Assembly: GCA_021462855.1 (NCBI GenBank) | Contig: JAJTXQ010000032.1 | Location: forward strand, 1-45,337 | DNA: 45,337 nt | DNA from: Dehalococcoidia bacterium | Lineage (GTDB): Bacteria; Chloroflexota; Dehalococcoidia; DSTF01; JACRBR01 | Reading direction: 5' to 3' | Notes under the pieces: generated by a model | Database searches by the model: none | Seen by the model: only the letters and a program-made list of their open reading frames with translations | What the model was told of the DNA's origin: nothing | Shown: positions 1-45,337 of the stretch, piece by piece | How the letters are laid out: each line of letters begins with the position of its first letter | How positions within the stretch are numbered: position 1 is the first letter of the stretch | Position numbers and translations under genes: made by a program

Positions 1-173
1 CACGCGCCGGATCGTCGCCTCGATCAGGTCTTCGTCGACCGGCTGCCGCGCGGGCGGCGCCTCATCCTCCGCCGAAGGGTCCGGCGCCCCGGTGTTCTGC
101 CCCGACACGCGCCGGACCGTCGCCTCGATCAGGTCTTCGTCGACCGGCTGCCGCGCGGGCGGCGCCTCATCCT
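1..173. repeat. 105-base-period direct repeat inside the repeat protein
   Basis: Positions 1-68 and 106-173 are nearly identical, differing at one base in the first 20 and then matching through the end of the unit. A third, shorter and more diverged copy of the core lies near 243-272. The repeat encodes the PPARQPV plus DEDLIEAT block. Near-identity at the DNA level suggests recent duplication or ongoing copy-number change. Confidence 0.85.
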
Positions 174-285
174 TGGACGGCGCGGGGGGCGCTCCGGGCT
201 CTGGCTCGTTTCCCTCGCGCGCCGCCTGCTCCGCCACTTTCCGGATGGTCGCCTCGATCAGGTCTTCATCGATCTCCCTGGACAT
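1..285 (-). CDS. Repeat-containing hypothetical protein, 5' part only
   Basis: This reading frame starts at ATG 285-283 with a strong GAAGGGGG ribosome-binding site 9 bases upstream and runs off the left edge, so only the first 95 residues are visible. It contains three copies of the motif DEDLIEAT(I/V)R(R/K)V, near residues 6-17, 49-61 and 84-95. The last two copies are preceded by an identical PPARQPV stretch. Linkers between copies are rich in Pro, Ala, Glu and Asp and look disordered. The second and third copies lie in DNA repeats with a 105-base period. I do not recognise a family. The acidic helix-like motif repeated on a flexible linker suggests a multivalent binding protein, but that is inference. 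No signal peptide is visible. Confidence 0.75.
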   Translation of the reverse strand, partial: MSREIDEDLIEATIRKVAEQAAREGNEPEPGAPPAPSKDEAPPARQPVDEDLIEATVRRVSGQNTGAPDPSAEDEAPPARQPVDEDLIEATIRRV

Positions 286-417
286 GCAGGCGTTCCCCCT
301 TCAAACGGCGACCCCAACACGGACGCCCTCACATCTGTAGTTGTCGGCAATATCCCGACGCGCCTACACCAGCCAGCCCACTGTTATGTCATGTGATGCG
401 TTTTCCGCCGCCTCGCG

Positions 418-432
418 TACAATGTCGCCCAC
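418..432 (+). promoter_or_regulatory. -10 element of aroQ, near-leaderless start
   Basis: TACAAT lies at 418-423, nine bases before the aroQ ATG at 433. There is no purine-rich ribosome-binding site in between, so the predicted transcript begins within a few bases of the start codon. No good -35 is visible. The 147 bases between the repeat protein and aroQ (286-432) hold both divergent promoters and nothing else I can recognise. Confidence 0.55.
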
Positions 433-873
433 ATGCGCATCCTGCTCGTCAACGGACCCAACCTCAACACGCTCGGCTCCCGCGAACCCGAGATCTACGG
501 CACCACAACGCTCGCCGACATCGAGCGGCTCGTCCGCGACCGCGCCGCCGCCCACGGCGCCGAGGTCCGGGCGTTCCAGGCCAACAGCGAAGGCGAGATC
601 ATCGACTGGCTCCAGAAGGAGCAAGGCGAAGCGCACGGCATCATCATCAACGGGGGCGCGCTCACCCACTACGGGATCGCCCTGCGCGACGCGATCGCCG
701 GCGCCGCCCTGCCGGCGATCGAGGTCCACATCTCGAACGTCTACAGGCGCGAATCGTTCCGCCACGAGTCGCTCCTTGCGCCGGTGTGCTCCGGCACGAT
801 CATCGGGCTCAAGGTGCACGGGTATGAACTCGCCGTCGAAGCGCTCGTCCGCATCGTCCGGGAGAAGGCGTGA
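433..873 (+). CDS. aroQ: Type II 3-dehydroquinate dehydratase
   Basis: This cytosolic dodecamer-type enzyme of the shikimate pathway dehydrates 3-dehydroquinate to 3-dehydroshikimate. The 146 residues match the usual family length. The N-terminal LVNGPNLNTLGSREPEIYG carries the lid Arg and catalytic Tyr. QANSEGEIIDW follows near residue 55, and the substrate loop reads INGGALTHYGIALRDA, where most relatives have NPGAYTH. The EVHISNV and FRHESLL blocks supply the catalytic His and substrate-binding residues. The gene lies 71 bases upstream of the M24 peptidase gene, in the same order (aroQ, Xaa-Pro peptidase, efp) seen in many bacteria. Identification is firm; the GGAL variant is the only oddity. 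Confidence 0.95.
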   Translation: MRILLVNGPNLNTLGSREPEIYGTTTLADIERLVRDRAAAHGAEVRAFQANSEGEIIDWLQKEQGEAHGIIINGGALTHYGIALRDAIAGAALPAIEVHISNVYRRESFRHESLLAPVCSGTIIGLKVHGYELAVEALVRIVREKA

Positions 874-944
874 GCGCACGAAGGCGTGACGCCGCGTACA
901 CTGTCGGCGGTGACGCCGGAACCCACACCTAGCAAGAGGACGCA

Positions 945-2030
945 ATGAAGCAACGCATCGAGCGCCTTCGTACCGCGCTGCGCGAGCGCGAACTCGATGG
1001 CGCGCTCGTTTCCAACGCGCAGAACCGCCGCTACCTCAGCGGGTTCACCGGCTCCGCCGGCTACTTGCTGATCACCCACGACGACGCGATCATCGCCACC
1101 GACTTTCGGTACTACGAGCAGAGCGCGGCGCAGTCGCCGGACTACCGCCTGCAGAAGGTCGTCGGCGGCGTCGAGGCGTGGACGCCCGAGATGTTCGCCA
1201 GACTCGGCGGCCGCAAGATCGGCTTCGAGTCCGCGGATATGACGGTGCTCGCGCACAAGCAATTCCGCGCCGCGATCGAGGCGCTCGATGCCGAGGCTCG
1301 CCCTGAGCTCGTCCCCACGACCGACCTGATCGAGAAGCTGAGGGTGCTGAAAGAGCCGGCCGAAATCGAAGCGCTGCAGCGCGCCGTCGACCTCGGCGAC
1401 GCGGCATTCACCGACGTCGCCCGGCGCATCGAGCCCGGCTGGACCGAGAAGCAGGTCGCCTGGGAGATCGAGCAGTACATCCGCGAGCACGGCGGCGACG
1501 GGCTGTCGTTCAGCACGATCGTCGCGGGCGGGCCGTGGGGCGCGATGCCGCACGCCTACCCGCGCGACCGCAAGCTCGAGGCCGGCGAGGGTGTCGTCAT
1601 CGACATGGGTTGCGATGTGGGCGGCTACATGTCCGACCTGACGCGTACGATCTTCCTCGGAACGCCCGACGACAGGTTCAAGCAGATCTATGACATCGTC
1701 CTCACCGCGCAACTCACGGCCGAGGAGATGGTGACGCCCGGCATGACCGGCGGCGAGTGCCACATGATCGCCCACAACGTCATCGAGGCCGCCGGCTACG
1801 GCGAGACGTTCGGCCACGGCCTCGGCCACGGCATCGGCCTGCAGGTCCACGAAGCGCCGCGCGTCGGCCGCACGTCGAGCGATGAGCTGCTCGACAGCAT
1901 GGTGTTCACGATCGAGCCGGGGATCTACGTCACAGGCTGGGGCGGCGTGCGCATCGAGGACATGGTCGTGCTCGAGGACGGCAAGGCGCGGGTCATGAGC
2001 AAGGCGCCGAAACTGCAGTTCGCGGGCTGA
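945..2030 (+). CDS. pepP: Xaa-Pro aminopeptidase, M24 family
   Basis: This 361-residue cytosolic metallopeptidase is predicted to remove N-terminal residues preceding proline. Residues 1-125 form the creatinase-like N-terminal domain; the rest is the pita-bread catalytic domain. The five metal ligands are visible: two Asp in VVIDMGCDVGG and MSDLTRT, His in HGLGHGIGLQVHEAP, and Glu in FTIEPGIY and GVRIEDM. The start has an AGAGGA ribosome-binding site. TACACT at 897-902 is a likely -10, giving a leader of roughly 35 bases with a small GGCG-GTGA-CGCC hairpin. The efp gene follows after 32 bases, a common bacterial pairing. The symbol is by family; pepQ-type naming is possible. Confidence 0.88.
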   Translation: MKQRIERLRTALRERELDGALVSNAQNRRYLSGFTGSAGYLLITHDDAIIATDFRYYEQSAAQSPDYRLQKVVGGVEAWTPEMFARLGGRKIGFESADMTVLAHKQFRAAIEALDAEARPELVPTTDLIEKLRVLKEPAEIEALQRAVDLGDAAFTDVARRIEPGWTEKQVAWEIEQYIREHGGDGLSFSTIVAGGPWGAMPHAYPRDRKLEAGEGVVIDMGCDVGGYMSDLTRTIFLGTPDDRFKQIYDIVLTAQLTAEEMVTPGMTGGECHMIAHNVIEAAGYGETFGHGLGHGIGLQVHEAPRVGRTSSDELLDSMVFTIEPGIYVTGWGGVRIEDMVVLEDGKARVMSKAPKLQFAG

Positions 2031-2062
2031 CAGCGGAACGAGAAGAAAGAGGAGCGGGCAGC

Positions 2063-2620
2063 GTGATTTCCACAAGCGACATGAAGCGTGGCGCGACCAT
2101 CGAGCTCGATGGGCGCGTGTACCAGGTGATGGAGTTCAACCACATCAAGATGGGCCGCGGCTCCGCGCAGATGCGCATGAAGCTGCGCGATGTCCGCCGC
2201 GGCGACATCATCGAGCGCACGTTCCAGGCCGGCGAGAAGTGGCCGCGCGTGCGCGTCGAGCGCGTGCCGATGCAGCTCTCCTACACCGAGGACTCAATCA
2301 CGTACTTCATGAACACCGAGACCTACGACCAGGTGCCCCTCACCGCCGACCAGGTCGGGGATGCGAAGCTCTACCTCGCCGAGAACGGCACCTGCGATGT
2401 GCTGTTCCTCGGTGACGAACCGATCGGCATCGAGCTGCCGTCGTCCGTGGTGCTGACGATCGCGCAATGCGAGCCGGGTGTGAAAGGCGACACGGCCACC
2501 GGCGCGACAAACCCCGCCACGATGGAGACGGGACTGGTCGTCAACGTCCCGCTCTTCGTGAACGAGGGCGACAAGATCAAGGTGAATACAAGCACCGGCG
2601 AATACCAGGAACGCGCGTAG
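2063..2620 (+). CDS. efp: Elongation factor P with Arg at the tip position
   Basis: EF-P binds the ribosome between the P and E sites and relieves stalling at polyproline stretches. The 185-residue, three-domain protein has the expected length. Translation starts at GTG 2063 with GAGGAG eight bases upstream. The domain I tip loop reads HIKMGRGSAQ, so the position that is modified Lys in E. coli (usual context KPGKGGA) is Arg32 here. Arg at this site is rhamnosylated by EarP in some proteobacteria. No earP-like or epmA-like gene is in this window, so the modification state is unknown. The C-terminal OB domains, ending in GDKIKVNTSTGEY, are standard. Confidence 0.95.
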   Translation: MISTSDMKRGATIELDGRVYQVMEFNHIKMGRGSAQMRMKLRDVRRGDIIERTFQAGEKWPRVRVERVPMQLSYTEDSITYFMNTETYDQVPLTADQVGDAKLYLAENGTCDVLFLGDEPIGIELPSSVVLTIAQCEPGVKGDTATGATNPATMETGLVVNVPLFVNEGDKIKVNTSTGEYQERA

Positions 2621-2633
2621 CTCACCCGGCGAA

Positions 2634-2669
2634 TTGCGCTGATTAGGCCATTTGTTCGACAATGGCCCC
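2634..2669 (+). promoter_or_regulatory. Promoter of xseA, leaderless
   Basis: TTGCGC at 2634-2639 and GACAAT at 2658-2663 are separated by 18 bases and fit a housekeeping promoter. The xseA ATG at 2670 lies six bases after the -10, with no ribosome-binding site, so the mRNA probably starts at or next to the A of the start codon. Confidence 0.5.
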
Positions 2670-3941
2670 ATGCAGGTGTACGCCGTCCACGAGGTCACGA
2701 CCTACCTCCGAGAGCTGTTCGAGACCGATCCGCACATCGGCGATATCTGGGTCGAGGGTGAGGTGTCGAACGTCAGCAGGCCCGCGTCCGGACATGTCTA
2801 CTTCACGCTCAAGGACGGCGCCGCGCAACTGCGCGCCGCGTTCTTCGCCCGTCGCGGGCAGTCCTCCAGCAGCACGCAGGCGCTCATCGAACACGGGCAT
2901 GCGGTGAGGGCGCACGGCCGCATCAGCCTGTACGAGCAGCGCGGCGATCTGCAGTTCTACGTCGACTTCGTCCAGCCCCAGGGCGTCGGCGCGCTGCAGA
3001 TGGAGTTCGAGCGGCTCAAGGCGCGGCTCCAGGAGCAGGGCCTGTTCGATGAGTCACGCAAACGTCCGCTGCCGCGATTCCCGCGCACGATCGGCGTCAT
3101 CACATCGCCCTCCGGGGCGGTGTTCCACGACATCTGCCACGTCCTCACCAGGCGCTGGCCCCTCGCCGAAGTCGTGCTCGCGCCAACGCCCGTGCAGGGC
3201 GCCGATGCGCCGAGCGGCATCGTCGGCGCGCTGGCAATGCTCAACGCGCGCGGCGACATCGACGTCATCATCGCCGGCCGCGGCGGCGGCTCGATCGAGG
3301 AGCTGTGGGCGTTCAACGAGGAACCGGTCGCCCGGGCGATCTTTGCCAGCCAGGCGCCGGTGATCTCCGCCGTCGGCCACGAGACCGATACGACGATCGC
3401 TGACTTCGTCGCCGACCGGCGGGCGCCGACTCCCTCCGCCGCCGCCGAGATCGCCGCGCCCGACCGCCTCGACGTGAGCGCCCACCTCGCGGTTGCCGCC
3501 GGCGGCATGACGGTTGCGCTACGCCAACAGGTCGCCGGCGAGCACGAGCGCGTACGCAACGCCGTGTCGCGCGCCGAGCGCCGCGTGCCGGACATCAACC
3601 GCGAGCGGCAACGCGTCGATGATGCGGCACGCAGCGCGGTCCACGCCGCCGAACGGCTGCACCGCGCCGCCGTCACCGGCGTCGGCGGCTGCGTCTGGCG
3701 GCTGCGCGCGCTCGACCCGTTCGCGACGCTCGAACGCGGCTATGCGATCGTCCAGCGCGGCGGCGCCGTCGTGTCGAGCATCGCACAGGCGCGGGCGGGC
3801 GACGCGCTCGACGTGCGTGTGCGCGACGGTGCGTTTGGCGTGCGTGTCGGCGATGGCGCACCGCCGCAGCGAAAGAAGCTCCGGCGCCGCGTCCCCGAGG
3901 CGCAGGCGCCGCTCTTCAGCATGCCCGAGGAGCGGGCGTAG
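2670..3941 (+). CDS. xseA: Exodeoxyribonuclease VII large subunit
   Basis: This is the catalytic subunit of ExoVII, which degrades single-stranded DNA to oligonucleotides together with XseB. I chose ATG 2670 over TTG 2652 because the family begins at the OB fold (YAVHEVTTYLRELFE) and a -10 sits directly before it. Residues 1-100 are the OB fold. The nuclease core carries RTIGVITSPSGAVFHDI, the GRGGGSIEELWAFNEE block and VGHETDTTIADFVADRRAPTPSAAAE. A long helical region follows, and a conserved FATLERGYAIV module lies near the C-terminus. At 423 residues it is close to family length. xseB follows after eight bases. Confidence 0.95.
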   Translation: MQVYAVHEVTTYLRELFETDPHIGDIWVEGEVSNVSRPASGHVYFTLKDGAAQLRAAFFARRGQSSSSTQALIEHGHAVRAHGRISLYEQRGDLQFYVDFVQPQGVGALQMEFERLKARLQEQGLFDESRKRPLPRFPRTIGVITSPSGAVFHDICHVLTRRWPLAEVVLAPTPVQGADAPSGIVGALAMLNARGDIDVIIAGRGGGSIEELWAFNEEPVARAIFASQAPVISAVGHETDTTIADFVADRRAPTPSAAAEIAAPDRLDVSAHLAVAAGGMTVALRQQVAGEHERVRNAVSRAERRVPDINRERQRVDDAARSAVHAAERLHRAAVTGVGGCVWRLRALDPFATLERGYAIVQRGGAVVSSIAQARAGDALDVRVRDGAFGVRVGDGAPPQRKKLRRRVPEAQAPLFSMPEERA

Positions 3942-3949
3942 GAGCCGAC

Positions 3950-4258
3950 ATGGCAAAGGAACCGGCACCGGAACCGTTCGAGCGCCTCTACGCGCGACTC
4001 GAGGGCACCGTCGCCAAACTCGAGGAAGGCGGCATGCCCCTCGAAGAAGCGATCGCACTGTACGAGGCGGGCATGACGCTCGCCCGCGCCTGCCAGGACC
4101 GGCTCGATGAGGCGGAACTCAAGATCACCAGGCTCAAGGAATCGTTCGCGCCGCTCCCCGAGCGCGCGGACGGCGCTCGCCTGCAAGACGACGGCGACGC
4201 AACTGCATACGTGGCCGACGACTCCGAACCGGCGTACGACGACGACCCGTTCGAATAG
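3950..4258 (+). CDS. xseB: Exodeoxyribonuclease VII small subunit
   Basis: This 102-residue partner of XseA forms the accessory helical subunit of ExoVII. The FERLYARLEGTVAKLEEG and PLEEAIALYEAGMTLARAC segments are the conserved two-helix core (residues 6-50). The last 30 residues are an acidic tail rich in Asp that extends beyond the usual roughly 80-residue family length. It lies eight bases after xseA and is surely cotranscribed with it. Confidence 0.93.
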   Translation: MAKEPAPEPFERLYARLEGTVAKLEEGGMPLEEAIALYEAGMTLARACQDRLDEAELKITRLKESFAPLPERADGARLQDDGDATAYVADDSEPAYDDDPFE

Positions 4259-4329
4259 CGCCATCGCTCGCAGGATTGCGCCGCGCCGCCATCCGCATTA
4301 GGGTGAAGGAGAGCGTCGGAGGCGGTCGC

Positions 4330-5160
4330 ATGCTGCGCATTGGGTGGTTTTCGACAGGCCGCGGCGAGGGCTCGCAGAAACTGCTGCGCGCCGCAGTCGA
4401 GGCGATCCGCGATGGCTCGCTCGATGCCGAGATCTCGTTCGTCTTCTCGAACCGCGAATCGGGCCAGTTCCCCGCAACGGACACGTTCTTCGCCCAGGTG
4501 CGCGACTACGGCATTCCGCTGATCGAGTGCTCCGACCAGCGCTTCCGGCGTGAACACGGCGGCGAAGTCGCCCGCTCCGGCCAGCCGCTTCCGCCGTGGC
4601 GTCGCGCATACGACGAGGCGGTCGCCGGGATGCTGCGACCGTACAGTTGGGACATCGGCATGCTCGCGGGCTACATGCTGATCAGCACCGAGCCGCTGTT
4701 CTCGCTGCGGCCGCTGCTCAACCTCCACCCGGCGGCCCCGGGGCAACCCTCCGGCACATGGCAGCAGGTGACGTGGGAGATCATCCGCCGGCACACCGCG
4801 CACGGCGGCGTGCGCGTCCACCTCGTCACCGAAACGCTCGACGAGGGCCCGATCGTCACGTACTGCACGTACCCGCTTGGCGGCCCGAACATCGACCTGC
4901 TCTGGCGCGCCGTCGAGGCGCGCGGAGTCGATGAGGTGCGCGCGACGGACGGTGGAGCCAACGCGCTGTTCCAGGAGATCCGGCGGCGCGGCGCCGCGCG
5001 CGAGCTACCGCTCGTCGTCGAGACGCTGCGCGCCCTCGCCGGCGGGCGCCTTCGCCTCGAGGGCGAGCGCATCCTCACCGCCGATGACACGAAGGTTGTC
5101 GGCGGCTACGACCTGACGCCCGAGATCGAACGGGCGCTCGCCAGCGCCGTCGGCGCCTGA
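4330..5160 (+). CDS. Formyltransferase-fold protein, PurN-like
   Basis: The 276 residues resemble the formyl-transfer fold of GAR transformylase (PurN) and methionyl-tRNA formyltransferase. Visible features are the N-terminal LRIGWFSTGRGEGSQKLL strand-loop, LLNLHPAAPGQPSGTWQQV (the Asn and His of the catalytic N-x-H-P element) and GVRVHLVTETLDEGPIVTY, the conserved segment carrying the catalytic Asp. ATG 4330 has GGAGG seven bases upstream; an earlier TTG at 4276 is less likely. PurN usually has INIHPSLLPAFPG, and the loop here differs, so the substrate need not be GAR. The neighbours give no hint. I am confident of the fold, not of the reaction. Confidence 0.75.
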   Translation: MLRIGWFSTGRGEGSQKLLRAAVEAIRDGSLDAEISFVFSNRESGQFPATDTFFAQVRDYGIPLIECSDQRFRREHGGEVARSGQPLPPWRRAYDEAVAGMLRPYSWDIGMLAGYMLISTEPLFSLRPLLNLHPAAPGQPSGTWQQVTWEIIRRHTAHGGVRVHLVTETLDEGPIVTYCTYPLGGPNIDLLWRAVEARGVDEVRATDGGANALFQEIRRRGAARELPLVVETLRALAGGRLRLEGERILTADDTKVVGGYDLTPEIERALASAVGA

Positions 5161-5188
5161 CGCCTGCGAAAACCGCAGCGCGCGTGAA

Positions 5189-5227
5189 TTGACGCTTGTT
5201 CACCAACGCTGCTAGGATCGGCGGGCC
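5189..5227 (+). promoter_or_regulatory. Promoter of the zinc-ribbon gene
   Basis: TTGACG at 5189-5194 and TAGGAT at 5213-5218 are spaced by 18 bases. The start codon follows nine bases after the -10, with no ribosome-binding site, so the transcript is near-leaderless. This is one of the two clearest -35/-10 pairs in the window. Confidence 0.6.
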
Positions 5228-5587
5228 ATGCAAGACTCGTTCTGCCCGTCGTGCGGCGCCGGCGTCGGCAACGACGACAACTTCTGCCGGAAATGCGGTA
5301 TCGCCGTGCGCGCCGCGCTGCCAGCGCTGCGCCAGAACAGCGTCCCCACCGCATGGCAACCCGCCGTCTCGCCCGTCATGAAAGGCGCGGCCGTGATGGC
5401 CGCCGGCACCGTCGCGCAGTTCCTGCTGCGTCGCGTCGTCGGCAACGTGCTCGATGCAGCGCGGCCGCGAAAGCGCAGCCCGCTGCGCATCACGCGTCCG
5501 CGTGAGCGTGACGGCATGGTGGATGACGCGCAGATCATCACCGAGATGGTGATGATGCGGCGCGTGCGCGTCCGGCGGCCAGAGTAA
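5228..5587 (+). CDS. Small zinc-ribbon protein
   Basis: This 119-residue protein begins with a rubredoxin-like zinc ribbon: CPSCGAGVGNDDNFCRKCG, two CxxC knuckles at residues 6-9 and 20-23. A weakly hydrophobic stretch, VMKGAAVMAAGTVAQFLL near residues 51-68, could be a membrane or amphipathic helix. The C-terminal third is basic and Arg-rich. Such ribbons are common in small bacterial regulatory or membrane-tethered proteins, but the role is unknown. It has its own promoter and is separated by 58 bases from the secreted protein downstream. Confidence 0.7.
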   Translation: MQDSFCPSCGAGVGNDDNFCRKCGIAVRAALPALRQNSVPTAWQPAVSPVMKGAAVMAAGTVAQFLLRRVVGNVLDAARPRKRSPLRITRPRERDGMVDDAQIITEMVMMRRVRVRRPE

Positions 5588-5645
5588 CGCGGACCAGGCA
5601 CCTCGCAGACGCCCGGGCGGGCAGCACTCGGGGACTCAACGCCTC

Positions 5646-7565
5646 ATGCGGGCGTCGCTTATCTTCCTCTCGCTGGCGATCCTCACGGCGCTCGCGCCCG
5701 CGCCGCTGTCGCGCGCCGCACCATACGACCACGTGCGCAATGGCGGCTTCGATGACGGCGTTGCCGGCTGGACGCCCGCGCCTTCCACGTCGATCAGCCC
5801 CATCGCGCACGAAGGCGGCACGCGCGCGATGATCACCGCCGGCGGCGCATCGGCTCGCGTCCACCAGCGCATCGATGCCGCGCTTGCTCCGGGCGCCTAT
5901 GAGCTCTCGCTGGTCGCCCGCGCTGACACGCCGGCCGATGTGACGTTGCGCGTTGAGTCGCTCGCGGACCCATCGCTGCACATCGCCTTTAGCGAGTCGA
6001 TAGACGCCGAGTGGCGCGCCGTGGGCGGCCCCTTTACGCTCGCCGCCGCAGCGGACGCTCGCGTCGTGGTCGAGGCTGCATCGGCTGCCGGCGTGGAGTT
6101 GTTCATCGACGACGCGCGGCTCGAAGGCCCGCCGCCCGTCCCGTTCACCGCCACGCCAACGGCCGCGCCGGCGATCACCACGACACCGCCGCCGGCTGCC
6201 ACTGCGACGCTCACGCAGCTCGGCTTCGCTCCGACGTCGACCGCCGTGCCCACCGCGACGCCGCTCGTCGACGTCGTTGCGTCCACGTTGCGCAACGGGG
6301 GTTTCGAAGATGGGGCGGCCGGCGCGCTGCCGTTCGCGTGGGAGACCTACGGCGGCGCACTCGAGGCGTCGGATGACGCCCGAAGCGGCGAGCGCAGCGC
6401 GCGGCTGGAAAGCGCAACCGCATCGACGAAGTGGCTGCATCAGTCCGTACTCGTCGACGGCGGCGCGTGGTACGCGTTCAGCGCATGGGTGAAGCACGCC
6501 GGCCCCGCCGCCGCCGCGGCCTTCCTCCGCGTTTCGTGGTACGCGAGCGGCGACGCAAGCGGCAGCGCACTGTCATCGGCCGATTCGACGCTCCGCATCG
6601 ACGAGACATCGCCCGGCTGGCGCCTGCTCGACACCGGCAGCATCGCCGCGCCGCCGGACGCCCGGTCGGCGCGCGTGCGTATCATGCTCGCCCCGCGGAG
6701 CGCCGCGCCGGCGTCGATCCTCGTCGACGACGCAGCATTCGTCGCCGCGCCGCCAGCGCCACCGCCGCCGGGCGCAGCCATTGCGCCACTCGCCGCGGGC
6801 GCAGCCACCACTGCCGAGGCCGCCTCCGAACGCGGACGCACGACCACCGGCACGCTACGGAGCGCGCCGCGCGATGCGGGCGCCGCAGCACGCGCGATCG
6901 CCGCAGGCCCCGCGCTCCTCGTCATCAACGAGGTGCTCTACGACAGCGGCGGCGAAGGCGCCGACGCCGCCGGCGAATGGGTCGAGATCTACAACCCGGG
7001 CAACGCGCCGGTCGACATCGCAGGGTGGTCGCTCGCCGACGCCGCGACGAGCGACGCCCTCCCCGCGGTCTTCATCCCTGCCCGCAGCTTTGCCGTTGTT
7101 GCGGCTTCGGCTAGCGCTTCGGCCGCCATCCTGGATTCAGATGTGCCGTCGATCGCGCTCGACGGACGCATCGGCAACGGCCTCGGCAACGACGGCGATG
7201 CGCTGTACCTCAGCGACAAATCGGGCGCCGTCATCGACGCGGTGTCGTGGGGCGACGAACGCGCCGCGCTCGACCCGCCGGTGGCCGATGTGCCCGAAGG
7301 CCACTCCATCGAACGCCTCACGCCGGGCACGGACGGCGACCGGGCGACCGACTGGATCGACAACGCCGCACCATCGCCGGGGCGCGCGCATGAGCGCACC
7401 CTCGCCGCGGCACCGCGGCCCGGCCGGCGCATCGAGGTCAACCGCGCGGGCAGCGCGTTCGCGTGGATGCCGTGGGCCGCCGTCGCGATGTCGGTCGCCG
7501 CGCTCGCCGCGACGATCGCCTGGCGCACGGTCGAGGACATGCGCGGTCCCCCGCCGCAGCCATGA
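5646..7565 (+). CDS. Secreted, membrane-anchored lamin-tail domain protein
   Basis: The 639-residue protein has an N-terminal signal peptide (LIFLSLAILTALAPAPLSRA, residues 5-24). Two carbohydrate-binding-like beta-sandwich modules follow, starting at HVRNGGFDDG (about residue 30) and LRNGGFEDG (about 216), separated by a Thr/Pro/Ala linker. After a second Ala/Pro linker comes a lamin-tail domain, with LLVINEVLYDSGGEG and EWVEIYNPGNAPVDIAGWSL near residues 423-465. A C-terminal transmembrane helix (about 607-628) and a short basic tail finish it. It is probably displayed on the outer face of the cell. Substrate unknown; binding of glycans or nucleic acid is possible from the domain families. 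Its TGA overlaps the rluB ATG. Confidence 0.78.
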   Translation: MRASLIFLSLAILTALAPAPLSRAAPYDHVRNGGFDDGVAGWTPAPSTSISPIAHEGGTRAMITAGGASARVHQRIDAALAPGAYELSLVARADTPADVTLRVESLADPSLHIAFSESIDAEWRAVGGPFTLAAAADARVVVEAASAAGVELFIDDARLEGPPPVPFTATPTAAPAITTTPPPAATATLTQLGFAPTSTAVPTATPLVDVVASTLRNGGFEDGAAGALPFAWETYGGALEASDDARSGERSARLESATASTKWLHQSVLVDGGAWYAFSAWVKHAGPAAAAAFLRVSWYASGDASGSALSSADSTLRIDETSPGWRLLDTGSIAAPPDARSARVRIMLAPRSAAPASILVDDAAFVAAPPAPPPPGAAIAPLAAGAATTAEAASERGRTTTGTLRSAPRDAGAAARAIAAGPALLVINEVLYDSGGEGADAAGEWVEIYNPGNAPVDIAGWSLADAATSDALPAVFIPARSFAVVAASASASAAILDSDVPSIALDGRIGNGLGNDGDALYLSDKSGAVIDAVSWGDERAALDPPVADVPEGHSIERLTPGTDGDRATDWIDNAAPSPGRAHERTLAAAPRPGRRIEVNRAGSAFAWMPWAAVAMSVAALAATIAWRTVEDMRGPPPQP

Positions 7566-8272
7566 AGGAACGGCTGCAGAAGATACTCGCGCGCGCCGGC
7601 CACGGATCGCGCCGCAGCGCCGAGACGCTGATCACCGCCGGCCGCGTGAGCGTCAACGGCGCCGTCGTCCGTGAACTCGGCGCGCGGGCCGATCCGGAAA
7701 CCGACACCATCGCGTTGGATGGCACGCCGATCACCGTTGCTGCGCGTCACGCCTACCTGGCCATGCACAAGCCGCGCGGCGTCGTCACAACGGCCCGCGA
7801 CCCGCAGGGACGCCGCACGGTCGTCGGCCTGCTGCCACCCGGACTTCCACCGCACGTGCTCCCGATCGGCCGCCTCGACCGCGACACCGAGGGCCTGCTG
7901 CTGTTCACCAACGACGGCGAGTTCGCGCATCGGCTGGCGCACCCGCGGTTCGAGATCGAGAAGGAGTACATGGCGCTCGTCTCCGGGACGCCTTCCGAGC
8001 GCGCGCTTGCCGCGCTGCGCTCCGGCGTCGAGATCGACGGGAAGCGGACGCGCCCGGCGGAGGCCGCGGTCACGCACCCTCCCCACGGCTACGATGCGCG
8101 CGAGGGCCACACGTGGCTCCGCGTGGTCATCCACGAAGGGCGCAAGCGGCAGGTGCGGCTGATGTGCGCCGCCACCGGCCACCAGGTCCGCACGCTCGTG
8201 CGCGTCCGCATCGGCGACGTGCTGCTCGGCCGGCTGGCGCCTGGCACGACACGGCCGCTCTCGCCACGCTAG
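7562..8272 (+). CDS. rluB: 23S rRNA pseudouridine synthase, RsuA/RluB family
   Basis: This 236-residue enzyme isomerises uridine to pseudouridine in ribosomal RNA. The S4 RNA-binding domain (RLQKILARAGHGSRRSAETL) fills residues 4-60. The catalytic core holds the family motif IGRLDRDTEGLLLFTND near residues 101-117, whose Asp attacks the base. EGRKRQVRLMCAATGHQVRTL is the conserved C-terminal element. The start ATG shares ATGA with the stop of the upstream gene. RluB rather than RluE or RsuA is the best guess from overall form; the target site is not readable from sequence. Confidence 0.9.
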   Translation: MKERLQKILARAGHGSRRSAETLITAGRVSVNGAVVRELGARADPETDTIALDGTPITVAARHAYLAMHKPRGVVTTARDPQGRRTVVGLLPPGLPPHVLPIGRLDRDTEGLLLFTNDGEFAHRLAHPRFEIEKEYMALVSGTPSERALAALRSGVEIDGKRTRPAEAAVTHPPHGYDAREGHTWLRVVIHEGRKRQVRLMCAATGHQVRTLVRVRIGDVLLGRLAPGTTRPLSPR

Positions 8273-8306
8273 ATCGCCACGCTCCGGCGCGCCGTCGGCC
8301 TTACCG

Positions 8307-9038
8307 GTGGCGAGGCGGTATGATCGCGCCATCCAGCGCTGGATCCGCGAGGAGGCAGCCACGCCCGCACGCACCATCGCGATCGACGGCCCGGCGGCGT
8401 CGGGGAAGAGCGTCGTGGGAGCGCTCGTCGCCGCGCGGCTTCGCTTTCGCTTCTTCGACACCGGCGCCATGTACCGCGCCATGGCCTGGCTCGCCTTGCA
8501 TCGCCGCATCAACATCGAGGACGGCGACGCGCTCGCCGCGATGGCGGAGTCGGCCTCCGTCAACGTGAAGGCGGCGCCCGAGGGCTCGACCGAACCCACG
8601 ATCGTCGTGCTCGACGGCGCCGACGCGACGCCGCACTTGCGCGACCCCGAAGTGGAGGCCGCCGTCTCGCTCGTCTCTCGCGTGCCGCGCGTGCGCGCCG
8701 CGCTCGTCCGCATCCAGCGCGAACTCGCGCGCGAAGGCGGCGTCGTCATGGCCGGCCGCGACATCGGCACGGTCGTGCTGCCCGATGCCGGCGTAAAGGT
8801 CTACCTCGATGCTTCGCGCGACGTGCGCGCCCGGCGCCGCGCCGCGCAGATGCGCCGGCCGCACGGCGACGCGCCGGAGATAGACGCGATCGTCGCCGAC
8901 CTCGCGCGGCGCGACGGCCTCGACTCGACCCGCGCCGCATCGCCCCTGACTGCCGCCGCCGATGCTATGATCATCAACACCGACGACCTTACCGTGGAGG
9001 AGGTGGTGCAACGAGTGCTCGTTCTGGCAGCCGGATGA
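8307..9038 (+). CDS. cmk: Cytidylate kinase
   Basis: Cmk phosphorylates CMP and dCMP using ATP. The P-loop IDGPAASGKS and the RFFDTGAMYRAMAWL segment are diagnostic, as are VVMAGRDIGTVVLPDAGVK and the DLARRDGLDSTRAASPL lid. The start is unclear. GTG 8307 gives 18 unusual residues before the normal N-terminus, and a -10-like TATGAT at 8319-8324 lies downstream of that GTG. An AGGAGG at 8350-8355 sits five bases before an in-frame ACG (8361) exactly where the family begins, with no ATG, GTG or TTG there. The protein is 226-243 residues depending on start. Its stop overlaps the plsC start (ATGA). Confidence 0.92.
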   Translation: MARRYDRAIQRWIREEAATPARTIAIDGPAASGKSVVGALVAARLRFRFFDTGAMYRAMAWLALHRRINIEDGDALAAMAESASVNVKAAPEGSTEPTIVVLDGADATPHLRDPEVEAAVSLVSRVPRVRAALVRIQRELAREGGVVMAGRDIGTVVLPDAGVKVYLDASRDVRARRRAAQMRRPHGDAPEIDAIVADLARRDGLDSTRAASPLTAAADAMIINTDDLTVEEVVQRVLVLAAG

Positions 9039-9715
9039 TCTGGCGCATCGTGCCGGTTTCGTACTGGTTCGTCGTCGCGCTGATCCGCCTGTGCCTGTTC
9101 ATCTACGTCCGCGGCCCGAAGGTCGAGGGCCTCCACCACGTCCCGAAGGCCGGCGGCGCGATCATCGTCTCCAACCACCTCAACAACGCCGACCCGTGCG
9201 TCATCCCCGGCATCCTCAAGCGCCGCATCGTCATGATGGCGAAGAAGGAGATGTTCCGCTGGCCGGGCCTGAACCTGCTATTCCGGTTCATCGGCGCGTT
9301 CCCCGTCGACCGGCAGGGCGCCGACCTCAACGCGCTGCGCGAAGCGCAGGCCATCGTCAACAGCGGCCTGCTTCTGCTCATGTTCCCCGAGGGCACGCGC
9401 TCCCGCGACTGCCAGCTGCACGAGGGATTCCCCGGTTCCGCGCTCGTGGCCTACCGCACCGGCGCGCCGATCATCCCGGTCGCGATCACCGGCACCGAGA
9501 GCATCAGCTGGCCGTGGGTCTTCGTGCGCCCGTTCATCGGCCCGCGGGTGACCGTGCGCGTCGGCGAGCCGTTCTTCCCGCCGAAGGCGGAGCGCATCAC
9601 CACCGAGCAGGCGCGCGCCGCCACCGACGACATCATGCGGCACATCGCCGCGCTGCTGCCGCCGGCGTACCGCGGCGCCTACGCCGACGTGCCGAACACC
9701 GCCGCCGCGATCTAG
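9035..9715 (+). CDS. plsC: 1-acyl-sn-glycerol-3-phosphate acyltransferase
   Basis: This membrane-associated acyltransferase is predicted to make phosphatidic acid from lysophosphatidic acid. It is 226 residues, with an N-terminal hydrophobic anchor (residues 5-25). The catalytic HX4D motif is NHLNNADP near residue 51, and the substrate-binding FPEGTRSRD lies near residue 119, followed by PIIPVAITGTE. cmk-plsC adjacency by ATGA overlap is common in Gram-positive and Chloroflexota genomes. Its stop TAG shares CTAG with the stop of the convergent hisI. Confidence 0.92.
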   Translation: MIWRIVPVSYWFVVALIRLCLFIYVRGPKVEGLHHVPKAGGAIIVSNHLNNADPCVIPGILKRRIVMMAKKEMFRWPGLNLLFRFIGAFPVDRQGADLNALREAQAIVNSGLLLLMFPEGTRSRDCQLHEGFPGSALVAYRTGAPIIPVAITGTESISWPWVFVRPFIGPRVTVRVGEPFFPPKAERITTEQARAATDDIMRHIAALLPPAYRGAYADVPNTAAAI

Positions 9716-10035
9716 CCGGCGACCTGGTCGATGTCGGTGAAATAGCAGGTTCGAGCGCCCGTGTGGCACACAGCCTTCCCGAGCATGCGCACGCGCACCA
9801 GCAGCGAGTTCCCCTCGCAATCGACGCTGATCGACCGCACCGCGAGATAATCCCCGCTCGTCGCGCCCTTGTGCCAGACCTCCTGGCGGCTGCGGCTCCA
9901 GAACACCACCTGCCCGATCTCTCGCGTGCGCCGCAGCGTGTCGTCGTTCATGTAGCCGAGCATCAGGACGGCGTCCGTCTCGTCATCCTGGATGACCGCC
10001 GGAATTAACCCCTGCGCGTTGTATCGAAGCTCCAC
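9712..10035 (-). CDS. hisI: Phosphoribosyl-AMP cyclohydrolase
   Basis: This zinc- and magnesium-dependent enzyme performs the third step of histidine synthesis, opening the adenine ring of PR-AMP. The 107 residues match stand-alone HisI, with no fused HisE. VDCEGNSLLVRV carries the Asp and first Cys of the metal site, and CHTGARTCYF carries the two further Cys. FWSRSRQEVWHKGATSGD is the conserved substrate block. It lies 75 bases downstream of hisF in the same direction. Those 75 bases hold nothing recognisable. Confidence 0.95.
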   Translation of the reverse strand: MELRYNAQGLIPAVIQDDETDAVLMLGYMNDDTLRRTREIGQVVFWSRSRQEVWHKGATSGDYLAVRSISVDCEGNSLLVRVRMLGKAVCHTGARTCYFTDIDQVAG

Positions 10036-10110
10036 GTCCGCTCCCCCGGGCGCCTCCCGGCGTCCCGCCTGCCACGATGCTGATGATGATGGATGCGTGC
10101 GCCGGCGCCG

Positions 10111-10869
10111 TTACAGCCGCGCCGGCACGGCATGCGCCGCGAGATACCGCTTCGTCTCGCCGATCGAGAACTCGCCGAAATGGAAGATGCTCGCCGCGAG
10201 CACGGCATCGGCGTGGCCCTGCAGCACCGCGTCCACCATGTGCTGCGGGTGCCCGCAGCCGCCGCTCGCGATCACCGGCACCTCGACTGCGTCGCTGACG
10301 GCGCGCGTGAGCGGCAGATCGTAGCCGTCCTTGTGGCCGTCGGCGTCCATGCTCGTGAGCAGGATCTCGCCCGCGCCGAGTTCGACCGCCCGTCGTGCCC
10401 ACGCGACCGCCTCCAGCCCGGCCGGCCGCCGGCCGCCGTGCGTGTACACCTCCCACCGCCCTCGGCCAACGCTCTTCGCGTCGATCGCGACGACAATGCA
10501 CTGCGCCCCGAACCGCTCCGATGCCTCGGCGACGAGACGCGGGTCCGCCACGGCCGCGCTGTTCAGCGACACCTTGTCCGCGCCCATCTCGAGCAACATC
10601 CGCACGTCCAGCGCCGAGCGCACGCCGCCCCCAACGGTGAACGGAATGAACACCTCGTCCGCCGTGCGCGCCACCATGTCGTACACCGTCGCCCGGTCGT
10701 CGCTCGATGCGGTGATGTCGAGGAACACGAGCTCGTCGGCGCCCTCGCGGTCGTACAGCTTTGCGAGCTCGACCGGATCGCCCGCATCGCGCAACTCGAC
10801 GAACGAGATGCCCTTGACGACGCGGCCGTTGTCCACGTCGAAGCACGGAATGACGCGCCTGGTCAGCAT
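10111..10869 (-). CDS. hisF: Imidazole glycerol phosphate synthase, cyclase subunit
   Basis: HisF is the TIM-barrel half of IGP synthase, converting PRFAR plus ammonia (from HisH) to IGP and AICAR. The 252 residues match the family. [12 protein letters not shown] carries the catalytic Asp11, and [15 protein letters not shown] carries the second catalytic Asp near residue 130. VTVGGGVRS-like [11 protein letters not shown] and [12 protein letters not shown] are the phosphate-binding loops. The start has a -10-like TACCAT eight bases upstream and no ribosome-binding site. Other his genes, including hisH, are not in the window. Confidence 0.95.
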
Positions 10870-10894
10870 GGTGGCTCATGGTAGCAAACGCTAC
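10870..10894 (-). promoter_or_regulatory. hisF -10 with an overlapping palindrome
   Basis: On the minus strand TACCAT (10883-10878) ends eight bases before the hisF ATG. A perfect palindrome, GTAGC-AAAC-GCTAC at 10881-10894, lies directly upstream and overlaps the -10; a third GTAGC copy follows at 10896-10900. This is a plausible operator in the divergent region shared with the kinase gene, but no regulator can be named. Confidence 0.4.
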
Positions 10895-10916
10895 GGTAGC
10901 GCCCGCCCGTGACGAA

Positions 10917-10922
10917 TATACT
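10917..10922 (+). promoter_or_regulatory. -10 element of the APH-fold kinase gene
   Basis: TATACT at 10917-10922 lies 41 bases before the ATG at 10964. A GAGAGG ribosome-binding site is present, so this transcript has a normal short leader. Confidence 0.45.
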
Positions 10923-10963
10923 GCCGCACGACCCGCGCATGGCAGCACGAGAGGCCCCTACCG

Positions 10964-12124
10964 ATGAGCACGCCCGCCACGCCGCGCAGCATCGACGAGA
11001 TCACGCCGGAGTTCCTGGGGCGCGCGGCGCGCCGCCTGCTCCGCGACGACTCCGTACGCGTCACCGCGCTGCGGCTCGGCGCATCTGAGCCGTTCGAGTA
11101 CCCGAAGTTCGGCGACAAGCGATTCGACATCATCGAGTTCGACTACGCATCCGCGTCCGGCCGCGGCACGTCGAGCATGATCCTGCGCCGCCGCGCCCCG
11201 CGCGATGCCGTGTCGACGCTGATCGGCGACCTGCGCCATCGCGAACTGCTCGCGTTCGAGACCGGCCTGCTCGACGAGATGCCGCGCACATTCCACCATC
11301 CGTACCTCGATGTCATCCACGACGAAGAGCGCGGCCAGTTCTGGGCATTCCTCGAGGACGTATCCGCCGACATCGCCAATGTCGGCATCGTCGACGCGCT
11401 GCCCGACGAGAAGCTGCGCGTGATCCTCGCGCACCTCGCCGCATTCCACGCGCACTTCTGGGAGCGCGACGACGTGCTCTCGCAGCCGTGGCTCATGAGC
11501 CTGCGCACGCCCGTTGACTCCTGGTACCGGCTGATCGTCGAGGTCGTCGACGGAACCCGGCGATCGGAGGCGACATCGTTCATCATCGCGCAGTGGCCGT
11601 GGCTCCCCGACGGTATCGCCCGTCTGCTCGCCTCGCTCGCGCCCGAAACACGCGAGATCGTGATGAGCCTGTTCCGCGACCCGGAGCGCCTCCTGCGCGA
11701 GGTCGAAGGCATGCCGCTCACGCTCTGCCACTACGACTTCGACAACCGCAACCTGGGACTGCGCTACGACGCGGACGGCGCGCGCACGGTCGTCATCGAC
11801 TGGGAGATCGTCGGCGTCGGCCTGTCGTCGGCCGATGTCGGGCGGTTCCTCCAGTACCAGCAGCCGCCGAACGTGCCGGAGTTGCTCGAGTACTACCTGG
11901 ACGAGCTCGAGCGGCATCTCGGCCGCGCGGTCGACCGCGAGCAGTGGTACAAGGGCTACGAGCTCGTGTCGGTCGCGCTCTGGCAGATCGTCGGCTTTCT
12001 GTTCGCGGCGATGGTGTCTTCGCCCGACGCGCCGGTGCCCGAAGACCAGCGGGAAGGCATGAGGGAGCGTGTCTATGCCGATGTCGAGGCGATCGAGCAG
12101 CTCGCGCGCAAGTGGCTGATGTAG
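10964..12124 (+). CDS. APH/EcKinase-fold phosphotransferase
   Basis: The 386-residue protein belongs to the aminoglycoside-phosphotransferase/ecdysteroid-kinase-like superfamily, which phosphorylates small hydroxylated molecules. The Brenner motif LCHYDFDNRNLGL (about residue 257) supplies the catalytic Asp and metal-binding Asn, and VVIDWEIVGVG (about 274) is the DFG-equivalent metal ligand. The N-terminal lobe is less conserved; FWAFLEDVSAD is the hinge-like segment. Substrate cannot be read from sequence, and antibiotic resistance should not be assumed. It is divergent from hisF and convergent with the methyltransferase downstream, with only one base between them. Confidence 0.75.
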   Translation: MSTPATPRSIDEITPEFLGRAARRLLRDDSVRVTALRLGASEPFEYPKFGDKRFDIIEFDYASASGRGTSSMILRRRAPRDAVSTLIGDLRHRELLAFETGLLDEMPRTFHHPYLDVIHDEERGQFWAFLEDVSADIANVGIVDALPDEKLRVILAHLAAFHAHFWERDDVLSQPWLMSLRTPVDSWYRLIVEVVDGTRRSEATSFIIAQWPWLPDGIARLLASLAPETREIVMSLFRDPERLLREVEGMPLTLCHYDFDNRNLGLRYDADGARTVVIDWEIVGVGLSSADVGRFLQYQQPPNVPELLEYYLDELERHLGRAVDREQWYKGYELVSVALWQIVGFLFAAMVSSPDAPVPEDQREGMRERVYADVEAIEQLARKWLM

Positions 12125-12125
12125 C

Positions 12126-12854
12126 TCAGCCGCGCTTTCGTCCGACCGCCAGCAGGTTGACGCGCAGACCCTTGAGCGCGCCGAAGCGGTTCACCAGCCG
12201 CTCGAAGCCCACGCCTGCGGCGTAGGTGGGCGTGCTGAATGCCAGGTACTCCGGCTCCGTCTCGAACTGCAGCATCTGCTCCACGTCGAGCCCCGCGCGT
12301 TCGTACAGGGCGCGCAGACGCTTCGCCGTGTTCGCACGGTACACCGTGGGGAAGATGTCGTGCGCGTCGACGCCGCGCCATTGGTTGAACTTCAGGTGGA
12401 ACGCGTGCGGCAGCAGCGCCGAGCTCACCGTCACGTAGTGCCAGCGGTTCGGCGTGAGCACGAGCAGCCGCCCGCCCGGCCGCAGCACGCGCGACAGCTC
12501 GCCGAACACGCGCTCAGGCTGCGTCAGGTGCTCCGCCACGTGGCTGCTGACCGCGATGTCGAACGTGGCATCGCGGAACGGCAGATGCGCGAGGTCCCCG
12601 CGCGCCGCCGCGTCGACGTTCCGGTTGCCGCGCGGCTCGTCCGTCATATCGACGCCTACGATCAGTCGCGGCCGCTGCGCTTCGCCGAATTCGTACTGGA
12701 ACACGCGCCCGCTGCCGCATCCCGCATCGAGCATCACATCGCCCGCGCGCACGTGCTCGTGGATGACGTCCGAGAAGCGGTCGTACATGCCGCGAAACGA
12801 CGGCGGATAGAACCGCTGCCGCAACTCCTGCTTCCGCCACCGGATGAACGGCAT
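12126..12854 (-). CDS. Class I SAM-dependent methyltransferase
   Basis: This 242-residue cytosolic enzyme has the Methyltransf_11 layout. The SAM-binding glycine loop is VMLDAGCGSGRVFQ (about residue 37). FDIAVSSHVAEHL (about 99) is motif II, and VLRPGGRLLVLTPNRWHY is the post-II strand. Later residues resemble methyltransferases acting on lipids, quinones or glycans. I chose ATG 12854 because AAGGAG lies nine bases upstream and the protein begins normally there; a longer frame to 12947 lacks support. Substrate unknown. Confidence 0.82.
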   Translation of the reverse strand: MPFIRWRKQELRQRFYPPSFRGMYDRFSDVIHEHVRAGDVMLDAGCGSGRVFQYEFGEAQRPRLIVGVDMTDEPRGNRNVDAAARGDLAHLPFRDATFDIAVSSHVAEHLTQPERVFGELSRVLRPGGRLLVLTPNRWHYVTVSSALLPHAFHLKFNQWRGVDAHDIFPTVYRANTAKRLRALYERAGLDVEQMLQFETEPEYLAFSTPTYAAGVGFERLVNRFGALKGLRVNLLAVGRKRG

Positions 12855-12972
12855 GCGCCGCGCTCCTTCCCTCCCGCCAGATGATACTGGCACTGAATCT
12901 GGGCCGAAGGCGCAATTCCCGCCCGCAGCCCGCGCCTGCCGGGCCATCCCGCGCGCCCTCGCCCGGCCGTGC

Positions 12973-13055
12973 TATACTCCCACGCGTACCGAGACCGAGA
13001 GACCGGACCTGGGGCCAGCGGGCCTCAAATTTATGTCCGGAAGAAATGGAGCATC
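12973..13055 (+). promoter_or_regulatory. rpsB promoter and structured leader
   Basis: TATACT at 12973-12978 is a likely -10. The leader of about 70 bases folds into two stacked helices. The outer stem pairs CCGGAC (13003-13008) with GTCCGG (13035-13040). The inner hairpin pairs GGGGCC (13011-13016) with GGCCTC (13021-13026) around an AGCG loop. The asymmetric 2/8 internal loop contains AAATTTAT. A GGAG lies four bases before the rpsB ATG. Ribosomal protein leaders often bind the encoded protein; S2 autoregulation is inferred, not shown. Confidence 0.5.
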
Positions 13056-13886
13056 ATGACCACCCAGACCGCACCTCCCCCTGTCTCCTTGAAGGCGCTT
13101 CTCGAGGCGGGCGTCCACTTCGGGCACCAGACCCGGCGGTGGGACCCGCGCATGAAGCCGTACATCTTCACCGAGCGCAACGGCATCCACATCCTCGACC
13201 TGGCGCAAACCGTGCCCATGCTCGGCGAGGCGATGAAGTTCGTCCGCCAGGTGACGTCGCGCGGCGACTCGATCCTCTTCGTCGGCACGAAGAAGCAGGC
13301 GCAGGATGCGATCGAGACCGAGGCGAAGCGCTCCGGCCAGCCCTACGTCACCAACCGCTGGCTCGGAGGTACGCTCACCAACTTCCAGACCATCGAGGGA
13401 CGCATCGACCACCTCGTGCGGCTCGAGGACCGGCACGATCGCGGCGAGTTCGGCACGATGATCAAGAAGGAAGCCGGCAAGCTGCTGAACGAGATCGAGC
13501 GGATGAACCGCTACTTCGGCGGCATCAAGAACATGAAGCGCATGCCCGCCGCGCTCTTCATCGTCGACCCGCCCATGGAGCGCATCGCCGTCCTTGAAGC
13601 GGTCCGCATGCGCATCCCGATCATCGCCATGTGCGACACCAACTGCAACCCGGACGAGATCGACTTCCCGATCCCCTCGAACGATGACGCGATCCGCGCC
13701 GTGCGCCTGATCGCCGGCCGCATCGCCGACGCCGCAATCGAGGGGCGCTCGCTCCAGGGGTACGCCGCCGAGGCAGACGATACCGAGGGACTGGACACGG
13801 GCTCGTTCGTCGCCAGCGGCACGTTCTCCGCGTCGCCCGATGACCCCGAGCCAGCGGCCCCCGCTGACGAAACCGCGCAGGCCTGA
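13056..13886 (+). CDS. rpsB: 30S ribosomal protein S2
   Basis: S2 binds the 30S head-body junction late in assembly. ATG 13056 gives the family N-terminus: [19 protein letters not shown] followed by [44 protein letters not shown] and the [13 protein letters not shown] segment confirm it. At 276 residues it has an extra acidic tail of about 40 residues, rich in Asp, Ala and Pro, beyond the conserved core. rpsB-tsf is the classic bacterial pair, with 32 bases between the genes. Confidence 0.97.
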
Positions 13887-13918
13887 CCGCAGGCAGAGAG
13901 ACAGAGAGGAACACCGAC

Positions 13919-14425
13919 TTGGCATCGACCGCAGAGGACGTTAAGCGCCTGCGCGAACAGACGAACGCCGGCGTCATGGACTGCAAGAACGCGCTCGACG
14001 AGGCCGGCGGCAACTTCGACCGCGCCGTCGCGATCCTGCGCGAGCGCGGCGCCGCCCGCGCCGAGAAGCGCAGCGAGCGCGAAACCAGCCAGGGCATCGT
14101 CGAGTCGTACATCCACGCCGGCGGGCGCATCGGCGTGCTCGTCGAGATCAACTGCGAAACGGACTTCGTCGCGCGCACCGACGCGTTTAAGAAGCTCGCG
14201 CACGACATCGCGATGCAGATCGCCGGCATCCCGACCACGCTCGCCGTCACCGAGGACGAGCTGCCCGACGGCGCCGAGGGCAGCATCGAGGAGACGGTGC
14301 TCATGAAGCAGCCGTTCATCCGCGACGGCTCCCGCACGATCGAATCGCTGGTCAAGGACGCCATTTCACAGACCGGGGAGAACATCCGCGTGCGCCGGTT
14401 CGCACGGTTCGAGCTCGGACAGTAA
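13919..14425 (+). CDS. tsf: Elongation factor Ts, short form
   Basis: EF-Ts is the guanine nucleotide exchange factor of EF-Tu. The 168 residues start at TTG 13919 with GAGAGG upstream. The N-terminal UBA-like domain ([20 protein letters not shown]) and [20 protein letters not shown] core are clear. [19 protein letters not shown] is the last dimerisation segment. The protein lacks most of the second half-domain of the E. coli form and resembles the short forms known from Thermus and several Chloroflexota. It is placed between rpsB and pyrH as usual. Confidence 0.96.
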
Positions 14426-14435
14426 GGAGACGCCG

Positions 14436-15191
14436 ATGCCCGGCGCCGCCTACAAGCGGGTGCTGCTGAAAGTCAGCGGCGAAGCCCTGATGGGGGGCGC
14501 GTCGTACGGCATCGACCCGGCGACGGTCCGCAGCATCGCGCTGCAGATCAAGTCCGCCAACGACATGGGCGTGCAAGTGGCGGTCGTCGTCGGCGGCGGC
14601 AACATCTGGCGCGGCGCGCAGGCAAGCCAGACGGGCATGGACCGCGCGACCGCGGACTACGCCGGCATGCTCGCCACCGTCATCAACGCGCTCGCGCTCC
14701 AGGACGCGATCGAGCAGGTCGGCGGCGACGTCCGCACGCAGACCGCGATCCCGATCCAGCAGGTCGCCGAGCCGTACATCCGCCGGCGCGCGATCCGTCA
14801 CCTGCAGAAGCGGCGCGTCGTGATCTTCGCCGCCGGTACGGGCAACCCGTTCATGACCACAGACACCGCCGCCGCGCTCCGCGGCATCGAGATCGACGCC
14901 GAGGTGCTGCTCATCGCGAAGAACCGCGTCGACGGCGTGTACGACGCGGCCCCGCGCAAGCACGCCGGCGCTCGCCGCTTCCACAGCCTGAGCTACATGG
15001 ACGCGCTCAGCCGCCGTCTCGAGGTCATGGACAGCACTGCGCTGTCCCTCTGCATGGAGAACAACCTGCCGATCGTCGTGTTCGATGTCGGCGCGCCCGA
15101 CGGCATCGCCCGCGCCGCGCGGGGCGACGACATCGGCACAACCGTCGGCGACGGCGAGACGGTGATGGACGCCGACACCGCGCGCGCCTGA
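14436..15191 (+). CDS. pyrH: Uridylate kinase
   Basis: PyrH is the hexameric bacterial UMP kinase, producing UDP for nucleotide and cell-wall precursor supply. The 251 residues contain [14 protein letters not shown] (ATP-binding Lys and glycine loop), [31 protein letters not shown] and the [18 protein letters not shown] segment with the phosphate-binding loop. It lies ten bases after tsf with AAGGAG before the ATG. The family is allosterically controlled by GTP and UTP. Confidence 0.97.
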
Positions 15192-15214
15192 CCGGCTCGC
15201 AGCGGGCGGTGATG

Positions 15215-15240
15215 TACCATGGACTCCGCCGGATGCGGAG
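15215..15240 (+). promoter_or_regulatory. Possible internal promoter and hairpin before frr
   Basis: TACCAT at 15215-15220, in the extended context TGATGTACCAT, is a candidate -10 in the 72-base pyrH-frr gap. It is followed by a CTCCGC/GCGGAG hairpin (15224-15240, loop CGGAT). No -35 is evident. The element could let frr and the lipid genes be made independently of rpsB. Confidence 0.35.
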
Positions 15241-15263
15241 CCGGACGAAAGAGGTCGCACCCG

Positions 15264-15821
15264 ATGATCGAAGACACCCTCAAGGACGCTGAACATCGCA
15301 TGCAGAGCGCGGTCGTCGCGCTCGACCGCGAGCTGAACACCGTGCGCACCGGCCGCGCGCGCCCGTCGCTCATCGAGGGGCTGAAGGTCGACTACTACGG
15401 CACGCCGACCCCGCTCAACCAGATGGCGGCGATCAACGCGCCCGAGCCCCGGCTCATCACGATCCAGCCGTGGGACAAGACGCAACTCGGCACGATCGAG
15501 AAGGCGATCCAGAAGTCCGACCTCGGCCTCACACCGACCAACGACGGCAACCTCATCCGCCTCGTCATCCCGGCGCTCACCGAGGAACGCCGCAAAGAAC
15601 TCGTGAAGGTCGTCCACAAGAAGGTCGAAGACGGGCGGGTGGCCGTGCGCAACGTGCGCCGCGACTGCCTCGACGAACTGCGCAAGCTCCAGCACGACAA
15701 GAAGATCTCCGACGACGAGGAGCGCCGCGCGCAGGACCGCCTCCAGAAGATCACCGACAAGCACGTCGCCGAAGTGGACAAGCACGGCCACACCAAGGAG
15801 CAGGAACTGCTCGAGGTGTAG
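15264..15821 (+). CDS. frr: Ribosome recycling factor
   Basis: RRF splits post-termination ribosomes together with EF-G. The 185 residues match the family exactly when started at ATG 15264. LNTVRTGRARPSLIEGLKVDYYG, QPWDKTQLGTIEKAIQKSDLGL and IRLVIPALTEERRKELVK are all diagnostic, and the C-terminal long helix carries DELRKLQHDKKISDDEERRAQD. GAAAGAGG lies upstream as the ribosome-binding site. The order pyrH-frr-uppS is conserved in bacteria. Confidence 0.97.
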   Translation: MIEDTLKDAEHRMQSAVVALDRELNTVRTGRARPSLIEGLKVDYYGTPTPLNQMAAINAPEPRLITIQPWDKTQLGTIEKAIQKSDLGLTPTNDGNLIRLVIPALTEERRKELVKVVHKKVEDGRVAVRNVRRDCLDELRKLQHDKKISDDEERRAQDRLQKITDKHVAEVDKHGHTKEQELLEV

Positions 15822-15836
15822 CGGAATCGAGACCGG

Positions 15837-16625
15837 ATGCGACTGAACGGCAAGAAGAACGCGGCGAAGGCGGCCCTCGCCGAGCGCCCGGCACCACCTC
15901 AGCCGCACGCGCTTGTCCCGCGCCACGTCGCCGTGATCATGGACGGCAACGGGCGCTGGGCGCAGCAACGCGGCCTCTCGCGGAACGCCGGCCACCGCGC
16001 CGGCACCGAGAACATCCGCCGCATCATCGAAGCGTTCGGCGAGCGCGGCGTCGAGGTGCTGACGCTCTACGCTTTCTCCACCGAGAACTGGACCCGACCC
16101 CGCCGCGAGGTCAACGCGCTGATGCGCCTGATCCCGCGCGTCTTGCAGCGCGAGATCAAAGAACTGCACAAGAACGGCGTCCGCCTCGTGCACATCGGCA
16201 AGCTCGACCCGCTCGACGAAGGCCTCCAGGCGAAAGTCCGCGACGCCATTGATCTGACGAAGGACAACGACCGCATGACCGTCGCGCTCGCGTTCAACTA
16301 CGGCGGCCGCGACGAGATCGTCGACGCCATCCGCCGCATGGTCGAGGACGGCGTCGCTGCGGAGCGCGTCGACGAAGCGCTCGTTTCGTCGTACATGTAC
16401 ACGGCCGGGCTCCCCGACCCCGACCTCGTCATCCGCACCGCCGGCGAGGTGCGACTGTCCAACTTCCTGCTGTGGCAGTCGGCCTACGCCGAGTTCTACG
16501 CCACGCCAGCGTACTGGCCCGACTTCGACGAGATGGAGATCGACCGCGCGCTCGATGCCTACGCCCGGCGCGAGCGGCGCTTCGGCGGCGTCGAGCCCGC
16601 GAACGGGCAGCATCAGCGGGTATGA
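15837..16625 (+). CDS. uppS: Undecaprenyl diphosphate synthase
   Basis: This cis-prenyltransferase extends farnesyl diphosphate to the C55 carrier lipid for envelope polymers. [18 protein letters not shown] carries the catalytic Asp and the diphosphate-binding loop (about residues 27-44). [16 protein letters not shown] and [24 protein letters not shown]-type segments are conserved (the usual GExRxSNF Arg and Ser are kept), and YWPDFDE is near the end. It is 262 residues. The 3' end runs directly into cdsA. Confidence 0.96.
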
Positions 16626-16632
16626 GCGAGCG

Positions 16633-17421
16633 TTGTTAGCGCAACGGGTGGCCAGCGCCGTCATCGGCGTGCCGGTCATCTTCGTCCTCGTGCTCGCGGG
16701 CGGGAACTGGTACGCCGCCGCCGCCGCGGCCGTCATCGCCGTCGCCGCGCTCGAGTTCCAGCACGCGCACTTCGGCTGGACGCACCCCATGAGTCTCCTC
16801 GCCGCCGGGTTCTCGGGCGCCATGGCCGGCGCGGCGCACGCGGGAGGCGAGTGGGTGCTGTGGCTCGCGCTCGTCGCGGTGCCGACGACGCTCGCCGCAC
16901 TGCTGATCCGGTTCGACGCCAATACGTACCTGCGCGACTGGCTCTGGACCGCCGGGTGCATCGCCTACACGGGACTGCTCGGCTCGACGCTCGTGCTCCT
17001 GCGCGACGTGCCGAACGGCCGCGACTGGGTGTACCTCGCGCTCTTCTCGACGTTCGCCGTCGACACGTCGGCCTACTTCACCGGCCGCGCGGTCGGCCGC
17101 CACAAGCTCGCGCCGCGCATCAGCCCGAAGAAGACGGTCGAGGGGTTCGCCGGCGGCTACGCCGGCGGCATCGCCGCCGCCGTGCTCCTCAACTGGGCCC
17201 TCGGCCTGCGCATCGAGCCGTGGCACATCGCCGTCCTGGCGGCACTGCTGCCCGCGGCCGCCACGCTCGGCGACCTCGCCGAGTCCGCGATCAAACGGTC
17301 GATGCACATCAAGGACGCGAGCGATCTCATCCCCGGCCACGGCGGCGTGCTGGACCGCTTCGACTCGCTGCTCTTCACGTTCACGCTCACGTGGCTATTC
17401 ACGCAGTGGGTGATCGCCTGA
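16633..17421 (+). CDS. cdsA: Phosphatidate cytidylyltransferase
   Basis: CdsA converts phosphatidic acid and CTP to CDP-diacylglycerol, linking the plsC product to phospholipid synthesis. Seven to eight hydrophobic helices are visible across 262 residues. The family signature is spread over SPKKTVEGFAGGYAGGIAAA and GDLAESAIKRSMHIKDASD-like sequence, ending LIPGHGGVLDRFDSLLF. The start is uncertain: TTG 16633 is chosen because the protein then begins just before the first helix, and GTG 16648 is an alternative. An ATG 78 bases earlier would overlap uppS strongly. Confidence 0.92.
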   Translation: MLAQRVASAVIGVPVIFVLVLAGGNWYAAAAAAVIAVAALEFQHAHFGWTHPMSLLAAGFSGAMAGAAHAGGEWVLWLALVAVPTTLAALLIRFDANTYLRDWLWTAGCIAYTGLLGSTLVLLRDVPNGRDWVYLALFSTFAVDTSAYFTGRAVGRHKLAPRISPKKTVEGFAGGYAGGIAAAVLLNWALGLRIEPWHIAVLAALLPAAATLGDLAESAIKRSMHIKDASDLIPGHGGVLDRFDSLLFTFTLTWLFTQWVIA

Positions 17422-17462
17422 GCAGCAGCACCGCCGCAACATCTCACCCCGCGCCGCGCCGA

Positions 17463-17475
17463 TATACTGGCGCCG
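17463..17475 (+). promoter_or_regulatory. -10 of dxr, leaderless
   Basis: TATACT at 17463-17468 ends seven bases before the dxr ATG at 17476. There is no ribosome-binding site between them, so transcription probably begins at or very near the start codon. Confidence 0.55.
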
Positions 17476-18651
17476 ATGACTGAACAGCCACGCGGCGTCG
17501 CGATCCTCGGATCGACTGGCTCGATCGGCCGGCAGGCCCTTGATGTCATCCGGCGCCTTCCGGGCCGCTTCCGCGTCATCGCGCTCGCTGGCGGCAACAA
17601 CCACACCCTCCTCGAAGACCAGGCGCGCGAATTCCACCCCGACCTCGTCTGGTGCCAGGATGGCGACCGCGGCATGAACCTGCGCGCCGCCGCCGGCCCC
17701 AGGACGGCGTGGGCGACGATGGAGGAGATCTGCGCCGACCAGCGCATCGACATCGTCGTAGCGGCGACGTCCGGCGCCGCCGGCCTGCTGCCGGTGCTCA
17801 CCGCGCTGCGCTGCGGCAAGGCGGTCGCCCTCGCCAACAAGGAAGTGCTCGTGATGGCCGGCCACATTGTCACGAGGGCCGCCGAGCAGGGACGCGCCGA
17901 GCTCCGCCCCGTCGACAGCGAGCACAGCGCCATCTGGCAGTGTCTCTGGGGCGAGGACCTGGCGACGGTCGAGCGGCTGATCCTCACGGCGTCCGGCGGC
18001 GCCTTCCGCGACGTCCCGGTCGCTGACCTCGCCGCCGTCACCCCGCGCGAGGCGCTGCGGCACCCGACGTGGGACATGGGCCGCAAGGTGACGATCGACT
18101 CGGCCACGCTCATGAACAAGGGCTTCGAGGCGATCGAGGCGCGCTGGCTGTTCAACATGCCGATGGACCGCATCGAAGTGCTCCTCCACCGAGAGAGCAT
18201 CGTCCACTCCCTCGTGGAGTTCGCCGATGGCTCGGTGAAGGCGCAGCTCGGCGAGCCCGACATGCGCCTGCCCATCCAGTGCGCGCTCAGTTACCCCGAA
18301 CGCATGACTGGCGCCGTCGCGCCGCGCCTGAACCTCGCGCGCTCGAAGGCGCTGCACTTCGAGGACGTCGACCTCGGCCGCTACCCGTGCCTGCGCCTGG
18401 CCCTTGAAGCGGGCGCGCGCGGCGGGACGTGGCCCGCCGTCCTCGCCGCCGCCGACGAGGTCGCCGTCGAGCGCTTCATGGCCGGCAGTATTCGGTTCAC
18501 CGATATTGCTAAGGTGGTAGATGCCACCCTCTCGGCGCACGGCGGCACCGCCGATCCTGTGCTTGACGAGGTGCTGGAGGTCGACCGCTGGGCACGCGAA
18601 CTCGCAAGCGCCGAGGCCGCCCGCCTCGAACCGCTGGCGCGCAGCCGTTGA
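17476..18651 (+). CDS. dxr: 1-deoxy-D-xylulose 5-phosphate reductoisomerase
   Basis: Dxr carries out the committed step of the MEP isoprenoid pathway, turning DXP into MEP with NADPH. The 391 residues fit. ILGSTGSIGRQALDVIRR is the nucleotide-binding loop. ALANKEVLVMAGHIV, RPVDSEHSAIWQCL (metal-binding Asp and Glu) and LTASGGAFRD are the substrate and metal elements, and MGRKVTIDSATLMNKGFE is the flexible-loop region. It feeds the same pathway as ispG, two genes downstream, and ultimately the UppS substrate. Confidence 0.97.
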   Translation: MTEQPRGVAILGSTGSIGRQALDVIRRLPGRFRVIALAGGNNHTLLEDQAREFHPDLVWCQDGDRGMNLRAAAGPRTAWATMEEICADQRIDIVVAATSGAAGLLPVLTALRCGKAVALANKEVLVMAGHIVTRAAEQGRAELRPVDSEHSAIWQCLWGEDLATVERLILTASGGAFRDVPVADLAAVTPREALRHPTWDMGRKVTIDSATLMNKGFEAIEARWLFNMPMDRIEVLLHRESIVHSLVEFADGSVKAQLGEPDMRLPIQCALSYPERMTGAVAPRLNLARSKALHFEDVDLGRYPCLRLALEAGARGGTWPAVLAAADEVAVERFMAGSIRFTDIAKVVDATLSAHGGTADPVLDEVLEVDRWARELASAEAARLEPLARSR

Positions 18652-18712
18652 GACAGCGCCCGATCGGACCTGTACGGTTATGTGAAGCGCCGGCGCGGCG
18701 CAGCGAGGCACC

Positions 18713-20089
18713 GTGGACCTGCTGACTCACACCATCCTGCCGTTCGTGGCCGTCCTCATGGGCCTGCTCATCGTCCACGAGGCCGCGCACTACGCCACCG
18801 CCAAGCTGTTCGGCGTCAAGGTGCTCGAGGCCGGCGTCGGCATCCCGCCGCGGGTCTGGGGATTCACCTGGCACGGCACCATCTATTCGATCAACGCGCT
18901 GCCGTTCGGCGCCTTCGTCCGCATGCTGGGCGAGGAGGACCCCAGCGACCCCGAAAGCCTCGCCGCCAAGGAGAAGTGGAAGCGCACGATCATCATCGGG
19001 TCGGGCGCCTTCGCGAACCTCATCCTGGCCATCGTGCTGTTCACGGTCAGCCTGATGATCCCGCACCCCGTCTCCGCGGGTGGCGCGCAGATCGCCGGCG
19101 TCGCGCCCGGCAGCCCGGCCGAGCAGGCGGGCTTGCAGCCCGGCGACCAGATCTGGGAGGTCAACGGCCGCCGCGCCAAGAGCACCGCCGAGGCCGCCTA
19201 CCTCATCCGCCTCCACCAGGGATCGACCATCGACCTTACGGTGAAGCGCACGAGCCCGACCGCCGGCTCCGAGCTGATCGAAAAACAGGTGTACGCGCGC
19301 TGGGACCCGCCGGCGTACAACGACGAGTGCGGCGTCCCCCACTCGCAGGGGCCGACGGGCATCCAGATCGCGGCCGTCTCGACGCAGCCGATCTCGCGCA
19401 CGCCCGAGGACATCGCCCGGCTCAAGCAGCTCTCGCGCGAGGACTTCAAGGAGTACAAGACGCTCATCGCAGCGGGCGCACCCGCGTGGTGTTACGGCGG
19501 ATCGGCGTTCGGCTTCAGCGCGCTCAGCGAGGCGCAGTGCGCCGACCTGGCGCCCGCTGACCAGGCGGAAGCCCGCGCCCTGCGCGACGAACTGTTCGCC
19601 GAGTCGCGCTTTCCCTGCTACGAGTTCCGCCCCGGCCCCGCGTACGAGGTCATCACCATCGACGAGTCGCAGCCGCTCTGGGAGGCCGTCCCCAACGGCG
19701 TGCGGCTGACGTTCGAGTCGCTGATCCTGACGCGCAACCAGCTCTGGAGCCTCGCCCGCGGCTTCGGCTCATCGCCGCTCACCGGCCCCGTTGGCATCGC
19801 CCAGGCCACGGGCGAGGTGGTGGATGAGGCAGGGTGGCTCCCGCTGATCACGCTCGCGGCGTCGATCAGCATGGGCGTCGCCATCTTCAATTTCCTGCCT
19901 ATTCCGATGGTGGATGGCGGCAGACTCGTCTTCATCTTCATCGAGTTCCTGCGCGGCGGCAAACGCGTCGACCCGCAGAAAGAAGCGCTGGTACACTTCA
20001 TCGGATTTGTCGCGATGATCGGCCTGTTCCTCGTCATCACCTGGTTCGACGTCGCGCGCATTATTCGAGGAGACAGCCTGCTGCGATGA
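18713..20089 (+). CDS. rseP: Site-2 protease, M50 family, with a cysteine-containing insert
   Basis: This membrane zinc metalloprotease cleaves transmembrane segments, typically of anti-sigma factors. The start is GTG 18713. LIVHEAAHYATAKLFG (about residue 20) holds HExxH, and NFLPIPMVDGGRLVF near residue 395 is the second metal-site motif with its Asp. One PDZ domain lies at about 118-190 (AGVAPGSPAEQAGLQPGDQI). Between the PDZ domain and the third membrane helix is an insert of about 120 residues with four Cys (contexts DECGV, AWCYG, AQCAD, FPCYE), possibly disulfide-bonded outside the membrane. At 458 residues it is longer than most one-PDZ relatives. Its stop overlaps ispG. Confidence 0.92.
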   Translation: MDLLTHTILPFVAVLMGLLIVHEAAHYATAKLFGVKVLEAGVGIPPRVWGFTWHGTIYSINALPFGAFVRMLGEEDPSDPESLAAKEKWKRTIIIGSGAFANLILAIVLFTVSLMIPHPVSAGGAQIAGVAPGSPAEQAGLQPGDQIWEVNGRRAKSTAEAAYLIRLHQGSTIDLTVKRTSPTAGSELIEKQVYARWDPPAYNDECGVPHSQGPTGIQIAAVSTQPISRTPEDIARLKQLSREDFKEYKTLIAAGAPAWCYGGSAFGFSALSEAQCADLAPADQAEARALRDELFAESRFPCYEFRPGPAYEVITIDESQPLWEAVPNGVRLTFESLILTRNQLWSLARGFGSSPLTGPVGIAQATGEVVDEAGWLPLITLAASISMGVAIFNFLPIPMVDGGRLVFIFIEFLRGGKRVDPQKEALVHFIGFVAMIGLFLVITWFDVARIIRGDSLLR

Positions 20090-21234
20090 TGAGCCCCCGC
20101 CGGATGACCAAGCCCGTACGCGTCGGCGACGTGCAGATCGGCGGCGACGCGCCGATCGCCGTCCAGTCCATGTGCTCCACGATCACCGAGAACGTCGATG
20201 CCACCGTACGACAGCTCGAGCAACTGAAGGACGCCGGCTGCGACCTCGTGCGCATCGCCGTGCCCGACCGCGCAGCCGCCGATGCACTGCCGGAGATCGT
20301 GCGGCGCAAACCGCTGCCCATCGTCGCGGACATCCACTTCGACTACCGCTGGGCGCTCGCCGCCGTCCGCGCCGGCTTCGACGCGCTGCGGCTCAATCCC
20401 GGCAACATCCGCGACGCCGGGAAGGTGCAACTCATCGCCCGTGAAGCGAAGGAGCGCGGCATGCCGATCCGCATCGGCGTGAACGCCGGCTCGCTGCCGC
20501 CGATCCGCGCGCTGGCCGACGGCGAGCTGCCGCCCTCGCTCCCCGACCGCATGGTCGAGGCGGCGCTGTGGGAGATCGGCGTCCTGAACGACGCCGGCTT
20601 CGACGACATCGTCATCTCGCTCAAGGCGTTCGACGTGCCGACGATGGTGGAGGCCAACCGCCGCCTCGCCAGGCTCGTCGACTACCCGCTGCACCTCGGC
20701 GTCACCGAGGCGGGCACACCGCGCGCCGGCTCCGTCCGCAGCGCCATCGGCATCGGCATCCTGCTCTCCGAGGGCATCGGCGACACCATCCGCGTATCAC
20801 TCGCCGCTGACCCGGTCGAGGAAGTACCGGTCTGCTGGGACATCCTGAACTCGCTCAACCTGCGCAAGCGCGGCGCGACGCTCGTCGCCTGCCCCACCTG
20901 CGGTCGCATCGAGATCGAACTCATCCCGCTCGCTGCGAAGGTCGAGGAGCACTTTACGAAACGCGGCGTCCCGATCACCGTCGCCGTCATGGGGTGCGTC
21001 GTCAACGGCCCGGGCGAGGCGAAGATGGCCGACCTCGGGATCGCCGGCGGGAAGGGCCGCGGGGTCATCTTCCGCCAGGGCGAGATCGTCAAGACGGTCG
21101 ACGAGCCCGACTTCATGAGCGCGCTCATCGAGGAAGGCGAGAAGATCATCGCCGAGATCGAAGCGGGCACGTACACTCCCGTCGGCCACGGCGAAGAAAA
21201 CGTCATCCCGCTCATGGAAGTGCCCGCGCGCTGA
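20086..21234 (+). CDS. ispG: 4-hydroxy-3-methylbut-2-enyl diphosphate synthase
   Basis: IspG is a [4Fe-4S] enzyme of the MEP pathway converting MEcPP to HMBPP. The 382 residues are the short bacterial form. IAVQSMCSTITENVDATV opens the TIM barrel, and LRLNPGNIRDAGKV and INAGSLP-like GVNAGSLPP are active-site strands. The cluster ligands lie in LVACPTCGRIEIEL and VMGCVVNGPGEAKMAD. ATG 20086 overlaps the rseP stop as ATGA, with GAGGAG about 14 bases upstream. It is in the same run as dxr and uppS. Confidence 0.96.
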   Translation: MMSPRRMTKPVRVGDVQIGGDAPIAVQSMCSTITENVDATVRQLEQLKDAGCDLVRIAVPDRAAADALPEIVRRKPLPIVADIHFDYRWALAAVRAGFDALRLNPGNIRDAGKVQLIAREAKERGMPIRIGVNAGSLPPIRALADGELPPSLPDRMVEAALWEIGVLNDAGFDDIVISLKAFDVPTMVEANRRLARLVDYPLHLGVTEAGTPRAGSVRSAIGIGILLSEGIGDTIRVSLAADPVEEVPVCWDILNSLNLRKRGATLVACPTCGRIEIELIPLAAKVEEHFTKRGVPITVAVMGCVVNGPGEAKMADLGIAGGKGRGVIFRQGEIVKTVDEPDFMSALIEEGEKIIAEIEAGTYTPVGHGEENVIPLMEVPAR

Positions 21235-21247
21235 GCGGCGCGCGACG

Positions 21248-22174
21248 ATGCCATCCAGGAAACCCGCCGCATCCGCATTGGCCGCCCGCCTCGCCGTGCT
21301 CGCCGCATCCGCTGACGACGCCGCATTCCTCGACGTCGCGCTGCCACTCCTCGCGTCGAAGCAGCGACTCGATCGCGAAGCTGCCGCGTCGGCGCTCGCC
21401 GCGCGTCCGCTCCCGGCCGCCCGCGATGCCCTCCGTACGCTGTACTTCGAGCTCGACGCCGACGGGTTGAAGCGCGACCAGGGCACGACGATCCGCGCCA
21501 CCATCGTCCGCGCGTTGACCGCGATCGGCGACACGCGCGACGCGGACATCGCCAGGCGCGCGTCCGAGACCTCCGAAATCGCGTTCGGTGAGGACATCGC
21601 CTGGACGCTGCGCGCGCTCGGCCTGCGCCTGCTCGCCGAACTCTCGCCCGATGTCTTCCCCTACTACGCCGTCGAGCGCCTCGACGACAACCGCGGCGTC
21701 GGCGGCGAGCCGGCGAACACGGCGTTCCGCTTGCTCGCGGCGACCGGGAACTTCGTCCCGCTCTACCAGTGGCTCAGACAGCCGGACCGTGACCCCGCAG
21801 CCGCGGTGCAGGTGTTCGAGCTGTTCGCCGATGCGCCTGCACCGATCGTCGAACGCTACGCCCGCGGCGCCGCCGGCATCGCCCTGCGCCGCGGCGATGA
21901 GTCGATGCTTACGCTGCTCGCCGAAGCCATCGTCGAGCATGAGATGGACGCGCTGTACGCCGAGCTCGAGGCGACGATGTCGGCGAAGGTCAGCGACGCG
22001 CTGTACGGCTACCTGGCCGTCGTGCTCGCCGGCACAAACCGGCCGCCCCTGCTTGCGATCCTCGACAGGCAACTGCACGCGGGACGTCCGCGCCTCGTCC
22101 TCGAGGCGCTGCGCATCCGCACGACGCCCGAACAGGCGGCGATCCTCGAACGCTGGGAGCGTGGCGACGACTGA
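21248..22174 (+). CDS. Helical-repeat (HEAT-like) hypothetical protein
   Basis: The 308 residues are almost wholly alpha-helical and Ala/Leu-rich, with repeating pairs such as AAASALAARPLPAARDALRTL and TIVRALTAIGDTRDADIARRA that look like HEAT repeats. No catalytic motif, signal peptide or membrane segment is visible. It begins 13 bases after ispG with no clear ribosome-binding site, so it may be translationally coupled. A scaffold role is the usual inference for such solenoids; the partner is unknown. Confidence 0.7.
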   Translation: MPSRKPAASALAARLAVLAASADDAAFLDVALPLLASKQRLDREAAASALAARPLPAARDALRTLYFELDADGLKRDQGTTIRATIVRALTAIGDTRDADIARRASETSEIAFGEDIAWTLRALGLRLLAELSPDVFPYYAVERLDDNRGVGGEPANTAFRLLAATGNFVPLYQWLRQPDRDPAAAVQVFELFADAPAPIVERYARGAAGIALRRGDESMLTLLAEAIVEHEMDALYAELEATMSAKVSDALYGYLAVVLAGTNRPPLLAILDRQLHAGRPRLVLEALRIRTTPEQAAILERWERGDD

Positions 22175-22205
22175 CGCGTTACACTCGCGCTCGGGGGAGG
22201 ACGAC

Positions 22206-23024
22206 ATGGACGAACGCGAGTACATCGAGGCGAACCGGCGGCACTGGGATTCCGTCGTCGCCACGCACGTCGAGTCAGACTTCTACCGGGTGGAGGAGTT
22301 CAAGGCGGGACGCAGCAAGCTCAAACCGGTCGAGCTGGGCGAGCTCGGCGACGTCCGCGGCAAGACGCTTCTGCACCTGCAATGCCACTTCGGGCTCGAC
22401 ACGCTGTCCTGGGCGCGCGAAGGCGCTACCGTCACCGGCGCCGACTTCTCGGGCGAGGCGGTCGCCGCCGCCCGCGCTCTCGCCGCCGAGACGGGCATCG
22501 ACGCGCGCTTCGTGCAGTCCGACCTGTACGACCTTCCCGACGTCCTGGACGAGCGCTTCGACATCGTCTTCACGTCGTACGGAGTGCTCGGCTGGCTGCC
22601 CGACATGCGGCGCTGGGCAGCGGTCGCCGCGCACTTCCTCAAGCCGGGCGGCACGTTCTACATCGCCGAGTTCCACCCCGTCGCGTGGATCTTCGACGAC
22701 TCGCCGGGGGTCGACGACCTGCGGGTGCACTACCCCTATTTCCCGCCCGCCGAACCGTTGCGCATCGAGTCCAACGGCACCTACGCCAACCCGTCCGCGC
22801 AGGTCGAGCACCGGGTGACGTACGCGTTCCCCTTCACGCTCGGCGATGTGGTCACAAGCCTCATCGAGGCGGGCCTGCGTCTCGAATACCTGCACGAGTT
22901 TCCGTTCAGCACGTACCAGTTCCTTCCGTTCACGCACGAGACCGAAGACGGCACCGTGCGCCTGACAACGCACGACGGATCGGTGCCGCTCCTGTTCTCG
23001 ATCCGCGCCACAAAGCCGGCGTGA
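22206..23024 (+). CDS. Class I SAM-dependent methyltransferase
   Basis: This 272-residue methyltransferase begins at ATG 22206 with GGGGGAGG six bases upstream and TACACT (22180-22185) as a likely -10. Motif I is LLHLQCHFGLDTLSWA, an HLQCHxGxDT variant seen in a family of unassigned bacterial methyltransferases. FDIVFTSYGVLGWLPD and LKPGGTFYIAEFHPVAWIF are motifs II and III. The C-terminal half (LEYLHEFPFSTYQFLPF) is a substrate domain. Substrate unknown. Confidence 0.82.
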   Translation: MDEREYIEANRRHWDSVVATHVESDFYRVEEFKAGRSKLKPVELGELGDVRGKTLLHLQCHFGLDTLSWAREGATVTGADFSGEAVAAARALAAETGIDARFVQSDLYDLPDVLDERFDIVFTSYGVLGWLPDMRRWAAVAAHFLKPGGTFYIAEFHPVAWIFDDSPGVDDLRVHYPYFPPAEPLRIESNGTYANPSAQVEHRVTYAFPFTLGDVVTSLIEAGLRLEYLHEFPFSTYQFLPFTHETEDGTVRLTTHDGSVPLLFSIRATKPA

Positions 23025-23054
23025 GGGCGCATCGAGCCTAGTCGCGGACGCGGA

Positions 23055-23066
23055 TACACTGCCGCC
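23055..23066 (+). promoter_or_regulatory. -10 of glpK, leaderless
   Basis: TACACT at 23055-23060 ends exactly six bases before the glpK ATG. No ribosome-binding site is present. Transcription would start on or beside the A of the start codon, making this one of the clearest leaderless candidates here. Confidence 0.6.
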
Positions 23067-24556
23067 ATGCCCGACTACATCCTCGCGCTCGACCAGGGCA
23101 CGTCGAGCTCGCGCGCCATCCTCTTCGACCGCGCGGGCGCGCCTGTGGCGCAGGCGGCGCTCGAGTTCCCCCAGGTCTACCCGCAGCCCGGTTGGGTTTC
23201 CCATGATCCTGAAGCGATCTGGTCATCCCAGGCCGAAGCTGCGCGCCGCTGCCTCGACGCCGCGGGCCGCACCGCGGCCGATGTCGCGGCGATCGGCATC
23301 ACCAACCAGCGCGAGACGACGATCGTCTGGGAGCGCGCCACGGGCCGCGCGGTCAACGACGCGGTCGTCTGGCAGTGCCGCCGCACCGCCCCGATCTGCG
23401 AGGACCTCCGCGCCCGTGGCCTCGATGCGGAGGTCCGCGCCCGCACCGGACTGCTGATCGACGCCTATTTCTCCGGCACGAAGGCCCGCTGGCTGCTCGA
23501 TCACAGCGGCGAAGGCCTGCAGGAGCGCGCCGAGGCCGGCGAGCTGGCGTTCGGGACGGTCGACTCGTGGCTTGTGCACAAGCTCACGGCCGGCCGCGTC
23601 CACGCCATCGATGCCACGAACGCGTCCCGCACGATGCTCTACAACCTGCGCGACGGCGCCTGGGACGCGCGGCTGCTCGGCGAGCTGCGCATCCCCGCGG
23701 CGATGCTGCCCCGCGTCGTGGACAGCAGCGGCGTCGTCGCCGAGACCGACCCGTCGATTTTCGGCCGCGCGATCCCGATCGCGGGCATCGCCGGCGACCA
23801 GCAGGCAGCGCTGTACGGCCAGGGCTGCTACGCCCCGGGCGACGTCAAGAACACCTACGGCACCGGCTGCTTCATCCTGCAGCAGACGGGCGACCAGCCG
23901 GTGTTCTCGGAACACGGGCTGCTGACGACCGTCGCGTCGCGCATCGGCGGCGCCGACCGCTTCGCCGTCGAGGGCAGCATCTTCATCGCCGGCGCCGCGG
24001 TGCAGTGGCTGCGCGACGGCCTCGGCATCATCAAGACCGCCGCCGACAGCCAGGCACTCGCCGCCTCGGTGCCGGACAGCGGCGGCGTGTACGTGGTGCC
24101 CGCGTTCTCCGGGCTCGGCGCGCCACACTGGGACATGTACGCGCGCGGCGCCATCGTTGGCCTCACACGCGGCGCCACCGCGGCGCACATCGCCCGGGCG
24201 ACGCTCGAAGCGATCGCGCTGCAGTCGCTCGATGTCGTCGAGCTCATGGAGCGCGAGACAGGATCCCGCATGGGGGAGCTGCGCGTCGACGGCGGCGCCG
24301 TCGAGAACGACCTGCTGATGCAGATCCAGGCCGACGTGCTCCAGCGCCCCGTGGTGCGCTCGGCGACGGCGGAAACAACCGCGCTCGGTGCGGCGTATCT
24401 CGCCGGGCTCGCCACCGGCTTCTGGCGCGACGAGGCCGAGCTCGCCCGCATCTGGCGCTCCGGCGGCCGCTTCGAACCTTCGATGCCGGCAGCGCGGCGC
24501 GATGCGCTGGTCGAGGGCTGGCGCCGCGCCGTCGAACGGGCGAAGGGCTGGGCGAG

Positions 24557-24560
<4 letters not shown>
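23067..24560 (+). CDS. glpK: Glycerol kinase
   Basis: GlpK phosphorylates glycerol to glycerol 3-phosphate with ATP. The 497 residues match the FGGY family. [16 protein letters not shown] is the phosphate-1 loop, [18 protein letters not shown] and VWQCRRT contact glycerol, and [13 protein letters not shown] and [12 protein letters not shown] are later ATP-site elements. The His residue phosphorylated by PTS in some Gram-positive relatives cannot be judged here. Its stop overlaps the start of glpD, so the pair forms a glycerol catabolism operon. No glpF transporter gene is in the window. Confidence 0.96.
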
Positions 24561-26134
<1,574 letters not shown>

Positions 26135-27040
26135 CTACAGCAGGTACTTCTTCGGCGCGCCCGATGGCTGGCGGCGGAAGTTGCGCACCAGCCAGCGCTT
26201 CGACCCGCCGGCCTCCACTTCCTCCAGCGACGCCCGCGCCGGCGCGCCGAGGAGCGCGTCCACGCGCGTCGCGTAGTCGGCGTACGACGCGTGCGCCCCG
26301 TCGGCGATGTTCAGCACGTCGGGCATGTGCACGGCGACGGCGAGCTGGCGCTCGCACAGGCGGATGAGCCAGCCGAGTTCGATCTCCGCCCAGGCGACGT
26401 GGAACGACGCATCGGAGAACGCGTACGCCAGCCGCAGGTTGTTCGACTCCGGCCCCACCTGCAGCAGCGTGGCGCCGAAGTTCGGCCGCCCCAGGTCGCT
26501 CGACCCGCGGTACACCAGCCGAAGGTGGTCGTCCGCGGCGAGCGTCGAACCGGCGAAGTAATGCCCGAGGCCGACGTCAAACGCCTTGTGCTCCTCGTCC
26601 GGACGCAGGTGCTCCATCATCCAGCCGATGAAGTCACCCATCTCCTCCGCGTGCACCTGGTACTCCGCAGCCAGCAGCTCACATGCCGACCGCACAAGGT
26701 TCGGCACACTGGCGTACGACCCGCGCGTCACGAGCAGCGCCGCATCGGCGAGCGCGCTGTAGAAACGCGACCACGCGCCGACGACGGCCGCGTAGGCGTG
26801 CGTCCTGTAGCGCGAATGCGAAGACGCGTTGAGGATCCCGAGCTGCAGGTCCATCCCCTCGGCGAAGAGGCGCAGGTCGTTGCCCAGCACGAACGCCGTC
26901 TGCCGGAACGCGTCCTGCACGGCCGCGGGAGCCTCGCCATCGGGCCGCCCGGGCGGGGTGTACCGTTCCGGAAACGGGATGCCGCTTACGCGCTGGCCGG
27001 GCGTCGGGAGAGGCGGCGGCACCATCGTCAGCGGCTCCAT
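26135..27040 (-). CDS. Hypothetical helical protein downstream of the J-domain gene
   Basis: The 301-residue protein is mostly alpha-helical after a Pro-rich N-terminus (VPPPLPTPGQRVSGIPFPERY). No transmembrane helix, signal peptide or enzymatic motif is visible. SYASVPNLVRSACELLAAEY and WAEIELGWLIRLCERQ are typical helices and resemble, loosely, the DUF families with HEPN-like bundles; I cannot assign one. ATG 27040 lies inside the 3' end of the J-domain gene (13-base overlap), implying translational coupling and perhaps a joint function. It is the last gene of the eno group. Confidence 0.65.
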   Translation of the reverse strand: MEPLTMVPPPLPTPGQRVSGIPFPERYTPPGRPDGEAPAAVQDAFRQTAFVLGNDLRLFAEGMDLQLGILNASSHSRYRTHAYAAVVGAWSRFYSALADAALLVTRGSYASVPNLVRSACELLAAEYQVHAEEMGDFIGWMMEHLRPDEEHKAFDVGLGHYFAGSTLAADDHLRLVYRGSSDLGRPNFGATLLQVGPESNNLRLAYAFSDASFHVAWAEIELGWLIRLCERQLAVAVHMPDVLNIADGAHASYADYATRVDALLGAPARASLEEVEAGGSKRWLVRNFRRQPSGAPKKYLL

Positions 27041-27768
27041 CGCCGGCGCGACGTGCCGGGCGCGTACCGCGACCCCGTCGCCGGGATGTGCCGCGTCCGC
27101 TTCGCCTCGAAGCCCGTGATCTTCACCGGCACGCTTCCCGTCCACGAACTCGCGATGAACTGCACGCGGGACAGCCCCGGGAACCGCACCTTCCGGCCGA
27201 TGACCTCGATGTCGAACTCGACGGAACCGCCGGGCGGCAACTCGAACGTGCCGATCGGGCCCCAGACCCACGGTTCCGACGTCGAGACGTCGCCTCTGAG
27301 CGTGCAGTCGCACGGGTTGCTGACGCGGATGCGCCGCCGCACGCGCGGATTCAGCCGCAGCTCTGCGAGGTCGACCTCGACCTCGGCCGGCTCGATGGCC
27401 GGCGCCTGCGCATGCCGGTGCGGCGCGCGCCGCGGCGGCACCGACGCCGCAACGAGGTCCTCCCAGTTCTCCTGCTCGGCCCAGTGCGCGTAGATCTTGT
27501 CGGACCGTCGCGTGCGGGCGGGCGCGCGCCGCCCGTTCGCCGCGGGCAGCGTCGCATCGTATGCGCGGCGGCGCTCGGCATTGCCGAGCGTCTCGAACGC
27601 CAGGTTGATACGCGCGGCCTTCCGCGTCGCCTGCGGGTCGCCGGCGTTCGCGTCCGGGGGCACTTCGCGCATCAGGATGCGATAGCGCCGCTTGATCTCG
27701 GCCGCCGATGCCGCCGGAGTCAGTTCCAGCACCGCGTAGTGGTCCTGTTCGCGTCTCACCGCGACCAT
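27028..27768 (-). CDS. J-domain-like protein with a PPD motif
   Basis: Residues 8-72 form a J domain (HYAVLELTPAASAAEIKRRY, then ARINLAFETLGNAERRRAYD), but the invariant HPD between helices II and III is replaced by PPD (REVPPDANAG). HPD is needed to stimulate Hsp70 ATPase, so this domain may bind without activating. After a basic linker, residues 120-230 look beta-rich (VDLAELRLNPRVRRRIRVSN, FELPPGGSVEFDIEV), an Ig-like sandwich. The 246-residue protein is four bases downstream of eno and overlaps the next gene. It could be a specialised co-chaperone or a non-chaperone scaffold. Confidence 0.72.
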   Translation of the reverse strand: MVAVRREQDHYAVLELTPAASAAEIKRRYRILMREVPPDANAGDPQATRKAARINLAFETLGNAERRRAYDATLPAANGRRAPARTRRSDKIYAHWAEQENWEDLVAASVPPRRAPHRHAQAPAIEPAEVEVDLAELRLNPRVRRRIRVSNPCDCTLRGDVSTSEPWVWGPIGTFELPPGGSVEFDIEVIGRKVRFPGLSRVQFIASSWTGSVPVKITGFEAKRTRHIPATGSRYAPGTSRRRWSR

Positions 27769-27772
27769 GGTA

Positions 27773-29615
<1,843 letters not shown>

Positions 29616-29671
29616 CGCGCCGCCGCAATTCGTGGTCGATTCGCATGGGTCGAGGATACCGGCGTGTCCGG

Positions 29672-31717
29672 CTAGGGGCGAGTGAGCAGCAGCGTGTACG
29701 GCGCGCGTTGCACCGTCCCCTCCGTCGCTCCGGCGACCATCACCGCAACGTCTTGGAGGCCGTCGGCGTTAAAGCGGAGGACGCCCGAGCCGGTCGCATC
29801 GACGGGCACGTCGAGCGCCACCGCTTCGCCGCCTGCGCGCGTCGCGAGGAGCCGCACGACCCACTCCTGCGACAGGTCGCGGTCCACGGTCACCCAGCCC
29901 TGCCGCGTCCACGCGCCGTCCGGCGGCCCCCCCGCGAGGTCGGCGCCCTCGACGCGCACGTCGTCGACCGCCATGCCCCGCCCGTGCGTCGCGCCGTCGG
30001 TCACGTACTCGAATCGCAGCAACACCTTCTTGCCGGCGTGCGCCGAGAGGTCGATGCGCTCCTCGACCCACGACGGCGCGTCGCCGCCGCCGCTCTTGCC
30101 GGTGTATCCCGCACCGTACGCGACACCGACCGGATCGTCGCTGCTGGTGTGCTCGCCCGGCAACGCTCTCCACGTCGTCCCGCCGTCCTCGGACACCGCC
30201 ACGTACGCCCAGTCGTACCACGGCTCGATGTCGTACCACGTCCGGAACGTCAGCGCCGGCGCGTCGGTGCCCGTCAGGTCGACTTCGCGTGTGGCGGTGC
30301 TGTCGATGGCATCGCCGGCGTTGCTCCACAGCATCGCGCCCTGTGGCGGCTCGATGGGCAGCACCGGCACGTCGCGTGCGCCCTGGAACAGCAGTTGGTG
30401 TTCGCCGCCGCCCGGTGGCACGTCGTAGTACGCCGTGCCGAACTGCCCGGCCTCGCCGCTCACGGTCCGGTCCGGCGCCAACTCGCCCGCAGACGCCATC
30501 GTCATCGTCCGCCGCGGCGTCCCGAACGGCCCTGCCGCGCGGTTCAGCCAGTTCGCCGCCGCCCAGTCAGCGAACACGGAATGGAAGCTGATGCTGGCGT
30601 CGAACGACCGCAGCGCCGCCTCGATGCCGGGCGCGCCGTCCCCCTCCGCGCGCGCGATGGCGCCGAGCACGGCGTCGCCCCCGAAGCGCCCCGCGACGTA
30701 CTGGAAGAACGCCGCCGACGCGCCGTAGTGCGCCCGGCTGGCGGTGCTGTCCCACGCGTCGAGCTGCGTCCCGGGCGCCGCCTCGAACGCCGCAATGGTG
30801 CCGATGGCGCCGCCGGCGAGCGCCCGGGCGGCCTCGCTCAGGCCCTCGTTCACCCACGCCTCCTCGCCGCCGTCGTTCCGGCTGTGCGCCAGGTGCTGCA
30901 GTTCGTGCGCCAGCACCGCGTCGAATCCGCCGGAGCCGATGCCCAGCGTGGCGTCCAGGTACACCATCTCCGCCTCGTTGCTGCGCGGTCGCACCGCGCG
31001 CAGCAACAGGTCGTCGCCCGAGTGATAGCCGCCGACGCCGCCGAGCGGCGCGTACAGCACGATGATTCGCGCGTCGCCGTCGACGCCGGGCGACGCCGGC
31101 TCGCCGAACACCGATGTCACCGCCGGCCACGTCTTCGCCTCGAACGCAGCGGCTGACCTCTCGACGTCCGATATGGCGACATCGAGTGTGCGGTCCGCGT
31201 AGAAGTACGCGTGTGCGCTCTTCGCCATGAGCCGCGCCTCGATCTGCACGATCTCCGGCGGCGCCGTCTGCGCGATCGCCGCCGGCGTCAGCCGTGTGAC
31301 GAAGAAGGCGCGGCCGTCGCCCGCATTCGGCTCGCCGGCGAACGGCTTGCTCGCCGGCGCGGGCCCATCGGTCTTGCCGAACCGTGCGGCGAGGGCGATG
31401 GGGTCCGCGTCGGGTGCGGCGCCGCGAGCGCCGATCTGGTCCGCGAGCGGCAGCGGGCGCGGCGCCGGCGTGGCGGTGGGCGCCGCCCGCGTCACCGTCG
31501 GCGATGCTGCGGTGGGTGACGAGCCGCCACCGCTGTCGCATGCCGCGGCGATCAGCGCTAAGGCGAAAAGCAGCGCGGCCGCCCGCGTGATCGGGCGGCC
31601 GCCTGCGTGCGTTACGTCGTGTCCGCTAGCGAGCGCGCGGGTGCGCCTTCTCGTACACCTGCCGGACGTGCTCGTTGGCGACCTGCGTGTACACCTGCGT
31701 CGTCGAGATGTTTGCAT
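29672..31717 (-). CDS. Secreted zinc-metalloprotease-like lipoprotein
   Basis: A lipoprotein signal is clear (ALLFALALIAAACDSGGG, lipidated Cys at about residue 60 of the longest frame). A Thr/Ala/Pro linker follows. The catalytic-type domain carries AVLAHELQHLAHSRNDGGEEAWVNEGLSE-like sequence: HELQH is HExxH, with a downstream NEGLSE supplying a gluzincin-type Glu. The C-terminal 300 residues look beta-rich, including a MAM-like or immune-inhibitor-A-like segment (WYDIEPWYDWAYVAVSEDGG, FEYVTDGATHGRGMAVDDV). It is anchored on the outer face. The start is unresolved: ATG 31717 overlaps xerD by 92 bases and adds 42 odd residues, while no ATG, GTG or TTG lies just before the signal peptide. Confidence 0.75.
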   Translation of the reverse strand: MQTSRRRRCTRRSPTSTSGRCTRRRTRALASGHDVTHAGGRPITRAAALLFALALIAAACDSGGGSSPTAASPTVTRAAPTATPAPRPLPLADQIGARGAAPDADPIALAARFGKTDGPAPASKPFAGEPNAGDGRAFFVTRLTPAAIAQTAPPEIVQIEARLMAKSAHAYFYADRTLDVAISDVERSAAAFEAKTWPAVTSVFGEPASPGVDGDARIIVLYAPLGGVGGYHSGDDLLLRAVRPRSNEAEMVYLDATLGIGSGGFDAVLAHELQHLAHSRNDGGEEAWVNEGLSEAARALAGGAIGTIAAFEAAPGTQLDAWDSTASRAHYGASAAFFQYVAGRFGGDAVLGAIARAEGDGAPGIEAALRSFDASISFHSVFADWAAANWLNRAAGPFGTPRRTMTMASAGELAPDRTVSGEAGQFGTAYYDVPPGGGEHQLLFQGARDVPVLPIEPPQGAMLWSNAGDAIDSTATREVDLTGTDAPALTFRTWYDIEPWYDWAYVAVSEDGGTTWRALPGEHTSSDDPVGVAYGAGYTGKSGGGDAPSWVEERIDLSAHAGKKVLLRFEYVTDGATHGRGMAVDDVRVEGADLAGGPPDGAWTRQGWVTVDRDLSQEWVVRLLATRAGGEAVALDVPVDATGSGVLRFNADGLQDVAVMVAGATEGTVQRAPYTLLLTRP
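31575..31602. repeat. 11-bp perfect inverted repeat at the xerD-lipoprotein junction
   Basis: GCGGCCGCCCG (31575-31585) and CGGGCGGCCGC (31592-31602) are perfect inverted repeats around a six-base loop. The hairpin lies 24 bases past the xerD stop and over the start of the lipoprotein signal sequence. It could end xerD transcripts, although no T-run follows, or hide the translation start of the lipoprotein. Confidence 0.6.
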
Positions 31718-32531
31718 GTCCGAGCAATTCCTGGACGTGGCGCAGGTTCATGCCGCCCCTCAGCATATGAGTGGCAAACGAGTGCCGCAACGTGTGCGGC
31801 GTCACCGGCGTGGAGATGTTGGCTTCCTTCGCGTATTGCTTCAGGATCAGCCAGAACCCCTGACGCGTCAGCCGCTCGCCGCGCCGGTTGACGAATAGCG
31901 CCGATTCCTTGCGGTTCTTGACCAGCCCCGCCCGCCCATCGTTCATGTAGTCGGCGACCCCCCCCGCCGCCTGCTCGTGGATCGGGATCGTGCGCTCCTT
32001 CGAGCCCTTGCCCATGCAACGGACGTACGGCCCGGCCATGTTCACGTCCTCGACATCGAGCGACACGAGCTCGCTCACGCGCAGGCCCGTCGCGTACAGG
32101 AGTTCGAGCATTGCCCGATCGCGCTTGGATTCGGTCGAGTTGCGCTTCATCGGTTGTTCCAGCAACTCGTCAACTTCCGTCACGGACAGTGCCTTCGGCA
32201 ACGAGCGGCCGACGCGCGGCGACTCAAGGCTCTCCGCGGGGTTGCGGCGAATCGTCCCTTCCGCCTGCAGGAACTGGAAGAACGACTTGATCGCCGCAAC
32301 CTTGCGCGCGACCGTCGCCTCGGCGTAGTTCTTGCGGCGCAGCGTCAGCAGGTACTCGACGATCAGGTCGCGTTCGAGCGCCTCCCAGTCGCGCGGCTTG
32401 CCGTTACCGCGCTGCGCGACGAGGAAGCTGTCGAACTGCTGAAGGTCGTTCCGGTATGCCGACACCGTGTTGCCGGACGCGCCTTTTTCCACAGACAGGA
32501 AGCTGAGAAAGTGCCCAATGTGCTCGTCCAT
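31626..32531 (-). CDS. xerD: Tyrosine recombinase, XerD-type
   Basis: Xer recombinases resolve chromosome dimers at dif during division. The 301 residues have the SAM-like core-binding domain (FLSFLSVEKGASGNTVSAYRN) and the catalytic domain. Active-site residues are visible: Arg in LYATGLRVSELVSLD, His and Arg in TPHTLRHSFATHML, His in LLGHANISTTQVYTQV and the nucleophilic Tyr in that last block. Only one Xer gene is in this window, so XerC and XerD roles cannot be separated; the position among repair genes fits housekeeping rather than a mobile integrase. A TACAAT -10 at 32592-32587 lies upstream. Confidence 0.9.
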   Translation of the reverse strand: MDEHIGHFLSFLSVEKGASGNTVSAYRNDLQQFDSFLVAQRGNGKPRDWEALERDLIVEYLLTLRRKNYAEATVARKVAAIKSFFQFLQAEGTIRRNPAESLESPRVGRSLPKALSVTEVDELLEQPMKRNSTESKRDRAMLELLYATGLRVSELVSLDVEDVNMAGPYVRCMGKGSKERTIPIHEQAAGGVADYMNDGRAGLVKNRKESALFVNRRGERLTRQGFWLILKQYAKEANISTPVTPHTLRHSFATHMLRGGMNLRHVQELLGHANISTTQVYTQVANEHVRQVYEKAHPRAR

Positions 32532-32586
32532 TGAAGGCCCTCGACGACTGACTGCAGGAGAACAGTACTGGGGAAACGCAGGGCGA

Positions 32587-32592
32587 TTGTAG
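32587..32592 (-). promoter_or_regulatory. -10 element of xerD
   Basis: On the minus strand TACAAT (32592-32587) lies about 55 bases before the xerD ATG, with GAGG as a ribosome-binding site in between. The rest of the 157-base pcm-xerD gap holds the hairpin described next and nothing else recognised. Confidence 0.45.
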
Positions 32593-32668
32593 CACGGGTT
32601 CCCTTGATGTACAGCGAGCGCATCACCGAATTTCGCCGAGTTTCGATACGACTAGAGAATACGGATCG

Positions 32669-32687
32669 CGCATCGTCATTCGATGCG
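32669..32687 (-). terminator. Hairpin just after pcm
   Basis: CGCATCG and CGATGCG pair as a seven-base stem with a five-base loop (AATGA on the minus strand), starting two bases after the pcm TAA. No U-tract follows, so it is terminator-like at best. Confidence 0.35.
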
Positions 32688-32688
32688 G

Positions 32689-33408
32689 TTATCGCACGTT
32701 GAGCCTACCCGAAACACCGTGCGATGCATCGTCCTCCCACGCATCTTCGCCGATCAGCGGGACGAACGCGCACTCACCGAGCCGCGCGAGGTCGATGCCG
32801 TGCGGCGTCTTGCGCGCGCGCACCAGTTCCTGGTCGCGCAGCGTGCCGATCGGAAGCACGAGCCGGCCGCCTTCGCCGAGTTGATCGAGCAACGTGCGCG
32901 GCACATGCGGCGCGCCCGCTGACACGAGGATCGCGTCGTACGGCGCCGCCTCGGGCCAGCCGAGTGCGTCGACGGCGAGATGCGCGCGCACGTTCGTGTA
33001 CCCGAGCTCCGCGAGCACGTCGCGCGCGCGCGCGCGCAGCGGGGCGTTCCGCTCCACCGTCACCACCTCCCGCGCGAGATACGAGAGCAGCGCGGCCACG
33101 TACCCGGAGCCCGTGCCGACCTCCAGCACGCGGTCTTCGGCGCGTACCTGCAGCGCATCGAGCATGATCGCGACCATGAGCGGCTGCGAGATCGTCTGAC
33201 CCTGGCCGATCGGCAGCGCGCTGTCGTTGTACGCGCTGCGCCGGAGTTCCTCCGGCACGAAGCGCTCTCGCGGCACGCGGGCCATCGCGTCGACCACGCG
33301 CTCGTCCGCCACGCGCCGCCGCACCAAATCGAGCATGCGCTCGCGCGCCCACGCGACCTCGCCGTCGAGCCCCCTGCCACCGTTATGGGAAGCTCCAGCC
33401 GCGCTCAT
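32689..33408 (-). CDS. pcm: Protein-L-isoaspartate O-methyltransferase
   Basis: Pcm methylates isoaspartyl residues in damaged proteins to start their repair. The 239 residues fit. RERFVPEELRRSAYNDSALPIGQGQTIS-type sequence opens the active site (PIGQGQTISQP near residue 73), and VLEVGTGSGYVAALLSYL is SAM motif I. YDAILVSAGAPHVP and LVLPIGTLRDQEL are further family blocks. The ATG overlaps the uvrC stop by four bases, so pcm is translated after uvrC. Pairing with DNA repair genes is unusual but fits a damage-control theme. Confidence 0.94.
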   Translation of the reverse strand: MSAAGASHNGGRGLDGEVAWARERMLDLVRRRVADERVVDAMARVPRERFVPEELRRSAYNDSALPIGQGQTISQPLMVAIMLDALQVRAEDRVLEVGTGSGYVAALLSYLAREVVTVERNAPLRARARDVLAELGYTNVRAHLAVDALGWPEAAPYDAILVSAGAPHVPRTLLDQLGEGGRLVLPIGTLRDQELVRARKTPHGIDLARLGECAFVPLIGEDAWEDDASHGVSGRLNVR

Positions 33409-35285
33409 ACCTGCGCCTTCACCCGTTCCGCCAGCTTCGATGTGAAGCCGGCCGTAGCGGCTATCTCCTCGATGCTGGCTTCGCGGATCGCCCGGACCGA
33501 GCCGAATTTCTTCAGGAGCGCCTGCTTCCGCTTCGGGCCGATGCCGTCCACGCTGTCCAGCGCCGAACGCATCCCCGCCTTCGATCTCACACCGCGGTGG
33601 TAGGTGATCGCAAACCGGTGCGCCTCATCGCGGATGCGCTGCACGAGGTACAGCGCCTGGGACGCTCGCGGCAGCACGACCGGCTCCGACACATCCTGCA
33701 CGAAGATCTCTTCGTGCTGCTTCGCCAGCCCGACCGCCGGGATCTGCTTCACGCCCATCTCGCGCATCACATCGACCGCCGCGGCGAGCTGCCCGTTGCC
33801 GCCATCGATGATCACCAGGTCCGGCAGCTCCGCGAACGACGCGTCGGCGCGGCCGCCGTCGGCGCCATGGCGCTCGACCTCGGGCGCCTCGGCGCCGCTC
33901 TCGGCGATCGTCCGCTCGCGCGCGCGCTGGAAGCGGCGCCGCAGCACCTCCGCCATCGACGCGAAGTCGTTGGCGCCCTGCACCCACTTGATGCGGAACC
34001 GGCGATACAGCTGCGGACGCGGGTGCCCGTCGACGAACACCACCATCGACCCGACCGACGAGGTGCCCTGGATGTTCGAGATGTCGTAGCACTCGATGCG
34101 GCGCGGCAGCGCCGGCAGGTCGAGTTCCTCCTGGAGCTGCTGCAACGCCGTCTGCGTCTTCCCGTGGTCGGAGAGCCAGCGCGCACGAGCCGCATCGAGC
34201 GACTCCTGCGCGTTGCGCCCCGCCATCTCGACGAGCTGCCGTTTCTCGCCGCGCTGCGGCACGACGATCTCGACGCGCCCGCCGCGTCGCTCGGCCAGGA
34301 ACTCCTCGATCAGCGCCTGCTCCGGCAGCGCGAACGGCACCAGCACACGTCGCGGCACGTACGTCGCGGATTCGTAGAACTGCTTCAGAAAGCTCGCGAC
34401 GACGTCCCCGTCGGGCTCCTCGCGCGTGCCGTCGAGCGTGAAGCTGTCGACGCCGATCATCTTCACGCCGCGGATGAACAGCACCTGCACCATCGCCTCG
34501 TCGTCGCCGCGCGCCAGGCCGAAGATATCCTCGTCCGCCGGACGCGTGCTCGCGACCGCCTGGCGCTCGGTCACCCGCTCGATCGACTCGATCTGGTCGC
34601 GGAGCCGCCCCGCCCGCTCGTACTCCATCGCCTTCGAGGCTTCGGCCATCTCTCGGCGCAGGCGGCGCACGACCTCGTCCGTCCGCCCCTCGAGGAACAG
34701 GACCACCTGCCGGATCACCTCGTCGTACTCCTCCTTCGTGCAGTGCGACGTGCAGGGGGCGATACAGCGGTTGATGAAGTAGTCGAGGCACGGTCGCGGG
34801 TCATTGCCCGTGATCGTCTTGGTGCAGGAACGCCACGGGAACAGCTTGTTCACGACGTCCAGCGTCCGGCGCACCGATCCAGCATTGGCGAACGGCCCGA
34901 AGTATCGCGCGCTATCCTTCACCACGCGCCTCGTTATGTACACACGCGGCCACGGGTCGGCGAGGTCGACCTTCAGGTACGGGTAGTGCTTGTCGTCTTT
35001 CAGCCGAACGTTGAAGATAGGTTGATGCCGCTTCACGAGCGCCGCCTCCAGGTGCAGCGCCTCCTGCTCGGTGTTCGTCACGACATACTCGAAGTCATCG
35101 ATCGACTCCGAAAGCGCGCGCGTCTTGCCCTCCATGCTCCACGGCGCGCCGAAATACGACCGCATGCGGTTGCGGAGGTTGGCCGCCTTGCCGACGTACA
35201 GCACCGCGCCTTCTCCGTTGCGGAAGACGTAGACGCCGGGCGACGCCGGGACGCGCGTAAGCCGGTCTGCGAACCTGGAAGCCAC
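33405..35285 (-). CDS. uvrC: Excinuclease ABC subunit C
   Basis: UvrC makes both incisions in nucleotide excision repair after UvrAB marks the lesion. The 626 residues show the GIY-YIG domain at the N-terminus (PGVYVFRNGEGAVLYVGKA, residues 14-32), a Cys-rich linker with CLDYFINRCIAPC, the UVR domain near residue 200 and the RNase H-like second nuclease domain (IECYDISNIQGTSSVGSM, DLVIIDGGNGQLAAA). A tandem HhH motif ends it (VDGIGPKRKQALLKKFGS). Translation starts at GTG 35285, with TAAACT five bases upstream, so the mRNA looks leaderless. Confidence 0.97.
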   Translation of the reverse strand: MASRFADRLTRVPASPGVYVFRNGEGAVLYVGKAANLRNRMRSYFGAPWSMEGKTRALSESIDDFEYVVTNTEQEALHLEAALVKRHQPIFNVRLKDDKHYPYLKVDLADPWPRVYITRRVVKDSARYFGPFANAGSVRRTLDVVNKLFPWRSCTKTITGNDPRPCLDYFINRCIAPCTSHCTKEEYDEVIRQVVLFLEGRTDEVVRRLRREMAEASKAMEYERAGRLRDQIESIERVTERQAVASTRPADEDIFGLARGDDEAMVQVLFIRGVKMIGVDSFTLDGTREEPDGDVVASFLKQFYESATYVPRRVLVPFALPEQALIEEFLAERRGGRVEIVVPQRGEKRQLVEMAGRNAQESLDAARARWLSDHGKTQTALQQLQEELDLPALPRRIECYDISNIQGTSSVGSMVVFVDGHPRPQLYRRFRIKWVQGANDFASMAEVLRRRFQRARERTIAESGAEAPEVERHGADGGRADASFAELPDLVIIDGGNGQLAAAVDVMREMGVKQIPAVGLAKQHEEIFVQDVSEPVVLPRASQALYLVQRIRDEAHRFAITYHRGVRSKAGMRSALDSVDGIGPKRKQALLKKFGSVRAIREASIEEIAATAGFTSKLAERVKAQV

Positions 35286-35296
35286 GTCTCAGTTTA
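35286..35296 (-). promoter_or_regulatory. -10 of uvrC, leaderless
   Basis: On the minus strand TAAACT (35296-35291) lies five bases before the GTG start. No ribosome-binding site and no CGAAC-N4-GTTCG box is seen here, in contrast to mrfA. Confidence 0.45.
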
Positions 35297-35338
35297 ACGA
35301 AGCGGCGCCACGCGCCCGCTGGTGCGAAGGAGTACCGC

Positions 35339-35794
35339 ATGACTGACTGGGCATCGTTCGAGCGCGACCGGCCCGAAATGGCCGCCGTCCTGCGCGCGCA
35401 ACTTGGCTGGATCCCGATCGCCTACCTCGCGACCACCCGCCGCGATGGCGCCCCGCGCGTGCACCCGGTGTGCCCGATCCTCGCCGCCGACGGGCGGATG
35501 TACGTCGCCGTGCCGGCGACCTCCCCCAAGCGCCACGACCTGCGCGGCGACGGGCGCTATGCGCTCCACGCCCTCCCCGGCAAGCGCGACGACGAGTTCT
35601 ATGCCACCGGCCGCGCCATCCTTCATAACGATGCCCTCTCGCGCGCGGCAGCGGGCGCCGCCGCCGGTCACACCATCCACGATTCGGACCTGCTGTTCGA
35701 GCTCGCACTCGAAACCGCGATGACGGCGTACTGGGAGAACCGCGGGCAACCCGGAACCTACGCCGTACGCACGTTCTGGCGCGCCGCCCGCTGA
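35339..35794 (+). CDS. Flavin-binding split-barrel protein (pyridoxamine oxidase-like)
   Basis: The 151 residues resemble the pyridoxamine 5'-phosphate oxidase-like split barrel that binds FMN or F420. IAYLATTRRDGAPRVHPVCPI is the first strand pair, MYVAVPATSPKRHDLRGDGRYALHAL contains the flavin-contact strands, and DDEFYATGRAIL is the next strand. The substrate is unknown. AAGGAG precedes the ATG. Its last 37 bases overlap the end of the convergent mrfB gene. Confidence 0.78.
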   Translation: MTDWASFERDRPEMAAVLRAQLGWIPIAYLATTRRDGAPRVHPVCPILAADGRMYVAVPATSPKRHDLRGDGRYALHALPGKRDDEFYATGRAILHNDALSRAAAGAAAGHTIHDSDLLFELALETAMTAYWENRGQPGTYAVRTFWRAAR

Positions 35795-36975
35795 ACGCGC
35801 GACGCGATCTTTCGCTCGATCCGCGCCAGCCGCAGCGCCAGCGCCTCGCGGCCGTCCGCGGCGCCGGCGAGGAGCCGCGCCGTCACCTCCCGCGCGGCGA
35901 GGAGGTCGCGGTCATGGTGTTCGTGGTGCTTCGCGAGCTCCAGGCCGGCCGCGCGGTCGCCCTCGGCCCAGAGCGCGCGCCACAGCGGCGCCGCTTCGTC
36001 CCGCGCGCCGGCGCGTTTGCACAGCGCGGCGTGTCGCAGCGCCGCCCATGCCCAATCCGGCCCGCCTTCCAGCCACGGCAACGCGCGCCGGTACAGCTCG
36101 GCCGCCCGCGCCGGCGCGCCGGCCGCCTCCCACCAGCGAGCAGCGGCCGCCGCGTCGTCCGGGTCGAGGTCGTCCGTGGAGACGAGCCGCGCGAGCGTAG
36201 CCAGCACGCCCGTCAGCGACAGCACGTCCTCGGCGTTGTGGTGGAAGACGCCGCGCAGCGGCGCCGCCCGCCCGGCCCGCACGTAGTCGAAGTACAGCTG
36301 GGGGACGAGCCAGCCCGGCGTGTCCTCGGGCCGGTCGATGCGGAGCAGGCGCCGCTCGGCCTCCGCGAGGCGACAGCCGCGCATCCGGTGCTTGAACAGC
36401 CGCCGCACCGGATGCAGCAGGTCGAAGTGCGCCATGTCGCGAGCCGGCGAGCGCAGCCGCGCCAGCGCCATCCGCGTTTCGACGCACGGCACGTCGAACG
36501 CCCGCCCGTTGTACGTGACGATGCCGTCGAACCGCTCCAGGTCAGCCGCCAGCAGCGCCAGCATCGCCCGCTCCTGCCCGACATCGGCCAGAAAGTACTG
36601 CCGCAGCCGGAACGCGCCGTCCTGGTACGAGCCGAGCCCAGCCAGCACGATGTACGTGCCGGTACCGCCGGACAGCCCCGTCGTCTCGATGTCGAAGAAC
36701 GCCAGCGAAGCCGCTTCGGGCGGCCGGTCGACGCCAAGGAGCGACGCCAGGCCGTGCGCCCGCGCCTCCAGCGGCGCAGAGAGAGGCATGCTGCCGTGCA
36801 TGTGGTCGAGCGGGTACCACTCATCGCGGATGAATGCCTGACCGTGCGGCGTGTCGCGCCACTCGCCGCGGAGGATCTGCTCAATCGGCGGCAGCAGCCG
36901 CGGCCGCGGCGCCGGAGCATGCGCCTCCCGATGCTCCGCGACCGCCCGGCGCATGCGCTCGAGCGTCACGCTCAC
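35758..36975 (-). CDS. mrfB: DEDD-type exonuclease MrfB (YprB-like)
   Basis: This RNase H-fold exonuclease works with the MrfA helicase in repair of mitomycin-type DNA adducts in Bacillus. The 405 residues contain ASLAFFDIETTGLSGGTGTY (DxE, exo I, about residue 88), FDGIVTYNGRAFDVPCVE (exo II), and VFHHNAEDVLSLTG (exo III with its HxxxD). The C-terminal third is a TPR-like helical region (AARWWEAAGAPARAAELYRR). The start GTG 36975 overlaps the mrfA stop (GTGA). Identification is by motif and neighbour; the exact lesion repaired is inferred from the Bacillus pair. Confidence 0.85.
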   Translation of the reverse strand: MSVTLERMRRAVAEHREAHAPAPRPRLLPPIEQILRGEWRDTPHGQAFIRDEWYPLDHMHGSMPLSAPLEARAHGLASLLGVDRPPEAASLAFFDIETTGLSGGTGTYIVLAGLGSYQDGAFRLRQYFLADVGQERAMLALLAADLERFDGIVTYNGRAFDVPCVETRMALARLRSPARDMAHFDLLHPVRRLFKHRMRGCRLAEAERRLLRIDRPEDTPGWLVPQLYFDYVRAGRAAPLRGVFHHNAEDVLSLTGVLATLARLVSTDDLDPDDAAAAARWWEAAGAPARAAELYRRALPWLEGGPDWAWAALRHAALCKRAGARDEAAPLWRALWAEGDRAAGLELAKHHEHHDRDLLAAREVTARLLAGAADGREALALRLARIERKIASRVQRAARQNVRTA

Positions 36976-39251
36976 GCGATCGCCGCCACTTCCCGTTCGG
37001 CCGCCAGGCGGGACAGCAGCAGCATCGCTGCCCGCTTGTTCGCATCGTGCCCCGCCAGCGATGGCCCGACGCATGCCGGGCAGCCTGCCGTGCACGCGCA
37101 ACGCCCGAGCACATCGCGCGCCGCGTCCATGAGCTGGCCGTGGATCTCGAACAGCCGACGCGCCATCCCGACGCCTCCCGGCTGGTTCTCGTACAGGAAC
37201 AGCGTCGGCGCGCCGGTGAATGGCGAACGCACCTGCGCCACGCCCTGCAGGTCGCGCGGGTCGCACATCAGGAAGATCGGCGCCAGGTTGCGCAGCAGAT
37301 GCGTCAGCCCGAACAGCCCGTCCTGCAGCTCCGAGCGCGCGAGCCCGGCGACCGCCTCCTCGCCGAGCGCCATCCAGTACGACGTCGTGTGCCGCGACTC
37401 CTCCGGCAGCGCGATCTTGCCCCAGCCCACGTTCTCGTTCGTATCGAACTTGATCTTCTTGAAGATCGTCGCCACGTCGCGGATCGCCACCTCGCCGTGG
37501 TCGACGTGGCACGCCGGCGCCGGCGCCCGCTCGAACGACTCCAGCACCTCGAGGTCGACCGCCAGGTTCGCATCGGTGTAGTAGTCGACGTCGACCTTGC
37601 GCACGTACGCCTTCTTCTCGTGCCAGTCGAGCCGGTCGACGTGGTACTGGTGGCCGCCGTGCAGGTAGATCGCCTCATCGTGGATGAGCAGCGGCGCCGA
37701 CGGCCGGTCGACCTCGCCGATGACGCGCGGCTTCGGCCCCTGCTCAATCACGACGAAGTTGTCGATCGCCGCCGTGCGCAGGCTCACACTCTCCGCCGGG
37801 AACGAGTCCTCCATCCAGTGGAAGCGCCCGCCCGCCTTCACGAGCACGCCCTCGTCTGCAAGCAGCTCGAGCAGTTCCTGCGTATGCTCGCCGAACGGCT
37901 CGCCGTCCTCGAACGGCACCTCGAACGCCGCGCACTTCAAGTGGCTCACGCGCACCAGCAGGTTGTCCGGGTCGATGAGCCCCGCCTCGGGCGATGTCTC
38001 GAACAGGTACTCCGGGTGTGCGGCCACGTACTGGTTCAGCGGCGAGGAGGTCGCGACGACCACCGAGAACGCCAGGTCATGCCGGCGCCCCGCCCGGCCC
38101 ATCTGCTGCCATGCGCTCGCGAGCGTGCCCGGATACCCCGTCAGCACCGACGCATCGAGCCCGCCGATATCGACGCCGAGTTCGAGCGCGTTCGTCGCCA
38201 CCACGCCGCGAATGCGCCCCTCCCGGAGCCCGCGTTCGATCGCCCGCCGCTCGTTCGGCAGATAGCCGCTGCGATAGCCCTCGACCTTCGGCGGCCCGCC
38301 GATCCGTTGCTTCAGCGCCTCGCGCAGGTAACGGAGCAGCAACTCCACGCGCACCCTCGAAGGCGCGAACACGATCGTCTGCACGCCGCCCTGCAGCAGC
38401 CGCGTGCCGATCGCCCGCGCCGCGCCGACGGAGCTGCCGCGGATCCCCAGCTCCGCGTTCACGACGGGCGGGTTGTACACGGCGACCACGCGCGGCCCTC
38501 GGGGCGCGCCGTTATTGTCTACCTGCACCATCGTCCGGCTGGTCAGCTTCTCCGCGAGCTCGCGCGGGTTCGCAATCGTCGCCGAGCAGCAGATGAACTG
38601 CGGGGTTGCGCCGTAGAACTTGCACACGCGGTGCAGCCGCGCGATCACGTTCGCCACGTGGCTGCCAAAGACGCCGCGATACTGGTGCAGCTCGTCGATG
38701 ACGACGTAGCGCAGGTTCTCGAACAGCTTCATCCACTTCGTGTGATGGGGCAGGATGCCCGTGTGGAGCATGTCCGGGTTCGTGATCACCACGTTCCCCG
38801 CCTCGCGCACCTTGCGGCGGGCGTCGCCGGGCGTGTCACCGTCGTAGGTGAACGTCTTGATGTCGGCGCCCAGGTCGGTGATGAGCCCGTGGAGCTCATT
38901 CATCTGGTCCTGCGCCAGCGCCTTCGTGGGGAAGAGGTACAGCGCGCGCGCCTCGGGGTCGTCGAGCACGGCCTGCACGACCGGCAGGTTGTAGCAGAGC
39001 GTCTTGCCGGACGCCGTCGGCGTGACGACGACGACGTGTTGCCGCTGCAACGCCGCGCCGAACGCCTCCGCCTGGTGCGTGTAGATACGGTCGATGCCGC
39101 GCTGCGCGAGCGCATCGACGAGCCGGCCGTCCGCGCCGATGGGATACGGCGCGTAGCGCGCGGGCTGCTCCGGAAGCTCGCGCCACTCGACGAACCCCTC
39201 GGCCAGGTCAGGGTCGCGGCGCAGCGATTCGAGGATCGAAGCGAGCGGCAT
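36972..39251 (-). CDS. mrfA: DEAD/DEAH helicase MrfA (YprA-like)
   Basis: This 759-residue superfamily 2 helicase partners MrfB. VVVVTPTASGKTLCYN is Walker A (about residue 80), LRYVVIDELHQYRGVFG is the DExH box, FICCSATIANPREL is motif III and VVATNALELGVDIGGLDASVLTG with GRAGRR covers motifs V and VI. The C-terminal domain has four Cys (CACTAGCPACVG) that probably bind zinc, as in Bacillus MrfA. An AGGAGG lies before ATG 39251. The promoter contains a perfect LexA/SOS box, so DNA damage should induce the pair. Confidence 0.9.
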   Translation of the reverse strand: MPLASILESLRRDPDLAEGFVEWRELPEQPARYAPYPIGADGRLVDALAQRGIDRIYTHQAEAFGAALQRQHVVVVTPTASGKTLCYNLPVVQAVLDDPEARALYLFPTKALAQDQMNELHGLITDLGADIKTFTYDGDTPGDARRKVREAGNVVITNPDMLHTGILPHHTKWMKLFENLRYVVIDELHQYRGVFGSHVANVIARLHRVCKFYGATPQFICCSATIANPRELAEKLTSRTMVQVDNNGAPRGPRVVAVYNPPVVNAELGIRGSSVGAARAIGTRLLQGGVQTIVFAPSRVRVELLLRYLREALKQRIGGPPKVEGYRSGYLPNERRAIERGLREGRIRGVVATNALELGVDIGGLDASVLTGYPGTLASAWQQMGRAGRRHDLAFSVVVATSSPLNQYVAAHPEYLFETSPEAGLIDPDNLLVRVSHLKCAAFEVPFEDGEPFGEHTQELLELLADEGVLVKAGGRFHWMEDSFPAESVSLRTAAIDNFVVIEQGPKPRVIGEVDRPSAPLLIHDEAIYLHGGHQYHVDRLDWHEKKAYVRKVDVDYYTDANLAVDLEVLESFERAPAPACHVDHGEVAIRDVATIFKKIKFDTNENVGWGKIALPEESRHTTSYWMALGEEAVAGLARSELQDGLFGLTHLLRNLAPIFLMCDPRDLQGVAQVRSPFTGAPTLFLYENQPGGVGMARRLFEIHGQLMDAARDVLGRCACTAGCPACVGPSLAGHDANKRAAMLLLSRLAAEREVAAIA

Positions 39252-39269
39252 CGGCCTCCTGTCGTAGTA

Positions 39270-39315
39270 CGCCTGTTCGGAACGGGAGTATAGAGCTCGA
39301 ACAGGCGTTCGTCAA
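39270..39315 (-). promoter_or_regulatory. LexA-type SOS promoter of mrfAB
   Basis: On the minus strand TTGACG (39315-39310) and TATACT (39292-39287) are spaced by 17 bases. The palindrome CGAACAGGCGTTCG (39298-39311) matches the Gram-positive/Chloroflexota LexA consensus CGAAC-N4-GTTCG and fills the spacer, where a bound repressor would block RNA polymerase. Ten of its bases are repeated in inverse as CGCCTGTTCG at 39270-39279, downstream of the -10. The rest of the 157-base gap to the sensor gene contains only a small GGGG-TTTCA-CCCC hairpin near 39354. Confidence 0.8.
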
Positions 39316-39408
39316 TACGCGCGGGCGTTTCCCTACGGGTCGCGCCAAAATCGGGGGTTTCACCCCTGCGCCCGTCTGGGTGTTAGCACCGACGATAGAT
39401 GCGGCGAC

Positions 39409-42159
39409 ATGGGAGCAAGGATGCCATTCCGACGCCCACGCGCGGGTGAAGCGGACGCGGCAGCGCCGCGCGCGCCCTCGCGCGCCCGCTGGCCACGGCT
39501 CGTCCGGCCATCCCCCTACGTGGCGGCGCTCCTGGGCGTCGCCGCCGCCGTCGCGTTCGTCGCCGCGATCACCTACTTCGGCGCTTCGGCCTTCACCGAG
39601 CGCGCTGCCGACGACCGCGCGTCCGGCGAGGCGCGCTCCTTCGCCCGGCACAGCAGCACCACCGCCACCGGCGAGGCCTACAGCGGCTACCTGATGATCC
39701 TCCGCTACGCCGATGACCCGATCGTCCACACGCGCGCGACAGCCCCGCCGGCCCGTATCGCGGCGATGCAGCAGCTGCTGTATCTGAACACGAACCGCAT
39801 GGACGCGCTCGCCGTCGTCGACCGCACCGGCCTGATCCTCGCCACGACCGACGAGGCGATCGCCGACGTCCGCGAAAGCGAGGCGTTCCTGAAGACGCGG
39901 GCCCGCCTCGGTCCGGCGAATTCGGACATCGTCCTGGCCGACGGGGCGGAGCCGTACGTCGAGTACACCACGCCGCTGCGCGACCCGGACGGCACGATCT
40001 GGGCGTTCCTGTACGCGCGCGTGCATCCGGCGCGCCTGTGGGCAGCGACGCTCACCGCAAGCGTCGACGGCAGCCGCAACGTCATCATCAACGCCGAGGG
40101 CCGCTACGCCGCCGGGGTGCCCGCCGAACTCGTTGGGCAACCGTGGCGCGGCGTGCCGCTCGATGGGGGCGCCGTCCGTGCGCACATCGCCGGCGAAGCG
40201 ACGATCTGCGGGCTCGGCGCCATCGGCCGGGACACCCAGATCGACCACGGGTGGAACGTCGCGTCGTGCCTGCCGTCGTCGCTCATCCACGCCGAGGCGG
40301 ACGCCGCCATGGGCGAGCAGCGCCTCGTGACGCTGGCGGCCGCCGTGCTGGCGGTCGTGCTCGCCGGCGGCGTGCTGCGCGTGCTCCTCGCGCCTCAGCC
40401 GTCCGGCGACGCCGCCGCCCCGGCGACTGCGCCGGCCGGCGACACCGCCCTCCTGGACGAGCCGCCCACCGACGACCGCGACGAAGCGCTGGACGCCAAA
40501 CCTGTCGCCGATGGTCCGCCCGAACGCGTGCACGATGGACCGGCACGCCTCGAACCTGCGCCGCCGCCAGCCATCGTCATCGCGCCCGATGTCGATGCGA
40601 TCGAGCTGATCGACGCGTTCGAGCGGCGCAACGCGGCGCTCGCCGAACGCCTGCGCGAGACGGTGCAGGCGCGCCTCATGCTCGCCATGGCGCACGCCGA
40701 CGAAGCGTTCCGCCTCGCCGTCACCGGCGACGAGGAAGCGGCCGCCGAAGCGGCGGCGCTCCACGCCCGCGCGGTGGAGGAGATGGAGCAGCTCCGTGAG
40801 CGCGACCTGCGGGCGATCGGCCATGACCTGCATCCGGGCGTCGTCCGGCTCGGGCTGCCCGCGGCGCTGCGCGCCCTGCGCAAGGACCTCGATGGGCGCA
40901 TCGACCTCGACCTCAGCGTCGACCCCGCGTCGGACCGCGTCGGCGGCGGGGGCGCCATCGACAGCGCGCGGCGGATGCTCGTCTACCGCATCGTGCGCGA
41001 CGCCGTCGATGCGGTGGCAGACGCCGGCGCCACGGCGGCGAGCGTCACGGTCACGCGGGCGCGCGACGAACTCCGGGTGAGCGTCGAATCCGGCGCCTCC
41101 ACGTTCGACGCCGCGACGCTCGCGGCGCATGCGATCGCCGTCCAGGCGTACGGCGGCGAGCTGCTCGTCGATACGGACGACGGCGCGGCTCGCATCAGCG
41201 TCTCGCTGCCCGCCCCGGTCTCCGGGTTGCCCGGTAGCGGCGCGCCGCCTACCGCGGAAGATGACGTGCTTCCCCCCGCCGAGCCGTCCCCGGGCGGCGC
41301 GACGGTCGCCGAGATCCTGGAGCGCGCCCGCGCCGAGGTACCCGCCGTCGCCATGAGCATCGCCGTCGACCCGGCAGACGAACGCGTGGCGCCGCCGCCC
41401 GGACGCGCGGCGCTGCTCGCCAGCCTTGTGCGCGAGGCCGGGCACGCATTCGCCGCCGCGGGCGCGCGCGATCTGGGTCTCGCCGTCCAGCCGATCGACA
41501 GCGACATCGGCATCACCATGCGCGGTGACGTGCGGCTGGAGTTCGACGAGTCGGCGATCGCCGCCGTCTCGGAGGCGATCGAGGAGATCGACGGTTTCGT
41601 CGCGATCAGCCGCCGCGGCGACGTGGTCACCGTCACCGCGGAGATGCCCATCAACGGCGCCACGGAGCCCGAGACGGACGATCGCGCCGCCGCCGCGACT
41701 CAGCGGCCAGTCGTCGTCATTCCCGCGCCGCCGGACGCCCGCTCGTTCGCCGCGTCGCTGCGCCAGGCCGTCGACGCGCTGGACGCGCCGGCCACCGTCA
41801 CGCTCGAGATCGACGACGCCTCCCTCGCGTCCGCACCGACGATGCCGCTCGGCCTCGACGGCGCGCTGCTGCGTCTCGTCACCGACGCCGCTGCAGCGTT
41901 CGCGGCCGCCGGCGCCGAATCCGCGACGGTCACCCTCCGGCACAACGCGCCGGCAACGTTCCTGTCGCTCGCATCGCCGTCAGCCCGCTCGTTCGACGCG
42001 GCGACCCTCGCATCACACCGCGAATCCATCGAGGCCGCCGGCGCGTTCTTCGCCATCGCCCAGCGCGATGCAGGGGTCACGGTCACGGTCGAGGTCCCGG
42101 CCGGCCTCGAGTCGCCGCCCGCCGTCGTCCGCCTCGCCCCCCGCCCGGACGCCGCGTAG
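39409..42159 (+). CDS. Membrane sensor protein with three ATPase-like modules
   Basis: The 916-residue protein has TM helix 1 (about 36-60), an extracytoplasmic sensing region of about 245 residues, TM helix 2 (about 306-327) and a long cytoplasmic part. A disordered stretch leads to a helical segment, then ERDLRAIGHDLHPGVVRLG, which aligns with the NarX-type dimerisation box (ERxRIARELHD); the phospho-acceptor would be His475, though the following Asp is Pro. An HATPase-like module follows (YRIVRDAVDAVADAGATAAS) in which the N-box Asn is Asp. Two more modules of similar size and pattern come after (about 620-755 and 765-905), each ending in VTVTAEMP or VTVTVEVP. All three lack clear ATP-binding glycine boxes. 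Confidence 0.75.
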   Translation: MGARMPFRRPRAGEADAAAPRAPSRARWPRLVRPSPYVAALLGVAAAVAFVAAITYFGASAFTERAADDRASGEARSFARHSSTTATGEAYSGYLMILRYADDPIVHTRATAPPARIAAMQQLLYLNTNRMDALAVVDRTGLILATTDEAIADVRESEAFLKTRARLGPANSDIVLADGAEPYVEYTTPLRDPDGTIWAFLYARVHPARLWAATLTASVDGSRNVIINAEGRYAAGVPAELVGQPWRGVPLDGGAVRAHIAGEATICGLGAIGRDTQIDHGWNVASCLPSSLIHAEADAAMGEQRLVTLAAAVLAVVLAGGVLRVLLAPQPSGDAAAPATAPAGDTALLDEPPTDDRDEALDAKPVADGPPERVHDGPARLEPAPPPAIVIAPDVDAIELIDAFERRNAALAERLRETVQARLMLAMAHADEAFRLAVTGDEEAAAEAAALHARAVEEMEQLRERDLRAIGHDLHPGVVRLGLPAALRALRKDLDGRIDLDLSVDPASDRVGGGGAIDSARRMLVYRIVRDAVDAVADAGATAASVTVTRARDELRVSVESGASTFDAATLAAHAIAVQAYGGELLVDTDDGAARISVSLPAPVSGLPGSGAPPTAEDDVLPPAEPSPGGATVAEILERARAEVPAVAMSIAVDPADERVAPPPGRAALLASLVREAGHAFAAAGARDLGLAVQPIDSDIGITMRGDVRLEFDESAIAAVSEAIEEIDGFVAISRRGDVVTVTAEMPINGATEPETDDRAAAATQRPVVVIPAPPDARSFAASLRQAVDALDAPATVTLEIDDASLASAPTMPLGLDGALLRLVTDAAAAFAAAGAESATVTLRHNAPATFLSLASPSARSFDAATLASHRESIEAAGAFFAIAQRDAGVTVTVEVPAGLESPPAVVRLAPRPDAA

Positions 42160-42248
42160 CCGTTCACCGCGGCGCCGGCAGGTGACGGCAGCGCAACACC
42201 GTCGTTCACTCGCCCAACAGGCGCGAAACCAGCGCTGGAGGCGCCCGC

Positions 42249-42749
42249 ATGAGGGCGGCAGTCTGCCGCGTCCCGCACGAGCCGCTCACCATCGAATCAG
42301 TGGACATCGACCGGCCGATGGCGCGCGAGGCGCTCGTACGCACGGCTGCCAGCGGTGTCTGCCACAGCGACCTCCACTTCGTCGAGGGGCTCTACCCGAT
42401 CGCCGCGCCTGCCATCCTCGGCCACGAGGCCGCCGGGGTTGTCGAGGAGGTCGGCGAGTTCGTCACATACGTCCAGGGGAAGGGCGGCGTCGCCACCGTG
42501 ATCCCGTTCGGCACAAAGATCGAACTCGACGGGTGGGCGTTCCTGCAGGGCGCGCGCACGATCCGCGGATCGTCCATGGGTTCGAACAGGTTCCGCGTCG
42601 ACATGCCGCGCTACATCGACTTCTACCTGCAGGGCCGGCTCAAGCTCGATGAGATGATCACCCGCGCCGGCCGCCTCGAAGACGTGAACGAGGCGTTCCG
42701 CGCGATGAAGGCCGGCGAGGTGGCTCGCACGGTGCTGCTGTTCGGCTGA
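42249..42749 (+). pseudogene. Alcohol dehydrogenase remnant with an internal deletion
   Basis: The 166-residue frame joins the first 76 residues of a zinc alcohol dehydrogenase directly to its last 90. The N-terminal part has the catalytic zinc ligands Cys (SGVCHSDLH) and His (ILGHEAAGVV). The sequence then jumps near 42477 to VIPFGTKIELDGWAF and DVNEAFRAMKAGEVAR, which belong to the C-terminal end of the same family. About 200 residues, including the structural zinc loop and the whole NAD-binding fold, are missing, in frame. GGAGG lies before the ATG, so it may still be translated. It cannot bind NAD as known; it is a decaying gene or, less likely, a small protein. Confidence 0.75.
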
Positions 42750-42777
42750 GGTTCGGGGGTGGCCGCGACGGCGCTGC

Positions 42778-43497
42778 CTACGCCGCCTTGCGCGTACGGG
42801 GCTGCGGGTCGGGCGAGTCGTCCTGCGTGCCGCCGCTGACCGACTCCTGCAGGTAGAGCAGGACCGCCTTGACGCGCGGGTGCGCGGCGTTGTCGCGGCT
42901 CAGGTTCAGCTGCCCGAAGATGGCGTTGATGTGGTTCTCGACGGACTTCTCCTCGAGCACCAGCGCGCGGGCGATGGCGCCGTTGTTGTAGCCCTTCGCC
43001 ATGAGCGACAGCACTTCGAGCTGGCGGCGCGTGAGCGCCGAGAGGCGCGTCTCGCGGCGGCCGAGGCTCTCGACGACGAGCGGGTCGAGCACGACCAGCC
43101 CCATCGCCGCGCCATCGATCGCCCGCACGAGCGTCGCGACGTCGGATACCGACTGACGCAGCAGGTACGACCAGCCCGCCGCGCGGAACGCAGGCAGGGC
43201 CGCCAGCGTGCGCCGGTCGGGCCGCTCGCCGAGGAAGATGATGCGCGTGCTTTCGGGCCGCGTGCCGGAGATCGCCTGCGCCAGCGCCAGCGCATCGTGC
43301 TCGCTGTCAGCGTCCAGGCCAATCACCGCAACGTCGGGGCGTTCACTGGTCGCGAGGTGCACGGCCTCGGAGGCGTCGCCGGTGGCGCCGGCGAGGTCGA
43401 GCCGCGACTCGGCGGAAAGCACGGCGCGCAGCATGTCTCGCAGGAGGCCATCGCTCTCCACGATCATGACGCGCGTGCGGGATTCGGTGCGTTCCAT
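42778..43497 (-). CDS. NarL/LuxR-type response regulator with atypical receiver
   Basis: The 239-residue protein starts at ATG 43497. Residues 9-125 form a receiver, but its key residues are changed: the acidic pair is Glu-Ser (VMIVESDGLL), the phospho-acceptor position is Gly (RPDVAVIGLDADSE) and the conserved Lys is Arg (WSYLLRQSV). The C-terminal LuxR-type helix-turn-helix is normal (LSALTRRQLEVLSLMAKGYNNGAIARALVLEEKSVENHINAIFGQL). It likely binds DNA without Asp phosphorylation. It is divergent from the archaellin genes and convergent with the dehydrogenase remnant; the sensor two genes away is a possible partner. Confidence 0.88.
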   Translation of the reverse strand: MERTESRTRVMIVESDGLLRDMLRAVLSAESRLDLAGATGDASEAVHLATSERPDVAVIGLDADSEHDALALAQAISGTRPESTRIIFLGERPDRRTLAALPAFRAAGWSYLLRQSVSDVATLVRAIDGAAMGLVVLDPLVVESLGRRETRLSALTRRQLEVLSLMAKGYNNGAIARALVLEEKSVENHINAIFGQLNLSRDNAAHPRVKAVLLYLQESVSGGTQDDSPDPQPRTRKAA

Positions 43498-43700
43498 ACC
43501 CACGGTGGGGTTATCGGGCCAGCGCTCGAAGCAACGCATGAGGGTTTTGCTGATTCTCGCCAGACTCGCGCCGCTCGTTCCGCGGGTGCCCCTCGCGCGC
43601 GCCCGGCTCAGGGATTTCCCCGATGCCACGCGACCGCCCGCCGCGCGATGCTGGTGTGCGCGCTCCCGGACTCCGGGCGCGTGAGCGGCGAGGAGGCCGG
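43498..43700. promoter_or_regulatory. Divergent region between the regulator and archaellin 1
   Basis: These 203 bases should hold both promoters. I see a small CCCGG-ACT-CCGGG hairpin at 43665-43677 and a GAGGAGG ribosome-binding site (43690-43696) for archaellin 1. The bipartite element found before archaellins 2 and 3 is absent. No confident -10 or -35 could be assigned. Confidence 0.4.
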
Positions 43701-44261
43701 TTGCCCATCCGGGACGTTTCACACGGCGAGCGCGGGATCACCGGCATCGAGACGGCGATCGTCTTTGTCGCCTTCGTCGTCGTCGCGACGTTGTTCGCCT
43801 TCACCGCGCTCAGCACGGGCCTGTTCACCTCGGATCGCGGCCGGGAGACCGTCTCCGCCGGCCTGGCGAAATCGCAAGGCTCGCTCTATGTCTCGGGCAG
43901 CGTCATGGTCACGACGGACCTCACGCAGGTGACGTCCGTTGAACTCACGGTGGCCCTGGCGGCTGGCAGCGAGCCGGTGGACTTCGACCCTGCCAGCGGC
44001 ACGGTATTCGCCGCCGTAACGAGCGCCACCCGCATCAGCGACCTCACGTACACGACGGCCAACGTCGTCGGCGATGGTGATCCCGCCCTCGAACCGGGCG
44101 AGCTGCTCGCCGTGTCGCTTGACATCGCCGCGCACCCGTCGCTGGTGCTCACAGCCAACGACACGTTCGCGATCGAGGTGAATCCGCCGGGTGGCTCCCT
44201 CGTCGTCATCCAGCGCACGCTTCCGTCCTCGATCGCGCGGCCGGTGGTCGACCTCAACTGA
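43701..44261 (+). CDS. Archaellin (archaeal-type flagellin) 1
   Basis: Archaellins polymerise into the rotating archaellum filament. The protein (186 residues) starts at TTG 43701, five bases after GAGGAGG. A class III signal peptide is clear: a short basic N-terminus ending GERG, cleavage expected after Gly12, then ITGIETAIVFVAFVVVATLF, the hydrophobic assembly helix with Glu at +5. SDRGRETVSAGLAKSQGS completes the archaellin N-terminal signature. The remainder is beta-strand-rich and ends in DLN, as does archaellin 2. Its N-terminus is shorter and less basic than in the other two copies. Type IV pilins have similar leaders, but the ERG-ITG plus LSTGLF pattern is archaellin-like. Confidence 0.88.
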   Translation: MPIRDVSHGERGITGIETAIVFVAFVVVATLFAFTALSTGLFTSDRGRETVSAGLAKSQGSLYVSGSVMVTTDLTQVTSVELTVALAAGSEPVDFDPASGTVFAAVTSATRISDLTYTTANVVGDGDPALEPGELLAVSLDIAAHPSLVLTANDTFAIEVNPPGGSLVVIQRTLPSSIARPVVDLN

Positions 44262-44338
44262 CCTAAGGCCCCCGCGTCATTCCCCTACGGCCGAGACCTC
44301 GACGCGCTGCGCTGCGCCAGCTTCGCGCTGGGTGCGTG

Positions 44339-44395
44339 CACCCCCGCAAATTGGGGGCGCGTACCATGCGAGTCCTCCCCTAAGGGAACGACCCT
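44339..44395 (+). promoter_or_regulatory. Bipartite leader element of archaellin 2
   Basis: CACCCCC-GCAAATT-GGGGG forms an inverted repeat, followed by GCGCGTACCATG; TACCAT (44362-44367) is a candidate -10. ACGACCCT follows 19 bases after TACCATG, at 44388-44395. The same parts, in the same order and spacing, precede archaellin 3. If TACCAT is the -10, the mRNA has a leader of about 100 bases. The rest of the 215-base gap contains small GC hairpins and nothing else recognised. Confidence 0.55.
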
Positions 44396-44476
44396 ACATG
44401 CGAAGACAGAAGGACGCCGGGCATTCGGGGCAGGGAACGTCCCTACCCGCCAGGTGGCGGCAAAGGGGGAACCAAG

Positions 44477-45052
44477 ATGAAGCGCATTCTGCAGCTTGTG
44501 CGCCGTATCCGCGAGGAGCGGGGCATCACGGGTTTGGAGACGGCGATCATCCTCATCGCATTCGTCGTCGTGGCGGCGGTGTTCGCGTTCGTCGTGCTGA
44601 GCACGGGGCTCTTCAGCTCCGAGCGCGGCAAGGAGACGGTGTACGCCGGCCTCTCGAAGACGCGGGGGACGATGACCCTCTCCAGCAGCGTCATCGGCAC
44701 GTCCGATGGTTCGGAGATCACCGATCTGGCGTTCGACGTCGTGCTGGCGGCGGGCGGCGAGAACGTGAACCTCGACCCGACGGCCATCTCGAACCGCACG
44801 GTCATCAGCTACATCGACACGGCGAACAATGTGCCGGACCTCGCGTACACGGTGACCGTCATCACGGGCGACGCGGACAACCTGCTCGAGCCCGGCGAGC
44901 TGATCGAGGTCTCGGTCACCGGCCTGGCGCCGTACGACCTGCAGCCGAACAAGACGTTCACGCTCGAAATCAAGCCTCCCACGGGCTCGTACCTGGTGCT
45001 CCAGCGGACCACGCCGGCGTCGGTCGCGGAGACCATCATCAACCTGAACTGA
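44477..45052 (+). CDS. Archaellin (archaeal-type flagellin) 2
   Basis: The 191-residue protein is the best preserved archaellin here. The class III signal peptide has five Arg and one Lys (MKRILQLVRRIREERG), with cleavage expected after Gly16. Then comes the canonical assembly helix ITGLETAIILIAFVVVAAVF with Glu at +5, and the STGLFSSERGKETVYAGL signature. The C-terminal domain is beta-rich (LAFDVVLAAGGENVNLDP, KTFTLEIKPPTGSYLVLQ), the outer filament domain. It is similar to archaellin 1 along its whole length. AAGGGGGAA is a probable ribosome-binding site, eight bases before ATG. The prepilin-type peptidase and motor genes would be expected downstream of the window. Confidence 0.92.
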   Translation: MKRILQLVRRIREERGITGLETAIILIAFVVVAAVFAFVVLSTGLFSSERGKETVYAGLSKTRGTMTLSSSVIGTSDGSEITDLAFDVVLAAGGENVNLDPTAISNRTVISYIDTANNVPDLAYTVTVITGDADNLLEPGELIEVSVTGLAPYDLQPNKTFTLEIKPPTGSYLVLQRTTPASVAETIINLN

Positions 45053-45075
45053 CGGGCGCCCGGCGGCACCGGCAG

Positions 45076-45109
45076 GAGGGGCTGGCTGCGGAATCGCAGC
45101 CGGCCCCTC
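45076..45109 (+). terminator. Strong hairpin after archaellin 2
   Basis: A 15-base stem with a single G-U wobble and a GAAT loop (45076-45090 pairing with 45095-45109) lies 24 bases after the archaellin 2 stop. It is followed by GTTATG rather than a run of T. It is probably a terminator or an mRNA-stabilising end, separating archaellin 2 from 3. Confidence 0.65.
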
Positions 45110-45150
45110 GTTATGTCGCAGACTCAGCGGTCGCTCAGTGCGGGGGCAGG

Positions 45151-45208
45151 CACCCGCCGAATCAGGGTGCGCCTACCATGACCGGATCACGGATGCGCGT
45201 ACGACCCT
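45151..45208 (+). promoter_or_regulatory. Bipartite leader element of archaellin 3
   Basis: GCACCC-GCCGAATCA-GGGTGC is a perfect six-base inverted repeat (45150-45170), followed by GCCTACCATG with TACCAT at 45174-45179 and ACGACCCT at 45201-45208. The distance from CACCC to TACCATG is 23 bases, as at archaellin 2, and from TACCATG to ACGACCCT is 20 bases against 19. Sequence between the boxes is not conserved, so the boxes are under selection. Confidence 0.55.
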
Positions 45209-45280
45209 TAGTCGGAGCGGGAACTCCCCCTTTCGGCAGGATGCCACCGCGGCCGCCGGGGCCAATCAGGAGGTAGCCAA

Positions 45281-45337
45281 GTGAAGCGCATCTGGGAGTC
45301 CATGCGCCGCGTACGCGAGGAGCGCGGCATCACTGGC
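45281..45337 (+). CDS. Archaellin 3, 5' end only
   Basis: Only 19 codons are visible before the window ends. The GTG start at 45281 follows AGGAGG by seven bases. The encoded MKRIWESMRRVREERGITG is almost the same as the signal peptide of archaellin 2, with the same ERG-ITG cleavage context, so a third archaellin gene begins here. Confidence 0.82.
   Translation, partial: MKRIWESMRRVREERGITG

Follow-up and report, generated by a model that had tools for sequence, protein, structure and literature searches.

Archaella in bacteria are one of the few examples of an entire motility machine passing from one domain to another, and the DNA described here (the window, a stretch of 45,337 nucleotides that ends in a group of archaellin genes) raises the question of whether its bacterial owner encodes the rest of that machine, and where. 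The archaellum of Chloroflexota is in itself an already known, published kind, as the first-pass annotation of the window had correctly stated (PMC10444878, PMC12488501): SAR202 archaellum genes were reported in 2023 (PMC10444878), and in 2025 Litorilinea aerophila was described with a functional, structurally solved archaellum with which its cells swim (PMC12488501). In our reading, to which we give a probability of roughly 0.87, the window ends in the 5' portion of a bacterial archaellum locus, which runs on, in contig C22, into an arlCDE-like gene, arlG, arlF, arlJ and an amidase gene, with arlHI encoded apart on contig C14 and a mechanism proposed by homology. What is new, as far as checked, is the split layout together with the linked amidase; neither was found described in a literature search on gene-order variants, in which PMC12488501 was the sole paper to come up.

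Archaellin genes on a bacterial contig

The right end of the window holds the following genes:

43701..44261, + strand: archaellin gene 1 (arlB1), 186 aa, TTG start, PF01917
44477..45052, + strand: archaellin gene 2 (arlB2), 191 aa, leader MKRILQLVRRIREERG followed by ITGLETAI
45281..45337, + strand: archaellin gene 3, start only; GTG start, leader VKRIWESMRRVREERGITG, 19 codons, then the contig end

Read directly, both arlB1 and arlB2 encode a basic leader, ERG followed by ITG(L/I)ETAI, a hydrophobic helix, STGLF and RG(R/K)ETV(S/Y)AGL. Three consecutive archaellin genes with the full signature had been proposed; the count of three stands, and the full signature holds for two, the third being seen as a leader only, with its helix and signature outside the window. 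Both complete genes lie well above the PF01917 cut-off of 29.5 bits (arlB1, E 9e-25, 88.3 bits; arlB2, E 1.5e-28, 100.6 bits), and arlB2 also passes that of TIGR02537, the archaellin N-terminal domain; together with the directly read leader, these matches mark archaellins with a class III signal peptide. They are far beyond chance, because among 14 control genomes PF01917 matched only archaeal ones. The best solved-structure match of arlB2 is 9i5h with 9sie and 9sii (E 8e-36), and 9SIE and 9SII are deposited archaellum structures of L. aerophila. The TTG start of arlB1 at 43701 stands 4 nt after an AGGAGG ribosome-binding site (43691-43696); ATG 43623 is an alternative start.

The host is a bacterium, as had been claimed from the flanks: UppS, Dxr and UvrC genes share the contig with the archaellins, and both an ArlI alignment scan and a tree of ArlI plus ArlJ place it in Chloroflexota, class Dehalococcoidia. 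In the scan, its closest named relatives are Dehalococcoidia bacterium MAG008 (78% identity), WY5.bin150 and REEB247 (both 79%).

A machine encoded in two places

The genome is a 3.02 Mb draft in 76 contigs (97.5% complete, contamination estimate 4.41%), of which the window is contig C26. The ATPase and platform genes on which the first-pass annotation had hinged are present, on two other contigs:

C22, contig start: archaellin tail
C22:254-829: complete archaellin
C22:907-1554: ArlCDE-like protein (iterated profile)
C22:1607-2059: ArlG (profile)
C22:2072-2581: ArlF (profile)
C22:2584-4179: ArlJ (profile)
C22:4192-4689: small protein of no assigned family
C22:4696-5703: Amidase_3 protein
C14, from about 30469 downward (longer ORF starts 30769), − strand: ArlH
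C14:29758 to 28004, − strand: ArlI

The motor ATPase ArlI, with its ATPase motifs intact, and ArlH pass their profiles (NF058587, 631 bits against a cut-off of 550; NF004723, 258 bits against 194). The platform protein ArlJ matches NF004703 with 456 bits (E 1e-136), under an equivalog cut-off of 570 that no genome of the class searched passes. The stators are recognised at E 4e-9 (ArlG) and E 8e-6 (ArlF), both under their NCBIfam equivalog cut-offs; the ArlG-like protein is above the PF01917 cut-off, and the two genes sit in their expected positions between arlCDE and arlJ. C22:907-1554 has no Pfam or NCBIfam match, and an iterated profile ties it to proteins that occupy the ArlCDE position in archaea. 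The sole PF01478 peptidase found in the genome lies on C33 near 148 kb (55 bits) and is a candidate class III signal peptidase, of either archaeal (FlaK/PibD) or bacterial type. The genes arlH, arlI, arlJ and arlG are under purifying selection, with pN/pS of 0.21-0.46 (0.21-0.45 for arlH, arlI and arlJ), rough values from a simple counting method on GC-rich codons.

C22 is taken as the continuation of the window because relative G003 shows the same genes in order on one contig: homologues of the window genes at 36834 and 39409 and of the regulator at 42778, then four archaellin genes, C, G, F and J, followed by the genes for the small protein and the amidase and by those that come after them on C22. 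This synteny, rather than sequence overlap, bridges the gap and supports the junction. The forecast of the remaining machine genes just past the right edge thus holds for arlCGFJ and fails for arlHI. Counting window gene 3 and the C22 archaellin tail as one gene, the array has at least four archaellins. A lone archaellin (L013, C33:87409-87897, − strand), 61% identical to archaellin 2, lies apart from the array.

How unusual is this layout? We read gene order in about 90 loci. Wherever the stretch read contains the genes, archaeal and most bacterial loci have the order B-C-G-F-H-I-J, some Dehalococcoidales have B-G-F-J-C-H-I, and the window's family has HI cut out, with arlHI apart from arlBCGFJ in all five family genomes where both were found. 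ArlI and ArlJ were found together in 52 of the 393 genomes sampled from the class; outside the window's family they share a contig and strand, no more than 2.2 kb apart, in every case (47/47), inside it in none (0/5). In G000, G003, G004 and G006, HI is on a different contig from arlBCGFJ; in G002 it shares a contig with the archaellins, facing away from them at a distance of about 2 kb on the upstream side. A tandem arlI pair was seen in five Dehalococcoidia loci (L087, L092, L099, L100, L115), with ATPase motifs intact in both copies, unread letters in L092 aside; we found no mention of such pairs in PMC12488501.

The ArlI plus ArlJ tree (78 rows, quick method) gathers the bacterial archaellum loci into one group (100*), separate from the archaeal loci with the exception of L079, and the split rows into one group (100*), in which G002 branches first. 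Since the five split genomes form one supported group with G002 branching first, one rearrangement and a later move are enough to account for them. The separation of the bacterial group agrees with the published transfer of the archaellum from euryarchaea (PMC12488501). The exception, L079, carries the label Candidatus Fermentibacteria, yet in the tree this archaellum contig falls inside Methanosarcinales on very short branches; on that placement we rejected it as a second bacterial phylum with an archaellum, and it is probably a misplaced archaeal contig.

The split has consequences for how such machines are run and found. It shows that co-transcription of arlHI with arlJ is not a requirement, and surveys that ask for one locus miss split genomes. 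The census of PMC12488501 asked for the core genes plus arlB within a single locus; the window's genome, with arlHI on C14 and arlBCGFJ on C26/C22, does not fit that rule, and split genomes would not be counted because one locus is required. The single-locus criterion is a census detection rule, not a property of the machine.

An amidase beside arlJ and a candidate regulator beside arlB

An Amidase_3 gene starts 0.3-0.5 kb past arlJ in six genomes of the window's family, plus G008 and PFL39 of the sister group. None was found at the other archaellum loci examined, bacterial or archaeal, many of which extend over 8 kb further downstream. The amidase gene is retained while other genes downstream of arlJ vary. 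In a genome-wide search, which also served to assess amidase linkage in families f3 and f4, close homologues were found in G000-G004, G006, G008 and G010 and none in the more distant order-mates of family f4, with or without an archaellum; every near-complete genome searched of the two amidase families, the window's and its sister, has archaellum genes. Read directly, the C22 amidase keeps the motifs DPGH, a TEAE segment, LHGN and LLEFLF, and has an N-terminal hydrophobic helix. Its neighbourhood, in this one clade, suggests that the amidase may open peptidoglycan locally for the machine or filament. How the archaellum is held in place in Chloroflexota that have peptidoglycan but no PilN or PilO is described as unknown (PMC13319060), and an amidase gene fixed beside arlJ in one clade is a direct, testable candidate.

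At the other end of the array lie two further genes:

42778..43722, − strand: candidate regulator of LuxR/GerE type, transcribed divergently from arlB1; weak receiver-like domain
39409..42159, + strand: large protein, 916 aa, near arlB, in the same place in G002 and G003

The regulator matches PF00196 at E 3.5e-11 and PF00072 at E 5e-4, the latter under its cut-off. Here, and in relatives from several families, the first archaellin gene has a LuxR-type neighbour, mostly in divergent orientation; homologues of the window's regulator occur at L052, L059, L066, L070, L074, L096, L124, L126, L130, L132 and L136 (several Dehalococcoidia). In the receiver-like part, the alignment shows a glycine in place of the usual phosphorylated aspartate in the window's family, and the aspartate is also missing in some Dehalococcoidales. 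Neither LuxR nor a response regulator is mentioned in the two texts searched. The 916-aa protein matches no Pfam family at E 1; it has homologues 41-51% identical in L129 and L130, and a homologue gives a single sub-threshold dCache_1 match. By eye it resembles a histidine/sensor kinase, an identity unconfirmed by the Pfam search.

A probable working archaellum and its known relatives

The genome most likely encodes a working archaellum, from which we infer a filament, rotation and swimming. By homology to characterised archaella, a prepilin peptidase would cleave the archaellins before ITG, the motor ATPase ArlI with KaiC-like ArlH would power first filament assembly on ArlJ and later rotation, the stator would consist of ArlF and ArlG, ArlCDE would act as a cytosolic accessory complex, and the cell would swim; the amidase may open the wall for the filament.

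Could these genes be something else? One might suspect that bacterial type IV or Tad pilins have here been mistaken for archaellins, given the further T2SSE ATPases encoded at C76, C44 and C8. The best solved matches are archaellins, however, and the locus runs on into arl genes; the profile scan, a check that the first-pass annotation had named, puts no pilin family above cut-off (only PF01917 passes, and DUF4244, at E 0.015, stays below its own), and we reject this identity as having next to no chance of being right. Archaeal contamination of the bin, with an estimate of 4.41% and one such case probably seen in L079, is no more credible: the archaellin contig also carries bacterial uppS, dxr and uvrC, the same gene order and neighbours turn up in several other assemblies, and the tree places the genes among bacterial loci, so synteny and tree lead us to reject it. 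An assembly artefact would be the natural suspicion for a split seen in a draft of 76 contigs. It is very improbable here, since the split is present in five assemblies, G002 has both units on one contig in opposite directions, no contig end lies within 45 kb of either unit in G003, and on C22 arlJ comes directly after arlF.

A change of use deserves more weight, and moving arlHI out could in principle reflect decay or such a change. The filament might be a non-rotating adhesive or surface-sensing pilus rather than a swimming organ. Two things would suit that: arlHI are uncoupled from the filament genes, and CheW was not found in the genome, hence no classical chemotaxis input. Against this, the archaellum-specific ArlH, ArlF and ArlG are retained and under purifying selection, and L. 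aerophila swims by a related machine (PMC12488501); we consider the pilus unlikely. Within the preferred reading, a working archaellum, we envision, as a tentative idea that we would not yet bet on, that this Dehalococcoidia family acquired an archaellum and refitted it for a peptidoglycan wall, with arlHI moved out and separately controlled, a dedicated amidase beside arlJ and a LuxR-type regulator at the archaellin promoter.

Among known systems, L. aerophila shares with the window's genome the archaellin family (E 8e-36), the arl2-type order with arlG before arlF, arlCDE instead of arlX and the lack of bacterial flagellin (PMC12488501); Flagellin_N was not found in our genome, and bacterial flagellin is absent from other archaellated Chloroflexota as well (PMC12488501). 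It differs in that L. aerophila has pilN and pilO-LysM genes nearby (PMC12488501), whereas the window's genome has arlHI in a separate place and a peptidoglycan amidase gene after arlJ. Candidatus Lucifugimonas marina (SAR202), of the same class, also has tandem archaellins followed by arl genes, and more archaellins elsewhere in its genome; its flaGFHIJ form one cluster, whereas here HI is cut out (PMC10444878). The arl2 clusters of Methanotecta archaea (Archaeoglobus, Methanosarcina, Methanoculleus) have the same set, B-C-G-F-H-I-J, with ArlI about 50% identical; wherever the sampled loci contain these genes, they form a single locus, without an amidase after arlJ.
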